From contig DVGV01000045.1 of the NCBI GenBank assembly GCA_018712545.1, positions 1 to 43,401 of the forward strand: a stretch of DNA of 43,401 bases, read 5' to 3'. The position numbers were made by a program, and so were the translations under genes. The notes beneath the pieces are model-generated. The model was not told where the DNA came from and did no database searches. It was given only the letters and a program-made list of their open reading frames with translations. Below, piece by piece: positions 1 to 43,401 of this stretch. The stretch comes from Candidatus Coprenecus merdigallinarum. GTDB taxonomy: Bacteria; Bacteroidota; Bacteroidia; Bacteroidales; UBA932. Numbering within the stretch: the first letter of the stretch is position 1; every line of letters starts with the position of its first letter.

Positions 1-489
1 ATCTCCATCAGTGACAGCCTCACAGTCACAAGTGCACAGCGCATAAGCGTAAATGCCGACTGCACTCTGGAACAGTACTCCCTCGAAGACATCCGCAAGG
101 AGGACATAATGATCTTCCCGGGAGGCATGCCGGGCACATCCAATCTGGCCGCCTGCACTCCGCTGATGAATAAGATGCAGCGGCACTTCGCCGAAGGAGG
201 CAAAGTGGCGGCCATCTGCGCTGCCCCCGGTTTCGTTCTGTCCCAGCTTCCGCTGGAGGAAGTAATCAAGGCCAACGGCGGCCTCCGCATGGCTAGCTAC
301 GAGGGCTGTGAGAACCCCCTCCTTGAAAAAGGAGTAACCGTCATCGACCCCCGCCAGGGTGTAATCGCCGACAGCAATATCATCTCTGCCAGCGGCCCCG
401 GTCATGCAGTGGCATTCGGCCTCAAGATTCTGGAGCACATAGCCGGATCCAAGACAGCCGACACTGTCGCCAAGGCCCTCATGCTTTAG
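1..489 (+). CDS. DJ-1/PfpI family protein, 5' end outside window
   Basis: The reading frame is open from the first base, so the N-terminus lies upstream; the ATG at 109 is internal. The visible 162 residues contain the DJ-1/PfpI core: a PGGMPG loop at about residues 40-45, and the nucleophile-elbow motif AAICAAPG, whose cysteine is the conserved oxidisable Cys of DJ-1/YajL proteins. The conserved GPGHAVAFGLKIL stretch lies near the C-terminus. Family members are small cytoplasmic proteins linked to oxidative or carbonyl stress, with debated deglycase, chaperone or protease activity, so the exact reaction cannot be read from sequence. The stop TAG at 487 overlaps the end of the convergent regulator gene by 11 bp, so the two mRNAs are complementary at their 3' ends. 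Confidence 0.88.
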   Translation: MSISDSLTVTSAQRISVNADCTLEQYSLEDIRKEDIMIFPGGMPGTSNLAACTPLMNKMQRHFAEGGKVAAICAAPGFVLSQLPLEEVIKANGGLRMASYEGCENPLLEKGVTVIDPRQGVIADSNIISASGPGHAVAFGLKILEHIAGSKTADTVAKALML

Positions 490-1999
490 ACTTCATCCTC
501 CTCACTTCCTCACGGTACTTTGAAGGAGAGATGCCGGTCTCATCACGGAATACCCGGAAAAAAGAGGCGGCCGAATTGTAACCCAGTCTCTCATATATAT
601 TCTTGATCTGGACATCCTTTTCCAGGTCAGAGAGAATTTCGGTCGCCTCCGCTATCCGGTACATATTGATGTATCCCCAGAAGGATTTGTCCGCATAGCG
701 GTTGATTACTCTTGAAATATACGTTCTGTTGGTCCCGAGCATGGAAGCGAGCTCGTCCAGAGAGATACTGTTGGAACGGTAGACGTGATCCTCGCGCATG
801 ATTTTCTCCAGTTTACCGAACAGCTCATCTTCTGCAGAATCCGCGGAGACCTTACCTGCAGGAGCCGCTTCCCGTTTCAGATAGTTTCTCAACATCTCAT
901 CCCTTTTCATATATTCCTGATTGCGCAGCACAAGTTCTTTATTAAGCCTGCTCTGACCTACATACCGATAAATGAAAAAAGCGCAGGTAAGAATACTCAG
1001 TATGCATATGAACATCGTGACGTACATATCGTACTGCCGCTTGCGGATGATACTCTGCAACGAAGCCTGCTCATACAGGTCCAGAAGGTCATTGAAGGAT
1101 GTCTCCTTATCAAGGTTAAGAAGACTGTCCCTGGAAGACGACGCCATCCTGTAATACCGATAAGCTTCAGGGATATTGCCTTCGGCCTCGTACAGGTCGG
1201 CAAGCTGCCCCAGCAGGGCATACCTGTAACGGACATTGTTATTCCTGTTGACGGCATTCAGTGTTCCTGTAAGAAAATTCTCCGCTTCCTGGAATCTGCG
1301 GGACTGTATCAGCATCCGGCTGTATGGAAAGGCCAGTTCATAATAGAAGTCAGGGTCCGAATTCCTGGCAGCTGCAAATCCTTTTTTCAGCAGATCCTCC
1401 GCCACGGACGTATCACCGCGATGGAGCGCGGCATCTCCCAATACCATATATATACGCGGGTAAACCAAAGTGTAATTTTCCTGATCTGCAATCCGCTTAG
1501 CCTCATCGGCATAACGCACGGCCTCCTCATAATCACCCTTAACCATAAGCATCATTGCCATCACGACCTGTGCGGAGCACATCATGAACGGATCCTGCAT
1601 ATTCTCGGATCCTATCTCCATGGCCTGTCTGGCATATTTGAGGCCGACAGTATCCCGTCTGTAAAAATAAATCATGCTGATATTATGCAGGGCAGCGCAG
1701 GCATTGAGCATATTCCCGTCTTCCCTGAACCAATTGAGAGCGTCGGTCAGATGCGCCAGCGCGGCCGGATAATCGAAACCGGCCTTTATCTCATACGACG
1801 CGCGGATACCGTTGAACATAGCGGACAGATCCGGGTAATCCTGCCAGTAATCAAATTCCGAAAGCGTATCCAGATATGCAGCCGCCTTAGGATAATTATC
1901 CAGGAAAATCGCAGCCTGTGCCGAATGCAGTCCCGAAAGCAGGACCAGCCTCCTGTTCATTCCTTCATCTCTTGCTGAAAAGACCCTCCCGGCATCCAA
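479..1999 (-). CDS. TPR/AraC-type membrane regulator, N-terminus missing
   Basis: This matches the Bacteroidetes regulator type in which sensory tetratricopeptide repeats are joined through one membrane helix to a DNA-binding AraC domain. About 300 residues of helical TPR-like repeats are followed by a hydrophobic helix (around MFICILSILTCAFFIYRYV), a short coiled linker and a C-terminal AraC helix-turn-helix ending in GISPSKYREEVRR. The family normally starts with a signal peptide and a first TPR block; here neither is present. The given start is a TTG at 1999; the first ATG is at 1960. The frame stays open upstream to a stop at 2042-2044, and residues that look native (SFDSLSLDAGRVF) run up to about 2020, where the sequence turns into the opposite-strand lipoprotein gene. 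I therefore read it as a 5'-truncated gene at a rearrangement point, probably not functional. Target genes are unknown. Confidence 0.8.
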   Translation of the reverse strand: MDAGRVFSARDEGMNRRLVLLSGLHSAQAAIFLDNYPKAAAYLDTLSEFDYWQDYPDLSAMFNGIRASYEIKAGFDYPAALAHLTDALNWFREDGNMLNACAALHNISMIYFYRRDTVGLKYARQAMEIGSENMQDPFMMCSAQVVMAMMLMVKGDYEEAVRYADEAKRIADQENYTLVYPRIYMVLGDAALHRGDTSVAEDLLKKGFAAARNSDPDFYYELAFPYSRMLIQSRRFQEAENFLTGTLNAVNRNNNVRYRYALLGQLADLYEAEGNIPEAYRYYRMASSSRDSLLNLDKETSFNDLLDLYEQASLQSIIRKRQYDMYVTMFICILSILTCAFFIYRYVGQSRLNKELVLRNQEYMKRDEMLRNYLKREAAPAGKVSADSAEDELFGKLEKIMREDHVYRSNSISLDELASMLGTNRTYISRVINRYADKSFWGYINMYRIAEATEILSDLEKDVQIKNIYERLGYNSAASFFRVFRDETGISPSKYREEVRRMKSKA

Positions 2000-2004
2000 T
2001 GAAA

Positions 2005-2035
2005 GGCTGTCGAATGAGAACTTTCCAGGGCAATG
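2005..2035. other. Junction of two beheaded genes (rearrangement or assembly join)
   Basis: The regulator on the minus strand and the lipoprotein on the plus strand both lose their 5' ends within this short stretch. Neither has a signal peptide, a conventional start or any intergenic promoter sequence, although both families are exported or membrane-anchored. This is the signature of a deletion or inversion endpoint, or of a chimeric contig join. No transposase or terminal repeat is visible at the junction. Confidence 0.6.
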
Positions 2036-3501
2036 TTGAAATTAACCTCACAGACTACCTCTATCTTCAGGAGCAGTCACACTACCACGTGCTGCTGACA
2101 GCCATGGGCGATAAGGAAGGAACCACACAGTCATTCCAGCACATAGAGTTCAATACTACAGAGAAGACAATGGAACCTCCTGTCGTCACAGTAACCCCGA
2201 TCGACAACCCCAACGGCCCCAACGACCCGTTCGAGGTATGGTTCAATGTAAGGAACACCGGTAATGTGGATGTCGTATCCGCCAGGTACGCAGCCAACTA
2301 TGAGAGAGACTGGGCCGCAGCACTTCAGTACATGAGCTACGCAGACATAGCTGCCTCCGGAAATGCCTTCTCCGAGGCCGAAGTCGCACAGATCAACACT
2401 GCTGAGGGTCTCAACATCCGTTTCACTACAATAGACGGAATGACCACCAGACTTGCTGTCCTCGCATACAATCTTGAGCAGACCCCGAATGTTCTCGAGG
2501 AAGGCTCACCGGCCATCGCCGACAACACTTCAGACTACATGCCTGACGCCGAAAGAGTAGAGTCAGAACTCTTCTCTGCCCTCGAAGGTGAGTGGACGAT
2601 GACCGCCAACGTAGCTTCCTATGACTACTATCAGGGCGGCTATGTGGACGAAGGCGCCCAGTCCATCAAAGTCACAGTATACGACGGCATAAACGACTAC
2701 CCCGAGACACTTCCCTCTGAAGTCTACGAGTACTACGCAGGAATGTCCAAAGAGGAAGTGGATGCCCTCTACGACGAGTTCAAGATGGAGGCAGAGGCCT
2801 TCAACGCAAGGGTACGCGGACAGAACCGCCTGATCTGTCTCGGATTCGGATACAGCACAGCCGACTATCCTGCTACTTTCGAGACCATAACTCCCTATGA
2901 GCTCTTCTGCAACCCTGACTACAGCTCCTACGACGTGGCGTCCCTCTTCTACGATTTCGGTCCCAAGTGGTATCTCCAGATAGAGGCTGACGGCTCAGTA
3001 AGCGCACCGTTCAACTCAGCAAGAATGTATCCCCTCCAGGCATGGACTGACAACATCTACTACCTCGCCGGTTTCAGCGATGCAGGTTACGTATCAGTCG
3101 GTGAGAACAACAGCAACATCGAGTTCCCCGTAGAAGTTTCCTCAGACAGGAATACCATTACCGTCAACCCCTATGTGCTGTCCGGAGAAAATCTCTATCC
3201 CAACGCAGTATACCTCAACTACGGCTACGCATACCTCGGAGGTAAGAAAATCACATCCTCACTCAGCCTGACCAAGGGATGGACAGGCAACGCATCCTCA
3301 GAGGCATCAGCAGCCACCGGAAAGAAGAGCACTGTAAAGGTTCAGTCCGCCAACGGAGCCGCACTCACTACTGATGTAAGGCCCAAGTCAAGGACTTCTT
3401 TCCGTACTGCCAGACAGTACCAGAAAGTCGATGACTTCAAGATAGTGTCTCCCGAGGAGTTCCAGGAGAATCTCAAGGCATTCCAGAACAGTTCCAAGTA
3501 A
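2014..3501 (+). CDS. Bacteroidales surface lipoprotein, 5'-truncated
   Basis: About 495 residues of an extracytoplasmic beta-rich protein, rich in Tyr, Asp and Ser. The beginning resembles the end of a fibronectin-III-like domain (VEINLTDYLYLQEQSHYHVL, then FNTTEKTMEPPVVTVTP), a linker usual in Bacteroidales lipoproteins that carry several such modules. No lipobox or signal peptide is present, although such proteins need one. The ATG at 2014 is only the last in-frame Met before the plausible sequence; upstream the frame runs into the antisense of the regulator. I do not recognise a catalytic domain. The next gene follows after about 20 bases with no terminator between, so the pair was probably an operon of surface lipoproteins. 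With its head missing the protein is unlikely to reach the surface. Confidence 0.7.
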   Translation: MRTFQGNVEINLTDYLYLQEQSHYHVLLTAMGDKEGTTQSFQHIEFNTTEKTMEPPVVTVTPIDNPNGPNDPFEVWFNVRNTGNVDVVSARYAANYERDWAAALQYMSYADIAASGNAFSEAEVAQINTAEGLNIRFTTIDGMTTRLAVLAYNLEQTPNVLEEGSPAIADNTSDYMPDAERVESELFSALEGEWTMTANVASYDYYQGGYVDEGAQSIKVTVYDGINDYPETLPSEVYEYYAGMSKEEVDALYDEFKMEAEAFNARVRGQNRLICLGFGYSTADYPATFETITPYELFCNPDYSSYDVASLFYDFGPKWYLQIEADGSVSAPFNSARMYPLQAWTDNIYYLAGFSDAGYVSVGENNSNIEFPVEVSSDRNTITVNPYVLSGENLYPNAVYLNYGYAYLGGKKITSSLSLTKGWTGNASSEASAATGKKSTVKVQSANGAALTTDVRPKSRTSFRTARQYQKVDDFKIVSPEEFQENLKAFQNSSK

Positions 3502-3522
3502 TCCTGAAAGCTATTGACCGAT

Positions 3523-4665
3523 ATGAACTTTAGAATATTCCCTACACTTCTTATCGCCGGAGTGACCATGCTGTTCTCCTGTACAGAACTGCCTGACAAG
3601 GACAATGAAGAAGGCGACAACGGCAATCAGGGTGAGATCGGATCATCCGAACTCGTACTGCTTGCCTCCGACATGGTCATCCAGGCCAATGGAGAAGATG
3701 CCGTACAGTTCACAGTACTGAGCGACGGTGAACCCGTATCGGAAGGCGTGCGGTTCTACGACGGCAGCACCAACAAGCAGATTGACCTTCCCGATCTAAG
3801 ATTCACCACTACGGATACCGGCACCTACTATTTCTGGGCCGCATACGGCACGTCACAGACAGACATAGTGACTGTAACGGCTATAGGATTTCCAGTGCCG
3901 GAGCTGCCTGATGACCCAGAGCCTGAGAACACCTCATTTGCCCGCAGAGTGCTCCTGACCCAGTTCACCGGCACAGGATGCGGATACTGCCCCGGCATGA
4001 TTACCCTGCTGCGCAGTCTCATGGAGGACGACGAGTATGCCTCGAAAGTCGTGCTTACGGCATGCCACTCATACAACAGCGATGATCCGGCATATCTTCT
4101 GGACAGGCTGGACCAGGCCATGGGCGTCTCCTCATATCCCATGGTAGTAGCCGACATGTACGTGTCTTACAACAACTACAACAACATGAACGGGCTCATG
4201 AGCGTCATCGACATGGCTCACGGCAGATCTGCTGCGAAAGCCGGCATATCAGCCAGCGCCGAGCTCAACGGCAACACTCTGGTTGTCCGCGCCTCCATAA
4301 AAGCCTCCCAAACATCTGAGTTCCGCATAGGGGCATGGCTGCTCGAAGACGGCATAGAAGGCCGGCAGAGCAACTACAACCCCGGGACCTGGACCGGCAA
4401 CTACGACGTCCATGACAACTGCATCCGCATTGCTGACAGCCGCGTATCCAACTCCAACTTCACCGGACATTCCCTCGGAACCATAGAGGCCGGAGAGACT
4501 GCCGAATACGCGTTTGTCATGACTCTTGAGGACGGGTGGGTAGCCGAAAACTGCCATCTGGCCCTGTTCATAACCACGCCTGAGGATGGTGAAGACTACT
4601 TCTCGGTAAACAATGCTGTATCATGCAGCATTAACGGAGAAGTCTCTTTCGACTATCTGAAGTAA
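3523..4665 (+). CDS. Omp28-like lipoprotein with thioredoxin-type CxxC motif
   Basis: The 380-residue product begins with a lipoprotein signal whose lipobox ends FSC at residue 20, followed by an acidic tether (DNEEGDNGNQGE), placing it on the outer membrane. Residues about 30-125 look like an Ig-like beta domain. Next comes a thioredoxin-fold segment with the motif TGTGCGYCPG, the CxxC form found in Omp28-related proteins, with ALLxxL-like and SYPMV features further on. The C-terminal part is beta-rich. Omp28-family proteins are abundant Bacteroidales surface proteins of uncertain job; a thiol-disulfide role is inference from CGYC. I prefer the ATG at 3523 over the TTG at 3514 because it puts the signal peptide in register. 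It lies 21 bases after the truncated lipoprotein gene and ends just before a clear terminator. Confidence 0.82.
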   Translation: MNFRIFPTLLIAGVTMLFSCTELPDKDNEEGDNGNQGEIGSSELVLLASDMVIQANGEDAVQFTVLSDGEPVSEGVRFYDGSTNKQIDLPDLRFTTTDTGTYYFWAAYGTSQTDIVTVTAIGFPVPELPDDPEPENTSFARRVLLTQFTGTGCGYCPGMITLLRSLMEDDEYASKVVLTACHSYNSDDPAYLLDRLDQAMGVSSYPMVVADMYVSYNNYNNMNGLMSVIDMAHGRSAAKAGISASAELNGNTLVVRASIKASQTSEFRIGAWLLEDGIEGRQSNYNPGTWTGNYDVHDNCIRIADSRVSNSNFTGHSLGTIEAGETAEYAFVMTLEDGWVAENCHLALFITTPEDGEDYFSVNNAVSCSINGEVSFDYLK

Positions 4666-4695
4666 GGAGTAAAGGGGAATTATCCCGAAACGATG

Positions 4696-4736
4696 AAGGC
4701 TGCTTCGGAAATGGAATTCCGGGGCAGCCTTTTGAT
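4696..4736 (+). terminator. Rho-independent terminator after the lipoprotein pair
   Basis: AAGGCTGC at 4696-4703 pairs with GCAGCCTT at 4724-4731. Inside, CGGAA pairs with TTCCG around a short loop, with two G-U pairs between the two helices. The stem is followed by TTTTGATTT on the plus strand. On the minus strand no T-run follows, so it serves the plus-strand genes. It lies immediately beside the atpG stop codon. Confidence 0.8.
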
Positions 4737-5669
4737 TTATTCGGATGATGAGGTGATGTCTGCCAATTCGGAGGTAATCGCCTGCTGGCGCCGCTTGTTG
4801 TACTCGAGGGTAAGGTCATCGGAGAGCTCCTCTGCATTGTCCGTGGCAGTCTGCATAGCGACCATGCGGGCGGCGTTCTCGGCAGTGATGCTGTCGAGCA
4901 AGGCATTGTACAGGATAATGCGGATCGCCGAGGGCAGCAGCGCGTCCAGCAGCGTATCAGGGCTCGGCTCAAGAATATAGTCCACAGCGGAGGAACGGTC
5001 CACGTTGGCACGGCTCACGCGGTTGAAGGGCAGCAGCTGCTCTCGCATGGGCACCTGACGTCCCATCGAGTGAAAATGGCAGCGGGATATGCAGACGCGG
5101 TCGCACCTGCCGGCCAGGAAATCCTCCATCAGCCGGTCCGCAAGGGGGATAATCCCGTCGAAGGAATGTTTCCCGACCAAATGCCGGTAATCCAGGCAAA
5201 TGTCAATCTCTCCAGACGGTGCCGAAGAACCGGCCGCCTCGGAATTACGCTGCTTCTCCCCGCGTGCGGCGACATACCGGCCCATCCCCTGCACCATCTT
5301 CTCCCCTATCGGATACACCGTAACCCGGGAGAATCCCCCGGCGAGCAGTTCCTCCACGGCCGAAACGGCCTCGTGCATGGCATTGGCATTGAAGGCACCG
5401 CAGAGCGAGCTGTCCGAGGCAAGGGCTACGAGGCAGGCCCGACGCTTCTCTCCGTGCTCGAGGGTCAGCGGTGAGGCCACCTCCACATCCGGGTCGCTGA
5501 CCAGAGCCGCCACGATATCGGAGAAACGCCGCTCATACTCCGACAGAGCCACCATCGAAGACTGCACCTTCATCAGCTTGGCCGAAGCGACCATCTTCAT
5601 CGCCGAGGTGATCTTCAACGTGCTCTGTACGGAAGCGATACGCTCCTTCAACTCTTTCAGCGCAGCCAT
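4737..5669 (-). CDS. atpG: ATP synthase F1 subunit gamma
   Basis: This is the central rotating stalk of F1, which couples proton flow through Fo to catalysis in the alpha/beta hexamer. The 310-residue protein starts MAALKELKERIASVQSTLKIT, the usual amphipathic N-terminal helix, and ends in the conserved long C-terminal helix with YNKRRQQAITSELADI. It is somewhat longer than the roughly 290 residues typical of bacteria because of a low-complexity insert around EKQRNSEAAGSSAPSGE in the central domain. It is the last gene of the operon, starting 5 bases after the alpha-subunit stop, the normal alpha-gamma order. Beta and epsilon are placed at the front of the operon, as usual in Bacteroidetes. 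Confidence 0.97.
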   Translation of the reverse strand: MAALKELKERIASVQSTLKITSAMKMVASAKLMKVQSSMVALSEYERRFSDIVAALVSDPDVEVASPLTLEHGEKRRACLVALASDSSLCGAFNANAMHEAVSAVEELLAGGFSRVTVYPIGEKMVQGMGRYVAARGEKQRNSEAAGSSAPSGEIDICLDYRHLVGKHSFDGIIPLADRLMEDFLAGRCDRVCISRCHFHSMGRQVPMREQLLPFNRVSRANVDRSSAVDYILEPSPDTLLDALLPSAIRIILYNALLDSITAENAARMVAMQTATDNAEELSDDLTLEYNKRRQQAITSELADITSSSE

Positions 5670-5674
5670 AGTCC

Positions 5675-7264
5675 CTAGGATATTTTAAGCGAGGCGGCCA
5701 CCTCTTCGGCGACTTTCTCTATGGTCCTGCACGCATCGTCAGTGAGTCCGCCGGAGACCAGCATGCCGAATACTCCGGTAGGCTTGAGAGCTTCTATAAG
5801 CAGCCGTTCGAAATCGGGCACATGCTCCAGCGGCACGTCCTTGAGCAGTCCGTGGGTACCGCAGTAGAGCACAGCTATCTGCTCACCCACCGGCATGGGA
5901 GTGTACTGGGGCTGCACCAGCAGACGGGTGTTCTTGCGCCCGCGGTCCAGCACTGCGGCGGTCACCGGGTCCATATCGCTGCTGAACTTGGAGAAGGACT
6001 CCAGCTCGCGGTACTGGGCCTGGTCTATCTTCAGGGTACCGGCCACCTTCTTCATGGCCTTGACCTGGGCGTTGCCGCCCACACGGGACACGGAGATACC
6101 CACGTCCACGGCCGGCAGGTTGCCCTCGTTGAACAGGTCGGTATCCAGGAATATCTGTCCGTCGGTAATCGAAATGACATTGGTAGGGATGTAGGCCGAC
6201 ACGTCGCCCGCCTGGGTCTCGATGATGGGCAGGGCTGTCAGCGAGCCGCCTCCGCGCACCTTGTCCTTCAGGGCCGGCGGGATATCGTTCATCTGCCGTG
6301 CCACCTCCTCCTGGGCATTGATCTTGGCTGCCCTCTCCAGCAGACGGGAGTGCAGGTAGAAGATATCGCCCGGATATGCCTCGCGTCCCGAAGGCCTGCG
6401 CAGAATCAGCGACACCTCGCGATAGGCCACAGCCTGTTTCGACAGGTCATCGTACACCACCAGTGCATGCCGTCCGGTATCGCGGAAATACTCCCCTATC
6501 GCGGCACCCGCAAACGGCGCGTAGTAACGCATCGCCGCAGAATCGGCAGCCATCGCCGCCACCACCACGGTATAGTCCATCGCCCCGTACTTGCGCAGGG
6601 TATCGACCAGTGCCGCCACAGTGGAGGCCTTCTGGCCCACAGCCACGTATATGCAGTAGACCGGCTCCCCGGCCTCATAGCAGGCCCGCTGGTTGATGAT
6701 GGTGTCCACGGCGATGGCCGTCTTTCCGGTCTGGCGGTCGCCGATAATCAGTTCCCTCTGCCCGCGTCCTATAGGTATCATCGCGTCGATGGCCTTCAGG
6801 CCGGTCTGCAGAGGCTCGCTCACCGGCTGGCGGAATATCACCCCGGGCGCCTTGCGGTCCAGCGGCATCTCCACCTTTTCCCCGGATATCTCCCCGCCTC
6901 CGTCAATAGGCTCCCCGAGCGGATTGATCACCCTTCCGAGCATCGACTCGCACACGTCTATCGAGACGGTCCGGCCGGTTCGCCGCACCATATCTCCCTC
7001 CTTGACCAGGTCGGTGGGCCCGAGCAGCACGGCCCCGACATTGTCCTCCTCGAGGTTCATTACCACGGCTTTCATCCCGCCGTCGAACTCCAGCAGCTCA
7101 CTGGCCTCGGCATTGCGCAGTCCGAATATACGCACCACGCCGTCACTCACCTGGAGCACCGTCCCGACCTCGGCGTACTGCGCCCCGAGATCGACGCCCT
7201 GCAGTTCGGCGAGCAGGACCTGCGAGACCTCCGAAGGTTTTATCTTATTGGATTTTTCACTCAT
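5675..7264 (-). CDS. atpA: ATP synthase F1 subunit alpha
   Basis: The non-catalytic nucleotide-binding subunit of F1. The 529 residues show the N-terminal beta-barrel, the Walker A loop GDRQTGKTA near residue 172, the family stretch around [18 protein letters not shown], and the conserved [20 protein letters not shown] segment. Length and domain order are normal. The Met at 7264 fits the family N-terminus ([17 protein letters not shown]). Thirty bases separate it from the delta gene and five from the gamma gene. A 588-codon frame on the opposite strand is a shadow of this gene. Confidence 0.98.
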
Positions 7265-7294
7265 TTCTATTCAATATTTCAACCTTACAATGTT

Positions 7295-7849
7295 CTAAAT
7301 TCTCCTGACCGGCTCTCCTCCCAGCTTCTGACGCAAAAGCTTAATCTGCGAGGCGGTGCTGGCATCTATCAGCAGGTCCTCCATCCTGAAGACAAAACCT
7401 CCGATGATGGAAGGATCCACCCTGCGGGTGATGAGAGCCGTACAATGGTCGACATCCCGGGCCCTGGCACGGATTATTTCCTCGACGTCCTCCCCGAGAG
7501 GAGCGGCACTAACGAGCAGCGCCTCCTTGATGTGATGTCTCTCCCGATAAAGCGCCATAAACGAATGAATCATAATGTAGAGACATGACTCCCGGTGATG
7601 ACGCAGCACCGTATAGACAAATTTCCGCAGCGAACTGCACGGTTCATCCTTGAGAAGGCCGAATATCACCGCAGCCTTCTCATCCTGTGAGAGCGAGGGC
7701 GACAATACGGCCTCCCTCACCCTGGGGAGAAAATCGAACTGTCCTGCGAGCGGCCGCAGCTGCTCATAGACACGGTCCTCTTCCCCCAAGGATGCGGCAT
7801 ACTCCGCCAGGGCCTTGGCATAACGCCTCGATATCAATCCGGTATCCAT
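7295..7849 (-). CDS. atpH: ATP synthase F1 subunit delta
   Basis: The 184-residue protein is the OSCP/delta subunit that ties the top of F1 to the peripheral stalk formed by subunit b. It has the family N-terminal helical bundle (ISRRYAKALAEYAASLGEE) and the C-terminal SIIGGFVFRMEDLLIDAS motif with the conserved GGxxxxxxxxxxDxS pattern. The length is normal. It starts six bases after the subunit b stop and precedes alpha by 30 bases, the standard b-delta-alpha order. Confidence 0.95.
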   Translation of the reverse strand: MDTGLISRRYAKALAEYAASLGEEDRVYEQLRPLAGQFDFLPRVREAVLSPSLSQDEKAAVIFGLLKDEPCSSLRKFVYTVLRHHRESCLYIMIHSFMALYRERHHIKEALLVSAAPLGEDVEEIIRARARDVDHCTALITRRVDPSIIGGFVFRMEDLLIDASTASQIKLLRQKLGGEPVRRI

Positions 7850-7855
7850 CGCTGT

Positions 7856-8386
7856 CTACTCTTTTTCAGGTTTATCCTCCGGGGCCTTCTTCTCCGGGTC
7901 CATCTCGGCCAGCAGTCTCTCCGCCAGGGCGGTCTGGCTCTGAGGGTCGGAAGAGAGCCGCTCCCGCAGCAGACGCTCGCTTATCGCTATGGAGAGCAGG
8001 GCCACCTGATGCCTGGCATCGCGGATGATGGCGTCGCTCTCGAGCCGGGCGCTGGCCTTGGCGGCGGCGATAATCTTCTCGCCCTCCTCCCCGGCCTTCC
8101 TGCGGGCCTCTGCGAGGAGCTGCTCCCGGGTCTGGACGGCCGAGCGGAGTATCTCCGACTTCTGCTTCTCGGCGTCCCGGCGGACCTCGTCCATCTGCAC
8201 CTGCAGGTCATCCAGCTTCTTCTGAGCCTCACCGGCGGCGGCCAGGGAAGAGTCGATATACTCCCTGCGCCGGTCCACCGACTTCTGGATCACGGGGAAG
8301 CCGAACTTGGCCAGCAGGATGAAGACGACCGCGAAGGCCAGCGTCATCCAGATAAGCAGTCCCGGTTCCGGTTGCAACAGTCCCAT
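7856..8386 (-). CDS. atpF: ATP synthase Fo subunit b
   Basis: This is the peripheral stalk subunit. One N-terminal membrane helix (LIWMTLAFAVVFILLAKFGF) is followed by a long charged coiled coil rich in Ala, Arg, Glu and Lys, which is the family architecture; 176 residues is a usual length. The coiled coil carries the SARLESDAIIRDARHQVALL stretch typical of bacteroidetal b subunits. The C-terminus is unusually charged (DPEKKAPEDKPEKE). It lies between atpE (13 bases) and atpH (6 bases). There is a single b gene and no b' paralogue. Confidence 0.95.
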   Translation of the reverse strand: MGLLQPEPGLLIWMTLAFAVVFILLAKFGFPVIQKSVDRRREYIDSSLAAAGEAQKKLDDLQVQMDEVRRDAEKQKSEILRSAVQTREQLLAEARRKAGEEGEKIIAAAKASARLESDAIIRDARHQVALLSIAISERLLRERLSSDPQSQTALAERLLAEMDPEKKAPEDKPEKE

Positions 8387-8399
8387 GGCTCAGCTGTGT

Positions 8400-8658
<259 letters not shown>

Positions 8659-9758
8659 TTAATTTTCCACTTTCTTCTCAGTCTTCCCCTCCTGGGCCAG
8701 TCCGATGAAGACTCCCGACAGCATGGTGAAGACATAGGCCTGCAGGAAGGCCACCAGTACCTCCACACAGTTCATGAATATCGTAAACAGCACCGACACC
8801 ACCGTCATCGAGGCGTTCATCACGGCTCCCATCCCGGCCGTCACGAAGACTACGCACACCAGGCAGAGGATGGCCGCATGACCGCCCACCATGTTGGCGA
8901 AGAGTCGGATCATCAGGGCAAATGGCTTGGTGAATATGCCGATGAACTCTATCACGGGCATGAAGGGCACCGGCACCTTGAGCCAGGCCGGCACGTCGGG
9001 CCAGAAGATGTCCTTCCAGTAGGCCCTGCCGCCGAATATGTTGATGACCAGGAATGAGGCCAGAGCCAGTACGAAGGTCACCGCGATGTTGCCGGTGACA
9101 TTGACCCCTCCGGGGAAGAAGGGTATCAGGCTCATCAGGTTGCACACCAGGATGAAGAAAAATACCGTCAGCAGATAGGGCGAGAACCGCTTCCAGTTCT
9201 CCCCGACACAGGGCTTGATCAGGTCGTCCTGCAGCCCCTCTATGGCCATCTCCATAAACGCGGTGAAACCCTTCGGATGAGCCCGCACATCGTCCCTGTG
9301 GCGGCGGTACCACCCCGCGGGGACAAGTATCACCAGCAGGAGGATCACACTGTTCAGCAGCAGGGCCGCGACTGTCTTGGTCACGGACAGGTCGAAGGGC
9401 CGGACCGTACTGCCGTCGGGCAGGGTCTCCACGACCTTCCCCTCATATTCTCCATCAGCGGCAATACTGAATCCCTCCCACGACGCTCCGTCCGCCAGGT
9501 GACGGGAGGAGAAGCAGTGCCAGCCGCCTGCCGAGGAGCGGACTATCACAGGCAGGTAAATGGAGACATCCCGGCCTCCGAAGGTGCCGATATGCCACCA
9601 GTAGCTGTCGCTCAGATGCTCCAGGACGATGGCCTTGACATCGACCTCCTCCCCTGCCGCCGCGCTGCCGGCAGTGTCCGCCGCAGCCGCCCGGAGAGGC
9701 AGAGTCAGCAGCACCGCCGCCAGCAGTGCCATTGCCGTCCTGTATGTCATTGTGCCTT

Positions 9759-9762
<4 letters not shown>
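8659..9762 (-). CDS. atpB: ATP synthase Fo subunit a
   Basis: The stator half-channel for protons. The 367-residue form is long because an N-terminal signal-like hydrophobic segment and an extracytoplasmic domain of about 100 residues precede the membrane part, as is usual in Bacteroidetes. The essential Arg lies in LMIRLFANMVGGH, and the polar helix VEVLVAFLQAYVFTML follows. I choose the ATG at 9762: it overlaps the atpC stop as ATGA, and the mRNA upstream has GGAGGAGG, a good ribosome site. The frame's earlier Met at 9798 would begin inside the upstream gene. No atpI or other small gene is present between epsilon and a. Confidence 0.95.
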
Positions 9763-11563
<1,801 letters not shown>

Positions 11564-11601
11564 TTACTATCTCTGTATAACTTCCAACTAATATGCCATC
11601 A

Positions 11602-11631
11602 CAAAGATTCCAGCCGCCTAATTTGTGTCAA
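11602..11631 (-). promoter_or_regulatory. Candidate promoter of the ATP synthase operon
   Basis: On the minus strand, TTGACA begins at 11631 and, after 19 bases from the TTG, AATCTTTG lies at 11609-11602. This is one mismatch from the Bacteroidetes -7 box TAnnTTTG, with the expected -33/-7 spacing. The leader to atpD would be about 55 bases. It is the only such pair I find in the divergent spacer on this strand. Confidence 0.5.
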
Positions 11632-11686
11632 TTTATAGACAAAATAAGAACAGAATTAAAAAAATAGGTTTTTCCGAATTTATAAA

Positions 11687-11694
11687 TAACTTTG
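11687..11694 (+). promoter_or_regulatory. -7 box of smpB, probably giving a leaderless mRNA
   Basis: TAACTTTG matches TAnnTTTG exactly and ends seven bases before the smpB ATG. Since transcription in this phylum starts a few bases past the box, the 5' leader should be only zero to a few bases. No clear -33 TTTG is seen at the usual distance. Confidence 0.6.
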
Positions 11695-11701
11695 CATTCT
11701 T

Positions 11702-12148
11702 ATGGCCAAAGCAAAGAGCAAAATAGAAATCCGCAACAAGAAGGCCTCGTACGAATACGAGTTTCTGGAGAACTACACCGCCGGGATAGTCCTCACCGGC
11801 ACGGAGATAAAGTCCATCCGCGCCGGCAAGGCATCGCTCGTGGACAGCTGGTGCTATTTCTCCGGCGGAGAGCTCTATGTCAAGAACATGCACATAGCCG
11901 AATACTGGTGGGGTACCTTCAACCGCCACGATCCCAAGCGCGACCGCAAGCTGCTGCTCACCCGCAAGGAGCTCCGCAAGCTCGCCCGCGCCGTCAAGGA
12001 AAAGGGCCTGACCATCGTCACCCGCCGACTCTTCATCTCAGAGACCGGCTACGCCAAACTCGACATCGCCCTCGCCCGCGGCAAAAAGGAATACGACAAG
12101 CGCGAGTCCATCAAGGAAAAGGACCTCCGCCGCTACTCAGTCGACTAA
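11702..12148 (+). CDS. smpB: SsrA-binding protein SmpB
   Basis: SmpB binds the tRNA-like part of tmRNA and brings it to stalled ribosomes, where the nascent peptide is tagged for proteolysis. The 148-residue protein starts [33 protein letters not shown], the family signature for the beta-barrel that holds tmRNA. It ends with the positively charged tail [18 protein letters not shown], which folds into the decoding centre; the family length is about 150. The gene is divergent from the ATP synthase operon and convergent with the phosphatase gene, with a long inverted repeat between the convergent ends. The tmRNA gene itself is not in this window. Confidence 0.98.
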
Positions 12149-12161
12149 GCCAACAGGCACA

Positions 12162-12264
12162 CCGTCCGTACATAAGTATACCTCCGAAAATCCTCCCCAC
12201 CTGCGGTGGGTCCCCTCCCTTTTCGGGAGCCAAAGTTTTCGGAGGTATACTTATGTACGGACGG
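12162..12264. repeat. 103-bp element: 29-bp perfect inverted repeat holding two hairpins
   Basis: The arms 12162-12190 and 12236-12264 are perfect reverse complements over all 29 bases; the outer ends begin CCGTCCGTACATAAGTATAC. The 45-bp centre contains two hairpins of its own: CCCACC/GGTGGG (12196-12210) and CTCCC/GGGAG (12215-12229). Folded, each strand makes a long stem capped by two small stems, like a three-way junction. It fills the space between convergent smpB and the phosphatase gene, so it could act as a bidirectional terminator. A small non-autonomous mobile element or dispersed repeat is an alternative. I see no other copy in the window and cannot identify a target-site duplication. 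Confidence 0.9.
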
Positions 12265-12291
12265 CTATGAGCCGCAGATGTCTACTTGCCT

Positions 12292-13272
12292 CTATTTCGT
12301 ACGGGTGACGGTGTGGAGCACCTTGCCGTTCTTGTCGAGCATGTGCAGGCAGAGGGAGTCGGCGGAGACGGTCACGAGGGACCAGCCGGACTCGGGGCTG
12401 CAGAAGACGGTGCCCTCTATGGGCTCCACGTCACGGCTCAGGGAACCGGAGGTGTTGACGATGTAGTCGATGTCGCTGCCGTCCTTGCGGATATGCTGGA
12501 AGGTGTGCAGGTGACCGCAGACGTACATGTCCACATTGTCATGCTTGAGGAGCACGGTATTCACGCGTTCCTGCATGTTGGTGCGCTCAATCTCATCCTT
12601 GTCGGTGAAAGCGTAGATAGGATGGTGTCCCACTACGATAACCCAGTCCTCGTCGGCCTCCGACAGAGTTTTGTCCAGCCACGCGAGCTGCTCACGGTAG
12701 TCCGACTTGGAGGCGTCGGCGTACTTGTCGGTCTCCTCCCGGTACTTGTCGATGATGGGCGTGGTGTCGAGCATCACGATGCGGATCTCTACACCGTCCT
12801 CCTCCTGTACGAAGGTATAGTAGCGCGAGGGCATGTGCCAGCGGGCGCTGACCTGACTGTAGTCGATGCAGGCCTGAGTGTTGCTGCGGTACTCGTGGTT
12901 GCCGCAGACGGCGTACCAGGGCATCATCAGGTCGGGGTGGGAGTAGATAAGCTCGTAGTTGGTCATCCACAGAGGGTCGCTCACACTCTGCACGCCCTCG
13001 AAGTGGTGCACGTCACCGGCCGCCACCACAAACTCGATGTCGATGGTCTCAGCCATATCGCCCATGGTCTTGGCAATGGGTTTCTGGTCGTAGTAGCCGT
13101 TGCGGCCCAAGTCGTTGGCGATGTAGAAGTTGAGCGGCTGTTCCAAAGCCTTCCACTCCTGGGAGCGGTCCTCCCCTGTGGAGGAGGACACACTCACGGA
13201 AGTGTTGCAGGACACCGCTGTCAGGGACAATACCGCAGCGGCGGTAAGGGTCAGAAGATTGATTCTTTTCAT
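12292..13272 (-). CDS. Calcineurin-like metallophosphatase lipoprotein (purple acid phosphatase type)
   Basis: The signal peptide ends in a lipobox (LTAVSC, Cys22), placing the enzyme on the outer surface or in the periplasm. Metal-ligand motifs appear in the order of the calcineurin-like superfamily: D54 in NDLGRNGYYD, GDVHHFEGV at 86-94, GNHEY at 124-128, GHHPIY and GHLH further on. Spacing and the DVHHFEGV block resemble tartrate-resistant acid phosphatases, which hydrolyse phosphate monoesters; the first motif has ND where GD is usual. At 326 residues it is a single domain. It is the last gene of a probable operon with the beta-helix lipoprotein (37-base gap) and the TonB-dependent receptor, suggesting it strips phosphate from something that receptor imports. 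The substrate is not known. Confidence 0.87.
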   Translation of the reverse strand: MKRINLLTLTAAAVLSLTAVSCNTSVSVSSSTGEDRSQEWKALEQPLNFYIANDLGRNGYYDQKPIAKTMGDMAETIDIEFVVAAGDVHHFEGVQSVSDPLWMTNYELIYSHPDLMMPWYAVCGNHEYRSNTQACIDYSQVSARWHMPSRYYTFVQEEDGVEIRIVMLDTTPIIDKYREETDKYADASKSDYREQLAWLDKTLSEADEDWVIVVGHHPIYAFTDKDEIERTNMQERVNTVLLKHDNVDMYVCGHLHTFQHIRKDGSDIDYIVNTSGSLSRDVEPIEGTVFCSPESGWSLVTVSADSLCLHMLDKNGKVLHTVTRTK

Positions 13273-13309
13273 AAAGCTGTCTTTGTTTTATTGATTTTAC
13301 CTGTGCTGA

Positions 13310-14743
13310 TTATTCTCCAAATGCTCCGAACCATGCCGCTACGGCAGGAGAGGTATAGGTCTGGCCGTTTACCTCGAGGCCGGATGTTCCGAAATAAGGC
13401 TGACGGTCACCGGCGGTGTAAGTCTTCGAAGCGTCGAGGGCAGGAGAGCCGGCTGCAAGATGGAAGTCCCAGCTGTCATTGAAGGTATAGCTTGCAGGAT
13501 CCATATTGAGGTCGAAGTTGACGAACCTGGGATCGAGAGATGCTGCTTCCTCAGCAGTCCTGGCTATCACGCTGTGCACATCCACCTTCTCTGTATCGTA
13601 CCACTCGTGGTTGAAGGCATAGCCCTCGTAGGGGAACTTCACGCCGGAGTAGAGCAGTATCTCGCCGTCATCCTCATACTCACCGCTGAACACTATCGAG
13701 CTTTCCACCGTACCGGAAGCATAGTAGTTGTAGTCTATCATGGAATGCTCGCCGTCGTAGCAGTCCTCGGAACCGGGCTCATCCCATGCGGGTGTGGTGG
13801 CGCGGAACTTACAGTTCACGAGCAGATTGTTGAACACGCCTGCGTCGGCATTCTCCTCCACATAGATTCCGCCGCCTTTCTCTCCGTCACGCCTCCAGCC
13901 GGAGCCGATGATTGTATTGTTGTAGGCACAGATCTGAGCCTGATGGCGCACCTCGCTCTGGTCGGAGCTGGAGAGCTTCAGGCCGTTGGTATTGGCGCTG
14001 AACATGATGTTGCGGGTTACGTCCACAGTACAGCCGGACTTTACGTTGACAGCCTCCGCACCGTCATAACCGATGGCGCTGAAGATGTTGTCGGCGATGA
14101 TGGCATTGCCGCCCATCATATAGATGGCATCGGACCAGCCGTTGCGCAGGATGGAGTTGGTAATGACGTAGCGGCCGTCCACATTGTTGGTGGTGATGTG
14201 GGGATAGGCGTCGTCACCGGCGGTGTAATATCCGTTCTCGGCTGCGGGCGAACCCTCGATTACCTGGCCGCCGGTGTACTCGATGATGGTGTGGTCGATG
14301 AGCATCTCCCCGCAGGTAGCACCGGCAACGATTCCGCCCCAGAGGCCCTGGAAGGTATTGGCGGCTGTTCTGAGCTCCTCCGCCACAGTCAGGCGCACAG
14401 GCTCGTCCTCAGTTCCGAGGCAGTAGAGATTTCCATCCACTGAGAATTCGATGGCAGCATGGTTGACACCCACTCCGGCATCGCTGAACACTACTGTCAC
14501 ACCCTGCTCGATAGTGAGGCTCTCACCCTCGGGAACTACAATATGCCCGTCTACATAGACTGTGCTGCCGGCCTCCCACACACCTGAGACATTACCTGAG
14601 ACTGTTTCCGGACCGCCGGGAACAACCTGCGTGGAATCCTCAGGATTGGGGACAGGTTCGGGTTCGATGTTGTCTTTCTCACAGGAGACCATGGAAAATA
14701 CCATTGCAAGAGCTGCAATGACAAAAAATGCTTTTGTTTTCAT
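13310..14743 (-). CDS. Right-handed beta-helix lipoprotein
   Basis: Lipoprotein signal with MVFSMVSC lipobox, then a Pro/Glu tether (EPEPVPNPEDS). From about residue 55 the chain has the pattern of parallel beta-helix coils: GxVxVPEGESLTIEQGVTVVF at the start, then repeated NxI and NNxI turns such as YVITNSILRNG, AIIADNIF, DVTRNIMF and AYNNTIIGSG. The C-terminus has the DFHLAAGSPALDA motif common in secreted pectate-lyase-like beta-helix proteins. I see no identifiable lyase or hydrolase active site, so it may be a binding protein. Its place between a TonB-dependent receptor and a phosphatase lipoprotein (27- and 37-base gaps) suggests a surface substrate-binding role, taking the position that SusD holds in polysaccharide loci. 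Confidence 0.84.
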   Translation of the reverse strand: MKTKAFFVIAALAMVFSMVSCEKDNIEPEPVPNPEDSTQVVPGGPETVSGNVSGVWEAGSTVYVDGHIVVPEGESLTIEQGVTVVFSDAGVGVNHAAIEFSVDGNLYCLGTEDEPVRLTVAEELRTAANTFQGLWGGIVAGATCGEMLIDHTIIEYTGGQVIEGSPAAENGYYTAGDDAYPHITTNNVDGRYVITNSILRNGWSDAIYMMGGNAIIADNIFSAIGYDGAEAVNVKSGCTVDVTRNIMFSANTNGLKLSSSDQSEVRHQAQICAYNNTIIGSGWRRDGEKGGGIYVEENADAGVFNNLLVNCKFRATTPAWDEPGSEDCYDGEHSMIDYNYYASGTVESSIVFSGEYEDDGEILLYSGVKFPYEGYAFNHEWYDTEKVDVHSVIARTAEEAASLDPRFVNFDLNMDPASYTFNDSWDFHLAAGSPALDASKTYTAGDRQPYFGTSGLEVNGQTYTSPAVAAWFGAFGE

Positions 14744-14770
14744 GTTGATTAATTAAGTGGTTGTTTCTGA

Positions 14771-17455
14771 TTATTTTTCTTTAAACGAATACCTTAGACC
14801 TATCATAAGGGACTGCCCGTGCCACTCTCTGCGCTCGATGACTCCTCCGCGGTAGCGCTCGTAGTCCTTGAGATTCTCCGTGCGGGGGTTGTTCACTATG
14901 TAACGGAGAACGGGGATGTCCAGCAGATTGTTGGCCTTGGCGTAAAGGGTGACTCCGCACTTGAAGCCCTTCTCCAGCGAAGCGTCGAGCTGAACGTAGC
15001 CTGCCTCCCAGATATCATTGTCCACCCAGTTGGATATCTCACTGAGCCTGCGTCCGGTATAGCTGCCTGACACCTGGGCTTCGACTCCAGCCCTCGCAAA
15101 CTTGAACAGGAGCGAGAGGTTGGCCACATGGGCAGCCTGACCGTAGAGCGGACGGGTCTGGCTCACAGTAATGACCTCATTGCCCTGCATGGTGCGCTTG
15201 GTGGTGGTGATGGCCGAGTGGGTATAGGTGTAGTTGGCCTTGACTCCGAACCAGTTGAAATATTTCATGACATCCACCTCGACCCCGGCATTTGTCGCGT
15301 CACCGAAATTCATAGGAGTGAGGAACGTCGCCTGTCCCTCGGAGATGAGCCCGTACTCAATCGGGTCGTAGAGCTTCTTCCAGAAGAGTCCAACCATGAA
15401 CTGCTCGGAGGACTTGGGGAAGAACTCGTAGCGCAGGTCGATGTTGTCTGCGGTGGTGTGCTTCAGGTCCGGATTACCCTGCTCGTCATAATCTTCATTG
15501 AGGATGGTGTAGGGCACTATCTCGAAGAATCCGGGGCGGTTGATGGACCGTCCGTAGGACAGACGCAGGAAAGCATTCCTGTGCACGTTATACTTGAGGT
15601 GCACGCTCGGCAGAAGATCTGTATAGACCTGATGTCCCTCGCCGTCAGTCTGTCTGGGAAACACGAGCGTATAGCCCTGATCCGTATGTTCGACCCTGAG
15701 TCCGGCAATCACCTCCAGCCTGTCCCAGTCATAGGTTCCCATCAGATAGGCCGCCCCTATCCTCTCGAACGCATCGTAGTTGAGGGGGTCACCCACGTTG
15801 CCGTAACGCCGGGGCTCGAGGAGGAGCTCGTCGAAATTGGTCCAGTCCTCGCCGTATATCTGGAGGTCATATATTCCTGTAGGAGAATCAAAAGTATACT
15901 CGTTGAAGAAACTGTTGCGGATCTTGTCGCGGTACATTCCGCCGGCCTGAAGGTTTAGTTCGGAGCTGTTTGCGAAATCAAACCTGTAGGACAGATTGAC
16001 GTAACCGGCGATGTCCCTGTCGCTGTTGTGCTCCCAGCGGCGGTCGGCCGAGTCGGTGTTGTACAGATGGTTGCCGTTGATATAGATATAGGCGTTGTCA
16101 GGAGTGGTGCTGTATGCTTTCGAGAACACTCCCGTCCAGTCCAGCTTCAGTCTGTCGCCTCTCAGGAAAGAATGCTCGCCCTTAAGCGTGGTATTGAAGA
16201 TGTACTGGTGATTCCATTTCATCCTGACAGTACGCTCCTGGTCGTTGGAACCGTCGCGGACCTCCGTCTCCTGCAGATCCATATATCCTGCGTAGAGCAT
16301 GAGCTTGTGCCGGTTGGAGATACGGTAGTCGAGCTTTGCGTGGGCTCCCATACGGTTCTGCTCCTCGGAATACCAGCGGTTCTCCGTTCCTTTTCCGGAG
16401 GAGCCCGGAATGTAATAGAGCGATGCGTCCTTGCCACGGAAGAGATTCTGATAGCTGAAAGCCGCCACAACACCCAGCTTGCCGCCGAAGTAACGGTCTC
16501 CGTAAGAGAATCCGCCCACGATGTCAGGGCGCGGGCGGCCTTGGGACATACGGAGGTTTTCCATAGTAAAATCATCGGCTGACACCGAATAGTTCTCATT
16601 ATGCAGTTCAGGGCGCCCCATCCTCTCATTAGGCGAGAGCTTCTGTATCGCCCTGTGATTGAATGTCTGGAAGTCCCGGTCCAGGAAGAGGGCGCTGTAG
16701 CCTGTTGACAGGTTGGCGGTGATTTCCATACGCTCCGGAGCATCTTTCATGACCAGATTGACGGCGCCGCCGATACCGTCACCTTCCATATCGGCCGTCA
16801 GGGACTTGGTGACCTCGATACGGTCGAGTATCTCGGAAGGGAAAATGTCCAGGGGGACAAAGCGGTTCTTGTTGTCCGGGCTGGGAATCTTGACCCCGTT
16901 GACCAGAGTGTAGTTGTAACGCTTGTCCATACCGCGGAGGATCGCATACTGACCCTCTCCGCTGCTGTTGCGCTCCACTGTCACTCCCGACATCCTTTTT
17001 ATAACATTAGCCACCGTGATGTCGGGGGACAGTTCCATAGCCTTGGCGCTCATCACATTGACCACATTGACCGAATTCCTCTCTATATTTCTTGCCGCTA
17101 CCTCCGTACGCCCGCCGCCGGTAGCCGAGACAACCACCGTCTCGAGCATCTCTACGTCCGGCTCCATCGATATGCGGAGCTCCTGCGCCGCATCCGTAAA
17201 ATTGACCTCCACGTCCTTGTAGCCGATGAGATTGCAGACCAGTGTACCGCCCTGTACTTTTACATCAATAGAGAAGCTGCCGTCCAGGCCTGTCACCGCC
17301 CAGCTGTCCGTGGAGCCTTTCAGCAGCACCGTTACACCTACCATCTCTTCTCCTGTAGAAGCATCCAGGACCTTACCGCGTATGGTCTCGGCCATCAGGA
17401 TGGAAGACTGCAATAAAACTGCCAATGTCAGCAGAAATAACTTTTTCGTGTTCAT
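14771..17455 (-). CDS. TonB-dependent outer membrane receptor, non-SusC type
   Basis: An 894-residue ligand-gated importer energised by TonB. It has a signal peptide (cleavage near MAETIRG), a carboxypeptidase-regulatory-like domain at about residues 24-105, a plug from about 115 (ETVVVSATGGG) and a 22-stranded barrel ending in LMIGLRYSFKEK. The plug reads RGMDKRYNYTLVNGVKIPSP and VPLDIFPSEILDRIEVTKSL, the form found in long receptors of Xanthomonas/Caulobacter type, not the SusC signature, and no SusD gene is adjacent. It is the first gene of the receptor, beta-helix, phosphatase unit. A TAnnTTTG box sits 19 bases before the ATG. The imported molecule is unknown; a phosphorylated compound is inference from the neighbouring phosphatase. 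Confidence 0.92.
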   Translation of the reverse strand: MNTKKLFLLTLAVLLQSSILMAETIRGKVLDASTGEEMVGVTVLLKGSTDSWAVTGLDGSFSIDVKVQGGTLVCNLIGYKDVEVNFTDAAQELRISMEPDVEMLETVVVSATGGGRTEVAARNIERNSVNVVNVMSAKAMELSPDITVANVIKRMSGVTVERNSSGEGQYAILRGMDKRYNYTLVNGVKIPSPDNKNRFVPLDIFPSEILDRIEVTKSLTADMEGDGIGGAVNLVMKDAPERMEITANLSTGYSALFLDRDFQTFNHRAIQKLSPNERMGRPELHNENYSVSADDFTMENLRMSQGRPRPDIVGGFSYGDRYFGGKLGVVAAFSYQNLFRGKDASLYYIPGSSGKGTENRWYSEEQNRMGAHAKLDYRISNRHKLMLYAGYMDLQETEVRDGSNDQERTVRMKWNHQYIFNTTLKGEHSFLRGDRLKLDWTGVFSKAYSTTPDNAYIYINGNHLYNTDSADRRWEHNSDRDIAGYVNLSYRFDFANSSELNLQAGGMYRDKIRNSFFNEYTFDSPTGIYDLQIYGEDWTNFDELLLEPRRYGNVGDPLNYDAFERIGAAYLMGTYDWDRLEVIAGLRVEHTDQGYTLVFPRQTDGEGHQVYTDLLPSVHLKYNVHRNAFLRLSYGRSINRPGFFEIVPYTILNEDYDEQGNPDLKHTTADNIDLRYEFFPKSSEQFMVGLFWKKLYDPIEYGLISEGQATFLTPMNFGDATNAGVEVDVMKYFNWFGVKANYTYTHSAITTTKRTMQGNEVITVSQTRPLYGQAAHVANLSLLFKFARAGVEAQVSGSYTGRRLSEISNWVDNDIWEAGYVQLDASLEKGFKCGVTLYAKANNLLDIPVLRYIVNNPRTENLKDYERYRGGVIERREWHGQSLMIGLRYSFKEK

Positions 17456-17474
17456 ACCTTTTGTTTTCCGGCGG

Positions 17475-17482
17475 CAAAGGTA
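17475..17482 (-). promoter_or_regulatory. -7 box of the receptor operon
   Basis: TACCTTTG on the minus strand matches TAnnTTTG and lies 19 bases before the receptor ATG. No -33 TTTG is present at 19-21 bases, so the promoter may need an activator. An 8-bp inverted repeat, TGTGATGA at 17517-17524 and TCATCACA at 17551-17558, lies upstream. Confidence 0.5.
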
Positions 17483-17585
17483 TTCTGTCCCTGTTTCAAG
17501 GTTATTGCATTGCGGTTGTGATGAGGTTAAAATAATATTTCAAACACATTTCATCACATTTGGTTATACATCCGAAATCCGGCAT

Positions 17586-17654
17586 TTGTAATAAAATTGT
17601 CATATTATTGTAATAAATCTGTAACAATCCATTATTTATTACAGTGTACATTTG
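17586..17654 (+). promoter_or_regulatory. Promoter and operator-like repeats before the 17680 lipoprotein
   Basis: The -7 box TACATTTG is at 17647-17654, 25 bases before the ATG. Upstream, TTGTAATAAA occurs twice in direct orientation, at 17586-17595 and 17608-17617, exactly 22 bp apart. TGTAATAAAT at 17609-17618 forms a perfect 10-bp inverted repeat with ATTTATTACA at 17634-17643, which ends three bases before the -7 box. The layout over the -40 to -12 region looks like a binding site for a dimeric regulator. The protein is unknown. Confidence 0.55.
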
Positions 17655-17679
17655 TAATGTATTTTAAAATCCTATCAAA

Positions 17680-19086
17680 ATGCTACACTTAACATTAAAA
17701 TCCTTTATGCTGTGGGGCTCGGCCGCGACGCTTCTCCTGGCCGCCGCAGCATGTACGGAAGAGACACCGGTCGAAGTGCGGCAGGGGACAGAGTTCCTCA
17801 ACGCTTCCAATGCCGTATATGACGGCAAGGCCGGCACCTACTCCGTAGAACTTACCAATGACAGCTGCTCCCTGAACTTCGTGCTCTCGACTCAGTACGA
17901 AGGCCTTGCAGCAGACTCTCCCGTTCCTTCCGAAGGAGCGTACATGATTGCCTCCTCGGACACGGAACACTCCGTTGAAAGCGGAGCAGCCTGGACTGAC
18001 GCCGACGGCGTACAGCATCAGGCCAGCCAGGCTAACATCTTCGTATTACCAGCCGACGGGGCGTGCGGCATCAGCGGAACCATGACCGATGCCGGGGGCG
18101 AACTGATAAAGTTCTCCTGCAGCAACGTCACATTCTCACATACCATCTCCGCATGCACGGACTATGACAGCGCCTACGAGGAAGTTTCCGAAGACTCTCA
18201 CTCGCTGCTCCTCGCCACAGAAGGCCAGACCCTGATTATCAGTATGGAGGAATCTCCCGCAGACGGTGTTAATGAAATCGCCGAGGCATATGTACTCTCG
18301 GAAGGAGATACATCCGCAGTGACCGGACTGATGTACATAAGCCGTCAGAACGGAGGATATTCCATCAGCGGCTATGCCGTACCCGGCCCATCAGAAGAGT
18401 TCAGGTTCAGATATGAAGGAGCCGTCCTGCCTGCAGAGCTGATGAGACCCGACCTGTACAGTCTGCTTGGAGGCGACTGGTACGCATCAAGTTCGGAAAT
18501 CGTGACCTACGATGCGGACAAAGAGGAATGGATCTCCGTGGCACAGGACTACTCCGACGACTTCAGCGCCATCGGCCTGCCTGACCTCGGATATTTCTAC
18601 ATGACCGGGCTCTTCGACCCCTCGTTCTCTTTCCTGGCCGAAGTTCATGCAGGAGAGGACAACATGCTCCGCATACCCTGCAATCCCCAGACAAATCCGG
18701 TAGCCATGGTAACCGCAGGACTGGGAACGCAGTACCTGCTTTTCGTGACCCTGTACAACCCTGACAGCGGCAACTTTCTCATCGGAAGCAGCTATGTCCC
18801 GGTTCTCATATCTGAAGACTTCCAGAGCATGACCGTACAGAGCTACACCACCGACAACGGTGAATACACCCACCTGGGGCTTATCGGAATGACCGCCAGC
18901 GGAAGCTACTCGATGTTCTCCAACTGGCCTTTCGTGGAGCTTCCCTCCATATCCAGGACAGACGGATCCGCCCCCGCCTCCTCACCGGCGACAGTGAGAA
19001 TCTCAGGCGAGGCAGAAACCGGCGTCATCGACAGTGTCATTCCCGCCGACAGCATTACAGAAATCATTCCCATAAAACGCTTTTAA
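17680..19086 (+). CDS. Lipoprotein of unknown function
   Basis: Signal peptide with lipobox LLAAAAC (Cys25), followed by a 440-residue beta-rich, Ser- and Gly-rich chain with few Lys. The repeated phrase pattern (AYMIASSD, FSCSNVTFSH, YSISGYAVPG, LYSLLGGDWYASS) resembles Bacteroidales surface lipoproteins that tile beta-sandwich modules, but I cannot name a domain or an active site. The C-terminus ends IPADSITEIIPIKRF. It has its own promoter with operator-like repeats and is followed after 12 bases by the BACON/leucine-rich-repeat lipoprotein, so the two form a small operon divergent from the TonB receptor operon. Confidence 0.8.
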   Translation: MLHLTLKSFMLWGSAATLLLAAAACTEETPVEVRQGTEFLNASNAVYDGKAGTYSVELTNDSCSLNFVLSTQYEGLAADSPVPSEGAYMIASSDTEHSVESGAAWTDADGVQHQASQANIFVLPADGACGISGTMTDAGGELIKFSCSNVTFSHTISACTDYDSAYEEVSEDSHSLLLATEGQTLIISMEESPADGVNEIAEAYVLSEGDTSAVTGLMYISRQNGGYSISGYAVPGPSEEFRFRYEGAVLPAELMRPDLYSLLGGDWYASSSEIVTYDADKEEWISVAQDYSDDFSAIGLPDLGYFYMTGLFDPSFSFLAEVHAGEDNMLRIPCNPQTNPVAMVTAGLGTQYLLFVTLYNPDSGNFLIGSSYVPVLISEDFQSMTVQSYTTDNGEYTHLGLIGMTASGSYSMFSNWPFVELPSISRTDGSAPASSPATVRISGEAETGVIDSVIPADSITEIIPIKRF

Positions 19087-19098
19087 CCAGACATCATC

Positions 19099-20976
19099 AT
19101 GAAACACATCTTCTATACAGCAGCCGCATGCATTATGGCGGCCCTTACCTGGGCATGTACTCAGAATGAGAGCAGTCAGATGCCGGAACTGCAGATTTCC
19201 TCATCCTCCGCCGGGGTCACAGTCTCCGAAGACGGACAGGAATCCAGCATATCTTTAGGAGCACAGGGAGGCAGCGCGCAGATCTCGATCGAGTCCAACT
19301 GCCGGTGGAACATCGAGGCAGTATCAGGCAACTGGTGCGCAGTGGAAATAAGCGACAACTCCATCACTGTCTCAGCCGGGGAAAATCCTCAGAGCACATC
19401 CAGGGAAGCCCGGATCAGCATCACCGCCTCCAACAGCAACGGTTCCGTAAGCAGCACCGTCAATGTGGAACAGGCTGCCGCCGGCGAATCATCTTTCACC
19501 TACACGCTTGAAGAGGGGGACACCGAGGTAATCTTCCCTGAAGAGGGCGGCTCCTACAGGATAGAGGTCAGCTCGACAGAGGGCTGGACAGCAGTTTCCG
19601 ACGCCTCCTGGTTCTCCGTAGAGACCGACGGGAACGGCGTCACCCTGACTGCCGGCAAGAACAACAATCTGAATATGGCCACAGGCAACCTCGTCATCAT
19701 GGCAGGCGACGGAGGAGAGAACAACACGGCGATCATCCCCGTCTCACAGTTCTCCTCTGTCAATGCAATGGTAATCGAGGTGACCGTAGTGGACAGCTCA
19801 GGCCGTATGGCCGCCCTTCCCTTCGAGAACACCGGTGTCATCAACTGCCTGGTAGACTGGGGTGACGGCTCCCTGACCAGAGTATACGGGGCATGGCCCA
19901 ACCACCAATATGAGGAGACCGGCGTATATGACATCCGCATCATCGGAAAGGTATCCAGCTTCAGGGCCAACCAGATACCTGAGTTCGACTTTCCCTACAG
20001 GGACGCCATCACAGCCATCAAGGACTGGGGCAACATCGGTATAGAATCGCTCAAAAACGCATTCTACCAGTGCCGCAACCTTAAGTCAATCGCAGCTCCC
20101 GACGAGGACTCTTTCGAGCTTCTGACCACCATCTATCAGGCATTCTACCAGAATACCTCCCTCGAGTCCATTCCCGAAGGCATGTTCGCCGACCTGCCTC
20201 TGCTCAACGAGGCATATGCCGCATTTTCCGGTTGCGAGAGCCTCACTGAAGTGCCCGCCCGCATGTTTGCCGGAAGCTCCAACATCACCCGCTTCTTCCG
20301 CCTGTTCTGGAGGTGCTACTCCCTGCAGACCATCGCTCCCGATGCCTTTGAGGGCTGCACCTCCGCCGAGGATTTCGGCCAGGTATTCTACCAGACCCCC
20401 ATCGGGTCCATTCCCGAAGGACTGTTCCTGGACTGCACCAGCGCCGACGGATTCGCCAACGCATTCAACGGCTGCGAGTCGCTGACATCCATCCCCGCGA
20501 AGCTCTTCCCCAATTCGGTCAACAATATCAGCTTTGCGAGCGTATTCGCCAACTGCACCTCACTGACCGAGATTCCGGAGGACCTGTTCGCCAATTCTCC
20601 GACAGCGGTCAACCTCTCCAGCGCGTTCAACGGCTGCACGTCTCTCGCGTCTGTCCCCGAAGGCATCTTCGCCGGCCTGACCGCAGTCACGAACTTCAAC
20701 TCCACGTTCCTCAACTGCTCCTCCCTGACCGGCGTTCCCGCCTCACTCTTCGACGACTGCCTCAAAGTGACCAACTTCGGAAAGACCTTCTCGGGCTGCA
20801 CGTCGCTCACCGGAGAGTCTCCCTACACTGTCATTGACGGTGTCAAGTATCACTTGTACGAGAGAGACAACCACGACTCATTCTCGACTGTCAAGACTAC
20901 CGCCGACTGCTTCTCCGGATGCACAGGCCTGACAGACTACTCCACCATCGAGACTTCTCATCCCGACTGGCTGTAA
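19099..20976 (+). CDS. Lipoprotein with two BACON domains and BspA-like leucine-rich repeats
   Basis: The 625-residue protein has a lipoprotein signal (lipobox LTWAC). Residues about 35-125 and 135-217 are two BACON-like domains: each has the GGSxxIxIESNCRWNIEAVSGNW or EGGSYRIEVSSTEGWTA pattern plus an IxVSQ-type closing strand; BACON modules often bind mucin or carbohydrate. A segment with LVDWGDGSL follows, typical of the BspA/DUF285 surface-protein family. From about residue 310 to 600 come repeats of about 24-26 residues with the consensus FxxCxSLxxIPxxLF, where Phe and Cys recur. BspA-like proteins mediate adhesion, so surface attachment is the likely role; this is inference. It is the second gene of the 17680 operon and ends at a strong terminator. 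Confidence 0.88.
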   Translation: MKHIFYTAAACIMAALTWACTQNESSQMPELQISSSSAGVTVSEDGQESSISLGAQGGSAQISIESNCRWNIEAVSGNWCAVEISDNSITVSAGENPQSTSREARISITASNSNGSVSSTVNVEQAAAGESSFTYTLEEGDTEVIFPEEGGSYRIEVSSTEGWTAVSDASWFSVETDGNGVTLTAGKNNNLNMATGNLVIMAGDGGENNTAIIPVSQFSSVNAMVIEVTVVDSSGRMAALPFENTGVINCLVDWGDGSLTRVYGAWPNHQYEETGVYDIRIIGKVSSFRANQIPEFDFPYRDAITAIKDWGNIGIESLKNAFYQCRNLKSIAAPDEDSFELLTTIYQAFYQNTSLESIPEGMFADLPLLNEAYAAFSGCESLTEVPARMFAGSSNITRFFRLFWRCYSLQTIAPDAFEGCTSAEDFGQVFYQTPIGSIPEGLFLDCTSADGFANAFNGCESLTSIPAKLFPNSVNNISFASVFANCTSLTEIPEDLFANSPTAVNLSSAFNGCTSLASVPEGIFAGLTAVTNFNSTFLNCSSLTGVPASLFDDCLKVTNFGKTFSGCTSLTGESPYTVIDGVKYHLYERDNHDSFSTVKTTADCFSGCTGLTDYSTIETSHPDWL

Positions 20977-20996
20977 AAGCCGTCCACATCACAAAA

Positions 20997-21038
20997 AGAA
21001 TCCCGGCCGCCCCACAGGAGACAGCCGGGATTTTATTT
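20997..21038 (+). terminator. Rho-independent terminator after the BACON/LRR gene
   Basis: AATCCCGGC at 20999-21007 pairs perfectly with GCCGGGATT at 21024-21032, loop 16 bases, followed by a T-rich tail (TTATTT) on the plus strand. It also separates the plus-strand operon from the convergent tricorn protease gene, whose stop is at 21060. Confidence 0.85.
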
Positions 21039-21059
21039 ACCGGTACTGGCTGTTACGTA

Positions 21060-24000
21060 CTATTCCATCAGGGATTCCGTTGCAGCCTTGAGCTGAGCGT
21101 CGAAGCCGTTGATGACATCAGCGGGAGCGTTGTAGATGAGGATATCGGGCTGAAGCTCGACGTTCTCCATGTACTCCTCGTTCTCAATGTCCCAGCAGCC
21201 CACCTGAGGGATACCGAAGACTATCGAGTTGTCGATCTGGGTCTCCCACCATACTGCGGTCATGGTGCCGGGCACGGGAGCTCCGACCAGCTTGCCGACC
21301 TTCAGGTGTTTGTACACCCAAGGGGTTCCGTGAGCATTGCTGTAGTTGTCCTCGCACACGAGCATGCAGGAAGGCTTGAGCCACTTGTTGAACGGGTCGC
21401 TGCCTATGTACTGGCCGCGGGGCTTGAACTGCTGGTACTCCTTGCCTGAGAGCAGGGTGACCACATCGTCATGCAGCCATCCGCCGCCGTTGTGACGGGT
21501 ATCCACCACCACGGCATCCTTGTGGCGCAGACGGCCGAGCAGCTCGCTGTACAGTGTACGGAAGCTCGGGCTGTCCATGCCCTGGATATGCACGTAACCG
21601 ATCTTGCCGCCGGAGATGGAGTCCACGATGTCCCTGTTGCGCTCAACCCAGCGCTGGTAGAGGATGCCGCCCTCGGAGCCGAGGCCCTTGATCTCCACGT
21701 CGAAGCGCTTGGATGTCTCAGGATCGTACACTGTCAGACGGATACGCTCGCCTACCTTGCCCTCCAGCAGAGGGAAGTAGTCCTGACCTGCCAGGATGGG
21801 CTCGCCGTCGATCTCCTCGATGATGCAGCCTGGCTTCACGTCGTTGGGGAACTGGGTCAGAGGGCTGCGCCTGATGATTTCCTTGATCTTCAGACCGTCA
21901 CCGGTGTAGGTATCGTCGTAGAAGAGTCCGAGGTATGCGGTGGGATAGGAAGCTCCTCCGCCGTAGTAGCGCGCTCCGGTATGCGAGCCGTTGAGCTCAC
22001 CGAGCAGCTCGCCCAGCATCTCCGCGAAGTCGAAGTTGTTGTTGATGTAGGGGAGGAATTTCCCGTATGTGGTCCTGTAGCCGTCCCAGTCCACTCCGTG
22101 GATATCAGGGTCGTAGAACTTCTCCTTGACCTGCCTCCATGCGTGGTCAAACATGTACTGACGCTCCGCATAGGGCTTGTACTCGAAGACGCCCTCCATC
22201 TCGATAGGAGTGATCTCTCCGCTGGCCACGTTGATCTTCTTGATGCGGCCGGTGTTCATGAAGATGCTGTTTCCGTCATCCGAGAGGATCAGAGAGCCGT
22301 ATCCGGCGCCCTTGGAGAGTATCCTGGTCGTATTTTCCTTCAGGTCATGAACCCAGAGGTCCATACCGCCCTCGAAAGACGCAAGGTAGTAGAGTTTCTT
22401 ACCGTCCTTGCTGAGCACTGCGTCACCGAGGTTGGAAGAGTTGACGGTAAGACGCATAACCCTGTATTCGGCATTCTCGAGATCCAGTTTGAGAGGCTCT
22501 GCCTCCTCGGCCTTCTCCTCATCATCCTTCTTGGATTTCTTGTCTTTCCTGGACTTCTTGTCCTTGTCCTCGGCTGCGGCCTTCTCCTCGGCCTCCTTCT
22601 TGATCTTCTGCTCCTCCTCGTAGAGAGCCAGCTCCTCCTCGCTCATACGGAACTTCTCGTATGCCTCGAGGTCGAAGAACATGATGTACACGTCGCTCTC
22701 AGCGCCCCAGCTGCCGTGACTGCGGTAGCCTGCGCGGTCGCTTGCCCAGATCATGGCCTTACCGTCGAGCACCCACTTGGCATTGGCGTCGGTGTAGCCG
22801 CTCTGGGTCAGGTTGTACATCTCACCGTTGCCGGAAGCATTGACCAGAGCCACGTCCTTGTTGTTCCATCCGCCGATGAAGATGCAGTTGGAGAGAATCC
22901 ACTTGCCGTCGGGAGACCACTGGTACCACTGGTCACCGTCGGAGTAGGAGTACTCGTACTTGCCGTCCATGACGGTGCGCACCTCCTTGGTATCGAGGTT
23001 GATCACGCGGATGGTAGTACGGTTCTCGAGGAATGCTATCTCCTTGCCGTCGGGGCTGTACAGAGGCTGGAAAGAGGGCACGTCGGAGTTGGTCACCCTC
23101 TCCTCCTTGATCTCAGTGCAGTAAGGGAAGAGCTTCTCGCTGTCGTCTACGATGGATGCCTTGTAGACCTGCCACAGACCGTCACGCTCGGAAGAGTAGA
23201 TCAGGGAGCGTCCGTCGGGAGCGAAGTCGATATTGCGCTCCTGCTCGGCGGTGTTGGTGATGCGCTTGGTGGTGGCATAGTCAGTCATGGTCACATACAC
23301 ATCGCCGCGGTAGATGAAGGCCACCTGCTTGCCGTCCTTGCTGACTGCAATATCCTGGGCATAGTACACCGGCTGCTTGATCAGGTCGCGGTCCTGCTTG
23401 TCAGCGATAATCTCTATGGCCACCTTCTGAGGCTCGGCGCCCTCCTTCACGGTGTAGATCTCACCGTCGTAGCCGAAGCACAGGGTTCCGTTCTGAGCGA
23501 TGGTGAGGAAACGCACGGGATTGCCCTTGAAATGGGTTATCTGCTTGTCGGCACCGCCGTCAAAGGAGTGTTTCCACACATTGAAAGTACCGTCCTGCTC
23601 GCTGAGCCAGTAGAAAGACTTGCCGTCAGGAGCATATACGGGGTCGCGGTCCTCGCCGTCGAATGTGGTGATCTGGGTGAACTTGCCGTTCCTGACATTC
23701 TCACCGTCGAAGGTGCAGCTCCAGATATCGCGGGCGATTGAAGAGGTGTGGTGCTTGCGCCATTCGTCCTCATAGCCCTTCTTGTCGTTGTACAGCAGGG
23801 TCTTTCCGTCCGGGCTGAAAGAGATGTTCTCGAGGGGAAGGGTAGAGAACATCACCGGGCGGCCGCCCTCAGTGCTGACTGCGTACACCTGTGAAAATGT
23901 CGAGGAAGGGAACTGCATGCTCTCGGCCGCCGGCTGGATATAGGCAGAATACAGGATGGTGGAATCATCCTTGAAGGCTACCGGGAACTCAGCGGCGGAA

Positions 24001-24341
24001 TGAGTGGTAAGGCGGGTAGGCTCTCCTCCCTCCCTGGATACGATGTAGACATCAGCCCCTCCCTGACGGTAGGAGACAAATGCAATGCGGCTGCCGTCGG
24101 GGCTCCACACGGGACGGGAGTCGAAAGCTGAGTTAGACGTGATCTGACGGGCCTGACCGCCGGTCACGGGAACTGTAAAGATATCGCCCTTGTAGGCAAA
24201 TGCGATGGTGCTGCCGTCCGGAGAGATAGCGCTGTACCTCATCCAGAGGGGGCCTTCGGAAGGCTCCTGCGCCAGGGCTGTCATGGTTGAGGCTGACAGC
24301 AGCATGGCGGCACCCAGAAAAATTCTAAAAATCCGTTTCAT
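21060..24341 (-). CDS. Tricorn-type protease, S41 family, secreted
   Basis: A 1093-residue protease of tricorn architecture. A signal peptide (cleavage near TALAQE) precedes two beta-propellers made of WD40-like repeats with the PDGSxIAF/WSPDGxxI pattern (to about residue 560). A highly charged Lys/Glu/Asp linker spans about residues 572-617, then comes a PDZ-like domain and a C-terminal S41 serine protease domain. The tricorn Ser-His pair is visible as GSH near 786 and the nucleophilic serine as YSNAHG near 1001. Tricorn proteases cut oligopeptides; this one is predicted to be exported, so peptide use in the periplasm is likely. It is the last gene of the lgt-trxB-desulfidase-tricorn run, 16 bases after its neighbour. 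The charged linker is longer than I expect for the family. Confidence 0.93.
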   Translation of the reverse strand: MKRIFRIFLGAAMLLSASTMTALAQEPSEGPLWMRYSAISPDGSTIAFAYKGDIFTVPVTGGQARQITSNSAFDSRPVWSPDGSRIAFVSYRQGGADVYIVSREGGEPTRLTTHSAAEFPVAFKDDSTILYSAYIQPAAESMQFPSSTFSQVYAVSTEGGRPVMFSTLPLENISFSPDGKTLLYNDKKGYEDEWRKHHTSSIARDIWSCTFDGENVRNGKFTQITTFDGEDRDPVYAPDGKSFYWLSEQDGTFNVWKHSFDGGADKQITHFKGNPVRFLTIAQNGTLCFGYDGEIYTVKEGAEPQKVAIEIIADKQDRDLIKQPVYYAQDIAVSKDGKQVAFIYRGDVYVTMTDYATTKRITNTAEQERNIDFAPDGRSLIYSSERDGLWQVYKASIVDDSEKLFPYCTEIKEERVTNSDVPSFQPLYSPDGKEIAFLENRTTIRVINLDTKEVRTVMDGKYEYSYSDGDQWYQWSPDGKWILSNCIFIGGWNNKDVALVNASGNGEMYNLTQSGYTDANAKWVLDGKAMIWASDRAGYRSHGSWGAESDVYIMFFDLEAYEKFRMSEEELALYEEEQKIKKEAEEKAAAEDKDKKSRKDKKSKKDDEEKAEEAEPLKLDLENAEYRVMRLTVNSSNLGDAVLSKDGKKLYYLASFEGGMDLWVHDLKENTTRILSKGAGYGSLILSDDGNSIFMNTGRIKKINVASGEITPIEMEGVFEYKPYAERQYMFDHAWRQVKEKFYDPDIHGVDWDGYRTTYGKFLPYINNNFDFAEMLGELLGELNGSHTGARYYGGGASYPTAYLGLFYDDTYTGDGLKIKEIIRRSPLTQFPNDVKPGCIIEEIDGEPILAGQDYFPLLEGKVGERIRLTVYDPETSKRFDVEIKGLGSEGGILYQRWVERNRDIVDSISGGKIGYVHIQGMDSPSFRTLYSELLGRLRHKDAVVVDTRHNGGGWLHDDVVTLLSGKEYQQFKPRGQYIGSDPFNKWLKPSCMLVCEDNYSNAHGTPWVYKHLKVGKLVGAPVPGTMTAVWWETQIDNSIVFGIPQVGCWDIENEEYMENVELQPDILIYNAPADVINGFDAQLKAATESLME

Positions 24342-24357
24342 ATATTAAAAATTAAAG

Positions 24358-25692
24358 CTACTTGCAGACCATTATATTGAGTATCATTTCATCGGTCACC
24401 TGCATACCCTTCGAGCCGATAGTACCGAGATTGCGTATGGACTTCTCCACATCATCCTCGATGATACCGTCATTGCCGGTCACGCAGTGGTTGTCCAGAG
24501 CGAGAACGGCCGACTGCACGGCAGACGAGACGCCGGAGGCCACCTTCAGGGCGCAGCCCACCTTGGCACCGTCGCAGACCATGCCGGTGATATTGCCGAT
24601 CATGTTCTTGATGGCGCTGCATACCTGCTCGAAGCTGCCGCCGCTGAGCCATACGATGCCGCAGGCCGAGCCTGTGGAGGCCACCACACAGCCGCACAGG
24701 GCGGAGAGCTTGCCGAGATACCCCTTGATGTGGATGGCCGTCAGATGGCTGAGGGTCAGGGCCCGGATGAGCTGCTCCTCGGAGGAGCCGAACTGCTCGG
24801 CCGCGGCCACCACCGGCATTGTCACCGTGATGCCCTGATTGCCCGAGCCTGAATTGCTCATGGCAGGGAGGGTGCATCCGGCCATACGGGCGTCCGAAGC
24901 CGCCGCGGTCATGGCCATGCAGTGGGTCAGCAGCCCCTTGCCGAAGACGTTGCGGTGGATATTGTCCTGAATGGTGCGTCCGACCTGGAGCCCGTAGGGA
25001 CGGGCCAGTCCCTCCTCTGCGAGGGCCCGGTTCATCCTGGCAGCGTCCAGCAGGAAGGCGATGTCCTCCAGACGGGCCTCCTTAGTGGCGAAGTCGAAGA
25101 TCTTCCGCATATCCAGATGATAGTCGAGGGTGGTCTTGTGCGATGCCGCCTCCTGTCCGGGTGCTGCGGCAGCCTCTCCCGCCGCCGAGGACATATTGTC
25201 CAGAAGGACCTCGGAGTCCTTGGACACGAATACTATCGCATCGTGGTCATCCTGAATGATGGCCTTCGAGCGGTGCTCCGGTGTCTCCACGGGTCCGTAG
25301 AGACATTCGGCGTCGATGTAGAGTTTCTTGGGCGTATTGGCCAGGGATATCTTGACCCGGCCCTCGGAGGCGTAGGCCTTGGCCTTCTCCACATCGGCTG
25401 GAGTCAGGTCCTTGAGCACTTCCAGACCGTAGTCCGGGTTGCCGCACTCCATGGCCAGAGCCACTGCGATGTTGAGGCCGACCATGCCGGTGCCGGGGAT
25501 GCCGACGCCCATGGCGTTCTTGAGGATGTTGGCGCTCACCTGCACGCGGATCTGCGAAGGTTTCAGAGGGCGGTGCTGTGCACAGGCCTTGGCTACGGCC
25601 AGTGCTACCGCGATGGGTTCGGTACAGCCCAGGGCGGGCTTCACCTCGCGGTGCAGGAGCTCGAGTATATCAGTATAAGTTCGGGTATCCAT
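24358..25692 (-). CDS. L-cysteine desulfidase-like iron-sulfur protein (UPF0597/CyuA family)
   Basis: The 444-residue protein belongs to the UPF0597/YhaM group, renamed CyuA in enterics: an oxygen-sensitive 4Fe-4S lyase that breaks L-cysteine into pyruvate, ammonia and sulfide. The conserved Cys positions are present: LGCTEP (Cys23), CGC in LSALCGCVVAS, and the late Cys of VCDGAKVGC. Other family marks are NPDYGL, SNSGSGNQG and GNITGMVCDGAKVGCALKV, and the length is normal. It starts 16 bases after trxB and ends 16 bases before the tricorn gene. Substrate specificity (cysteine against other thiol amino acids or serine) is not readable from sequence. The order lgt, trxB, this gene groups three cysteine- or thiol-related enzymes. 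Confidence 0.85.
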   Translation of the reverse strand: MDTRTYTDILELLHREVKPALGCTEPIAVALAVAKACAQHRPLKPSQIRVQVSANILKNAMGVGIPGTGMVGLNIAVALAMECGNPDYGLEVLKDLTPADVEKAKAYASEGRVKISLANTPKKLYIDAECLYGPVETPEHRSKAIIQDDHDAIVFVSKDSEVLLDNMSSAAGEAAAAPGQEAASHKTTLDYHLDMRKIFDFATKEARLEDIAFLLDAARMNRALAEEGLARPYGLQVGRTIQDNIHRNVFGKGLLTHCMAMTAAASDARMAGCTLPAMSNSGSGNQGITVTMPVVAAAEQFGSSEEQLIRALTLSHLTAIHIKGYLGKLSALCGCVVASTGSACGIVWLSGGSFEQVCSAIKNMIGNITGMVCDGAKVGCALKVASGVSSAVQSAVLALDNHCVTGNDGIIEDDVEKSIRNLGTIGSKGMQVTDEMILNIMVCK

Positions 25693-25708
25693 AGGTCGTT
25701 ATGTGCTG

Positions 25709-26641
25709 TTATCGGTTTTCTGCTAAATATTTCTCTGCGTCCATGGCGGCACGGCATCCCGATGCGGCCGCATTGATGGCCTGACGGTAGGTCGGGTCCT
25801 GCACGTCTCCGGCTGCGAAGATACCGGGACGGGAGGTGCGGGTGCTCTTGCCCTCGGTGAGGATGTAGCCCTCCTCGTTGGTGTCTATCCACTCCTTGAA
25901 CACGTCGGAGTTGGGATGATGGCCGATGGCCAGGAAGAAGCCGTCGATGTCTATCTTCTTCTCCACACCGTCGTTGCGGCGCAGCAGGGCTCCGGTCACG
26001 CCCATCTCGTCGCCCAGGATCTCCTTGGTCTGATGCTCCCAGAGCACCTCGATGTTGGGGGTGTTGAAGACTCTCTCCTGCATGGCCTTGGAGGCGCGGA
26101 AGACGTTGCGGCGCACGATCATGTAGACCTTGCGGCAGAGCGAGGCCAGGTAGGTGGCCTCCTCGCAGGCAGTGTCGCCTCCTCCGACTACCGCCACATC
26201 CTTGCCGCGGTAGAAGAAGCCGTCGCAGGTGGCGCAGGCCGAAACGCCCTGGCCCTTGAATTTCTCCTCGGATTCCAGACCGAGATAGCGGGCGGTGGCG
26301 CCGGTCGCGATGATGACCGCATCGGCCTCTACCCATTTCTCATCGTCAATCTGAGCTCTGAAGGGTCTCTGTGAGAAATCCGCCTTGGTCACGATGCCGA
26401 AACGGATGTCGGCTCCGAACCTCTCGGCCTGGGCGCGGAAATCGTCCATCATCTGCTGGCCCTGGACTCCCTGGGGATAGCCGGGAAAATTCTCCACCTC
26501 CGTGGTCTGGGTCAGCTGGCCGCCGGGCTGGATGCCCTCATAGACCACTGCCTTGATATTCGCGCGGCACGCATAGATGGCCGCTGTATAACCGGCAGGA
26601 CCGCTGCCGATAATCAGTAACTGTATTCTTTCGTCTGCCAT
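25709..26641 (-). CDS. trxB: Thioredoxin reductase
   Basis: The FAD/NADPH flavoenzyme that reduces thioredoxin. The 310 residues carry the FAD motif GSGPAGYTAA at about residues 12-21, the redox pair ACATCDG near residue 136, the NADPH motif GGGDTACEEATYL, and the C-terminal FAD motif GIFAAGDVQD with RQAINAAASGCRAA. Family length and domain order are normal for the low-molecular-weight bacterial type. It sits 12 bases after lgt and 16 bases before the desulfidase gene. Its thioredoxin partner is not in the window. Confidence 0.98.
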   Translation of the reverse strand: MADERIQLLIIGSGPAGYTAAIYACRANIKAVVYEGIQPGGQLTQTTEVENFPGYPQGVQGQQMMDDFRAQAERFGADIRFGIVTKADFSQRPFRAQIDDEKWVEADAVIIATGATARYLGLESEEKFKGQGVSACATCDGFFYRGKDVAVVGGGDTACEEATYLASLCRKVYMIVRRNVFRASKAMQERVFNTPNIEVLWEHQTKEILGDEMGVTGALLRRNDGVEKKIDIDGFFLAIGHHPNSDVFKEWIDTNEEGYILTEGKSTRTSRPGIFAAGDVQDPTYRQAINAAASGCRAAMDAEKYLAENR

Positions 26642-26653
26642 AGTATGTAGATT

Positions 26654-27598
26654 TTATTGATTTTTCTGCGATGAGCCGCTGCTGTGGACATGGCTGAGGG
26701 GAACCTTCTCCTTCGGTTTCTTAGGAGCATTGTTGCCGGGCCTGCCGCCTCCGTTCAAGGCTGCCTGAGGGACATGTATCGCCGCCGGACCCGCCTTGGT
26801 CAGACTCCATATCAGGATGAGGACGCCGGCGATGATGAACGGCACGCTCAGCCATTGACCCATATTGAGAACCATCCCTGCCTCGAAAGCCGACTGGTCT
26901 TCCTTGATGAACTCTATCAGGAACCTCATGCCGAAGAGCACTATGAGAAATATGCCGAAGATGGTGCCGGTACGCAGCCTGTCCAGCCTGGTCCTGTACA
27001 GCCAGAGCAGCACCAGACCGAGAATCAGGTAGCTCAGAGCCTCGTAGATCTGGGTCGGATGGTGCGGCATCCCGTCTCCCGTGGGATCCAGCGGGAAGAT
27101 GAATCCCCAGGGCAGGTCGGTCTGTATGCCGTAGATCTCGGAGTTCATCAGGTTGCCGCAGCGTATCATCATGCCTGCGAAACAGATAGGTATCACGAGA
27201 CGGTCTATGAGCTGTATGTAGCCGAAGCCGTATTTCTTACCGTACTTGTGGACGTACCACCACATCGCAATCAGCACTCCCACTGCTCCCCCGTGCGAGG
27301 CCAGGCCGCCCTCCCATGTCATGAGTATCTTCCAGGGATGGGTGAAATAATATTTGAAATCGTAAGCGATGCAGTGTCCCAGACGGGCACCCACTATAGC
27401 GCATATCATCAGGGCGAAGAGCAGTACGTCGAGACTCTCGAGCGGAAGGCCCTCCCGTTTGTAGAACGAGCGCATGATGTAATAGCCGAGAGGGAAAAAT
27501 CCCGCCACGAAGAGCACGCTGTACCACCTCAGGTGAAAGCTGCCGACGGACAGGATGTCCGGGCTGACTGTCCAGGTAATAGCAAGAAGATCAAACAT
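26654..27598 (-). CDS. lgt: Prolipoprotein diacylglyceryl transferase
   Basis: Lgt moves a diacylglyceryl group from phosphatidylglycerol to the lipobox cysteine, the first step for every lipoprotein seen in this window. Seven or so membrane helices and the signature GMMIRCGNLMNSEIYG are visible, as are SHGGAVG with the catalytic His and the RPTQIYEAL-like HHPTQIYEAL. I choose the ATG at 27598; the frame's earlier TTG start would add three residues. The last 40 or so residues form a basic, Gly- and Pro-rich tail (GGGRPGNNAPKKPKEK) beyond the family core. It is the first gene of a four-gene operon. Confidence 0.96.
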   Translation of the reverse strand: MFDLLAITWTVSPDILSVGSFHLRWYSVLFVAGFFPLGYYIMRSFYKREGLPLESLDVLLFALMICAIVGARLGHCIAYDFKYYFTHPWKILMTWEGGLASHGGAVGVLIAMWWYVHKYGKKYGFGYIQLIDRLVIPICFAGMMIRCGNLMNSEIYGIQTDLPWGFIFPLDPTGDGMPHHPTQIYEALSYLILGLVLLWLYRTRLDRLRTGTIFGIFLIVLFGMRFLIEFIKEDQSAFEAGMVLNMGQWLSVPFIIAGVLILIWSLTKAGPAAIHVPQAALNGGGRPGNNAPKKPKEKVPLSHVHSSGSSQKNQ

Positions 27599-27637
27599 AT
27601 AGTCCAATTAGTCCGTTAGTGTGTCAGAATATCTTAG

Positions 27638-27645
27638 CAAATATA
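27638..27645 (-). promoter_or_regulatory. -7 box of the lgt-trxB-desulfidase-tricorn operon
   Basis: TATATTTG on the minus strand matches TAnnTTTG and lies 39 bases before the lgt ATG, inside the short gap after the sialidase stop. It gives the operon its own start although the upstream genes read the same way. Confidence 0.5.
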
Positions 27646-27667
27646 GTGATAAATCTGCAAAATCGGC

Positions 27668-28768
27668 TCATTCACCTGTCAATACTGACTTCGGAATCAC
27701 CGCTGCCTCATTCACCGTATAGCCGTCCCTCTCGTAGAACACCACCACGTCTCCCGAGGGCAGGACAGTGAGGTCGGAATAACCGGCATCGCCCTCCACC
27801 AGGGTCAGACCGTCACTCCAGGTCAGACCGCCGTCCGTGCTCCAGCGCAGAGTCAGGTTGCGGCGGTATTCGGGATCAGCGGCATTGACGAAGAGCAGGC
27901 AGCCGTCCTCTCCCCCGAGACAGGGATAATGGACGATGGCGCCGTTGCAGCCGGGATCAGGCAGAGCGGAATGAGGGTTAGAGGTCCAGGTGCGGCCCTT
28001 GTCCTCCGAGATATGGATCCAGCGCATGCCGCCCTCATTGACCCGGCTGTTGGTCATCCAGCGTCCGTCCGGCAGCTCGATGACCTTCGACTCGTCGGCA
28101 GGGACTATAGGAGTCTCCAGCAGATGCCAGGTGCCGCCGCCGTCGGTGCTCTCTATCAGATGCAGGCCCTTCTGCAGGTTCACCATCGTATGCAGGAGGC
28201 GGCCGTCGCGGGTGGCCGTACCCTGACCGGAGGTAAGGAACTTGAAGTCGCCCCTCCACTCCTCAGGAGCCACCTGGGCCGTGATGTCCTCCGGCTCCGA
28301 CCATGTCTGGCCATTGTCCGTACTACGCACGACGTGGAAAAAATAGACGTCCTTCGCACGGTCATGGTCCATGAAATTGTAGAAAAGGAATACCGTACCG
28401 CTGACCGTATCGGTAATCAGAGAGGGATCGGAGGCAGACTGTCCGTCGGGGAAGTCCACTACCCTCTCCACCGGGCTCCATGTCCGGCCGCCATCGGTGC
28501 TGCGGCGGATGACTATGTTGATGTCCCGGCTCCATTTCAGGTCCCCGCAGGAGGGTACCCGCTCGTCTATCGCAGCTATCAGGCTGCCGTCCGGTGCAGT
28601 AGTGATTGCCGGTATACGGTAGCAGGAGACAGCTCTGGATGTATCCTGAGCATCCACAAAAAACAGTTTCTGACGGGAGATACCGTCATCCGGCCCGTCC
28701 GCGGCTGGACGGGCCGCTGCCGCGAATGCCAGCATCACAGCTGCCGCGGCGGTAAGTACTTTTTTCAT
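27668..28768 (-). CDS. Secreted exo-alpha-sialidase (GH33)
   Basis: This enzyme releases terminal sialic acid from host glycans. The 366-residue protein has a Sec signal peptide (cleavage near residue 20), the YRIP motif with the first catalytic-triad Arg (Arg51), the Asp in VPSCGDLKWSRDINIV, and the nucleophile region around AGYSDLTVLPSGD with its Tyr. Five Asp-box repeats of S/T-x-D-x-G-x-T-W form mark the six-bladed propeller: RSTDGGRTW, RSTDNGQTW, ESTDGGGTW, SEDKGRTW and STDGGLTW. No extra carbohydrate-binding domain is attached. It lies 51 bases after the degenerate C10 peptidase gene. No sialic acid lyase or transporter is in view, so use of the freed sugar must be encoded elsewhere or left to other organisms. 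Confidence 0.95.
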   Translation of the reverse strand: MKKVLTAAAAVMLAFAAAARPAADGPDDGISRQKLFFVDAQDTSRAVSCYRIPAITTAPDGSLIAAIDERVPSCGDLKWSRDINIVIRRSTDGGRTWSPVERVVDFPDGQSASDPSLITDTVSGTVFLFYNFMDHDRAKDVYFFHVVRSTDNGQTWSEPEDITAQVAPEEWRGDFKFLTSGQGTATRDGRLLHTMVNLQKGLHLIESTDGGGTWHLLETPIVPADESKVIELPDGRWMTNSRVNEGGMRWIHISEDKGRTWTSNPHSALPDPGCNGAIVHYPCLGGEDGCLLFVNAADPEYRRNLTLRWSTDGGLTWSDGLTLVEGDAGYSDLTVLPSGDVVVFYERDGYTVNEAAVIPKSVLTGE

Positions 28769-28819
28769 ATTCTTCTTATAATCAATCTATCGTAGACAAT
28801 GATATCCGGGACACTCCCT

Positions 28820-29371
28820 TCAGGCTCCGGACGGTAAACTCCTCGATTGCGGCTGCCACTGGTCATCATGGTAGCGCAGGGGCATATTGTCCCAGTCGTA
28901 GGCATGTCCCAGCTCCACTTCATCCACCCATGCCCCGTAACTCACAGTAGTATAGCCGGGCAGAGTTCCCGTACCTCTAACAGGCCACTTGTGGTAACGC
29001 ATGACTATGGCCAGCGCCGTAGCCGTGCAGCCAGTCAGGCTGAGAGCTCCGTTCACCTCCGGACAAAGTCTGTTGTACGGGTCACTCTGGTCCCACAGGG
29101 CTGTCTCCAGCACCTTCACCGGAGTCCCGGGGCCGGAAGTGTTGTTGAATACATAGAATGCGGCGTCCTCGGACGGGAGGCCGGCCGGAACGGAGCTGCT
29201 GCACCGCACTATTCTCAGGGAAGGCGCCGAAACCGGACTGATGCCTGCATGGCGGGCTGACCGGAAAAAAGCGGCGGCCGTTTCCTCCGCCTGCCCCCGA
29301 CTCACTTTCTCAGCCTGCGCCGCCTGTAGACAGGACAGCAGCAGGACTATGGAGACAAGTATTTTTCTCAT
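28820..29371 (-). pseudogene. Degenerate streptopain-like (C10) cysteine peptidase
   Basis: The 183 codons keep a signal peptide, part of a Spi/C10 propeptide (ending AFYVFNN), the family stretch WDQSDPYNRLCP, and the catalytic Cys115 in LTGCTATALA. Full C10 enzymes run about 400 residues or more and need a later His in a GHAW-like motif; here the protein ends soon after YDWDNMP. Two losses are visible. Between AFYVFNN and KVLETALWDQ the usual GFVIVSAD segment of about 50-60 residues is missing in frame, and after DDQW the sequence runs quickly to a stop. In another frame past that point, AAAIEEFTVRSLKGVSR looks protein-like, as if another fragment were joined there. It cannot be an active protease. 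Confidence 0.8.
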
Positions 29372-29389
29372 AATTTCTATTTGTTTAAC

Positions 29390-30418
29390 TTAACGTTCAA
29401 GACGGGTGTATACGCTCAGGGGCAGAATACGGCCGAAGTCGTCCTGGAGGACCAGCTCTCCGGAAGTGCGGCGGCCTGCCGGACCGAAGGCACAGGCCAC
29501 GAGGGTATCCGCGAGCATGGCCGAATAGCCGTTGGAATAGAGGTTCAGCACCAGGAAGCTGTTCATCGGGGCGAGGATCCGGGCGCAGCCCTTGAGGATG
29601 TCGTTCAGGCACTCGTCCAGCTTCCAGCGCTCTCCGTCCGGGCCGCGGCCGTAGGCGGGAGGGTCGAGGATGATGCCGTCGAAACAAGCTCCGCGACGGA
29701 CCTGACGGATGACGTACTTGAGGGCGTCGTCGATGGTCCAGCGGATGCCGTCGAGGGAGGATATCTCCATATTGTGCCTGGCCCAGGTGACCACCTGGCG
29801 GACTGAGTCGAGGTGGGTGACGTCGGCGCCGGCGGCCTTTGCGGCCAGGGATGCGGCACCGGTGTAGGCGAAGAGGTTGAGTACCCGCGGAGGCTGGGCG
29901 ACACCCCTTTTTATATTGTTGGCACGCAGACGGGCCACCTGCCTGTAGATGAAATCCCAGTTCGGAGCCTGTTCCGGAAAGACGCCCACGTGCTTGAAGG
30001 CCGTGAGGCCCAGGCGCAGGTGCAGGTCCGCACCGCCGCACTCCGCGAGGATTTTTGCCGCTGCCGCTTCTTCGGCGGTTCCGGTTCCGCCATTCCCGCT
30101 GACTGCCGTCCCGGCCGCAATGCCTCCGGGATTTTTCACCGCCGGCAGCCTGTAGGTGATGTTCCACTGCTCCTGCATCCGCCCGAGCATGGTCCACACC
30201 CCGCTGTCCTCCTTCCCCGCCTTGGAGAAGCCGGCCCCGGGAGTAAACGCCGTCTGCGCCCTCCTCTTCCACTCCCCTTCGGGCAGCGCCTTGTCCCACA
30301 GCGCCTTCGGCTCAGGTCTTATCATCGTATAACGTCCGAAACGCTCCAGCTTCTCGAATCCGCCGGAGTCTATCAGCTGGTAATCGCCCCAGCTCTCAGA
30401 TGGTCTTTCTATATTCAT
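29390..30418 (-). CDS. RlmI-like SAM-dependent methyltransferase
   Basis: A class I methyltransferase of the group that includes RlmI (23S rRNA m5C). The catalytic half shows VLNLFAYTGAASLAAKAAGADVTHLDSV, the motif I region for S-adenosylmethionine, and FDGIILDPPAYGRGP, the DPPAY motif IV of nucleic-acid methyltransferases. The usual PUA domain is not apparent and a low-complexity Gly/Ala insert (AAGTAVSGNGGTGTAEE) interrupts the N-terminal half. I set the start at the ATG at 30418 because the -7 box TATCTTTG lies just before it; the frame's earlier Met at 30445 would be upstream of the promoter. rRNA as substrate is inference. The C10 pseudogene follows after 18 bases. Confidence 0.83.
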   Translation of the reverse strand: MNIERPSESWGDYQLIDSGGFEKLERFGRYTMIRPEPKALWDKALPEGEWKRRAQTAFTPGAGFSKAGKEDSGVWTMLGRMQEQWNITYRLPAVKNPGGIAAGTAVSGNGGTGTAEEAAAAKILAECGGADLHLRLGLTAFKHVGVFPEQAPNWDFIYRQVARLRANNIKRGVAQPPRVLNLFAYTGAASLAAKAAGADVTHLDSVRQVVTWARHNMEISSLDGIRWTIDDALKYVIRQVRRGACFDGIILDPPAYGRGPDGERWKLDECLNDILKGCARILAPMNSFLVLNLYSNGYSAMLADTLVACAFGPAGRRTSGELVLQDDFGRILPLSVYTRLER

Positions 30419-30422
30419 GCGC

Positions 30423-30430
30423 CAAAGATA
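30423..30430 (-). promoter_or_regulatory. -7 box directly before the methyltransferase start
   Basis: TATCTTTG on the minus strand is a full match to TAnnTTTG and is separated from the ATG at 30418 by only four bases (GCGC). Transcription should begin at or next to the start codon, giving a leaderless message. It also decides the start choice for the gene. Confidence 0.6.
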
Positions 30431-30530
30431 CGGAATATTTTTCACTGACTGATTTTACTTCCGCCCTTCCCGCAGGTCTATATAGCAGAACGTTTTCCGG
30501 AAAGCACACAGAACATGTAGAACTTTAAAT

Positions 30531-30538
30531 TATTTTTG
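30531..30538 (+). promoter_or_regulatory. -7 box directly before the 30543 gene
   Basis: TATTTTTG matches TAnnTTTG and lies four bases (ACAC) before the ATG at 30543, the same spacing as the divergent methyltransferase promoter. The message is again predicted to be leaderless. Confidence 0.55.
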
Positions 30539-30542
30539 ACAC

Positions 30543-30917
30543 ATGACTACGTTTGTAAAATCCACGATAACTGCCGCTGTTGCAGCCCTTTTGCTGACAT
30601 GCGGAAACTTCGGTGCGGATGCCCGCCGGGCACACCGCCACATTCATCCCGTCCCCTGTCGGACAGTCATAATCTCTGCCGTACCTCCTGTGACAGTGCG
30701 GGTTCACAACCATTTCAACAGAGAGGAGCGGCTGCAGATGGCCCTGGTGTACCTGCGGGGACATGACTGCCTGACTGTCGGCCGTTACGCCCGGATGACC
30801 GGACTTGAGCGGAAGATCGCTAAGGCCGAGCTCGAAGCATTCGCACACGAGAGGCACAATCCCCTGTGCGCTGTACAGAAAAACAGCAGACGGGTGTACG
30901 TACTGAGGACAAGGTAA
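30543..30917 (+). CDS. Small exported protein with winged-helix-like C-terminus
   Basis: A 124-residue protein starting with a hydrophobic signal sequence (TAAVAALLLTCGNFGADA), then a His/Arg/Val-rich segment (RRAHRHIHPVPCR and VPPVTVRVHNHF). The last 60 residues (LRGHDCLTVGRYARMTGLERKIAKAELEAFA, then RRVYVLR) have the helix-helix-strand-strand look of a winged-helix fold, which would be odd for an exported protein; this is only pattern reading. It overlaps nothing, and its stop is followed at once by the ATG of the sigma-factor remnant (TAAATG), so it heads a small operon with the sigma remnant, the anti-sigma remnant and the Spy-like protein. I do not recognise a function. Confidence 0.65.
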   Translation: MTTFVKSTITAAVAALLLTCGNFGADARRAHRHIHPVPCRTVIISAVPPVTVRVHNHFNREERLQMALVYLRGHDCLTVGRYARMTGLERKIAKAELEAFAHERHNPLCAVQKNSRRVYVLRTR

Positions 30918-31247
30918 ATGATGGACCGGCTGCAGGAAAAGCACATAGTCACGACGATAAAGACCGACCCGGGGCGCGGATTCAGAATGCTCATGGGTCG
31001 GTACGGAGAGCCAGTCTACTGGCATATCCGCCGCCTGGTGGTCTCGCACGACGACGCGGAGGACGCAGCACAGGAGACATTCATCCGGGTATTCCGGTCC
31101 ATCGGCCAGTTCAGGAAAGGCAGCTCGCTCAAAACCTGGATCTACAGAATCGCCACGAACGAGGCGCTGCGGATACTGGAACGCCGCCGTCAGGAACTGG
31201 TACCGCTGGACACCCCAGGCTCCGGAGGGTTTCTTCGGAAATCTTGA
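30918..31247 (+). pseudogene. ECF sigma factor cut after region 2
   Basis: The 109 codons hold a normal ECF sigma-70 region 2: RYGEPVYWHIRRLVVSHDDAEDAAQETFIRVFRSI, with the DAEDAAQETF signature for core RNA polymerase binding, then SLKTWIYRIATNEALRILERRR. Region 4, which reads the -35 element and makes up the second half of about 170-180 residue family members, is absent. The frame leaves the family at about 31215 (VPLDTPG) and ends after a frame change. At that point the DNA enters another gene's reading frame. A sigma factor without region 4 should not support normal promoter recognition. Confidence 0.82.
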
Positions 31248-31515
31248 AGAAAAGGTATGGGAAAAGGTAAGGGCAGATGCCGCTGTAGAAGAGGCCAATT
31301 CGGGGAATATCCGCAGAAGACATCCATTCAAGCTGCCCCTCGTGATAAGCTCGGCTGCGGCAGCGGCGATAGCCATTTTCCTAGCATTCAGCCTGTGGCT
31401 CAACAACATGCAGCCGGTGGAGATGAGCGATATCGAATCCGCCTTCAACAATCTCTGCGAAGAGGACCGGACCTACATGCTGGAAGTCTACAGCTCGGAC
31501 ATATTCATGAATTAA
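31216..31515 (+). pseudogene. Anti-sigma-like membrane protein, N-terminus lost
   Basis: In the +1 frame relative to the sigma remnant, a 99-codon stretch reads QAPEGFFGNLEEKVWEKV, then a single membrane helix (LPLVISSAAAAAIAIFLAF) and a short extracytoplasmic tail ending SSDIFMN with a stop at 31513. PEGFFxNLEEKV is the usual start of the conserved part of small membrane proteins encoded beside ECF sigma genes in Bacteroidales. No start codon precedes it; it begins inside the sigma frame. A deletion joining the sigma gene to its neighbour explains both losses. Confidence 0.68.
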
Positions 31516-31534
31516 CTTTTTAAATTTTAAGATT

Positions 31535-32032
31535 ATGAGAAAAATACTGATTGACCTGCTGCTGATTGCCGCCGCCATGACCCTCGTCTGCACCACTGCG
31601 GATGCCCGTCGTCACGGAGCCCAGGACCGCAGTCAGCGCATATCCCGAGAGGAGCTGATCCTAGTACAGGCAGCCCATATCGCCGACAGACTGGGCTTAG
31701 ACAAAAAGACGACTGAGCGTTTCACCGAGACATACTGCAGCTTCCAGCAGGAGATCTGGAATCTCGGCCCCCGTCCCGGCAGACTCAGTCCCGATGCCGG
31801 AGAGGAAGAGACAGGCGAGTACCTCCGCAGCCGCTTCGCCCAGAGCCGCCGTATCCTGGACCTGCGCGAGAAATACTACCACCTGTACAGCGAATTCCTT
31901 ACCCAGAAGCAGATACAGCAAATCTACCGGATAGAGCGGGAGATGATGGACCGCCTCTCAGGACGCGGAAAAGACAACGCTGCCCATGGTCCGGAACAAA
32001 AACCTGCTTACGCACCGGGCAAGAGACATTAA
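31535..32032 (+). CDS. Small exported Spy/CpxP-like helical protein
   Basis: The 165-residue protein has a signal sequence (LLLIAAAMTLVCTTADA) and a helical body with ERFTETYCSFQQEIW, ILDLREKYYHLYSEFLTQKQIQQIYRIEREMMDRL. The LTQKQIQ motif near the end is the LTxxQ signature of Spy/CpxP periplasmic chaperones or metal-stress sensors, whose family is all-helical and of similar size. In Bacteroidales such genes commonly follow an ECF sigma and anti-sigma pair, exactly as here. With the sigma pair broken, its expression probably depends on another promoter; I see none clear in the 19-base gap. Confidence 0.72.
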   Translation: MRKILIDLLLIAAAMTLVCTTADARRHGAQDRSQRISREELILVQAAHIADRLGLDKKTTERFTETYCSFQQEIWNLGPRPGRLSPDAGEEETGEYLRSRFAQSRRILDLREKYYHLYSEFLTQKQIQQIYRIEREMMDRLSGRGKDNAAHGPEQKPAYAPGKRH

Positions 32033-32058
32033 AGAACATCTCCTACTCCGGAACCTCC

Positions 32059-32146
32059 ATCAGCCTCTGCTCAGATAAAACGGCAGCGTTAATCATGCAT
32101 GCAGCCTTACGCCTGCCTTCCTTTTCTGCCAGAGGCTGATTTTTGT
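32059..32146 (+). terminator. Terminator-like long hairpin after the Spy-like gene
   Basis: ATCAGCCTCTG at 32059-32069 pairs perfectly over 11 bases with CAGAGGCTGAT at 32130-32140, followed by TTTTG. The 60-base interior is not plain: GGCAG at 32082-32086 can pair with CTGCC at 32113-32117 and a self-complementary ATGCAT lies between, giving a branched fold. It may be a terminator or the end of a small structured RNA. Confidence 0.5.
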
Positions 32147-32653
32147 CCGAGGCCGCACGTCATAACTTCACAACCACTTAACAATCAATACCCTACGGAA
32201 ACGTCTAGTGCTTTTGTCCATTTTAAAACCGATCTGTTATCCCTACTTTTCGCTTATCTCGCTGTCGAACAACGCTATACACAAATTCTCCGATTACAGA
32301 CTCAATACTATTTCCGACCGACAGGATGTTGCAACCCCGCTCAGAGCATACTGTAGACCGGATGAAAGGGCAAATACTGTCAGGCACTGCCTTCAGTCTG
32401 TTATCCTTATCTCCGAGCAACAAACTGATAATCAACAACTTTACTCAATAAACATTTTACAGACTCGAGAAAAATACCGCGAGTCTGTTAAAGCCATAAA
32501 TTAGATAAATCGCTCATCTTCAGAGATTTTACACACTTCAAACGAAAACAGACACCTCCGGTACCTCTCCAAGGGGTCAGGCGCCGTCAGTAAGACAAGG
32601 AAGACACACCGAAGAGATGCTTATTTTCTGCAAGGTTATTCCGGAGATTTTTG
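32147..32653. other. Gene-poor, AT-richer spacer before pgk
   Basis: About 500 bases with lower GC than the surrounding genes. Two short frames (32099-32356 and 32208-32504) have Ser/Leu/Gln-rich products without domains or signals, and I do not accept them. One clear structure is present: ACAGACTCG at 32459-32467 pairs with CGAGTCTGT at 32480-32488, with flanking TTT/AAA extending the helix by several pairs. No tRNA, tmRNA, RNase P or known riboswitch pattern is recognisable. Confidence 0.5.
32459..32488. repeat. Inverted repeat hairpin in the pgk upstream spacer
   Basis: Perfect 9-bp arms (ACAGACTCG/CGAGTCTGT) around the 12-base loop AGAAAAATACCG, extendable outward with one mismatch. No T-run follows on the plus strand, so it is not an ordinary terminator there. 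Role unknown. Confidence 0.6.
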
Positions 32654-32661
32654 TAATTTTG
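32654..32661 (+). promoter_or_regulatory. -7 box of pgk
   Basis: TAATTTTG matches TAnnTTTG and lies 22 bases before the pgk ATG. The same context, a T-run followed by GTAATTTTGCG, recurs before the lactate permease gene (37095-37102), so both look like strong housekeeping-type promoters of this organism. Confidence 0.6.
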
Positions 32662-32683
32662 CGGCCGATTAATTTTAGGAATT

Positions 32684-33934
32684 ATGCAGAACATAGACTC
32701 TTATGACTTTAATGGCAAGAAGGCCATTGTGAGAGTGGATTTCAACGTTCCGCTCGACGCCAATTTCAACATCACTGACGACACACGTATCCGCGCCGCG
32801 ATTCCCACCCTGAAGAAGGTACTGGCAGGCGGAGGTGCTCTCATCATAATGTCCCATCTCGGGAAGCCGAAGGGACCCGCTGAAAAATTCTCCCTAAAGC
32901 ACATCATCGGCCGCATCGAGGAGCTGCTCGGCACTAAGGTACAGTTCGCTCCCGACTGCATGAAGGCTGACGCTCAGGCCGCTGCTCTGAAGCCCGGCGA
33001 GGTGCTCCTGCTCGAGAACCTGCGTTTCTACGCAGAGGAGGAGGGCAAGCCCCGCGGACTGGCCGAGGACGCCACCGACGAGGAGAAGAAGGCCGCCAAG
33101 GCTGCCGTAAAGGAGAGCCAGAAAAAGTTCACCGAGCACTTAGCCTCATACGCTGACTGCTACATCAACGACGCATTCGGCACGGCTCACCGCGCCCACG
33201 CCTCCACAGCCCTCATCGCCAAGTATTTCCCCAACGACAAGATGTTCGGCTACGTGATGGAGGGCGAGATCAAGGCCATCGACAAGGTACTGGGCAATCC
33301 CCAGCGCCCCCTGACCGTCATCCTCGGCGGCGCCAAGGTATCCTCCAAGCTCGGCGTCATCGAGCACCTGCTCGACCTGGCCGACAACATGATTATCGGC
33401 GGCGGCATGGTCTACACCTTCATGAAGGCCCAGGGCGGCACCATCGGAACCTCCCTCGTAGAGGACGACCAGCTCCAGACAGCCCTCGACACCCTGGCCA
33501 AGGCCAAGGAGAAAGGCGTGAAGCTGTACTTCTCGACCGAGGTAGTGGCCGCAGATGCTTTTGACAACAACGCGCACACCCAGATCTGCCCCTCTAACGC
33601 CATTCCCGACGGCTGGATGGGCATGGACGCCTCCCCCAAGGCTGTAGCCGAGTGGAAAGAGGTCCTGCTGGGCTCCAGGACCATCCTTTGGAACGGTCCT
33701 GTAGGCGTGTTCGAGATGCCCAACTTCGCTCACGGCACCAACTCCATAGCAGAGATCCTCGCTGAGGCCACTGAGAAAGGCGCCTTCACCCTCGTGGGCG
33801 GCGGAGACTCCGTAGCGGCTGTGACCCAGATGGGCTATGCCGACAAGGTGAGCTATGTGTCCACAGGCGGCGGTGCGATGCTGGAGTTCCTGGAAGGCAA
33901 AGAACTGCCCGGAATTAAAGCCATTAGAGAATAA
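32684..33934 (+). CDS. pgk: Phosphoglycerate kinase
   Basis: The glycolytic enzyme that makes ATP from 1,3-bisphosphoglycerate. Family marks are [21 protein letters not shown] for the substrate-binding N-domain, [23 protein letters not shown], the nucleotide-binding [15 protein letters not shown] and the C-terminal [14 protein letters not shown]. The 416 residues include a charged insertion ([29 protein letters not shown]) usual in Bacteroidetes. It is monocistronic: its own -7 box in front and a strong hairpin right after the stop. Confidence 0.98.
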
Positions 33935-33947
33935 TCAGATTAAACGG

Positions 33948-33985
33948 TCCGCCGGAGCTTCAACCGAGTTCCGGCGGATTTGTAA
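33948..33985 (+). terminator. Terminator of pgk
   Basis: TCCGCCGGA at 33948-33956 pairs perfectly with TCCGGCGGA at 33970-33978, with a 13-base loop and a following TTTGT. It separates pgk from the transporter gene that starts at 33995. The TAATTTTT just behind the stem, at 33983, is a weak promoter-like match that may start the next genes. Confidence 0.75.
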
Positions 33986-33994
33986 TTTTTACCG

Positions 33995-34969
33995 ATGAAA
34001 GAACAGTTAGAAAGCCTCAACTCCATCTCCATCAACTTCGGGGAGAACGGCATGATGATAGTCAACATCCTGCTGGCCTTCATCATGTTCGGAGTAGCCC
34101 TCGGAATAAAGTTAGACACCTTCAAGAACGTATTCCGCCACCCTAAGTCCATCATCACCGGCATCCTCCTGCAGTGGGTCGGCCTGCCCGCAGTGACCTT
34201 CCTCATCTGCCTGGCCCTGAACCCCTGGATAACCCCGATGGTGGCCCTCGGCATGATACTGGTTGCCTCCTGCCCCGGCGGCAACATCTCCAACTTCATC
34301 TCCTCCCTGTCGAAGGGCAACGTCGAGCTTTCCGTGAGCATGACAGCCGTGACCACCGCCTTCGCCCCGCTGGTCACCCCCCTCAACTTCTACGTCTGGG
34401 GGACATTGTACTACAGCGCTATCAGCGCCTCCGGCGACATTCCCCGGCTGGTCATCCCCTTCCTGCCGATGCTCTGGCAGATACTCCTGCTCCTGGGCAT
34501 CCCCATTGTCCTGGGAATGCTCTTCGCCCGGTATTTCCCCAATGCCACGAAGAAGATCACCAAGCCGGCGCAGACCCTCTCCATCCTCCTCTTCCTGGTG
34601 ATGGTGGTGGCCTCCTTCGCCCAGAACTTCCAGCTGTTCATCGACAACATTATCTTCATTTTCTGCATCGTACTGGTGCACAACGCCGCGGCCTTCGCCA
34701 CCGGGTACTTCGGAGCAATGGCGGGCCGCCTGCCGCTGAGGGACCGCCGCTCCGTGACCATCGAGGTCGGCATCCAGAACTCCGGCCTGGGACTGGTGCT
34801 GCTGTTCAACCCGGCCATCTTCCCTCCGGAGATATGGCACGGGCACTACGGCGGAATGCTCTTTGTCACGGCATGGTGGGGCATCTGGCATATCATCGCG
34901 GGACTCACGCTGGCAGCCATCTTCCGCAGGCATCCCCTTCCCGAGGACAATGTCAAGGCGGCAGCATAA
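33995..34969 (+). CDS. BASS-family sodium symporter
   Basis: A 324-residue, roughly ten-helix transporter of the bile acid:sodium symporter family, which moves organic anions with sodium. Two family signatures are visible: ASCPGGNISNFIS in the first half, the crossing region with sodium ligands, and TIEVGIQNSGLGLVLLF in the second half, whose Glu and Gln also bind sodium. Despite the family name many bacterial members carry other anions such as pantoate or keto acids, and nothing here identifies the substrate. The acyltransferase gene starts 12 bases after its stop, so the two are likely co-transcribed. Confidence 0.92.
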   Translation: MKEQLESLNSISINFGENGMMIVNILLAFIMFGVALGIKLDTFKNVFRHPKSIITGILLQWVGLPAVTFLICLALNPWITPMVALGMILVASCPGGNISNFISSLSKGNVELSVSMTAVTTAFAPLVTPLNFYVWGTLYYSAISASGDIPRLVIPFLPMLWQILLLLGIPIVLGMLFARYFPNATKKITKPAQTLSILLFLVMVVASFAQNFQLFIDNIIFIFCIVLVHNAAAFATGYFGAMAGRLPLRDRRSVTIEVGIQNSGLGLVLLFNPAIFPPEIWHGHYGGMLFVTAWWGIWHIIAGLTLAAIFRRHPLPEDNVKAAA

Positions 34970-34981
34970 TTTTCAAGGACA

Positions 34982-36331
34982 ATGAGTAAGAAGGAAAACA
35001 GGAAAATACAGGACTTCGACGGGCTCTACGCCTTTCTGCGGCACTACGTGGACTTCATGCTGCGGATGGCGTACCGCAGGATAAAATACGTGGGGCAGGA
35101 AAAGGTCCCCGCCGACGGGGCCGTCATCTACGCCCCCAACCACACCAATGCCCTGATGGACGCGCTGGTCATCCTGGCAATGGACCGCAAGCAGAAGGTC
35201 TTCGTGGCCAGGGCCGACATCTTCCGGAATCCTAAGGTTGCGAAGATCCTCACCTTCTTGAAGATCATGCCCATCATGCGCATCCGCGACGGCATGGACG
35301 AGGTGCGCAAGAACACCGAGATCATCCACAAGAGCGTGGACGTCCTCCTGGACAAGGTGCCCTTCTGCATCCTGCCCGAGGGCCGGCACCAGGCCAAGCA
35401 CTCCCTGCTGCCTCTGTCCAAGGGCATCTTCCGCATTGCCCTGGAGGCCGAGGAACTCATGGACGGCCGCCTGCCCCTGTACATCGTGCCGGTCGGCCTG
35501 GAGTACGGCAACTTCTTCCGCTTCCGCTCCACCGTCCTGGTCCAGATAGGCGACCCCATCAACGTCAGCGAATACCTCCGGGAGCACGCCGGCCTCACCC
35601 AGCCCGAGGTGATGAACCTGATGAAGGACGACCTTACCGAGCGCATGAAGGAGGTAATCCTCTACATCCCCGACGACGAATACTACGATGCCACCCTCGA
35701 CACCTGTGCCGCCGTCATCAACCGGCAGGTGGATGCCTGGAGGAAGGAGCATCCGCGGGAGCGCCGCCACGCCCTCACCACCCGTTTCGCCGCCAACAAG
35801 ATGACCCTCGGGCAGATAGCCGAGCTGAGGACCTCCGAACCGGAACGCGCCGCACAGCTGCTCGGCCTCGCCGCCGACATCCACCACGAGCGGGAGGCAC
35901 GCGGCATCTCCCTCGGCTCCGTCGTCAAGAAGCACCCCTTCTGGTCCCGACTCTTCCAGCTGCTGGTGCTCATTGTCACCCTGCCCTACACCATCCCCGC
36001 AGGAGTGCTGACCCTCCCGGTCACCGGCCTGGCCGCCTTCCTCTTCTCGAAGATGAAGGACCGCGCCTTCTACAACTCCATCCGCTTCGTGGTCACCCTA
36101 GTGCTCTGGCCCCTGCTGCTGATTATCTACGCCGTAGTCCTCTACTGCACCCTGCCGTGGGAATGGGCCCTGGCTGCCTCCATTGCCCTGGTGCCCGCCA
36201 CCGTCCTCACCCAGGAAGCCTGGCGCCTGCTGCGGCTGGCAGTATCCGACCTGCGGCTGCTCTGCGCCCCGGGACTGCGCCGCGCCATCCGCAGATTACA
36301 GCAGCAGCTCCTGTATATGAGCAAATACTAA
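34982..36331 (+). CDS. PlsC-type acyltransferase with extra membrane region
   Basis: The N-terminal half is a glycerolphosphate-acyltransferase domain: NHTNALMDAL carries the HxxxxD catalytic motif, and FCILPEGRHQ carries the substrate-binding PEG motif, with the IVPVGLEYG strand after. These enzymes acylate lysophospholipids or similar acceptors at the inner membrane. The C-terminal part of the 449 residues (about 310-430) adds two or three hydrophobic helices (LLVLIVTLPYTIPAGVLTLPV, LVLWPLLLIIYAVVLYC), which the short bacterial PlsC lacks. This long form recurs in Bacteroidetes. The acceptor lipid is unknown. It follows the BASS transporter by 12 bases. Confidence 0.9.
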   Translation: MSKKENRKIQDFDGLYAFLRHYVDFMLRMAYRRIKYVGQEKVPADGAVIYAPNHTNALMDALVILAMDRKQKVFVARADIFRNPKVAKILTFLKIMPIMRIRDGMDEVRKNTEIIHKSVDVLLDKVPFCILPEGRHQAKHSLLPLSKGIFRIALEAEELMDGRLPLYIVPVGLEYGNFFRFRSTVLVQIGDPINVSEYLREHAGLTQPEVMNLMKDDLTERMKEVILYIPDDEYYDATLDTCAAVINRQVDAWRKEHPRERRHALTTRFAANKMTLGQIAELRTSEPERAAQLLGLAADIHHEREARGISLGSVVKKHPFWSRLFQLLVLIVTLPYTIPAGVLTLPVTGLAAFLFSKMKDRAFYNSIRFVVTLVLWPLLLIIYAVVLYCTLPWEWALAASIALVPATVLTQEAWRLLRLAVSDLRLLCAPGLRRAIRRLQQQLLYMSKY

Positions 36332-36416
36332 ATTACATTTCTGTTAAAAAAACTAGAATCATTTGTCTATATCCTTGATTATTGTTTTTTTTGCAGAAAC
36401 TATTATATCATCAATC

Positions 36417-36848
36417 ATGAGAAAGGAAATTTTAATTCTAGGCGCTGCAAGCCTGCTGCTGCTTGTCTGCTCCTGCTCGAAGCGGGAGGAAATGATCATC
36501 GCCTCTGAGCTGAGACTGCCGGAAATGTTCTCGGACTGGGAGATGCCGATGTACCTGTACAAGACTTCCTACAGCCAGGAGAACTGGGACTGGCTGATAC
36601 GCAAGGGGGCGATAGAAGGTTTCGAGCACGAATACGGATACGAGTACCGCATCATCGCCAAATATCACAAAGGACGCAAACCGGGCAAGGATGAGATCAT
36701 AGACAATCCTACCGACTACTATGTGCTGATAAAGGTTCTCAGCAAGGAGAAGAAGCACTCCGAGAATCTGCCGGGCAAGAGGAGTCCGTATCTCGATTAC
36801 GGGGGAGAGAACGAAAACGGAGAGGCAGAGACCGGACCGGAAATGTAA
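36417..36848 (+). CDS. Small DUF4377-like lipoprotein with repeat-derived tail
   Basis: I start at the ATG at 36417, which gives the signal MRKEILILGAASLLLLVCSCS with a lipobox; an earlier in-frame Met at 36363 would put extra residues ahead of the signal. The mature part contains WDWLIRKGAIEGFEHEYGYEYR and NPTDYYVLIKVLS, the pattern of the small DUF4377 domain (W, then I.GF.YE.GYEY, then LL.V.S), found in lipoproteins of unknown function. The last residues (GGENENGEAETGPEM) are low complexity. The same period-6 base pattern continues past the TAA stop for about 160 bp, so the 3' end may have been set by repeat slippage. It stands alone, 86 bases after the acyltransferase. Confidence 0.75.
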   Translation: MRKEILILGAASLLLLVCSCSKREEMIIASELRLPEMFSDWEMPMYLYKTSYSQENWDWLIRKGAIEGFEHEYGYEYRIIAKYHKGRKPGKDEIIDNPTDYYVLIKVLSKEKKHSENLPGKRSPYLDYGGENENGEAETGPEM

Positions 36849-37015
36849 CCGGGAAGGGAACACGGCTGGGAACCTGGTACTGGCACTGGCTCCGACTCTG
36901 ACATGTACTGGTACCTACAATGACACTAGCATCGACACTGATGCCGGTACAGACATCGACACTGACAGCGGTAGCGGGACTTATTCCGGCATTGAAACCG
37001 GCACCGGCTTAGGGT
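36800..37015 (+). repeat. Degenerate hexanucleotide-period tract across a stop codon
   Basis: From the end of the small lipoprotein gene to about 37015 the sequence has period six, with units such as GGTACT, GGCACT, GACACT, GACATC and GGCACC. In the plus frames it would code Gly/Asp-Thr/Ser dipeptides (DTSIDTDAGTDIDTDSGSGT in one frame). Stop codons at 36846 and about 36921 and shifts of register break it. No start codon or ribosome site suggests that it is translated by itself. Confidence 0.7.
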
Positions 37016-37022
37016 CCGTCCC

Positions 37023-37058
37023 ACAACGGCACCGAATCACGGGAAACGCTGCCGTTGT
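37023..37058. repeat. Inverted repeat before the lactate permease promoter
   Basis: ACAACGGCA at 37023-37031 is the perfect reverse complement of TGCCGTTGT at 37050-37058, with an 18-base loop, and flanking CC/GG can add pairs. No T-run follows. It ends 37 bases before the -7 box of the lactate permease gene, where it could be an operator or a weak terminator for the upstream gene. Confidence 0.6.
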
Positions 37059-37094
37059 GTGGATAAAGTTCTCATGCTGTTTTGAGATTTTTTG

Positions 37095-37102
37095 TAATTT
37101 TG
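37095..37102 (+). promoter_or_regulatory. -7 box of the lactate operon
   Basis: TAATTTTG, a full TAnnTTTG match, lies 25 bases before the permease ATG at 37128. No -33 TTTG lies at the standard distance. Confidence 0.6.
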
Positions 37103-37127
37103 CGCCCGAACCACTATATGTGTCGCC

Positions 37128-38648
37128 ATGGACGTTTTACTTGCTCTTCTGCCCATCCTGACACTGATTGTACTGATGGGCGTGTTCAAGGTTCCGGGAG
37201 ACCGGAGCAGTTTGATAACACTGATTGTCACCATCGTCATAGCGGTATGGTATTTCGGCCAGCCGCTGCAGCAGACGGGACTGTCGTTTTTCTACGGTGC
37301 CCTCAAGGCACTGGTGCCCATACTACTGATCATCCTTATGGCCATCTACAGCTACAACGTACTCCTGCACACCGGGAAGATTGAGGTGCTCAAGGCCCAG
37401 TTCTCATCCATCTCCTCCAACAAATGCATCCAGGTGCTGCTCATCACCTGGGGATTCGGGGGACTGCTGGAGGGTATGGCCGGATTCGGTACGGCCGTGG
37501 CCATACCGGCGGCGATTCTCATCAGCCTCGGGTTCAAGCCGGTCTTCTCCGCACTGGTCAGCCTCATCGCCAACAGCGTGCCCACGGCTTTCGGGGCGGT
37601 CGGAGTGCCGGTCATCGTCCTGGCGCAGGAGACCTCGCTGGATGTGATGAAAGTGGCTCCGGCTGTTGTAGCCCAGCTGGCCGTAACCATGATATTGGTA
37701 CCGATAGTCATTGCCCAGCTGACTGTACCGGGGAAGAAGGCCCTGCCCCGCAACATCCTCATCGGAACGGTCATCGGAGCAGTCTCCTTAGCCGTCCAAT
37801 ACCTTGCGGCCAGATATATCGGACCGGAGACCCCGGCCATTCTCGGCTCCGCCGCAGCCATCGCTGTCATCATCCTGCTGGGCCGCATCCTGGACCGCCG
37901 CACGGCACGGAACTCCGGTACAAACACAACGCCCTCCAAACACAGACACAGCACAAAGGAAATCCTCCAGGCCTGGGCCGTCTACGCCTTGATCATGCTG
38001 CTCATACTGCTGACCAGTCCCCTGCTGCCCCTCAAGGATATCCTGGCTCCCGTTGCCGAAACATCCATCGGCTTCAACATCGGCGGAGAGACCCGCACAT
38101 GGTCCGTACAATGGCTCGTCCAGGGCGGACTGCTGCTGTTCATCGGCTCATTTGCCGGCGGACTGCTGCAGGGAGGCAAGGCCGGCGGACTGCTCAGGCT
38201 GCTGTGGAAATCCACCGTACAGCTCAAAAAGACATTCATCACGGTCATCTGCCTCGTGGGCTTCTCCTCAATCATGGAGACCTCGGGCATGATCAATACC
38301 CTCGCCGTCGCACTGGCCACGGCCACAGGAGCACTCTATCCCCTGTTCGCCCCCGCCATCGGAGCCATCGGAACATTCCTCACCGGCAGCGACACCTCAG
38401 CCAACATCCTTTTCGGCAAGCTGCAGGCCGGCGTGGCGGAACACATAGGCGCGGATCCCGTATGGATCTCGGCATCCAATACCGCCGGAGCCACCGGAGG
38501 CAAGATCATCTCCCCGCAGAGCATTGCCATTGCCACCTCTGCCTGCGGACAGCAGGGACAGGAAGGCAGAATCCTCAAGGCAGCCCTGCTCTACGCCCTC
38601 GGCTACGTGGTCATAACCGGTATTGTCGTATACATTTTCGCATATTGA
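37128..38648 (+). CDS. lctP: L-lactate permease
   Basis: A 506-residue, 12- to 14-helix proton-coupled importer of lactate and related 2-hydroxy acids. Family signatures include GFGGLLEGMAGFGTAVAIPAAILISLGF near residue 110, NSVPTAFGAVGVP and, near the end, FLTGSDTSANILFGKLQ with ISASNTAGATGGKIISPQSIAIA. It is directly followed, after 26 bases, by the three Lut genes, so importer and oxidase form one unit. A -7 box and an inverted repeat lie upstream. A length near 500 is slightly shorter than the roughly 550-residue E. coli LldP. Confidence 0.95.
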   Translation: MDVLLALLPILTLIVLMGVFKVPGDRSSLITLIVTIVIAVWYFGQPLQQTGLSFFYGALKALVPILLIILMAIYSYNVLLHTGKIEVLKAQFSSISSNKCIQVLLITWGFGGLLEGMAGFGTAVAIPAAILISLGFKPVFSALVSLIANSVPTAFGAVGVPVIVLAQETSLDVMKVAPAVVAQLAVTMILVPIVIAQLTVPGKKALPRNILIGTVIGAVSLAVQYLAARYIGPETPAILGSAAAIAVIILLGRILDRRTARNSGTNTTPSKHRHSTKEILQAWAVYALIMLLILLTSPLLPLKDILAPVAETSIGFNIGGETRTWSVQWLVQGGLLLFIGSFAGGLLQGGKAGGLLRLLWKSTVQLKKTFITVICLVGFSSIMETSGMINTLAVALATATGALYPLFAPAIGAIGTFLTGSDTSANILFGKLQAGVAEHIGADPVWISASNTAGATGGKIISPQSIAIATSACGQQGQEGRILKAALLYALGYVVITGIVVYIFAY

Positions 38649-38674
38649 GAACAGACACATAACAGCATCTTATT

Positions 38675-39415
38675 ATGAAAATAGGACTTTTCATTCCCTG
38701 CTTTGTCAATGCCGTCTACCCTCAGGTGGGCACAGCCTCCTTCAAGCTGCTGCGCTCCCTCGGAGTGGACGTGGACTACCCGCTCGGACAGACCTGCTGC
38801 GGCCAGCCCATGGCCAACGGCGGCTTTGAGAAGGACTCGGCCCCGCTGGCCCGCAACATGGAGAAACTTTTCAAGGACTACGACTACGTGGTGGGCCCTT
38901 CCGGCAGCTGCGTGGCCTTCGTCAAGGAACATTACCCCGAGATTCTGCACAAGGAGGCGCACGAGTGCCTCAGCAGCCGGATATACGAGATATGCGAGTT
39001 CATCCACGACGTGGTGCGGCCTACGGAACTGCCCCGCGCGCATTTTCCCCACAAGGTCAGCATCCACAACAGCTGCCACGGACAGAGACTGCTCCGACTG
39101 GCCTCCCCCTCTGAGCTGAACATTCCCCATTATTCCAAGCTCAGGGACCTGCTTTCCCTCGTGAAGGGCATAGAGGTCATGGAGCCTTCCCGGGTCGATG
39201 AGTGCTGCGGCTTCGGAGGCATGTTCTCCATAGAAGAGCCGGCCGTATCCGCATGCATGGGCGCCGACAAGGTCCGCGACCACATGTCCACCGGGGCAGA
39301 ATACATCACCGGAGCCGACTCCTCCTGCCTGATGCACATGGAGGGTATTATCCAGAGACAGAAACTGCCCGTCAAGACTATTCACATAGTCGAGATTTTA
39401 GCATCAAACCTTTAA
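38675..39415 (+). CDS. lutA: Lactate utilization protein A, iron-sulfur subunit
   Basis: LutA, LutB and LutC replace flavin lactate dehydrogenases in many bacteria and oxidise L-lactate to pyruvate. The 246 residues have two cysteine-rich CCG-type domains: DYPLGQTCCGQPMANGG in the first and DECCGFGGMFS in the second, which hold iron-sulfur centres and usually act with the heterodisulfide-reductase-like family. The order lutA-lutB-lutC directly behind a lactate permease makes the assignment firm. Twelve bases separate it from lutB. Confidence 0.95.
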   Translation: MKIGLFIPCFVNAVYPQVGTASFKLLRSLGVDVDYPLGQTCCGQPMANGGFEKDSAPLARNMEKLFKDYDYVVGPSGSCVAFVKEHYPEILHKEAHECLSSRIYEICEFIHDVVRPTELPRAHFPHKVSIHNSCHGQRLLRLASPSELNIPHYSKLRDLLSLVKGIEVMEPSRVDECCGFGGMFSIEEPAVSACMGADKVRDHMSTGAEYITGADSSCLMHMEGIIQRQKLPVKTIHIVEILASNL

Positions 39416-39426
39416 CATCCGATCTT

Positions 39427-40800
39427 ATGAGCACACATTCGAAAGCAGCCGAAAAGTTCATAGCCGACAAGGAGAGGACCGCATGGCACAACCAGGCCCT
39501 GCGGTTCGTCCGCGAGAAAAGGGACCGCATGGCCCGGTCCGTTCCCGAATGGGAGGCCCTGCGGGAGGCGGCGGCCCGCACCAAGATACATACCGTCACG
39601 CATCTGGCCCATTACCTCGAGATGTTCGAGCGCAATGCCACGGCCAACGGCATACACGTACACTGGGCCAAGGACGCCCAGGAGCACAACGAGATAGTCT
39701 ACGGCATCCTCAAGGAGCACGGAGCCAGGCACCTGATCAAGAGCAAGTCCATGCTCTCCGAGGAATGCGGCCTGACCCCCTATCTCGAAGAGCGCGGCAT
39801 CGAGGCCGTAGAGAGCGACCTCGGCGAGCGCATCATGCAGCTGATGCACCGCCCGCCCAGCCACATTGTCCTGCCGGCCATCCACGTCAAAAGGGAGGAA
39901 GTCGGTGAGCTGTTCCAGCGCGAACTGGGCACAGAACAGGGCAACAGCGACCCGACCTACCTCACCCACGCCGCCAGAAAGCACCTGCGGGAGAAATTCC
40001 TGCACGCCGACGCCGCCATGACCGGAGTCAACTTCGCCGTGGCCTCCTCTGGCGCATTCACGGTCTGCACCAACGAGGGCAACGCCGACATGGGCACCTC
40101 CTTCCCCAAGCTCCACATCGCCATCATGGGCCTCGAGAAGGTCATCCCCGACTACGACGCCCTCGCCCTGTACACCCGCCTGCTCGCCCGCTCCGCCACC
40201 GGACAGCATTCCACCACCTACACCACCCACTACAAGCGTCCGGTCGAGGGCCAGGAGATCCACGTCATCATCGTGGACAACGGCCGCAGCCGCATCCTCG
40301 CCAACCCGGCCCACCTCAACATGCTCCGCTGCCTGCGCTGCGGCTCCTGCATGAACACCTGCCCCGTCTACCGCCGCTCCGGAGGCTACTCCTACTCGTA
40401 CTTCATCCCCGGCCCGCTCGGCATCAACCTCGGCATGCTCGCCTCCCCCAAGCTCTACAGCGGCAATATCTCCGCCTGCAGCCTCTGCATGTCCTGTTCC
40501 AATGTCTGCCCCGTCAAGATCGACCTCGGCGAGCAGATCTACCTCTGGCGGCAGCAGCTCGACTCCCTCGGGCTGGCCAACCCCGTCAAGAAAGGCATTG
40601 TCAAGGTGCTCAACACCGCCCTCCGCAACCCCGGCATGTTCCATTTCTGCGTCAGGGCCGGGCGCCTCGGAGAGAAAATCGCTCCGCGCGGTCTGCTGTA
40701 CTGCGGGGCCAATGCCTGGGGACGCGACCGCGAGCTGCCGGAGTTCACGTCCCGCACATTTGAACAAATATGGAAGGAGGAACTGAAAAATGAACAGTAA
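39427..40800 (+). CDS. lutB: Lactate utilization protein B, 2x[4Fe-4S]
   Basis: The 457-residue protein has a LUD-type N-terminal part (AMTGVNFAVASSGAFTVCTNEGN) and two ferredoxin-type clusters, CLRCGSCMNTCPVY and CSLCMSCSNVCPVK, which pass electrons in lactate oxidation. I choose the ATG at 39427; the long frame's earlier Met at 39202 lies inside lutA in another frame and gives an Arg-rich non-homologous extension. The stop at 40798-40800 overlaps the lutC start by 11 bases. Confidence 0.96.
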   Translation: MSTHSKAAEKFIADKERTAWHNQALRFVREKRDRMARSVPEWEALREAAARTKIHTVTHLAHYLEMFERNATANGIHVHWAKDAQEHNEIVYGILKEHGARHLIKSKSMLSEECGLTPYLEERGIEAVESDLGERIMQLMHRPPSHIVLPAIHVKREEVGELFQRELGTEQGNSDPTYLTHAARKHLREKFLHADAAMTGVNFAVASSGAFTVCTNEGNADMGTSFPKLHIAIMGLEKVIPDYDALALYTRLLARSATGQHSTTYTTHYKRPVEGQEIHVIIVDNGRSRILANPAHLNMLRCLRCGSCMNTCPVYRRSGGYSYSYFIPGPLGINLGMLASPKLYSGNISACSLCMSCSNVCPVKIDLGEQIYLWRQQLDSLGLANPVKKGIVKVLNTALRNPGMFHFCVRAGRLGEKIAPRGLLYCGANAWGRDRELPEFTSRTFEQIWKEELKNEQ

Positions 40801-41386
40801 GGATACAATACTCGAGGCCCTCAGGGCCAATAGCCCCGCACCCCTGGAAAGAGGTCCGCTGGGATTCACCCCCATGACATTCGAAGACCCTCTGGCAGAG
40901 TTCCGGGAAAGGGTCGTGAAGGCCGCCGCTGCCCGCTGCTTCCTGCTGGAGGAAGGCCGATCTGCTGCCGACGCAGTAGCCGAGATTGTCCGCCGGACAT
41001 ACCCCGATGCCAGGCGGATAGCCTCCAACCTGCCCGAAGCCGCTGCCTGCGCCACCTTCAACCCCGACGAACTGGAAGACCCCCGCAGCCTGGCCGGCAC
41101 CGACGTCGCTATCGTCCGCGGAGCCTTCGGAGTAGCCGAGAACGGCGCCGTCTGGATTCCCCGGACATTCCGCCACAAGGCCCTGCTGTTCATCCCCGAG
41201 GCCCTGGTCATCCTCCTGGACCGCACCCAGATCGTATGCACCATGCACGAGGCCTACTCCAGAGAGGACTTCGACACCTACGACTTCGGCAGCTTCATCG
41301 CCGGTCCCTCCAAGACCGCCGACATCGAGCAGGCCCTCGTCATCGGCGCCCACGGTCCCCGCGATGTCTCCGTCATCCTATTGTAA
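40790..41386 (+). CDS. lutC: Lactate utilization protein C
   Basis: A 198-residue LUD-domain protein, the third component of the lactate oxidation complex. DVAIVRGAFGVAENGAVWI and the late QALVIGAHGPRDVSVILL segment are typical of the family (the consensus ADIExxLVxGxHGP is visible as TADIEQALVIGAHGP). Its length is close to the family average. The 11-base overlap with lutB suggests translational coupling. The operon ends here; I see no strong terminator, only a weak CAGTGC/GCACTG pair in the next 50 bases. Confidence 0.95.
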   Translation: MNSKDTILEALRANSPAPLERGPLGFTPMTFEDPLAEFRERVVKAAAARCFLLEEGRSAADAVAEIVRRTYPDARRIASNLPEAAACATFNPDELEDPRSLAGTDVAIVRGAFGVAENGAVWIPRTFRHKALLFIPEALVILLDRTQIVCTMHEAYSREDFDTYDFGSFIAGPSKTADIEQALVIGAHGPRDVSVILL

Positions 41387-41443
41387 CCTACAGCAGACAG
41401 TGCCTGCAAGCAATTTTACGCACTGAAATGGCGGCAAATTATA

Positions 41444-41475
41444 TTTGGAATTCTCATTCAAAAGCAATACATTTG
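41444..41475 (+). promoter_or_regulatory. Full -33/-7 promoter of the lipocalin-like gene
   Basis: TTTG at 41444-41447 and TACATTTG at 41468-41475 are separated by 20 bases, the expected arrangement for the Bacteroidetes housekeeping sigma factor. The ATG of the gene is 32 bases downstream. A second TAnnTTTG (TATATTTG, 41440-41447) overlaps the -33 element. Confidence 0.65.
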
Positions 41476-41507
41476 TGCACTGTTAATTTAAATTCAATTA
41501 CTTTACT

Positions 41508-41942
41508 ATGAGTCGTCTTTATAAATTCATGGCAGCAATCATTGCTGTACTGCCGTTGCTTCTTACAGTTTCCTGCACCAAACAGGACAAATCAGCCGAC
41601 ATTGTCGGAAACTGGCAGTCAACCAGATTCAACTATCAAACTTTCAACGAAGATGGAAAATTGATTGGAGAATCCACCGAAAACTGCATCGGCTGGTATA
41701 CCGGATTCAGTTTCTCTGAGGATGGAAGCGGATTGGTCATCAGCTATGAAGACGGTTCCACCGAAACAATCCGCATTACCTGGACTGTAATGGGCGAGCA
41801 GCTTATACTGACAAGCGACTACTCCGCCAGCCAAGTCTTCGATATTAACTCCATAACCAACAGCGACATGGTACTGTCATCTGAATACACATACAATGAC
41901 GGTTCCTACGAAATCACAACTATTCACTTTAAAAGGTCGTAA
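41508..41942 (+). CDS. Lipocalin-like lipoprotein
   Basis: A 144-residue lipoprotein with lipobox LLLTVSC (Cys23). The mature part starts DIVGNWQSTRF, the opening of Bacteroidales lipocalin-like domains, and continues as alternating strands (GFSFSEDGSGLVISYEDGSTE, ITWTVMGEQLILTSD, YEITTIHFKRS), a small beta-barrel of the calycin type. Such proteins may bind small hydrophobic ligands, but no ligand can be inferred here. Base composition is AT-richer than the flanking lut and xth genes. It has its own complete promoter and converges on exodeoxyribonuclease III. Confidence 0.75.
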   Translation: MSRLYKFMAAIIAVLPLLLTVSCTKQDKSADIVGNWQSTRFNYQTFNEDGKLIGESTENCIGWYTGFSFSEDGSGLVISYEDGSTETIRITWTVMGEQLILTSDYSASQVFDINSITNSDMVLSSEYTYNDGSYEITTIHFKRS

Positions 41943-41953
41943 GAAACGATTGG

Positions 41954-41969
41954 TCTGACGGCCGTCAGA
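41954..41969. repeat. 16-bp perfect palindrome between convergent genes
   Basis: TCTGACGGCCGTCAGA reads the same on both strands and spans the stop codon of the exonuclease gene, 12 bases after the lipocalin stop. There is no loop and no T-run, so it is more a DNA site than an RNA terminator. Chance is possible. Confidence 0.4.
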
Positions 41970-42720
41970 TGTCGAGGTTGAGTTCGACGGGACAATGATC
42001 GGAGCCGAATATCTCATTGTGGATAGCGGCTCCGATTAATTTTTGCTGCAGGCGGTTGGATACGAGAAAATAGTCTATTCGCCACCCCGCATTCTTCTCA
42101 CGGGCCTTGAACCGGTAGGACCACCAGGAGTAGGCGCCTTCGGTGTCGGGGTAGAAATAACGGAAGGTATCGGTGAATCCGGCGGCGAGCAGGTCGGAGA
42201 ACTTGCCGCGCTCCTGGTCGGTGAATCCGGCGTTCATCCGGTTGGTCTTCGGGTTCTTCAGGTCGATCTCCTTGTGGGCCACATTCAGGTCACCGCAGAC
42301 GATGACGGGCTTGACGGCGTCCAGGCGCAGCAGATAGGCGCGGAACTCGTCCTCCCAGGTCATGCGGTAGTCCAGCCGCCGCAACTCATCCTGCGAATTG
42401 GGCGTATAGACCGTTACCAGATAGAACTCCGGCATCTCGAGGGTAATCACGCGGCCCTCGGTATCGTGCTCTTCCAGCCCGAGTCCGTACGCAACCGACA
42501 GCGGCTCATGGCGCGTGAATATCGCAGTCCCGGAGTAGCCCTTCTTCTGAGCGTAGTTCCAGTACGAGCGGTAGCCCTCGAAGGCCAGGTTCAGCTGCCC
42601 CTCCTGCATCTTGGTCTCCTGCAGGCAGAAAAAGTCCGCGTCCAGTGCCCGGAAAGAGTCCTCGAAACCCTTGCCGCAGCAGGCCCTCAGGCCATTCACG
42701 TTCCATGAGATGAATTTCAT
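41965..42720 (-). CDS. xth: Exodeoxyribonuclease III
   Basis: The AP endonuclease and 3'-5' exonuclease of base-excision repair. The 252-residue protein begins [19 protein letters not shown]; the metal-binding Glu in LQETKM, the VYTPNSQ segment, CGDLNVAH with the catalytic Asp and Asn, and [13 protein letters not shown] with the catalytic His are all present. I use the ATG at 42720; the longer frame upstream gives an Arg/Ser-rich stretch read through the neighbouring gene. It follows the beta-galactosidase by 43 bases on the same strand. Confidence 0.97.
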
Positions 42721-42763
42721 ATCGATGTCGGTTATTCGTTCAATATTTCCGAGGAAAACGCTG

Positions 42764-43401
42764 CTACCGTCCGTAGTCGTAGACGGCCTTGCGCTGCGCA
42801 TCGCGGACGTTCTTGACGGGCACGAGGGTGAAGCCCCAGGTGTAGTCGCGGTCGGCGGGGAGCTGGTACTGCGGTTCGGGACGGTCACCCCAGCTGTCGT
42901 AGCCGGCGACACCCTGCTGGCGCATGTCGACGCAGACCTCAACGTAGTCCTGCGGTACGATGTCGTTCACGTGGTGCATACGGCGCAGCACGTCCTTAGC
43001 CTCGGCGGGATCCTTCGAGGCGATCTGCTCGGGAGTGAAGTTGGGCCACTGGTAATCGTGCTCCACGGCCTCTTCCGAATCGAAATCCTCCACAGGATTC
43101 CTCAACGCGCTGAATCCTACAGTGCTGTCAGCCACCACCATCAGCCCGCTGCCCCCGCCGTAGAACGCAGCCCAGCGGGTATCGCTGCGATGTCCGTTCT
43201 CCTGAGGACGCACGTAAGGGAAGTACATGTCCTCAGCTGTAGAGGTGTACAGTCCGACCAGCGAACCTCGGCTGCGGTCGACATAGTTCTCCCCTGGACC
43301 GCGTCCGTACCAGGTCACGTCATTCATGCTCACCGGCAGACGGAAGCGCACACCGATACGGGGCACCTCCGGACGGGCCTTCAGCCCCACGCGGGATTCC
43401 T
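42764..43401 (-). CDS. GH2 beta-galactosidase, C-terminal part only
   Basis: The frame is open to the window edge, so only the last roughly 212 residues are visible. They are the beta-galactosidase small-chain (domain 5) region: [51 protein letters not shown] and the late [23 protein letters not shown], matching the LacZ family substrate-pocket segment that includes the WYGRGPxENYxDR signature. The catalytic glutamates and the barrel lie beyond the edge. The GTG-initiated start at 43390 is internal. Confidence 0.93.

Follow-up and report, generated by a model that had tools for sequence, protein, structure and literature searches.

A dispersed palindromic repeat family with a fixed tip and arms that change in pairs in the Bacteroidales

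Palindromic repeats that lie in frame within conserved genes are best known from Rickettsia, and in MITEs the ends are common to the copies and a target duplication is often left. In the excerpted descriptions that we drew on, Rickettsia palindromic elements (RPE) are long stem-loops of about 105–150 bp that occur both between genes and in frame within conserved genes (PMC2229807, PMC10969869). REPs (GTAG- or CGTC-tagged, RAYT) are palindromic, lie mostly downstream of genes and between convergent or unidirectional ORFs, with some copies within genes, and CGTC-tagged repeats occur in some Bacteroidetes, again according to an excerpted source (PMC3733652).

Here we describe a palindrome in a contig of Candidatus Coprenecus merdigallinarum (DVGV01000045.1, 43,401 nucleotides, all of which we call the window). 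The element is one copy of a dispersed repeat family of about 100 bp that is apparently undescribed: in the open-access literature, subscription papers being outside its scope, we found no such family in Bacteroidales. As far as the excerpted descriptions of RPE go, these are the nearest system in behaviour, a resemblance of kind and not of descent. Both are long stem-loops on the order of 100 bp, dispersed, and found in frame in genes, here in MiaA and, judged by frame and Pfam, in TruB, SpoU, DnaX and NamZ. Unlike RPE, the element is hosted by Bacteroidales, has a fixed tip on arms that drift in pairs, is strongly biased toward convergent genes, and is read in its in-gene copies in different frames and on both strands. 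By location the nearest system is REPs, again on a partial account of them, but these measure 20–40 bp and carry GTAG or CGTC as an end tag, whereas the element, at about 100 bp, has variable ends and conserves its tip. With MITEs (Correia/NEMIS, ERIC, RUP and BrickBuilt, as far as the portions of their descriptions used here extend) it shares small size, inverted arms, dispersal and some copies in frame in genes. In contrast to MITEs, its ends are lineage-specific (arm entropy 1.7 bits against 0.10 for the tip), so that conservation is reversed, and no consistent duplication was seen with it. Bidirectional intrinsic terminators likewise place a hairpin between convergent stop codons, but the element shows no T-tract bias, its tip is conserved, and its copies are dispersed and variably present.

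Anatomy and distribution of the element

In the window, the two arms pair at 29 of 29 positions across a 45-nt spacer (Table 1), and this is the sole fully complementary repeat among the 10 window inverted repeats listed (at least 12 nt, spacing at most 150 nt). Folding placed two inner hairpins atop a long stem, at -69.3 kcal/mol on the plus strand and -74.9 kcal/mol on the minus strand; relative to shuffled sequences the z-scores were -10.2 and -9.8, and none of 200 shuffles equalled the fold on either strand. The element lies 13 bp from the left-hand ORF and 27 bp from the right-hand one. An earlier note, made from the sequence, had described a perfect 29-bp inverted repeat with two inner hairpins between convergent genes, and both the structure and its placement hold. 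Covariance model R1 scores the window copy, itself one of the 39 sequences from which R1 was built, at 94.2 bits over 12167-12259. Against Rfam 15, the window returned no match at or above the gathering score, and in eight further loci only sub-threshold matches overlapped copies.

Table 1. Features of the window element and its flanking genes
Feature	Position	Strand	Remark
Whole palindromic element, 103 bp	12162..12264	- (conserved tip reads on - strand)	Covariance model match
Outer arm, 29 nt	12162..12190	.	Sequence lineage-specific
Partner arm, 29 nt	12236..12264	.	Complementary throughout
Conserved tip (core), 45 nt	12191..12235	-	CTTTGGCTCCCGAAAAGGGAGGGGACCCACCGCAGGTGGGGAGGA, read on - strand
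Inner hairpin CTCCC-GAAAA-GGGAG	12215..12229	-	Almost invariant
Inner hairpin CCCACC-GCA-GGTGGG	12196..12210	-	
Flanking convergent ORF, 148 aa, SmpB-like	11702..12148	+	Name is a reading of the translation
Flanking convergent ORF, 326 aa, phosphoesterase-like lipoprotein	12292..13272	-	Name is a reading of the translation

The host genome (2.2 Mb searched, 88 contigs, 87% complete) contains three strong copies: that of the window and one each on contigs 40 and 56. BLAST returned matches in 15 of 59 genomes, the host's own included, one of them a weak 32-nt match outside the family. In a sample of 199 genomes from the window's taxonomic family, the covariance model matched 49 (own genome included), in 9 of 25 genera and with 1–18 copies per matching genome; in an order-wide sample, 6 of 393 genomes matched and all six belong to the same family. 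Within the samples searched with the model, the repeat is confined to one Bacteroidales family, under strict filters in both searches that may miss weak relatives. The reading as an ordinary local terminator, which the earlier note had tied to an absence of other copies and of compensatory changes, fails on both counts, as copies are dispersed, many more of them in relatives than in the host, and changes in the arms are matched.

Scanning genome contigs for an exact 18-mer of the tip recovered at least 116 stretches. Among the matches listed, 95 carried the strict tip, 11 a variant tip, three a tip truncated by N or by the end of a contig, and seven the 18-mer alone (L040, L047, L052, L070, L080, L081 and L131). 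The tip-bearing loci are assigned to Bacteroidales, with Ca. Coprenecus and Ca. Cryptobacteroides among them, or to groups above that order; loci with the 18-mer alone include Gemmatimonadetes, Sphingomonadaceae, Elusimicrobia and Clostridia. The loci read hold 133 distinct copies, a set that omits variant and cut tips unless they were found by another route.

A phage or plasmid origin was considered and set aside: an exact 20-mer of the tip had no match in viral contigs, the element had no match in phages, and three Azospirillum plasmid matches have other surroundings. These plasmid loci (L463-L465) hold a 29-39-nt piece resembling the region of the second inner hairpin (CCTCCCCACCTTCGGTGGGTCCCCTCCC). 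In G007, a member of the window's genus, ten places were read with near-identical arms, one of which (L152) lies at a contig end and may be the same place as L157 or L158. A larger repeat carries part of the G007 copies; among L152-L161, several are accompanied by an adjoining repeat (GGCAAAACTGTAGCAAGTGCGAAAGTTGGCATTGCAG), as if a composite had been amplified.

A fixed tip on arms that change in pairs

Read on the strand of the tip, the order of parts is arm, C[A/T/G]TT, GG, CTCCC-GAAAA-GGGAG, GGGA, CCCAC-loop-GTGGG, GAGGA, arm. Of 133 copies, 125 have a tip of 42-46 nt; in a few others its length reaches 84 nt. Mean entropy was 1.7 bits per arm column and 0.10 bits per tip column outside the second loop, an invariance of the tip that is partly ascertainment, since many copies were found via the exact 18-mer, which covers the CTCCC hairpin; copies found by BLAST or by the model have a somewhat more variable tip, chiefly in the first loop. 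In the CCCACC hairpin, two of five modelled stem pairs have changed on both sides in other copies.

The arms behave differently from the tip. Across 39 aligned copies, drawn from 48 non-redundant ones that had been chosen among 106 for their pairing, all 24 arm pairs had changed on both sides. Pairing over the whole structure held in 98.5% of cells of this alignment and fell to 44-52% when the partner was slid by one column. Between the window copy and its orthologue in G007, five of 29 arm positions differ, each with a matching change in the opposite arm; at the same locus, G011 and G002 carry one unmatched arm change each (the G017 row, whose tip ends GGT, was left out of this comparison). 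Within a genus or genome the inner arms resemble one another, between genera they do not, and on this ground we dropped the idea of wholly locus-specific arms.

The tip can also lie either way round. Among 12 orthologue groups, 4 include tips of opposite orientation relative to the flanks; one of 13 listed groups had been dropped as a tandem pair within one gene. The window locus is among the flipped groups, the tip in G002 being opposite to that in G000 and G011. Two further groups, L013/L028 and L020/L136, look flipped by eye, although their flanks or tips failed the script criteria. In tandem gene contexts, the tip runs with the genes in 10 cases and against them in 12.

Several copies depart from the common plan. 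A longer second inner arm (for example TCGTGAGC...GAACAGC) replaces the short hairpin at L067:2785, L117:4438 and L135:658, and in L454 (G006 contig 32) the first inner hairpin is broken at its loop by about 75 bp. We also asked about the six-frame openness of the tip: all six frames are open in the two tips tested, as they are in 35-41% of dinucleotide shuffles, and we do not regard it as special.

Sites of occurrence, between and within genes

Intergenic copies favour the space between convergent genes: of 87, 61 are convergent, 24 tandem and 2 divergent, against 35, 188 and 57 among 280 gaps without the element in the same loci (gaps counted from crude ORF calls, with orthologous loci taken separately). 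A smaller, earlier tally put the three classes at 42, 22 and 3. The arms often come within about 20 bp of stop codons. Of 106 copies, 27 were called as inside an ORF, a figure that includes spurious ORFs, the window's own copy among them.

The presence of copies differs between close relatives. At the window locus the element is missing from G016, and G013, G006 and G014 have longer spacers whose fetched stretches gave no model match. A site filled in G002 is empty in G003 (flanks 99% and 98% identical), with an empty junction equally readable as a deletion between CCCG repeats. The contig-40 copy is absent in G007 (flanks 98% and 94% identical), and a copy of G017 is absent in G011. Empty and filled sites were compared at five loci, and no target-site duplication was consistent; clean empty sites are few, and they may reflect either insertion or loss. 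The earlier note had raised a MITE-like dispersed repeat. Its dispersal, variable presence and occurrence in genes agree with that suggestion; ends that differ between lineages and the lack of a consistent target duplication at the five loci do not.

Some copies sit inside what appear to be real genes, where neither the reading frame nor the strand is constant. Judged from sequence, the clearest is that in the MiaA gene of L106, where two tandem units lie in frame before the IPPT domain, in a position that we take to be between the P-loop and the DSRQVY motif. In a MiaA alignment, 18 of 19 rows have no insert and the remaining row (L376) has an unrelated insert of 31 residues; the rows, drawn from both strands, comprise 17 orthologue rows, two of which are pieces of one gene, and two of a second paralogue. 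In-frame elements are flanked on both sides by Pfam domains in a SpoU methylase (L107) and in TruB (L113), where the C-terminal domain falls below the curated cut-off. The TruB case is weaker than MiaA because the insert lies in a linker of varying length (10 relatives aligned, minus-strand loci left out). NamZ (L128) and DnaX (L130, two palindromes) are also weaker, since the in-frame copy lies before the first or after the last matched domain, respectively. Pfam assigned no family to 3 of the 8 proteins sent (L051, L061 and L115), which we did not take as real genes.

Two observations adjoin these cases. The second palindrome in the DnaX-like frame (L130:5503-5617) is a different one and scores 21 bits with the model. 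The MiaA gene with two units (L106:51-564) adjoins an SmpB-like gene, the gene type that also flanks the window copy.

How the repeat may spread and keep its arms paired

We consider the family to be probably a palindromic mobile repeat, non-autonomous, in which DNA-level exchange mostly accounts for the arms staying paired and also inverts the tip. It is the tip that would be recognised, and a fixed tip on a freely varying paired stem is what would be expected if a protein recognises the hairpin; as the arms need only pair, the tip may be displayed on a DNA hairpin or cruciform. Machinery supplied in trans would spread the copies, and those that persist would mostly be at the least damaging sites, immediately beyond convergent stop codons or, with the frame kept, within protein loops and linkers. 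The combination of perfect arms, matched changes and flips suggests that sequence is exchanged, or templates switched, between the arms, most likely by hairpin-templated copying or recombination, a process in which the arms would stay complementary as they drift; we propose that the tip occurs in both orientations at orthologous sites because the arms are copied from, or recombine with, each other. Template switching associated with quasipalindromes has reportedly been seen in E. coli. Against this reading stand the lack of a transposase recurring beside copies, the lack of a consistent target-site duplication, with the G003 site equally well a deletion between CCCG repeats, the larger repeat that partly carries the G007 copies, the small number of clean empty sites, which may reflect either insertion or loss, and arm mismatches that lean toward G-U, the direction of a transcribed hairpin, though they are few.

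Selection for RNA pairing is the main rival to DNA-level exchange between the arms. Here the element would be a bidirectional 3'-end RNA element: convergent transcripts fold and end or protect the mRNA, the tip binds a protein, and copies are kept by selection. The strong convergent 3'-end bias, often within about 20 bp of stop codons, the survival of stem pairing through substitutions and the stable RNA fold are all consistent with it. So is the excess of G-U over A-C among arm mismatches, of which all copies together give 15 G-U, 6 A-C and 8 others (8, 3 and 4 with one copy per arm cluster; an earlier count of G-U and A-C gave 20:9). As a sign of strand-specific RNA, the ratios 20:9, 15:6 and 8:3 give a lean, on small numbers, toward a transcribed hairpin. 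T-rich runs occur at the base of the hairpin on 46 of 266 sides and, 150 nt away, on 22 of 261, an excess offset by A-rich runs that are equally common at the base (46 of 266); the T-rich runs are accordingly not those of an intrinsic terminator, and a terminator consensus scan found none at the window element. The structured double terminator suggested in the earlier note is not supported by this test, although the position by stop codons still fits a 3'-end role. Indifference of the tip to the direction of transcription, its flips between relatives, copies within coding genes, sites empty in close relatives and the lack of an Rfam match further count against the RNA element, which we judge somewhat unlikely.

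A variant of the mobile-repeat reading would have only the tip inherited as fixed sequence. The inner stem would prime fold-back copying of the flank on insertion or repair, and the arms, partly templated by the target, would later be re-copied from each other. If true, each element would fit its own site and the tip would be free to flip. Compared with the empty G007 site, the filled site on contig 40 of G000 has an outer right arm that looks like the left flank in inverted form, as such copying would predict; inner arms common within a genus, and the failure to see the pattern clearly at other empty sites, make this version quite unlikely in our estimate.

What might move the repeat was sought among its neighbours. 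Clustering of 506 ORFs near 136 copies revealed no recurrent transposase, and the clusters found in three or more loci, among those listed, look like housekeeping genes, so that no partner gene emerged by this route; a few clusters do recur across genomes, one being the SmpB-like gene beside L106 and at the window locus. RAYT (Y1/HUH) transposases of the genus, moving a REP-like element, are a candidate that we hold to be doubtful, indeed very unlikely. A PF01797 match (RAYT-like, Y1) occurs in 15 of 19 genus genomes, and 3'-end bias and in-gene occurrence are also features of REPs in the excerpted account (PMC3733652). At one locus downstream of a Y1 gene, G002 has a canonical copy (L221) and, at nearly the same place in the orthologous site, the window's own genome has a diverged relative (L222:2910-3017, contig 57; 39 bits, 26-nt perfect arms, another tip). 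Yet 18 of 20 Y1 loci fetched lack the element, and in the other two it stands to one side of the gene, so that none of the 20 has copies at both sides; several of these loci are flanked by other palindromes; G003 and G009 have Y1 matches and only one diverged copy and no copy, respectively; and the arms are far longer than REP stems. At the outer ends of the arms, base frequencies in 101 copies revealed no fixed tetranucleotide such as a GTAG or CGTC tag. The RAYT-like genes of L225, L229 and L223 lie beside other short palindromes (CATCCTAACAT, GAAGGTGCCGACC and GAGAGTGTAC), perhaps REPs of their own.

The earlier note had also raised a protein-binding cruciform. A conserved structural or protein-binding DNA site, for the nucleoid or replication, displayed on a cruciform would suit the fixed tip, paired arms and indifference to orientation, but is highly improbable given patchy occurrence (genomes of sister species have from zero to 18 copies), insertion in genes and no known partner protein.

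In-frame palindromic insertion is now seen in several genera of Bacteroidales and in unrelated genes. For the palindromic mobile repeat that we favour, a fixed tip on freely drifting paired arms separates recognition of sequence from structure. Its orthologous copies with flipped tips are a natural test of how bacterial palindromes stay perfect, and its in-gene copies a test of how housekeeping enzymes tolerate inserts of 30-60 residues.
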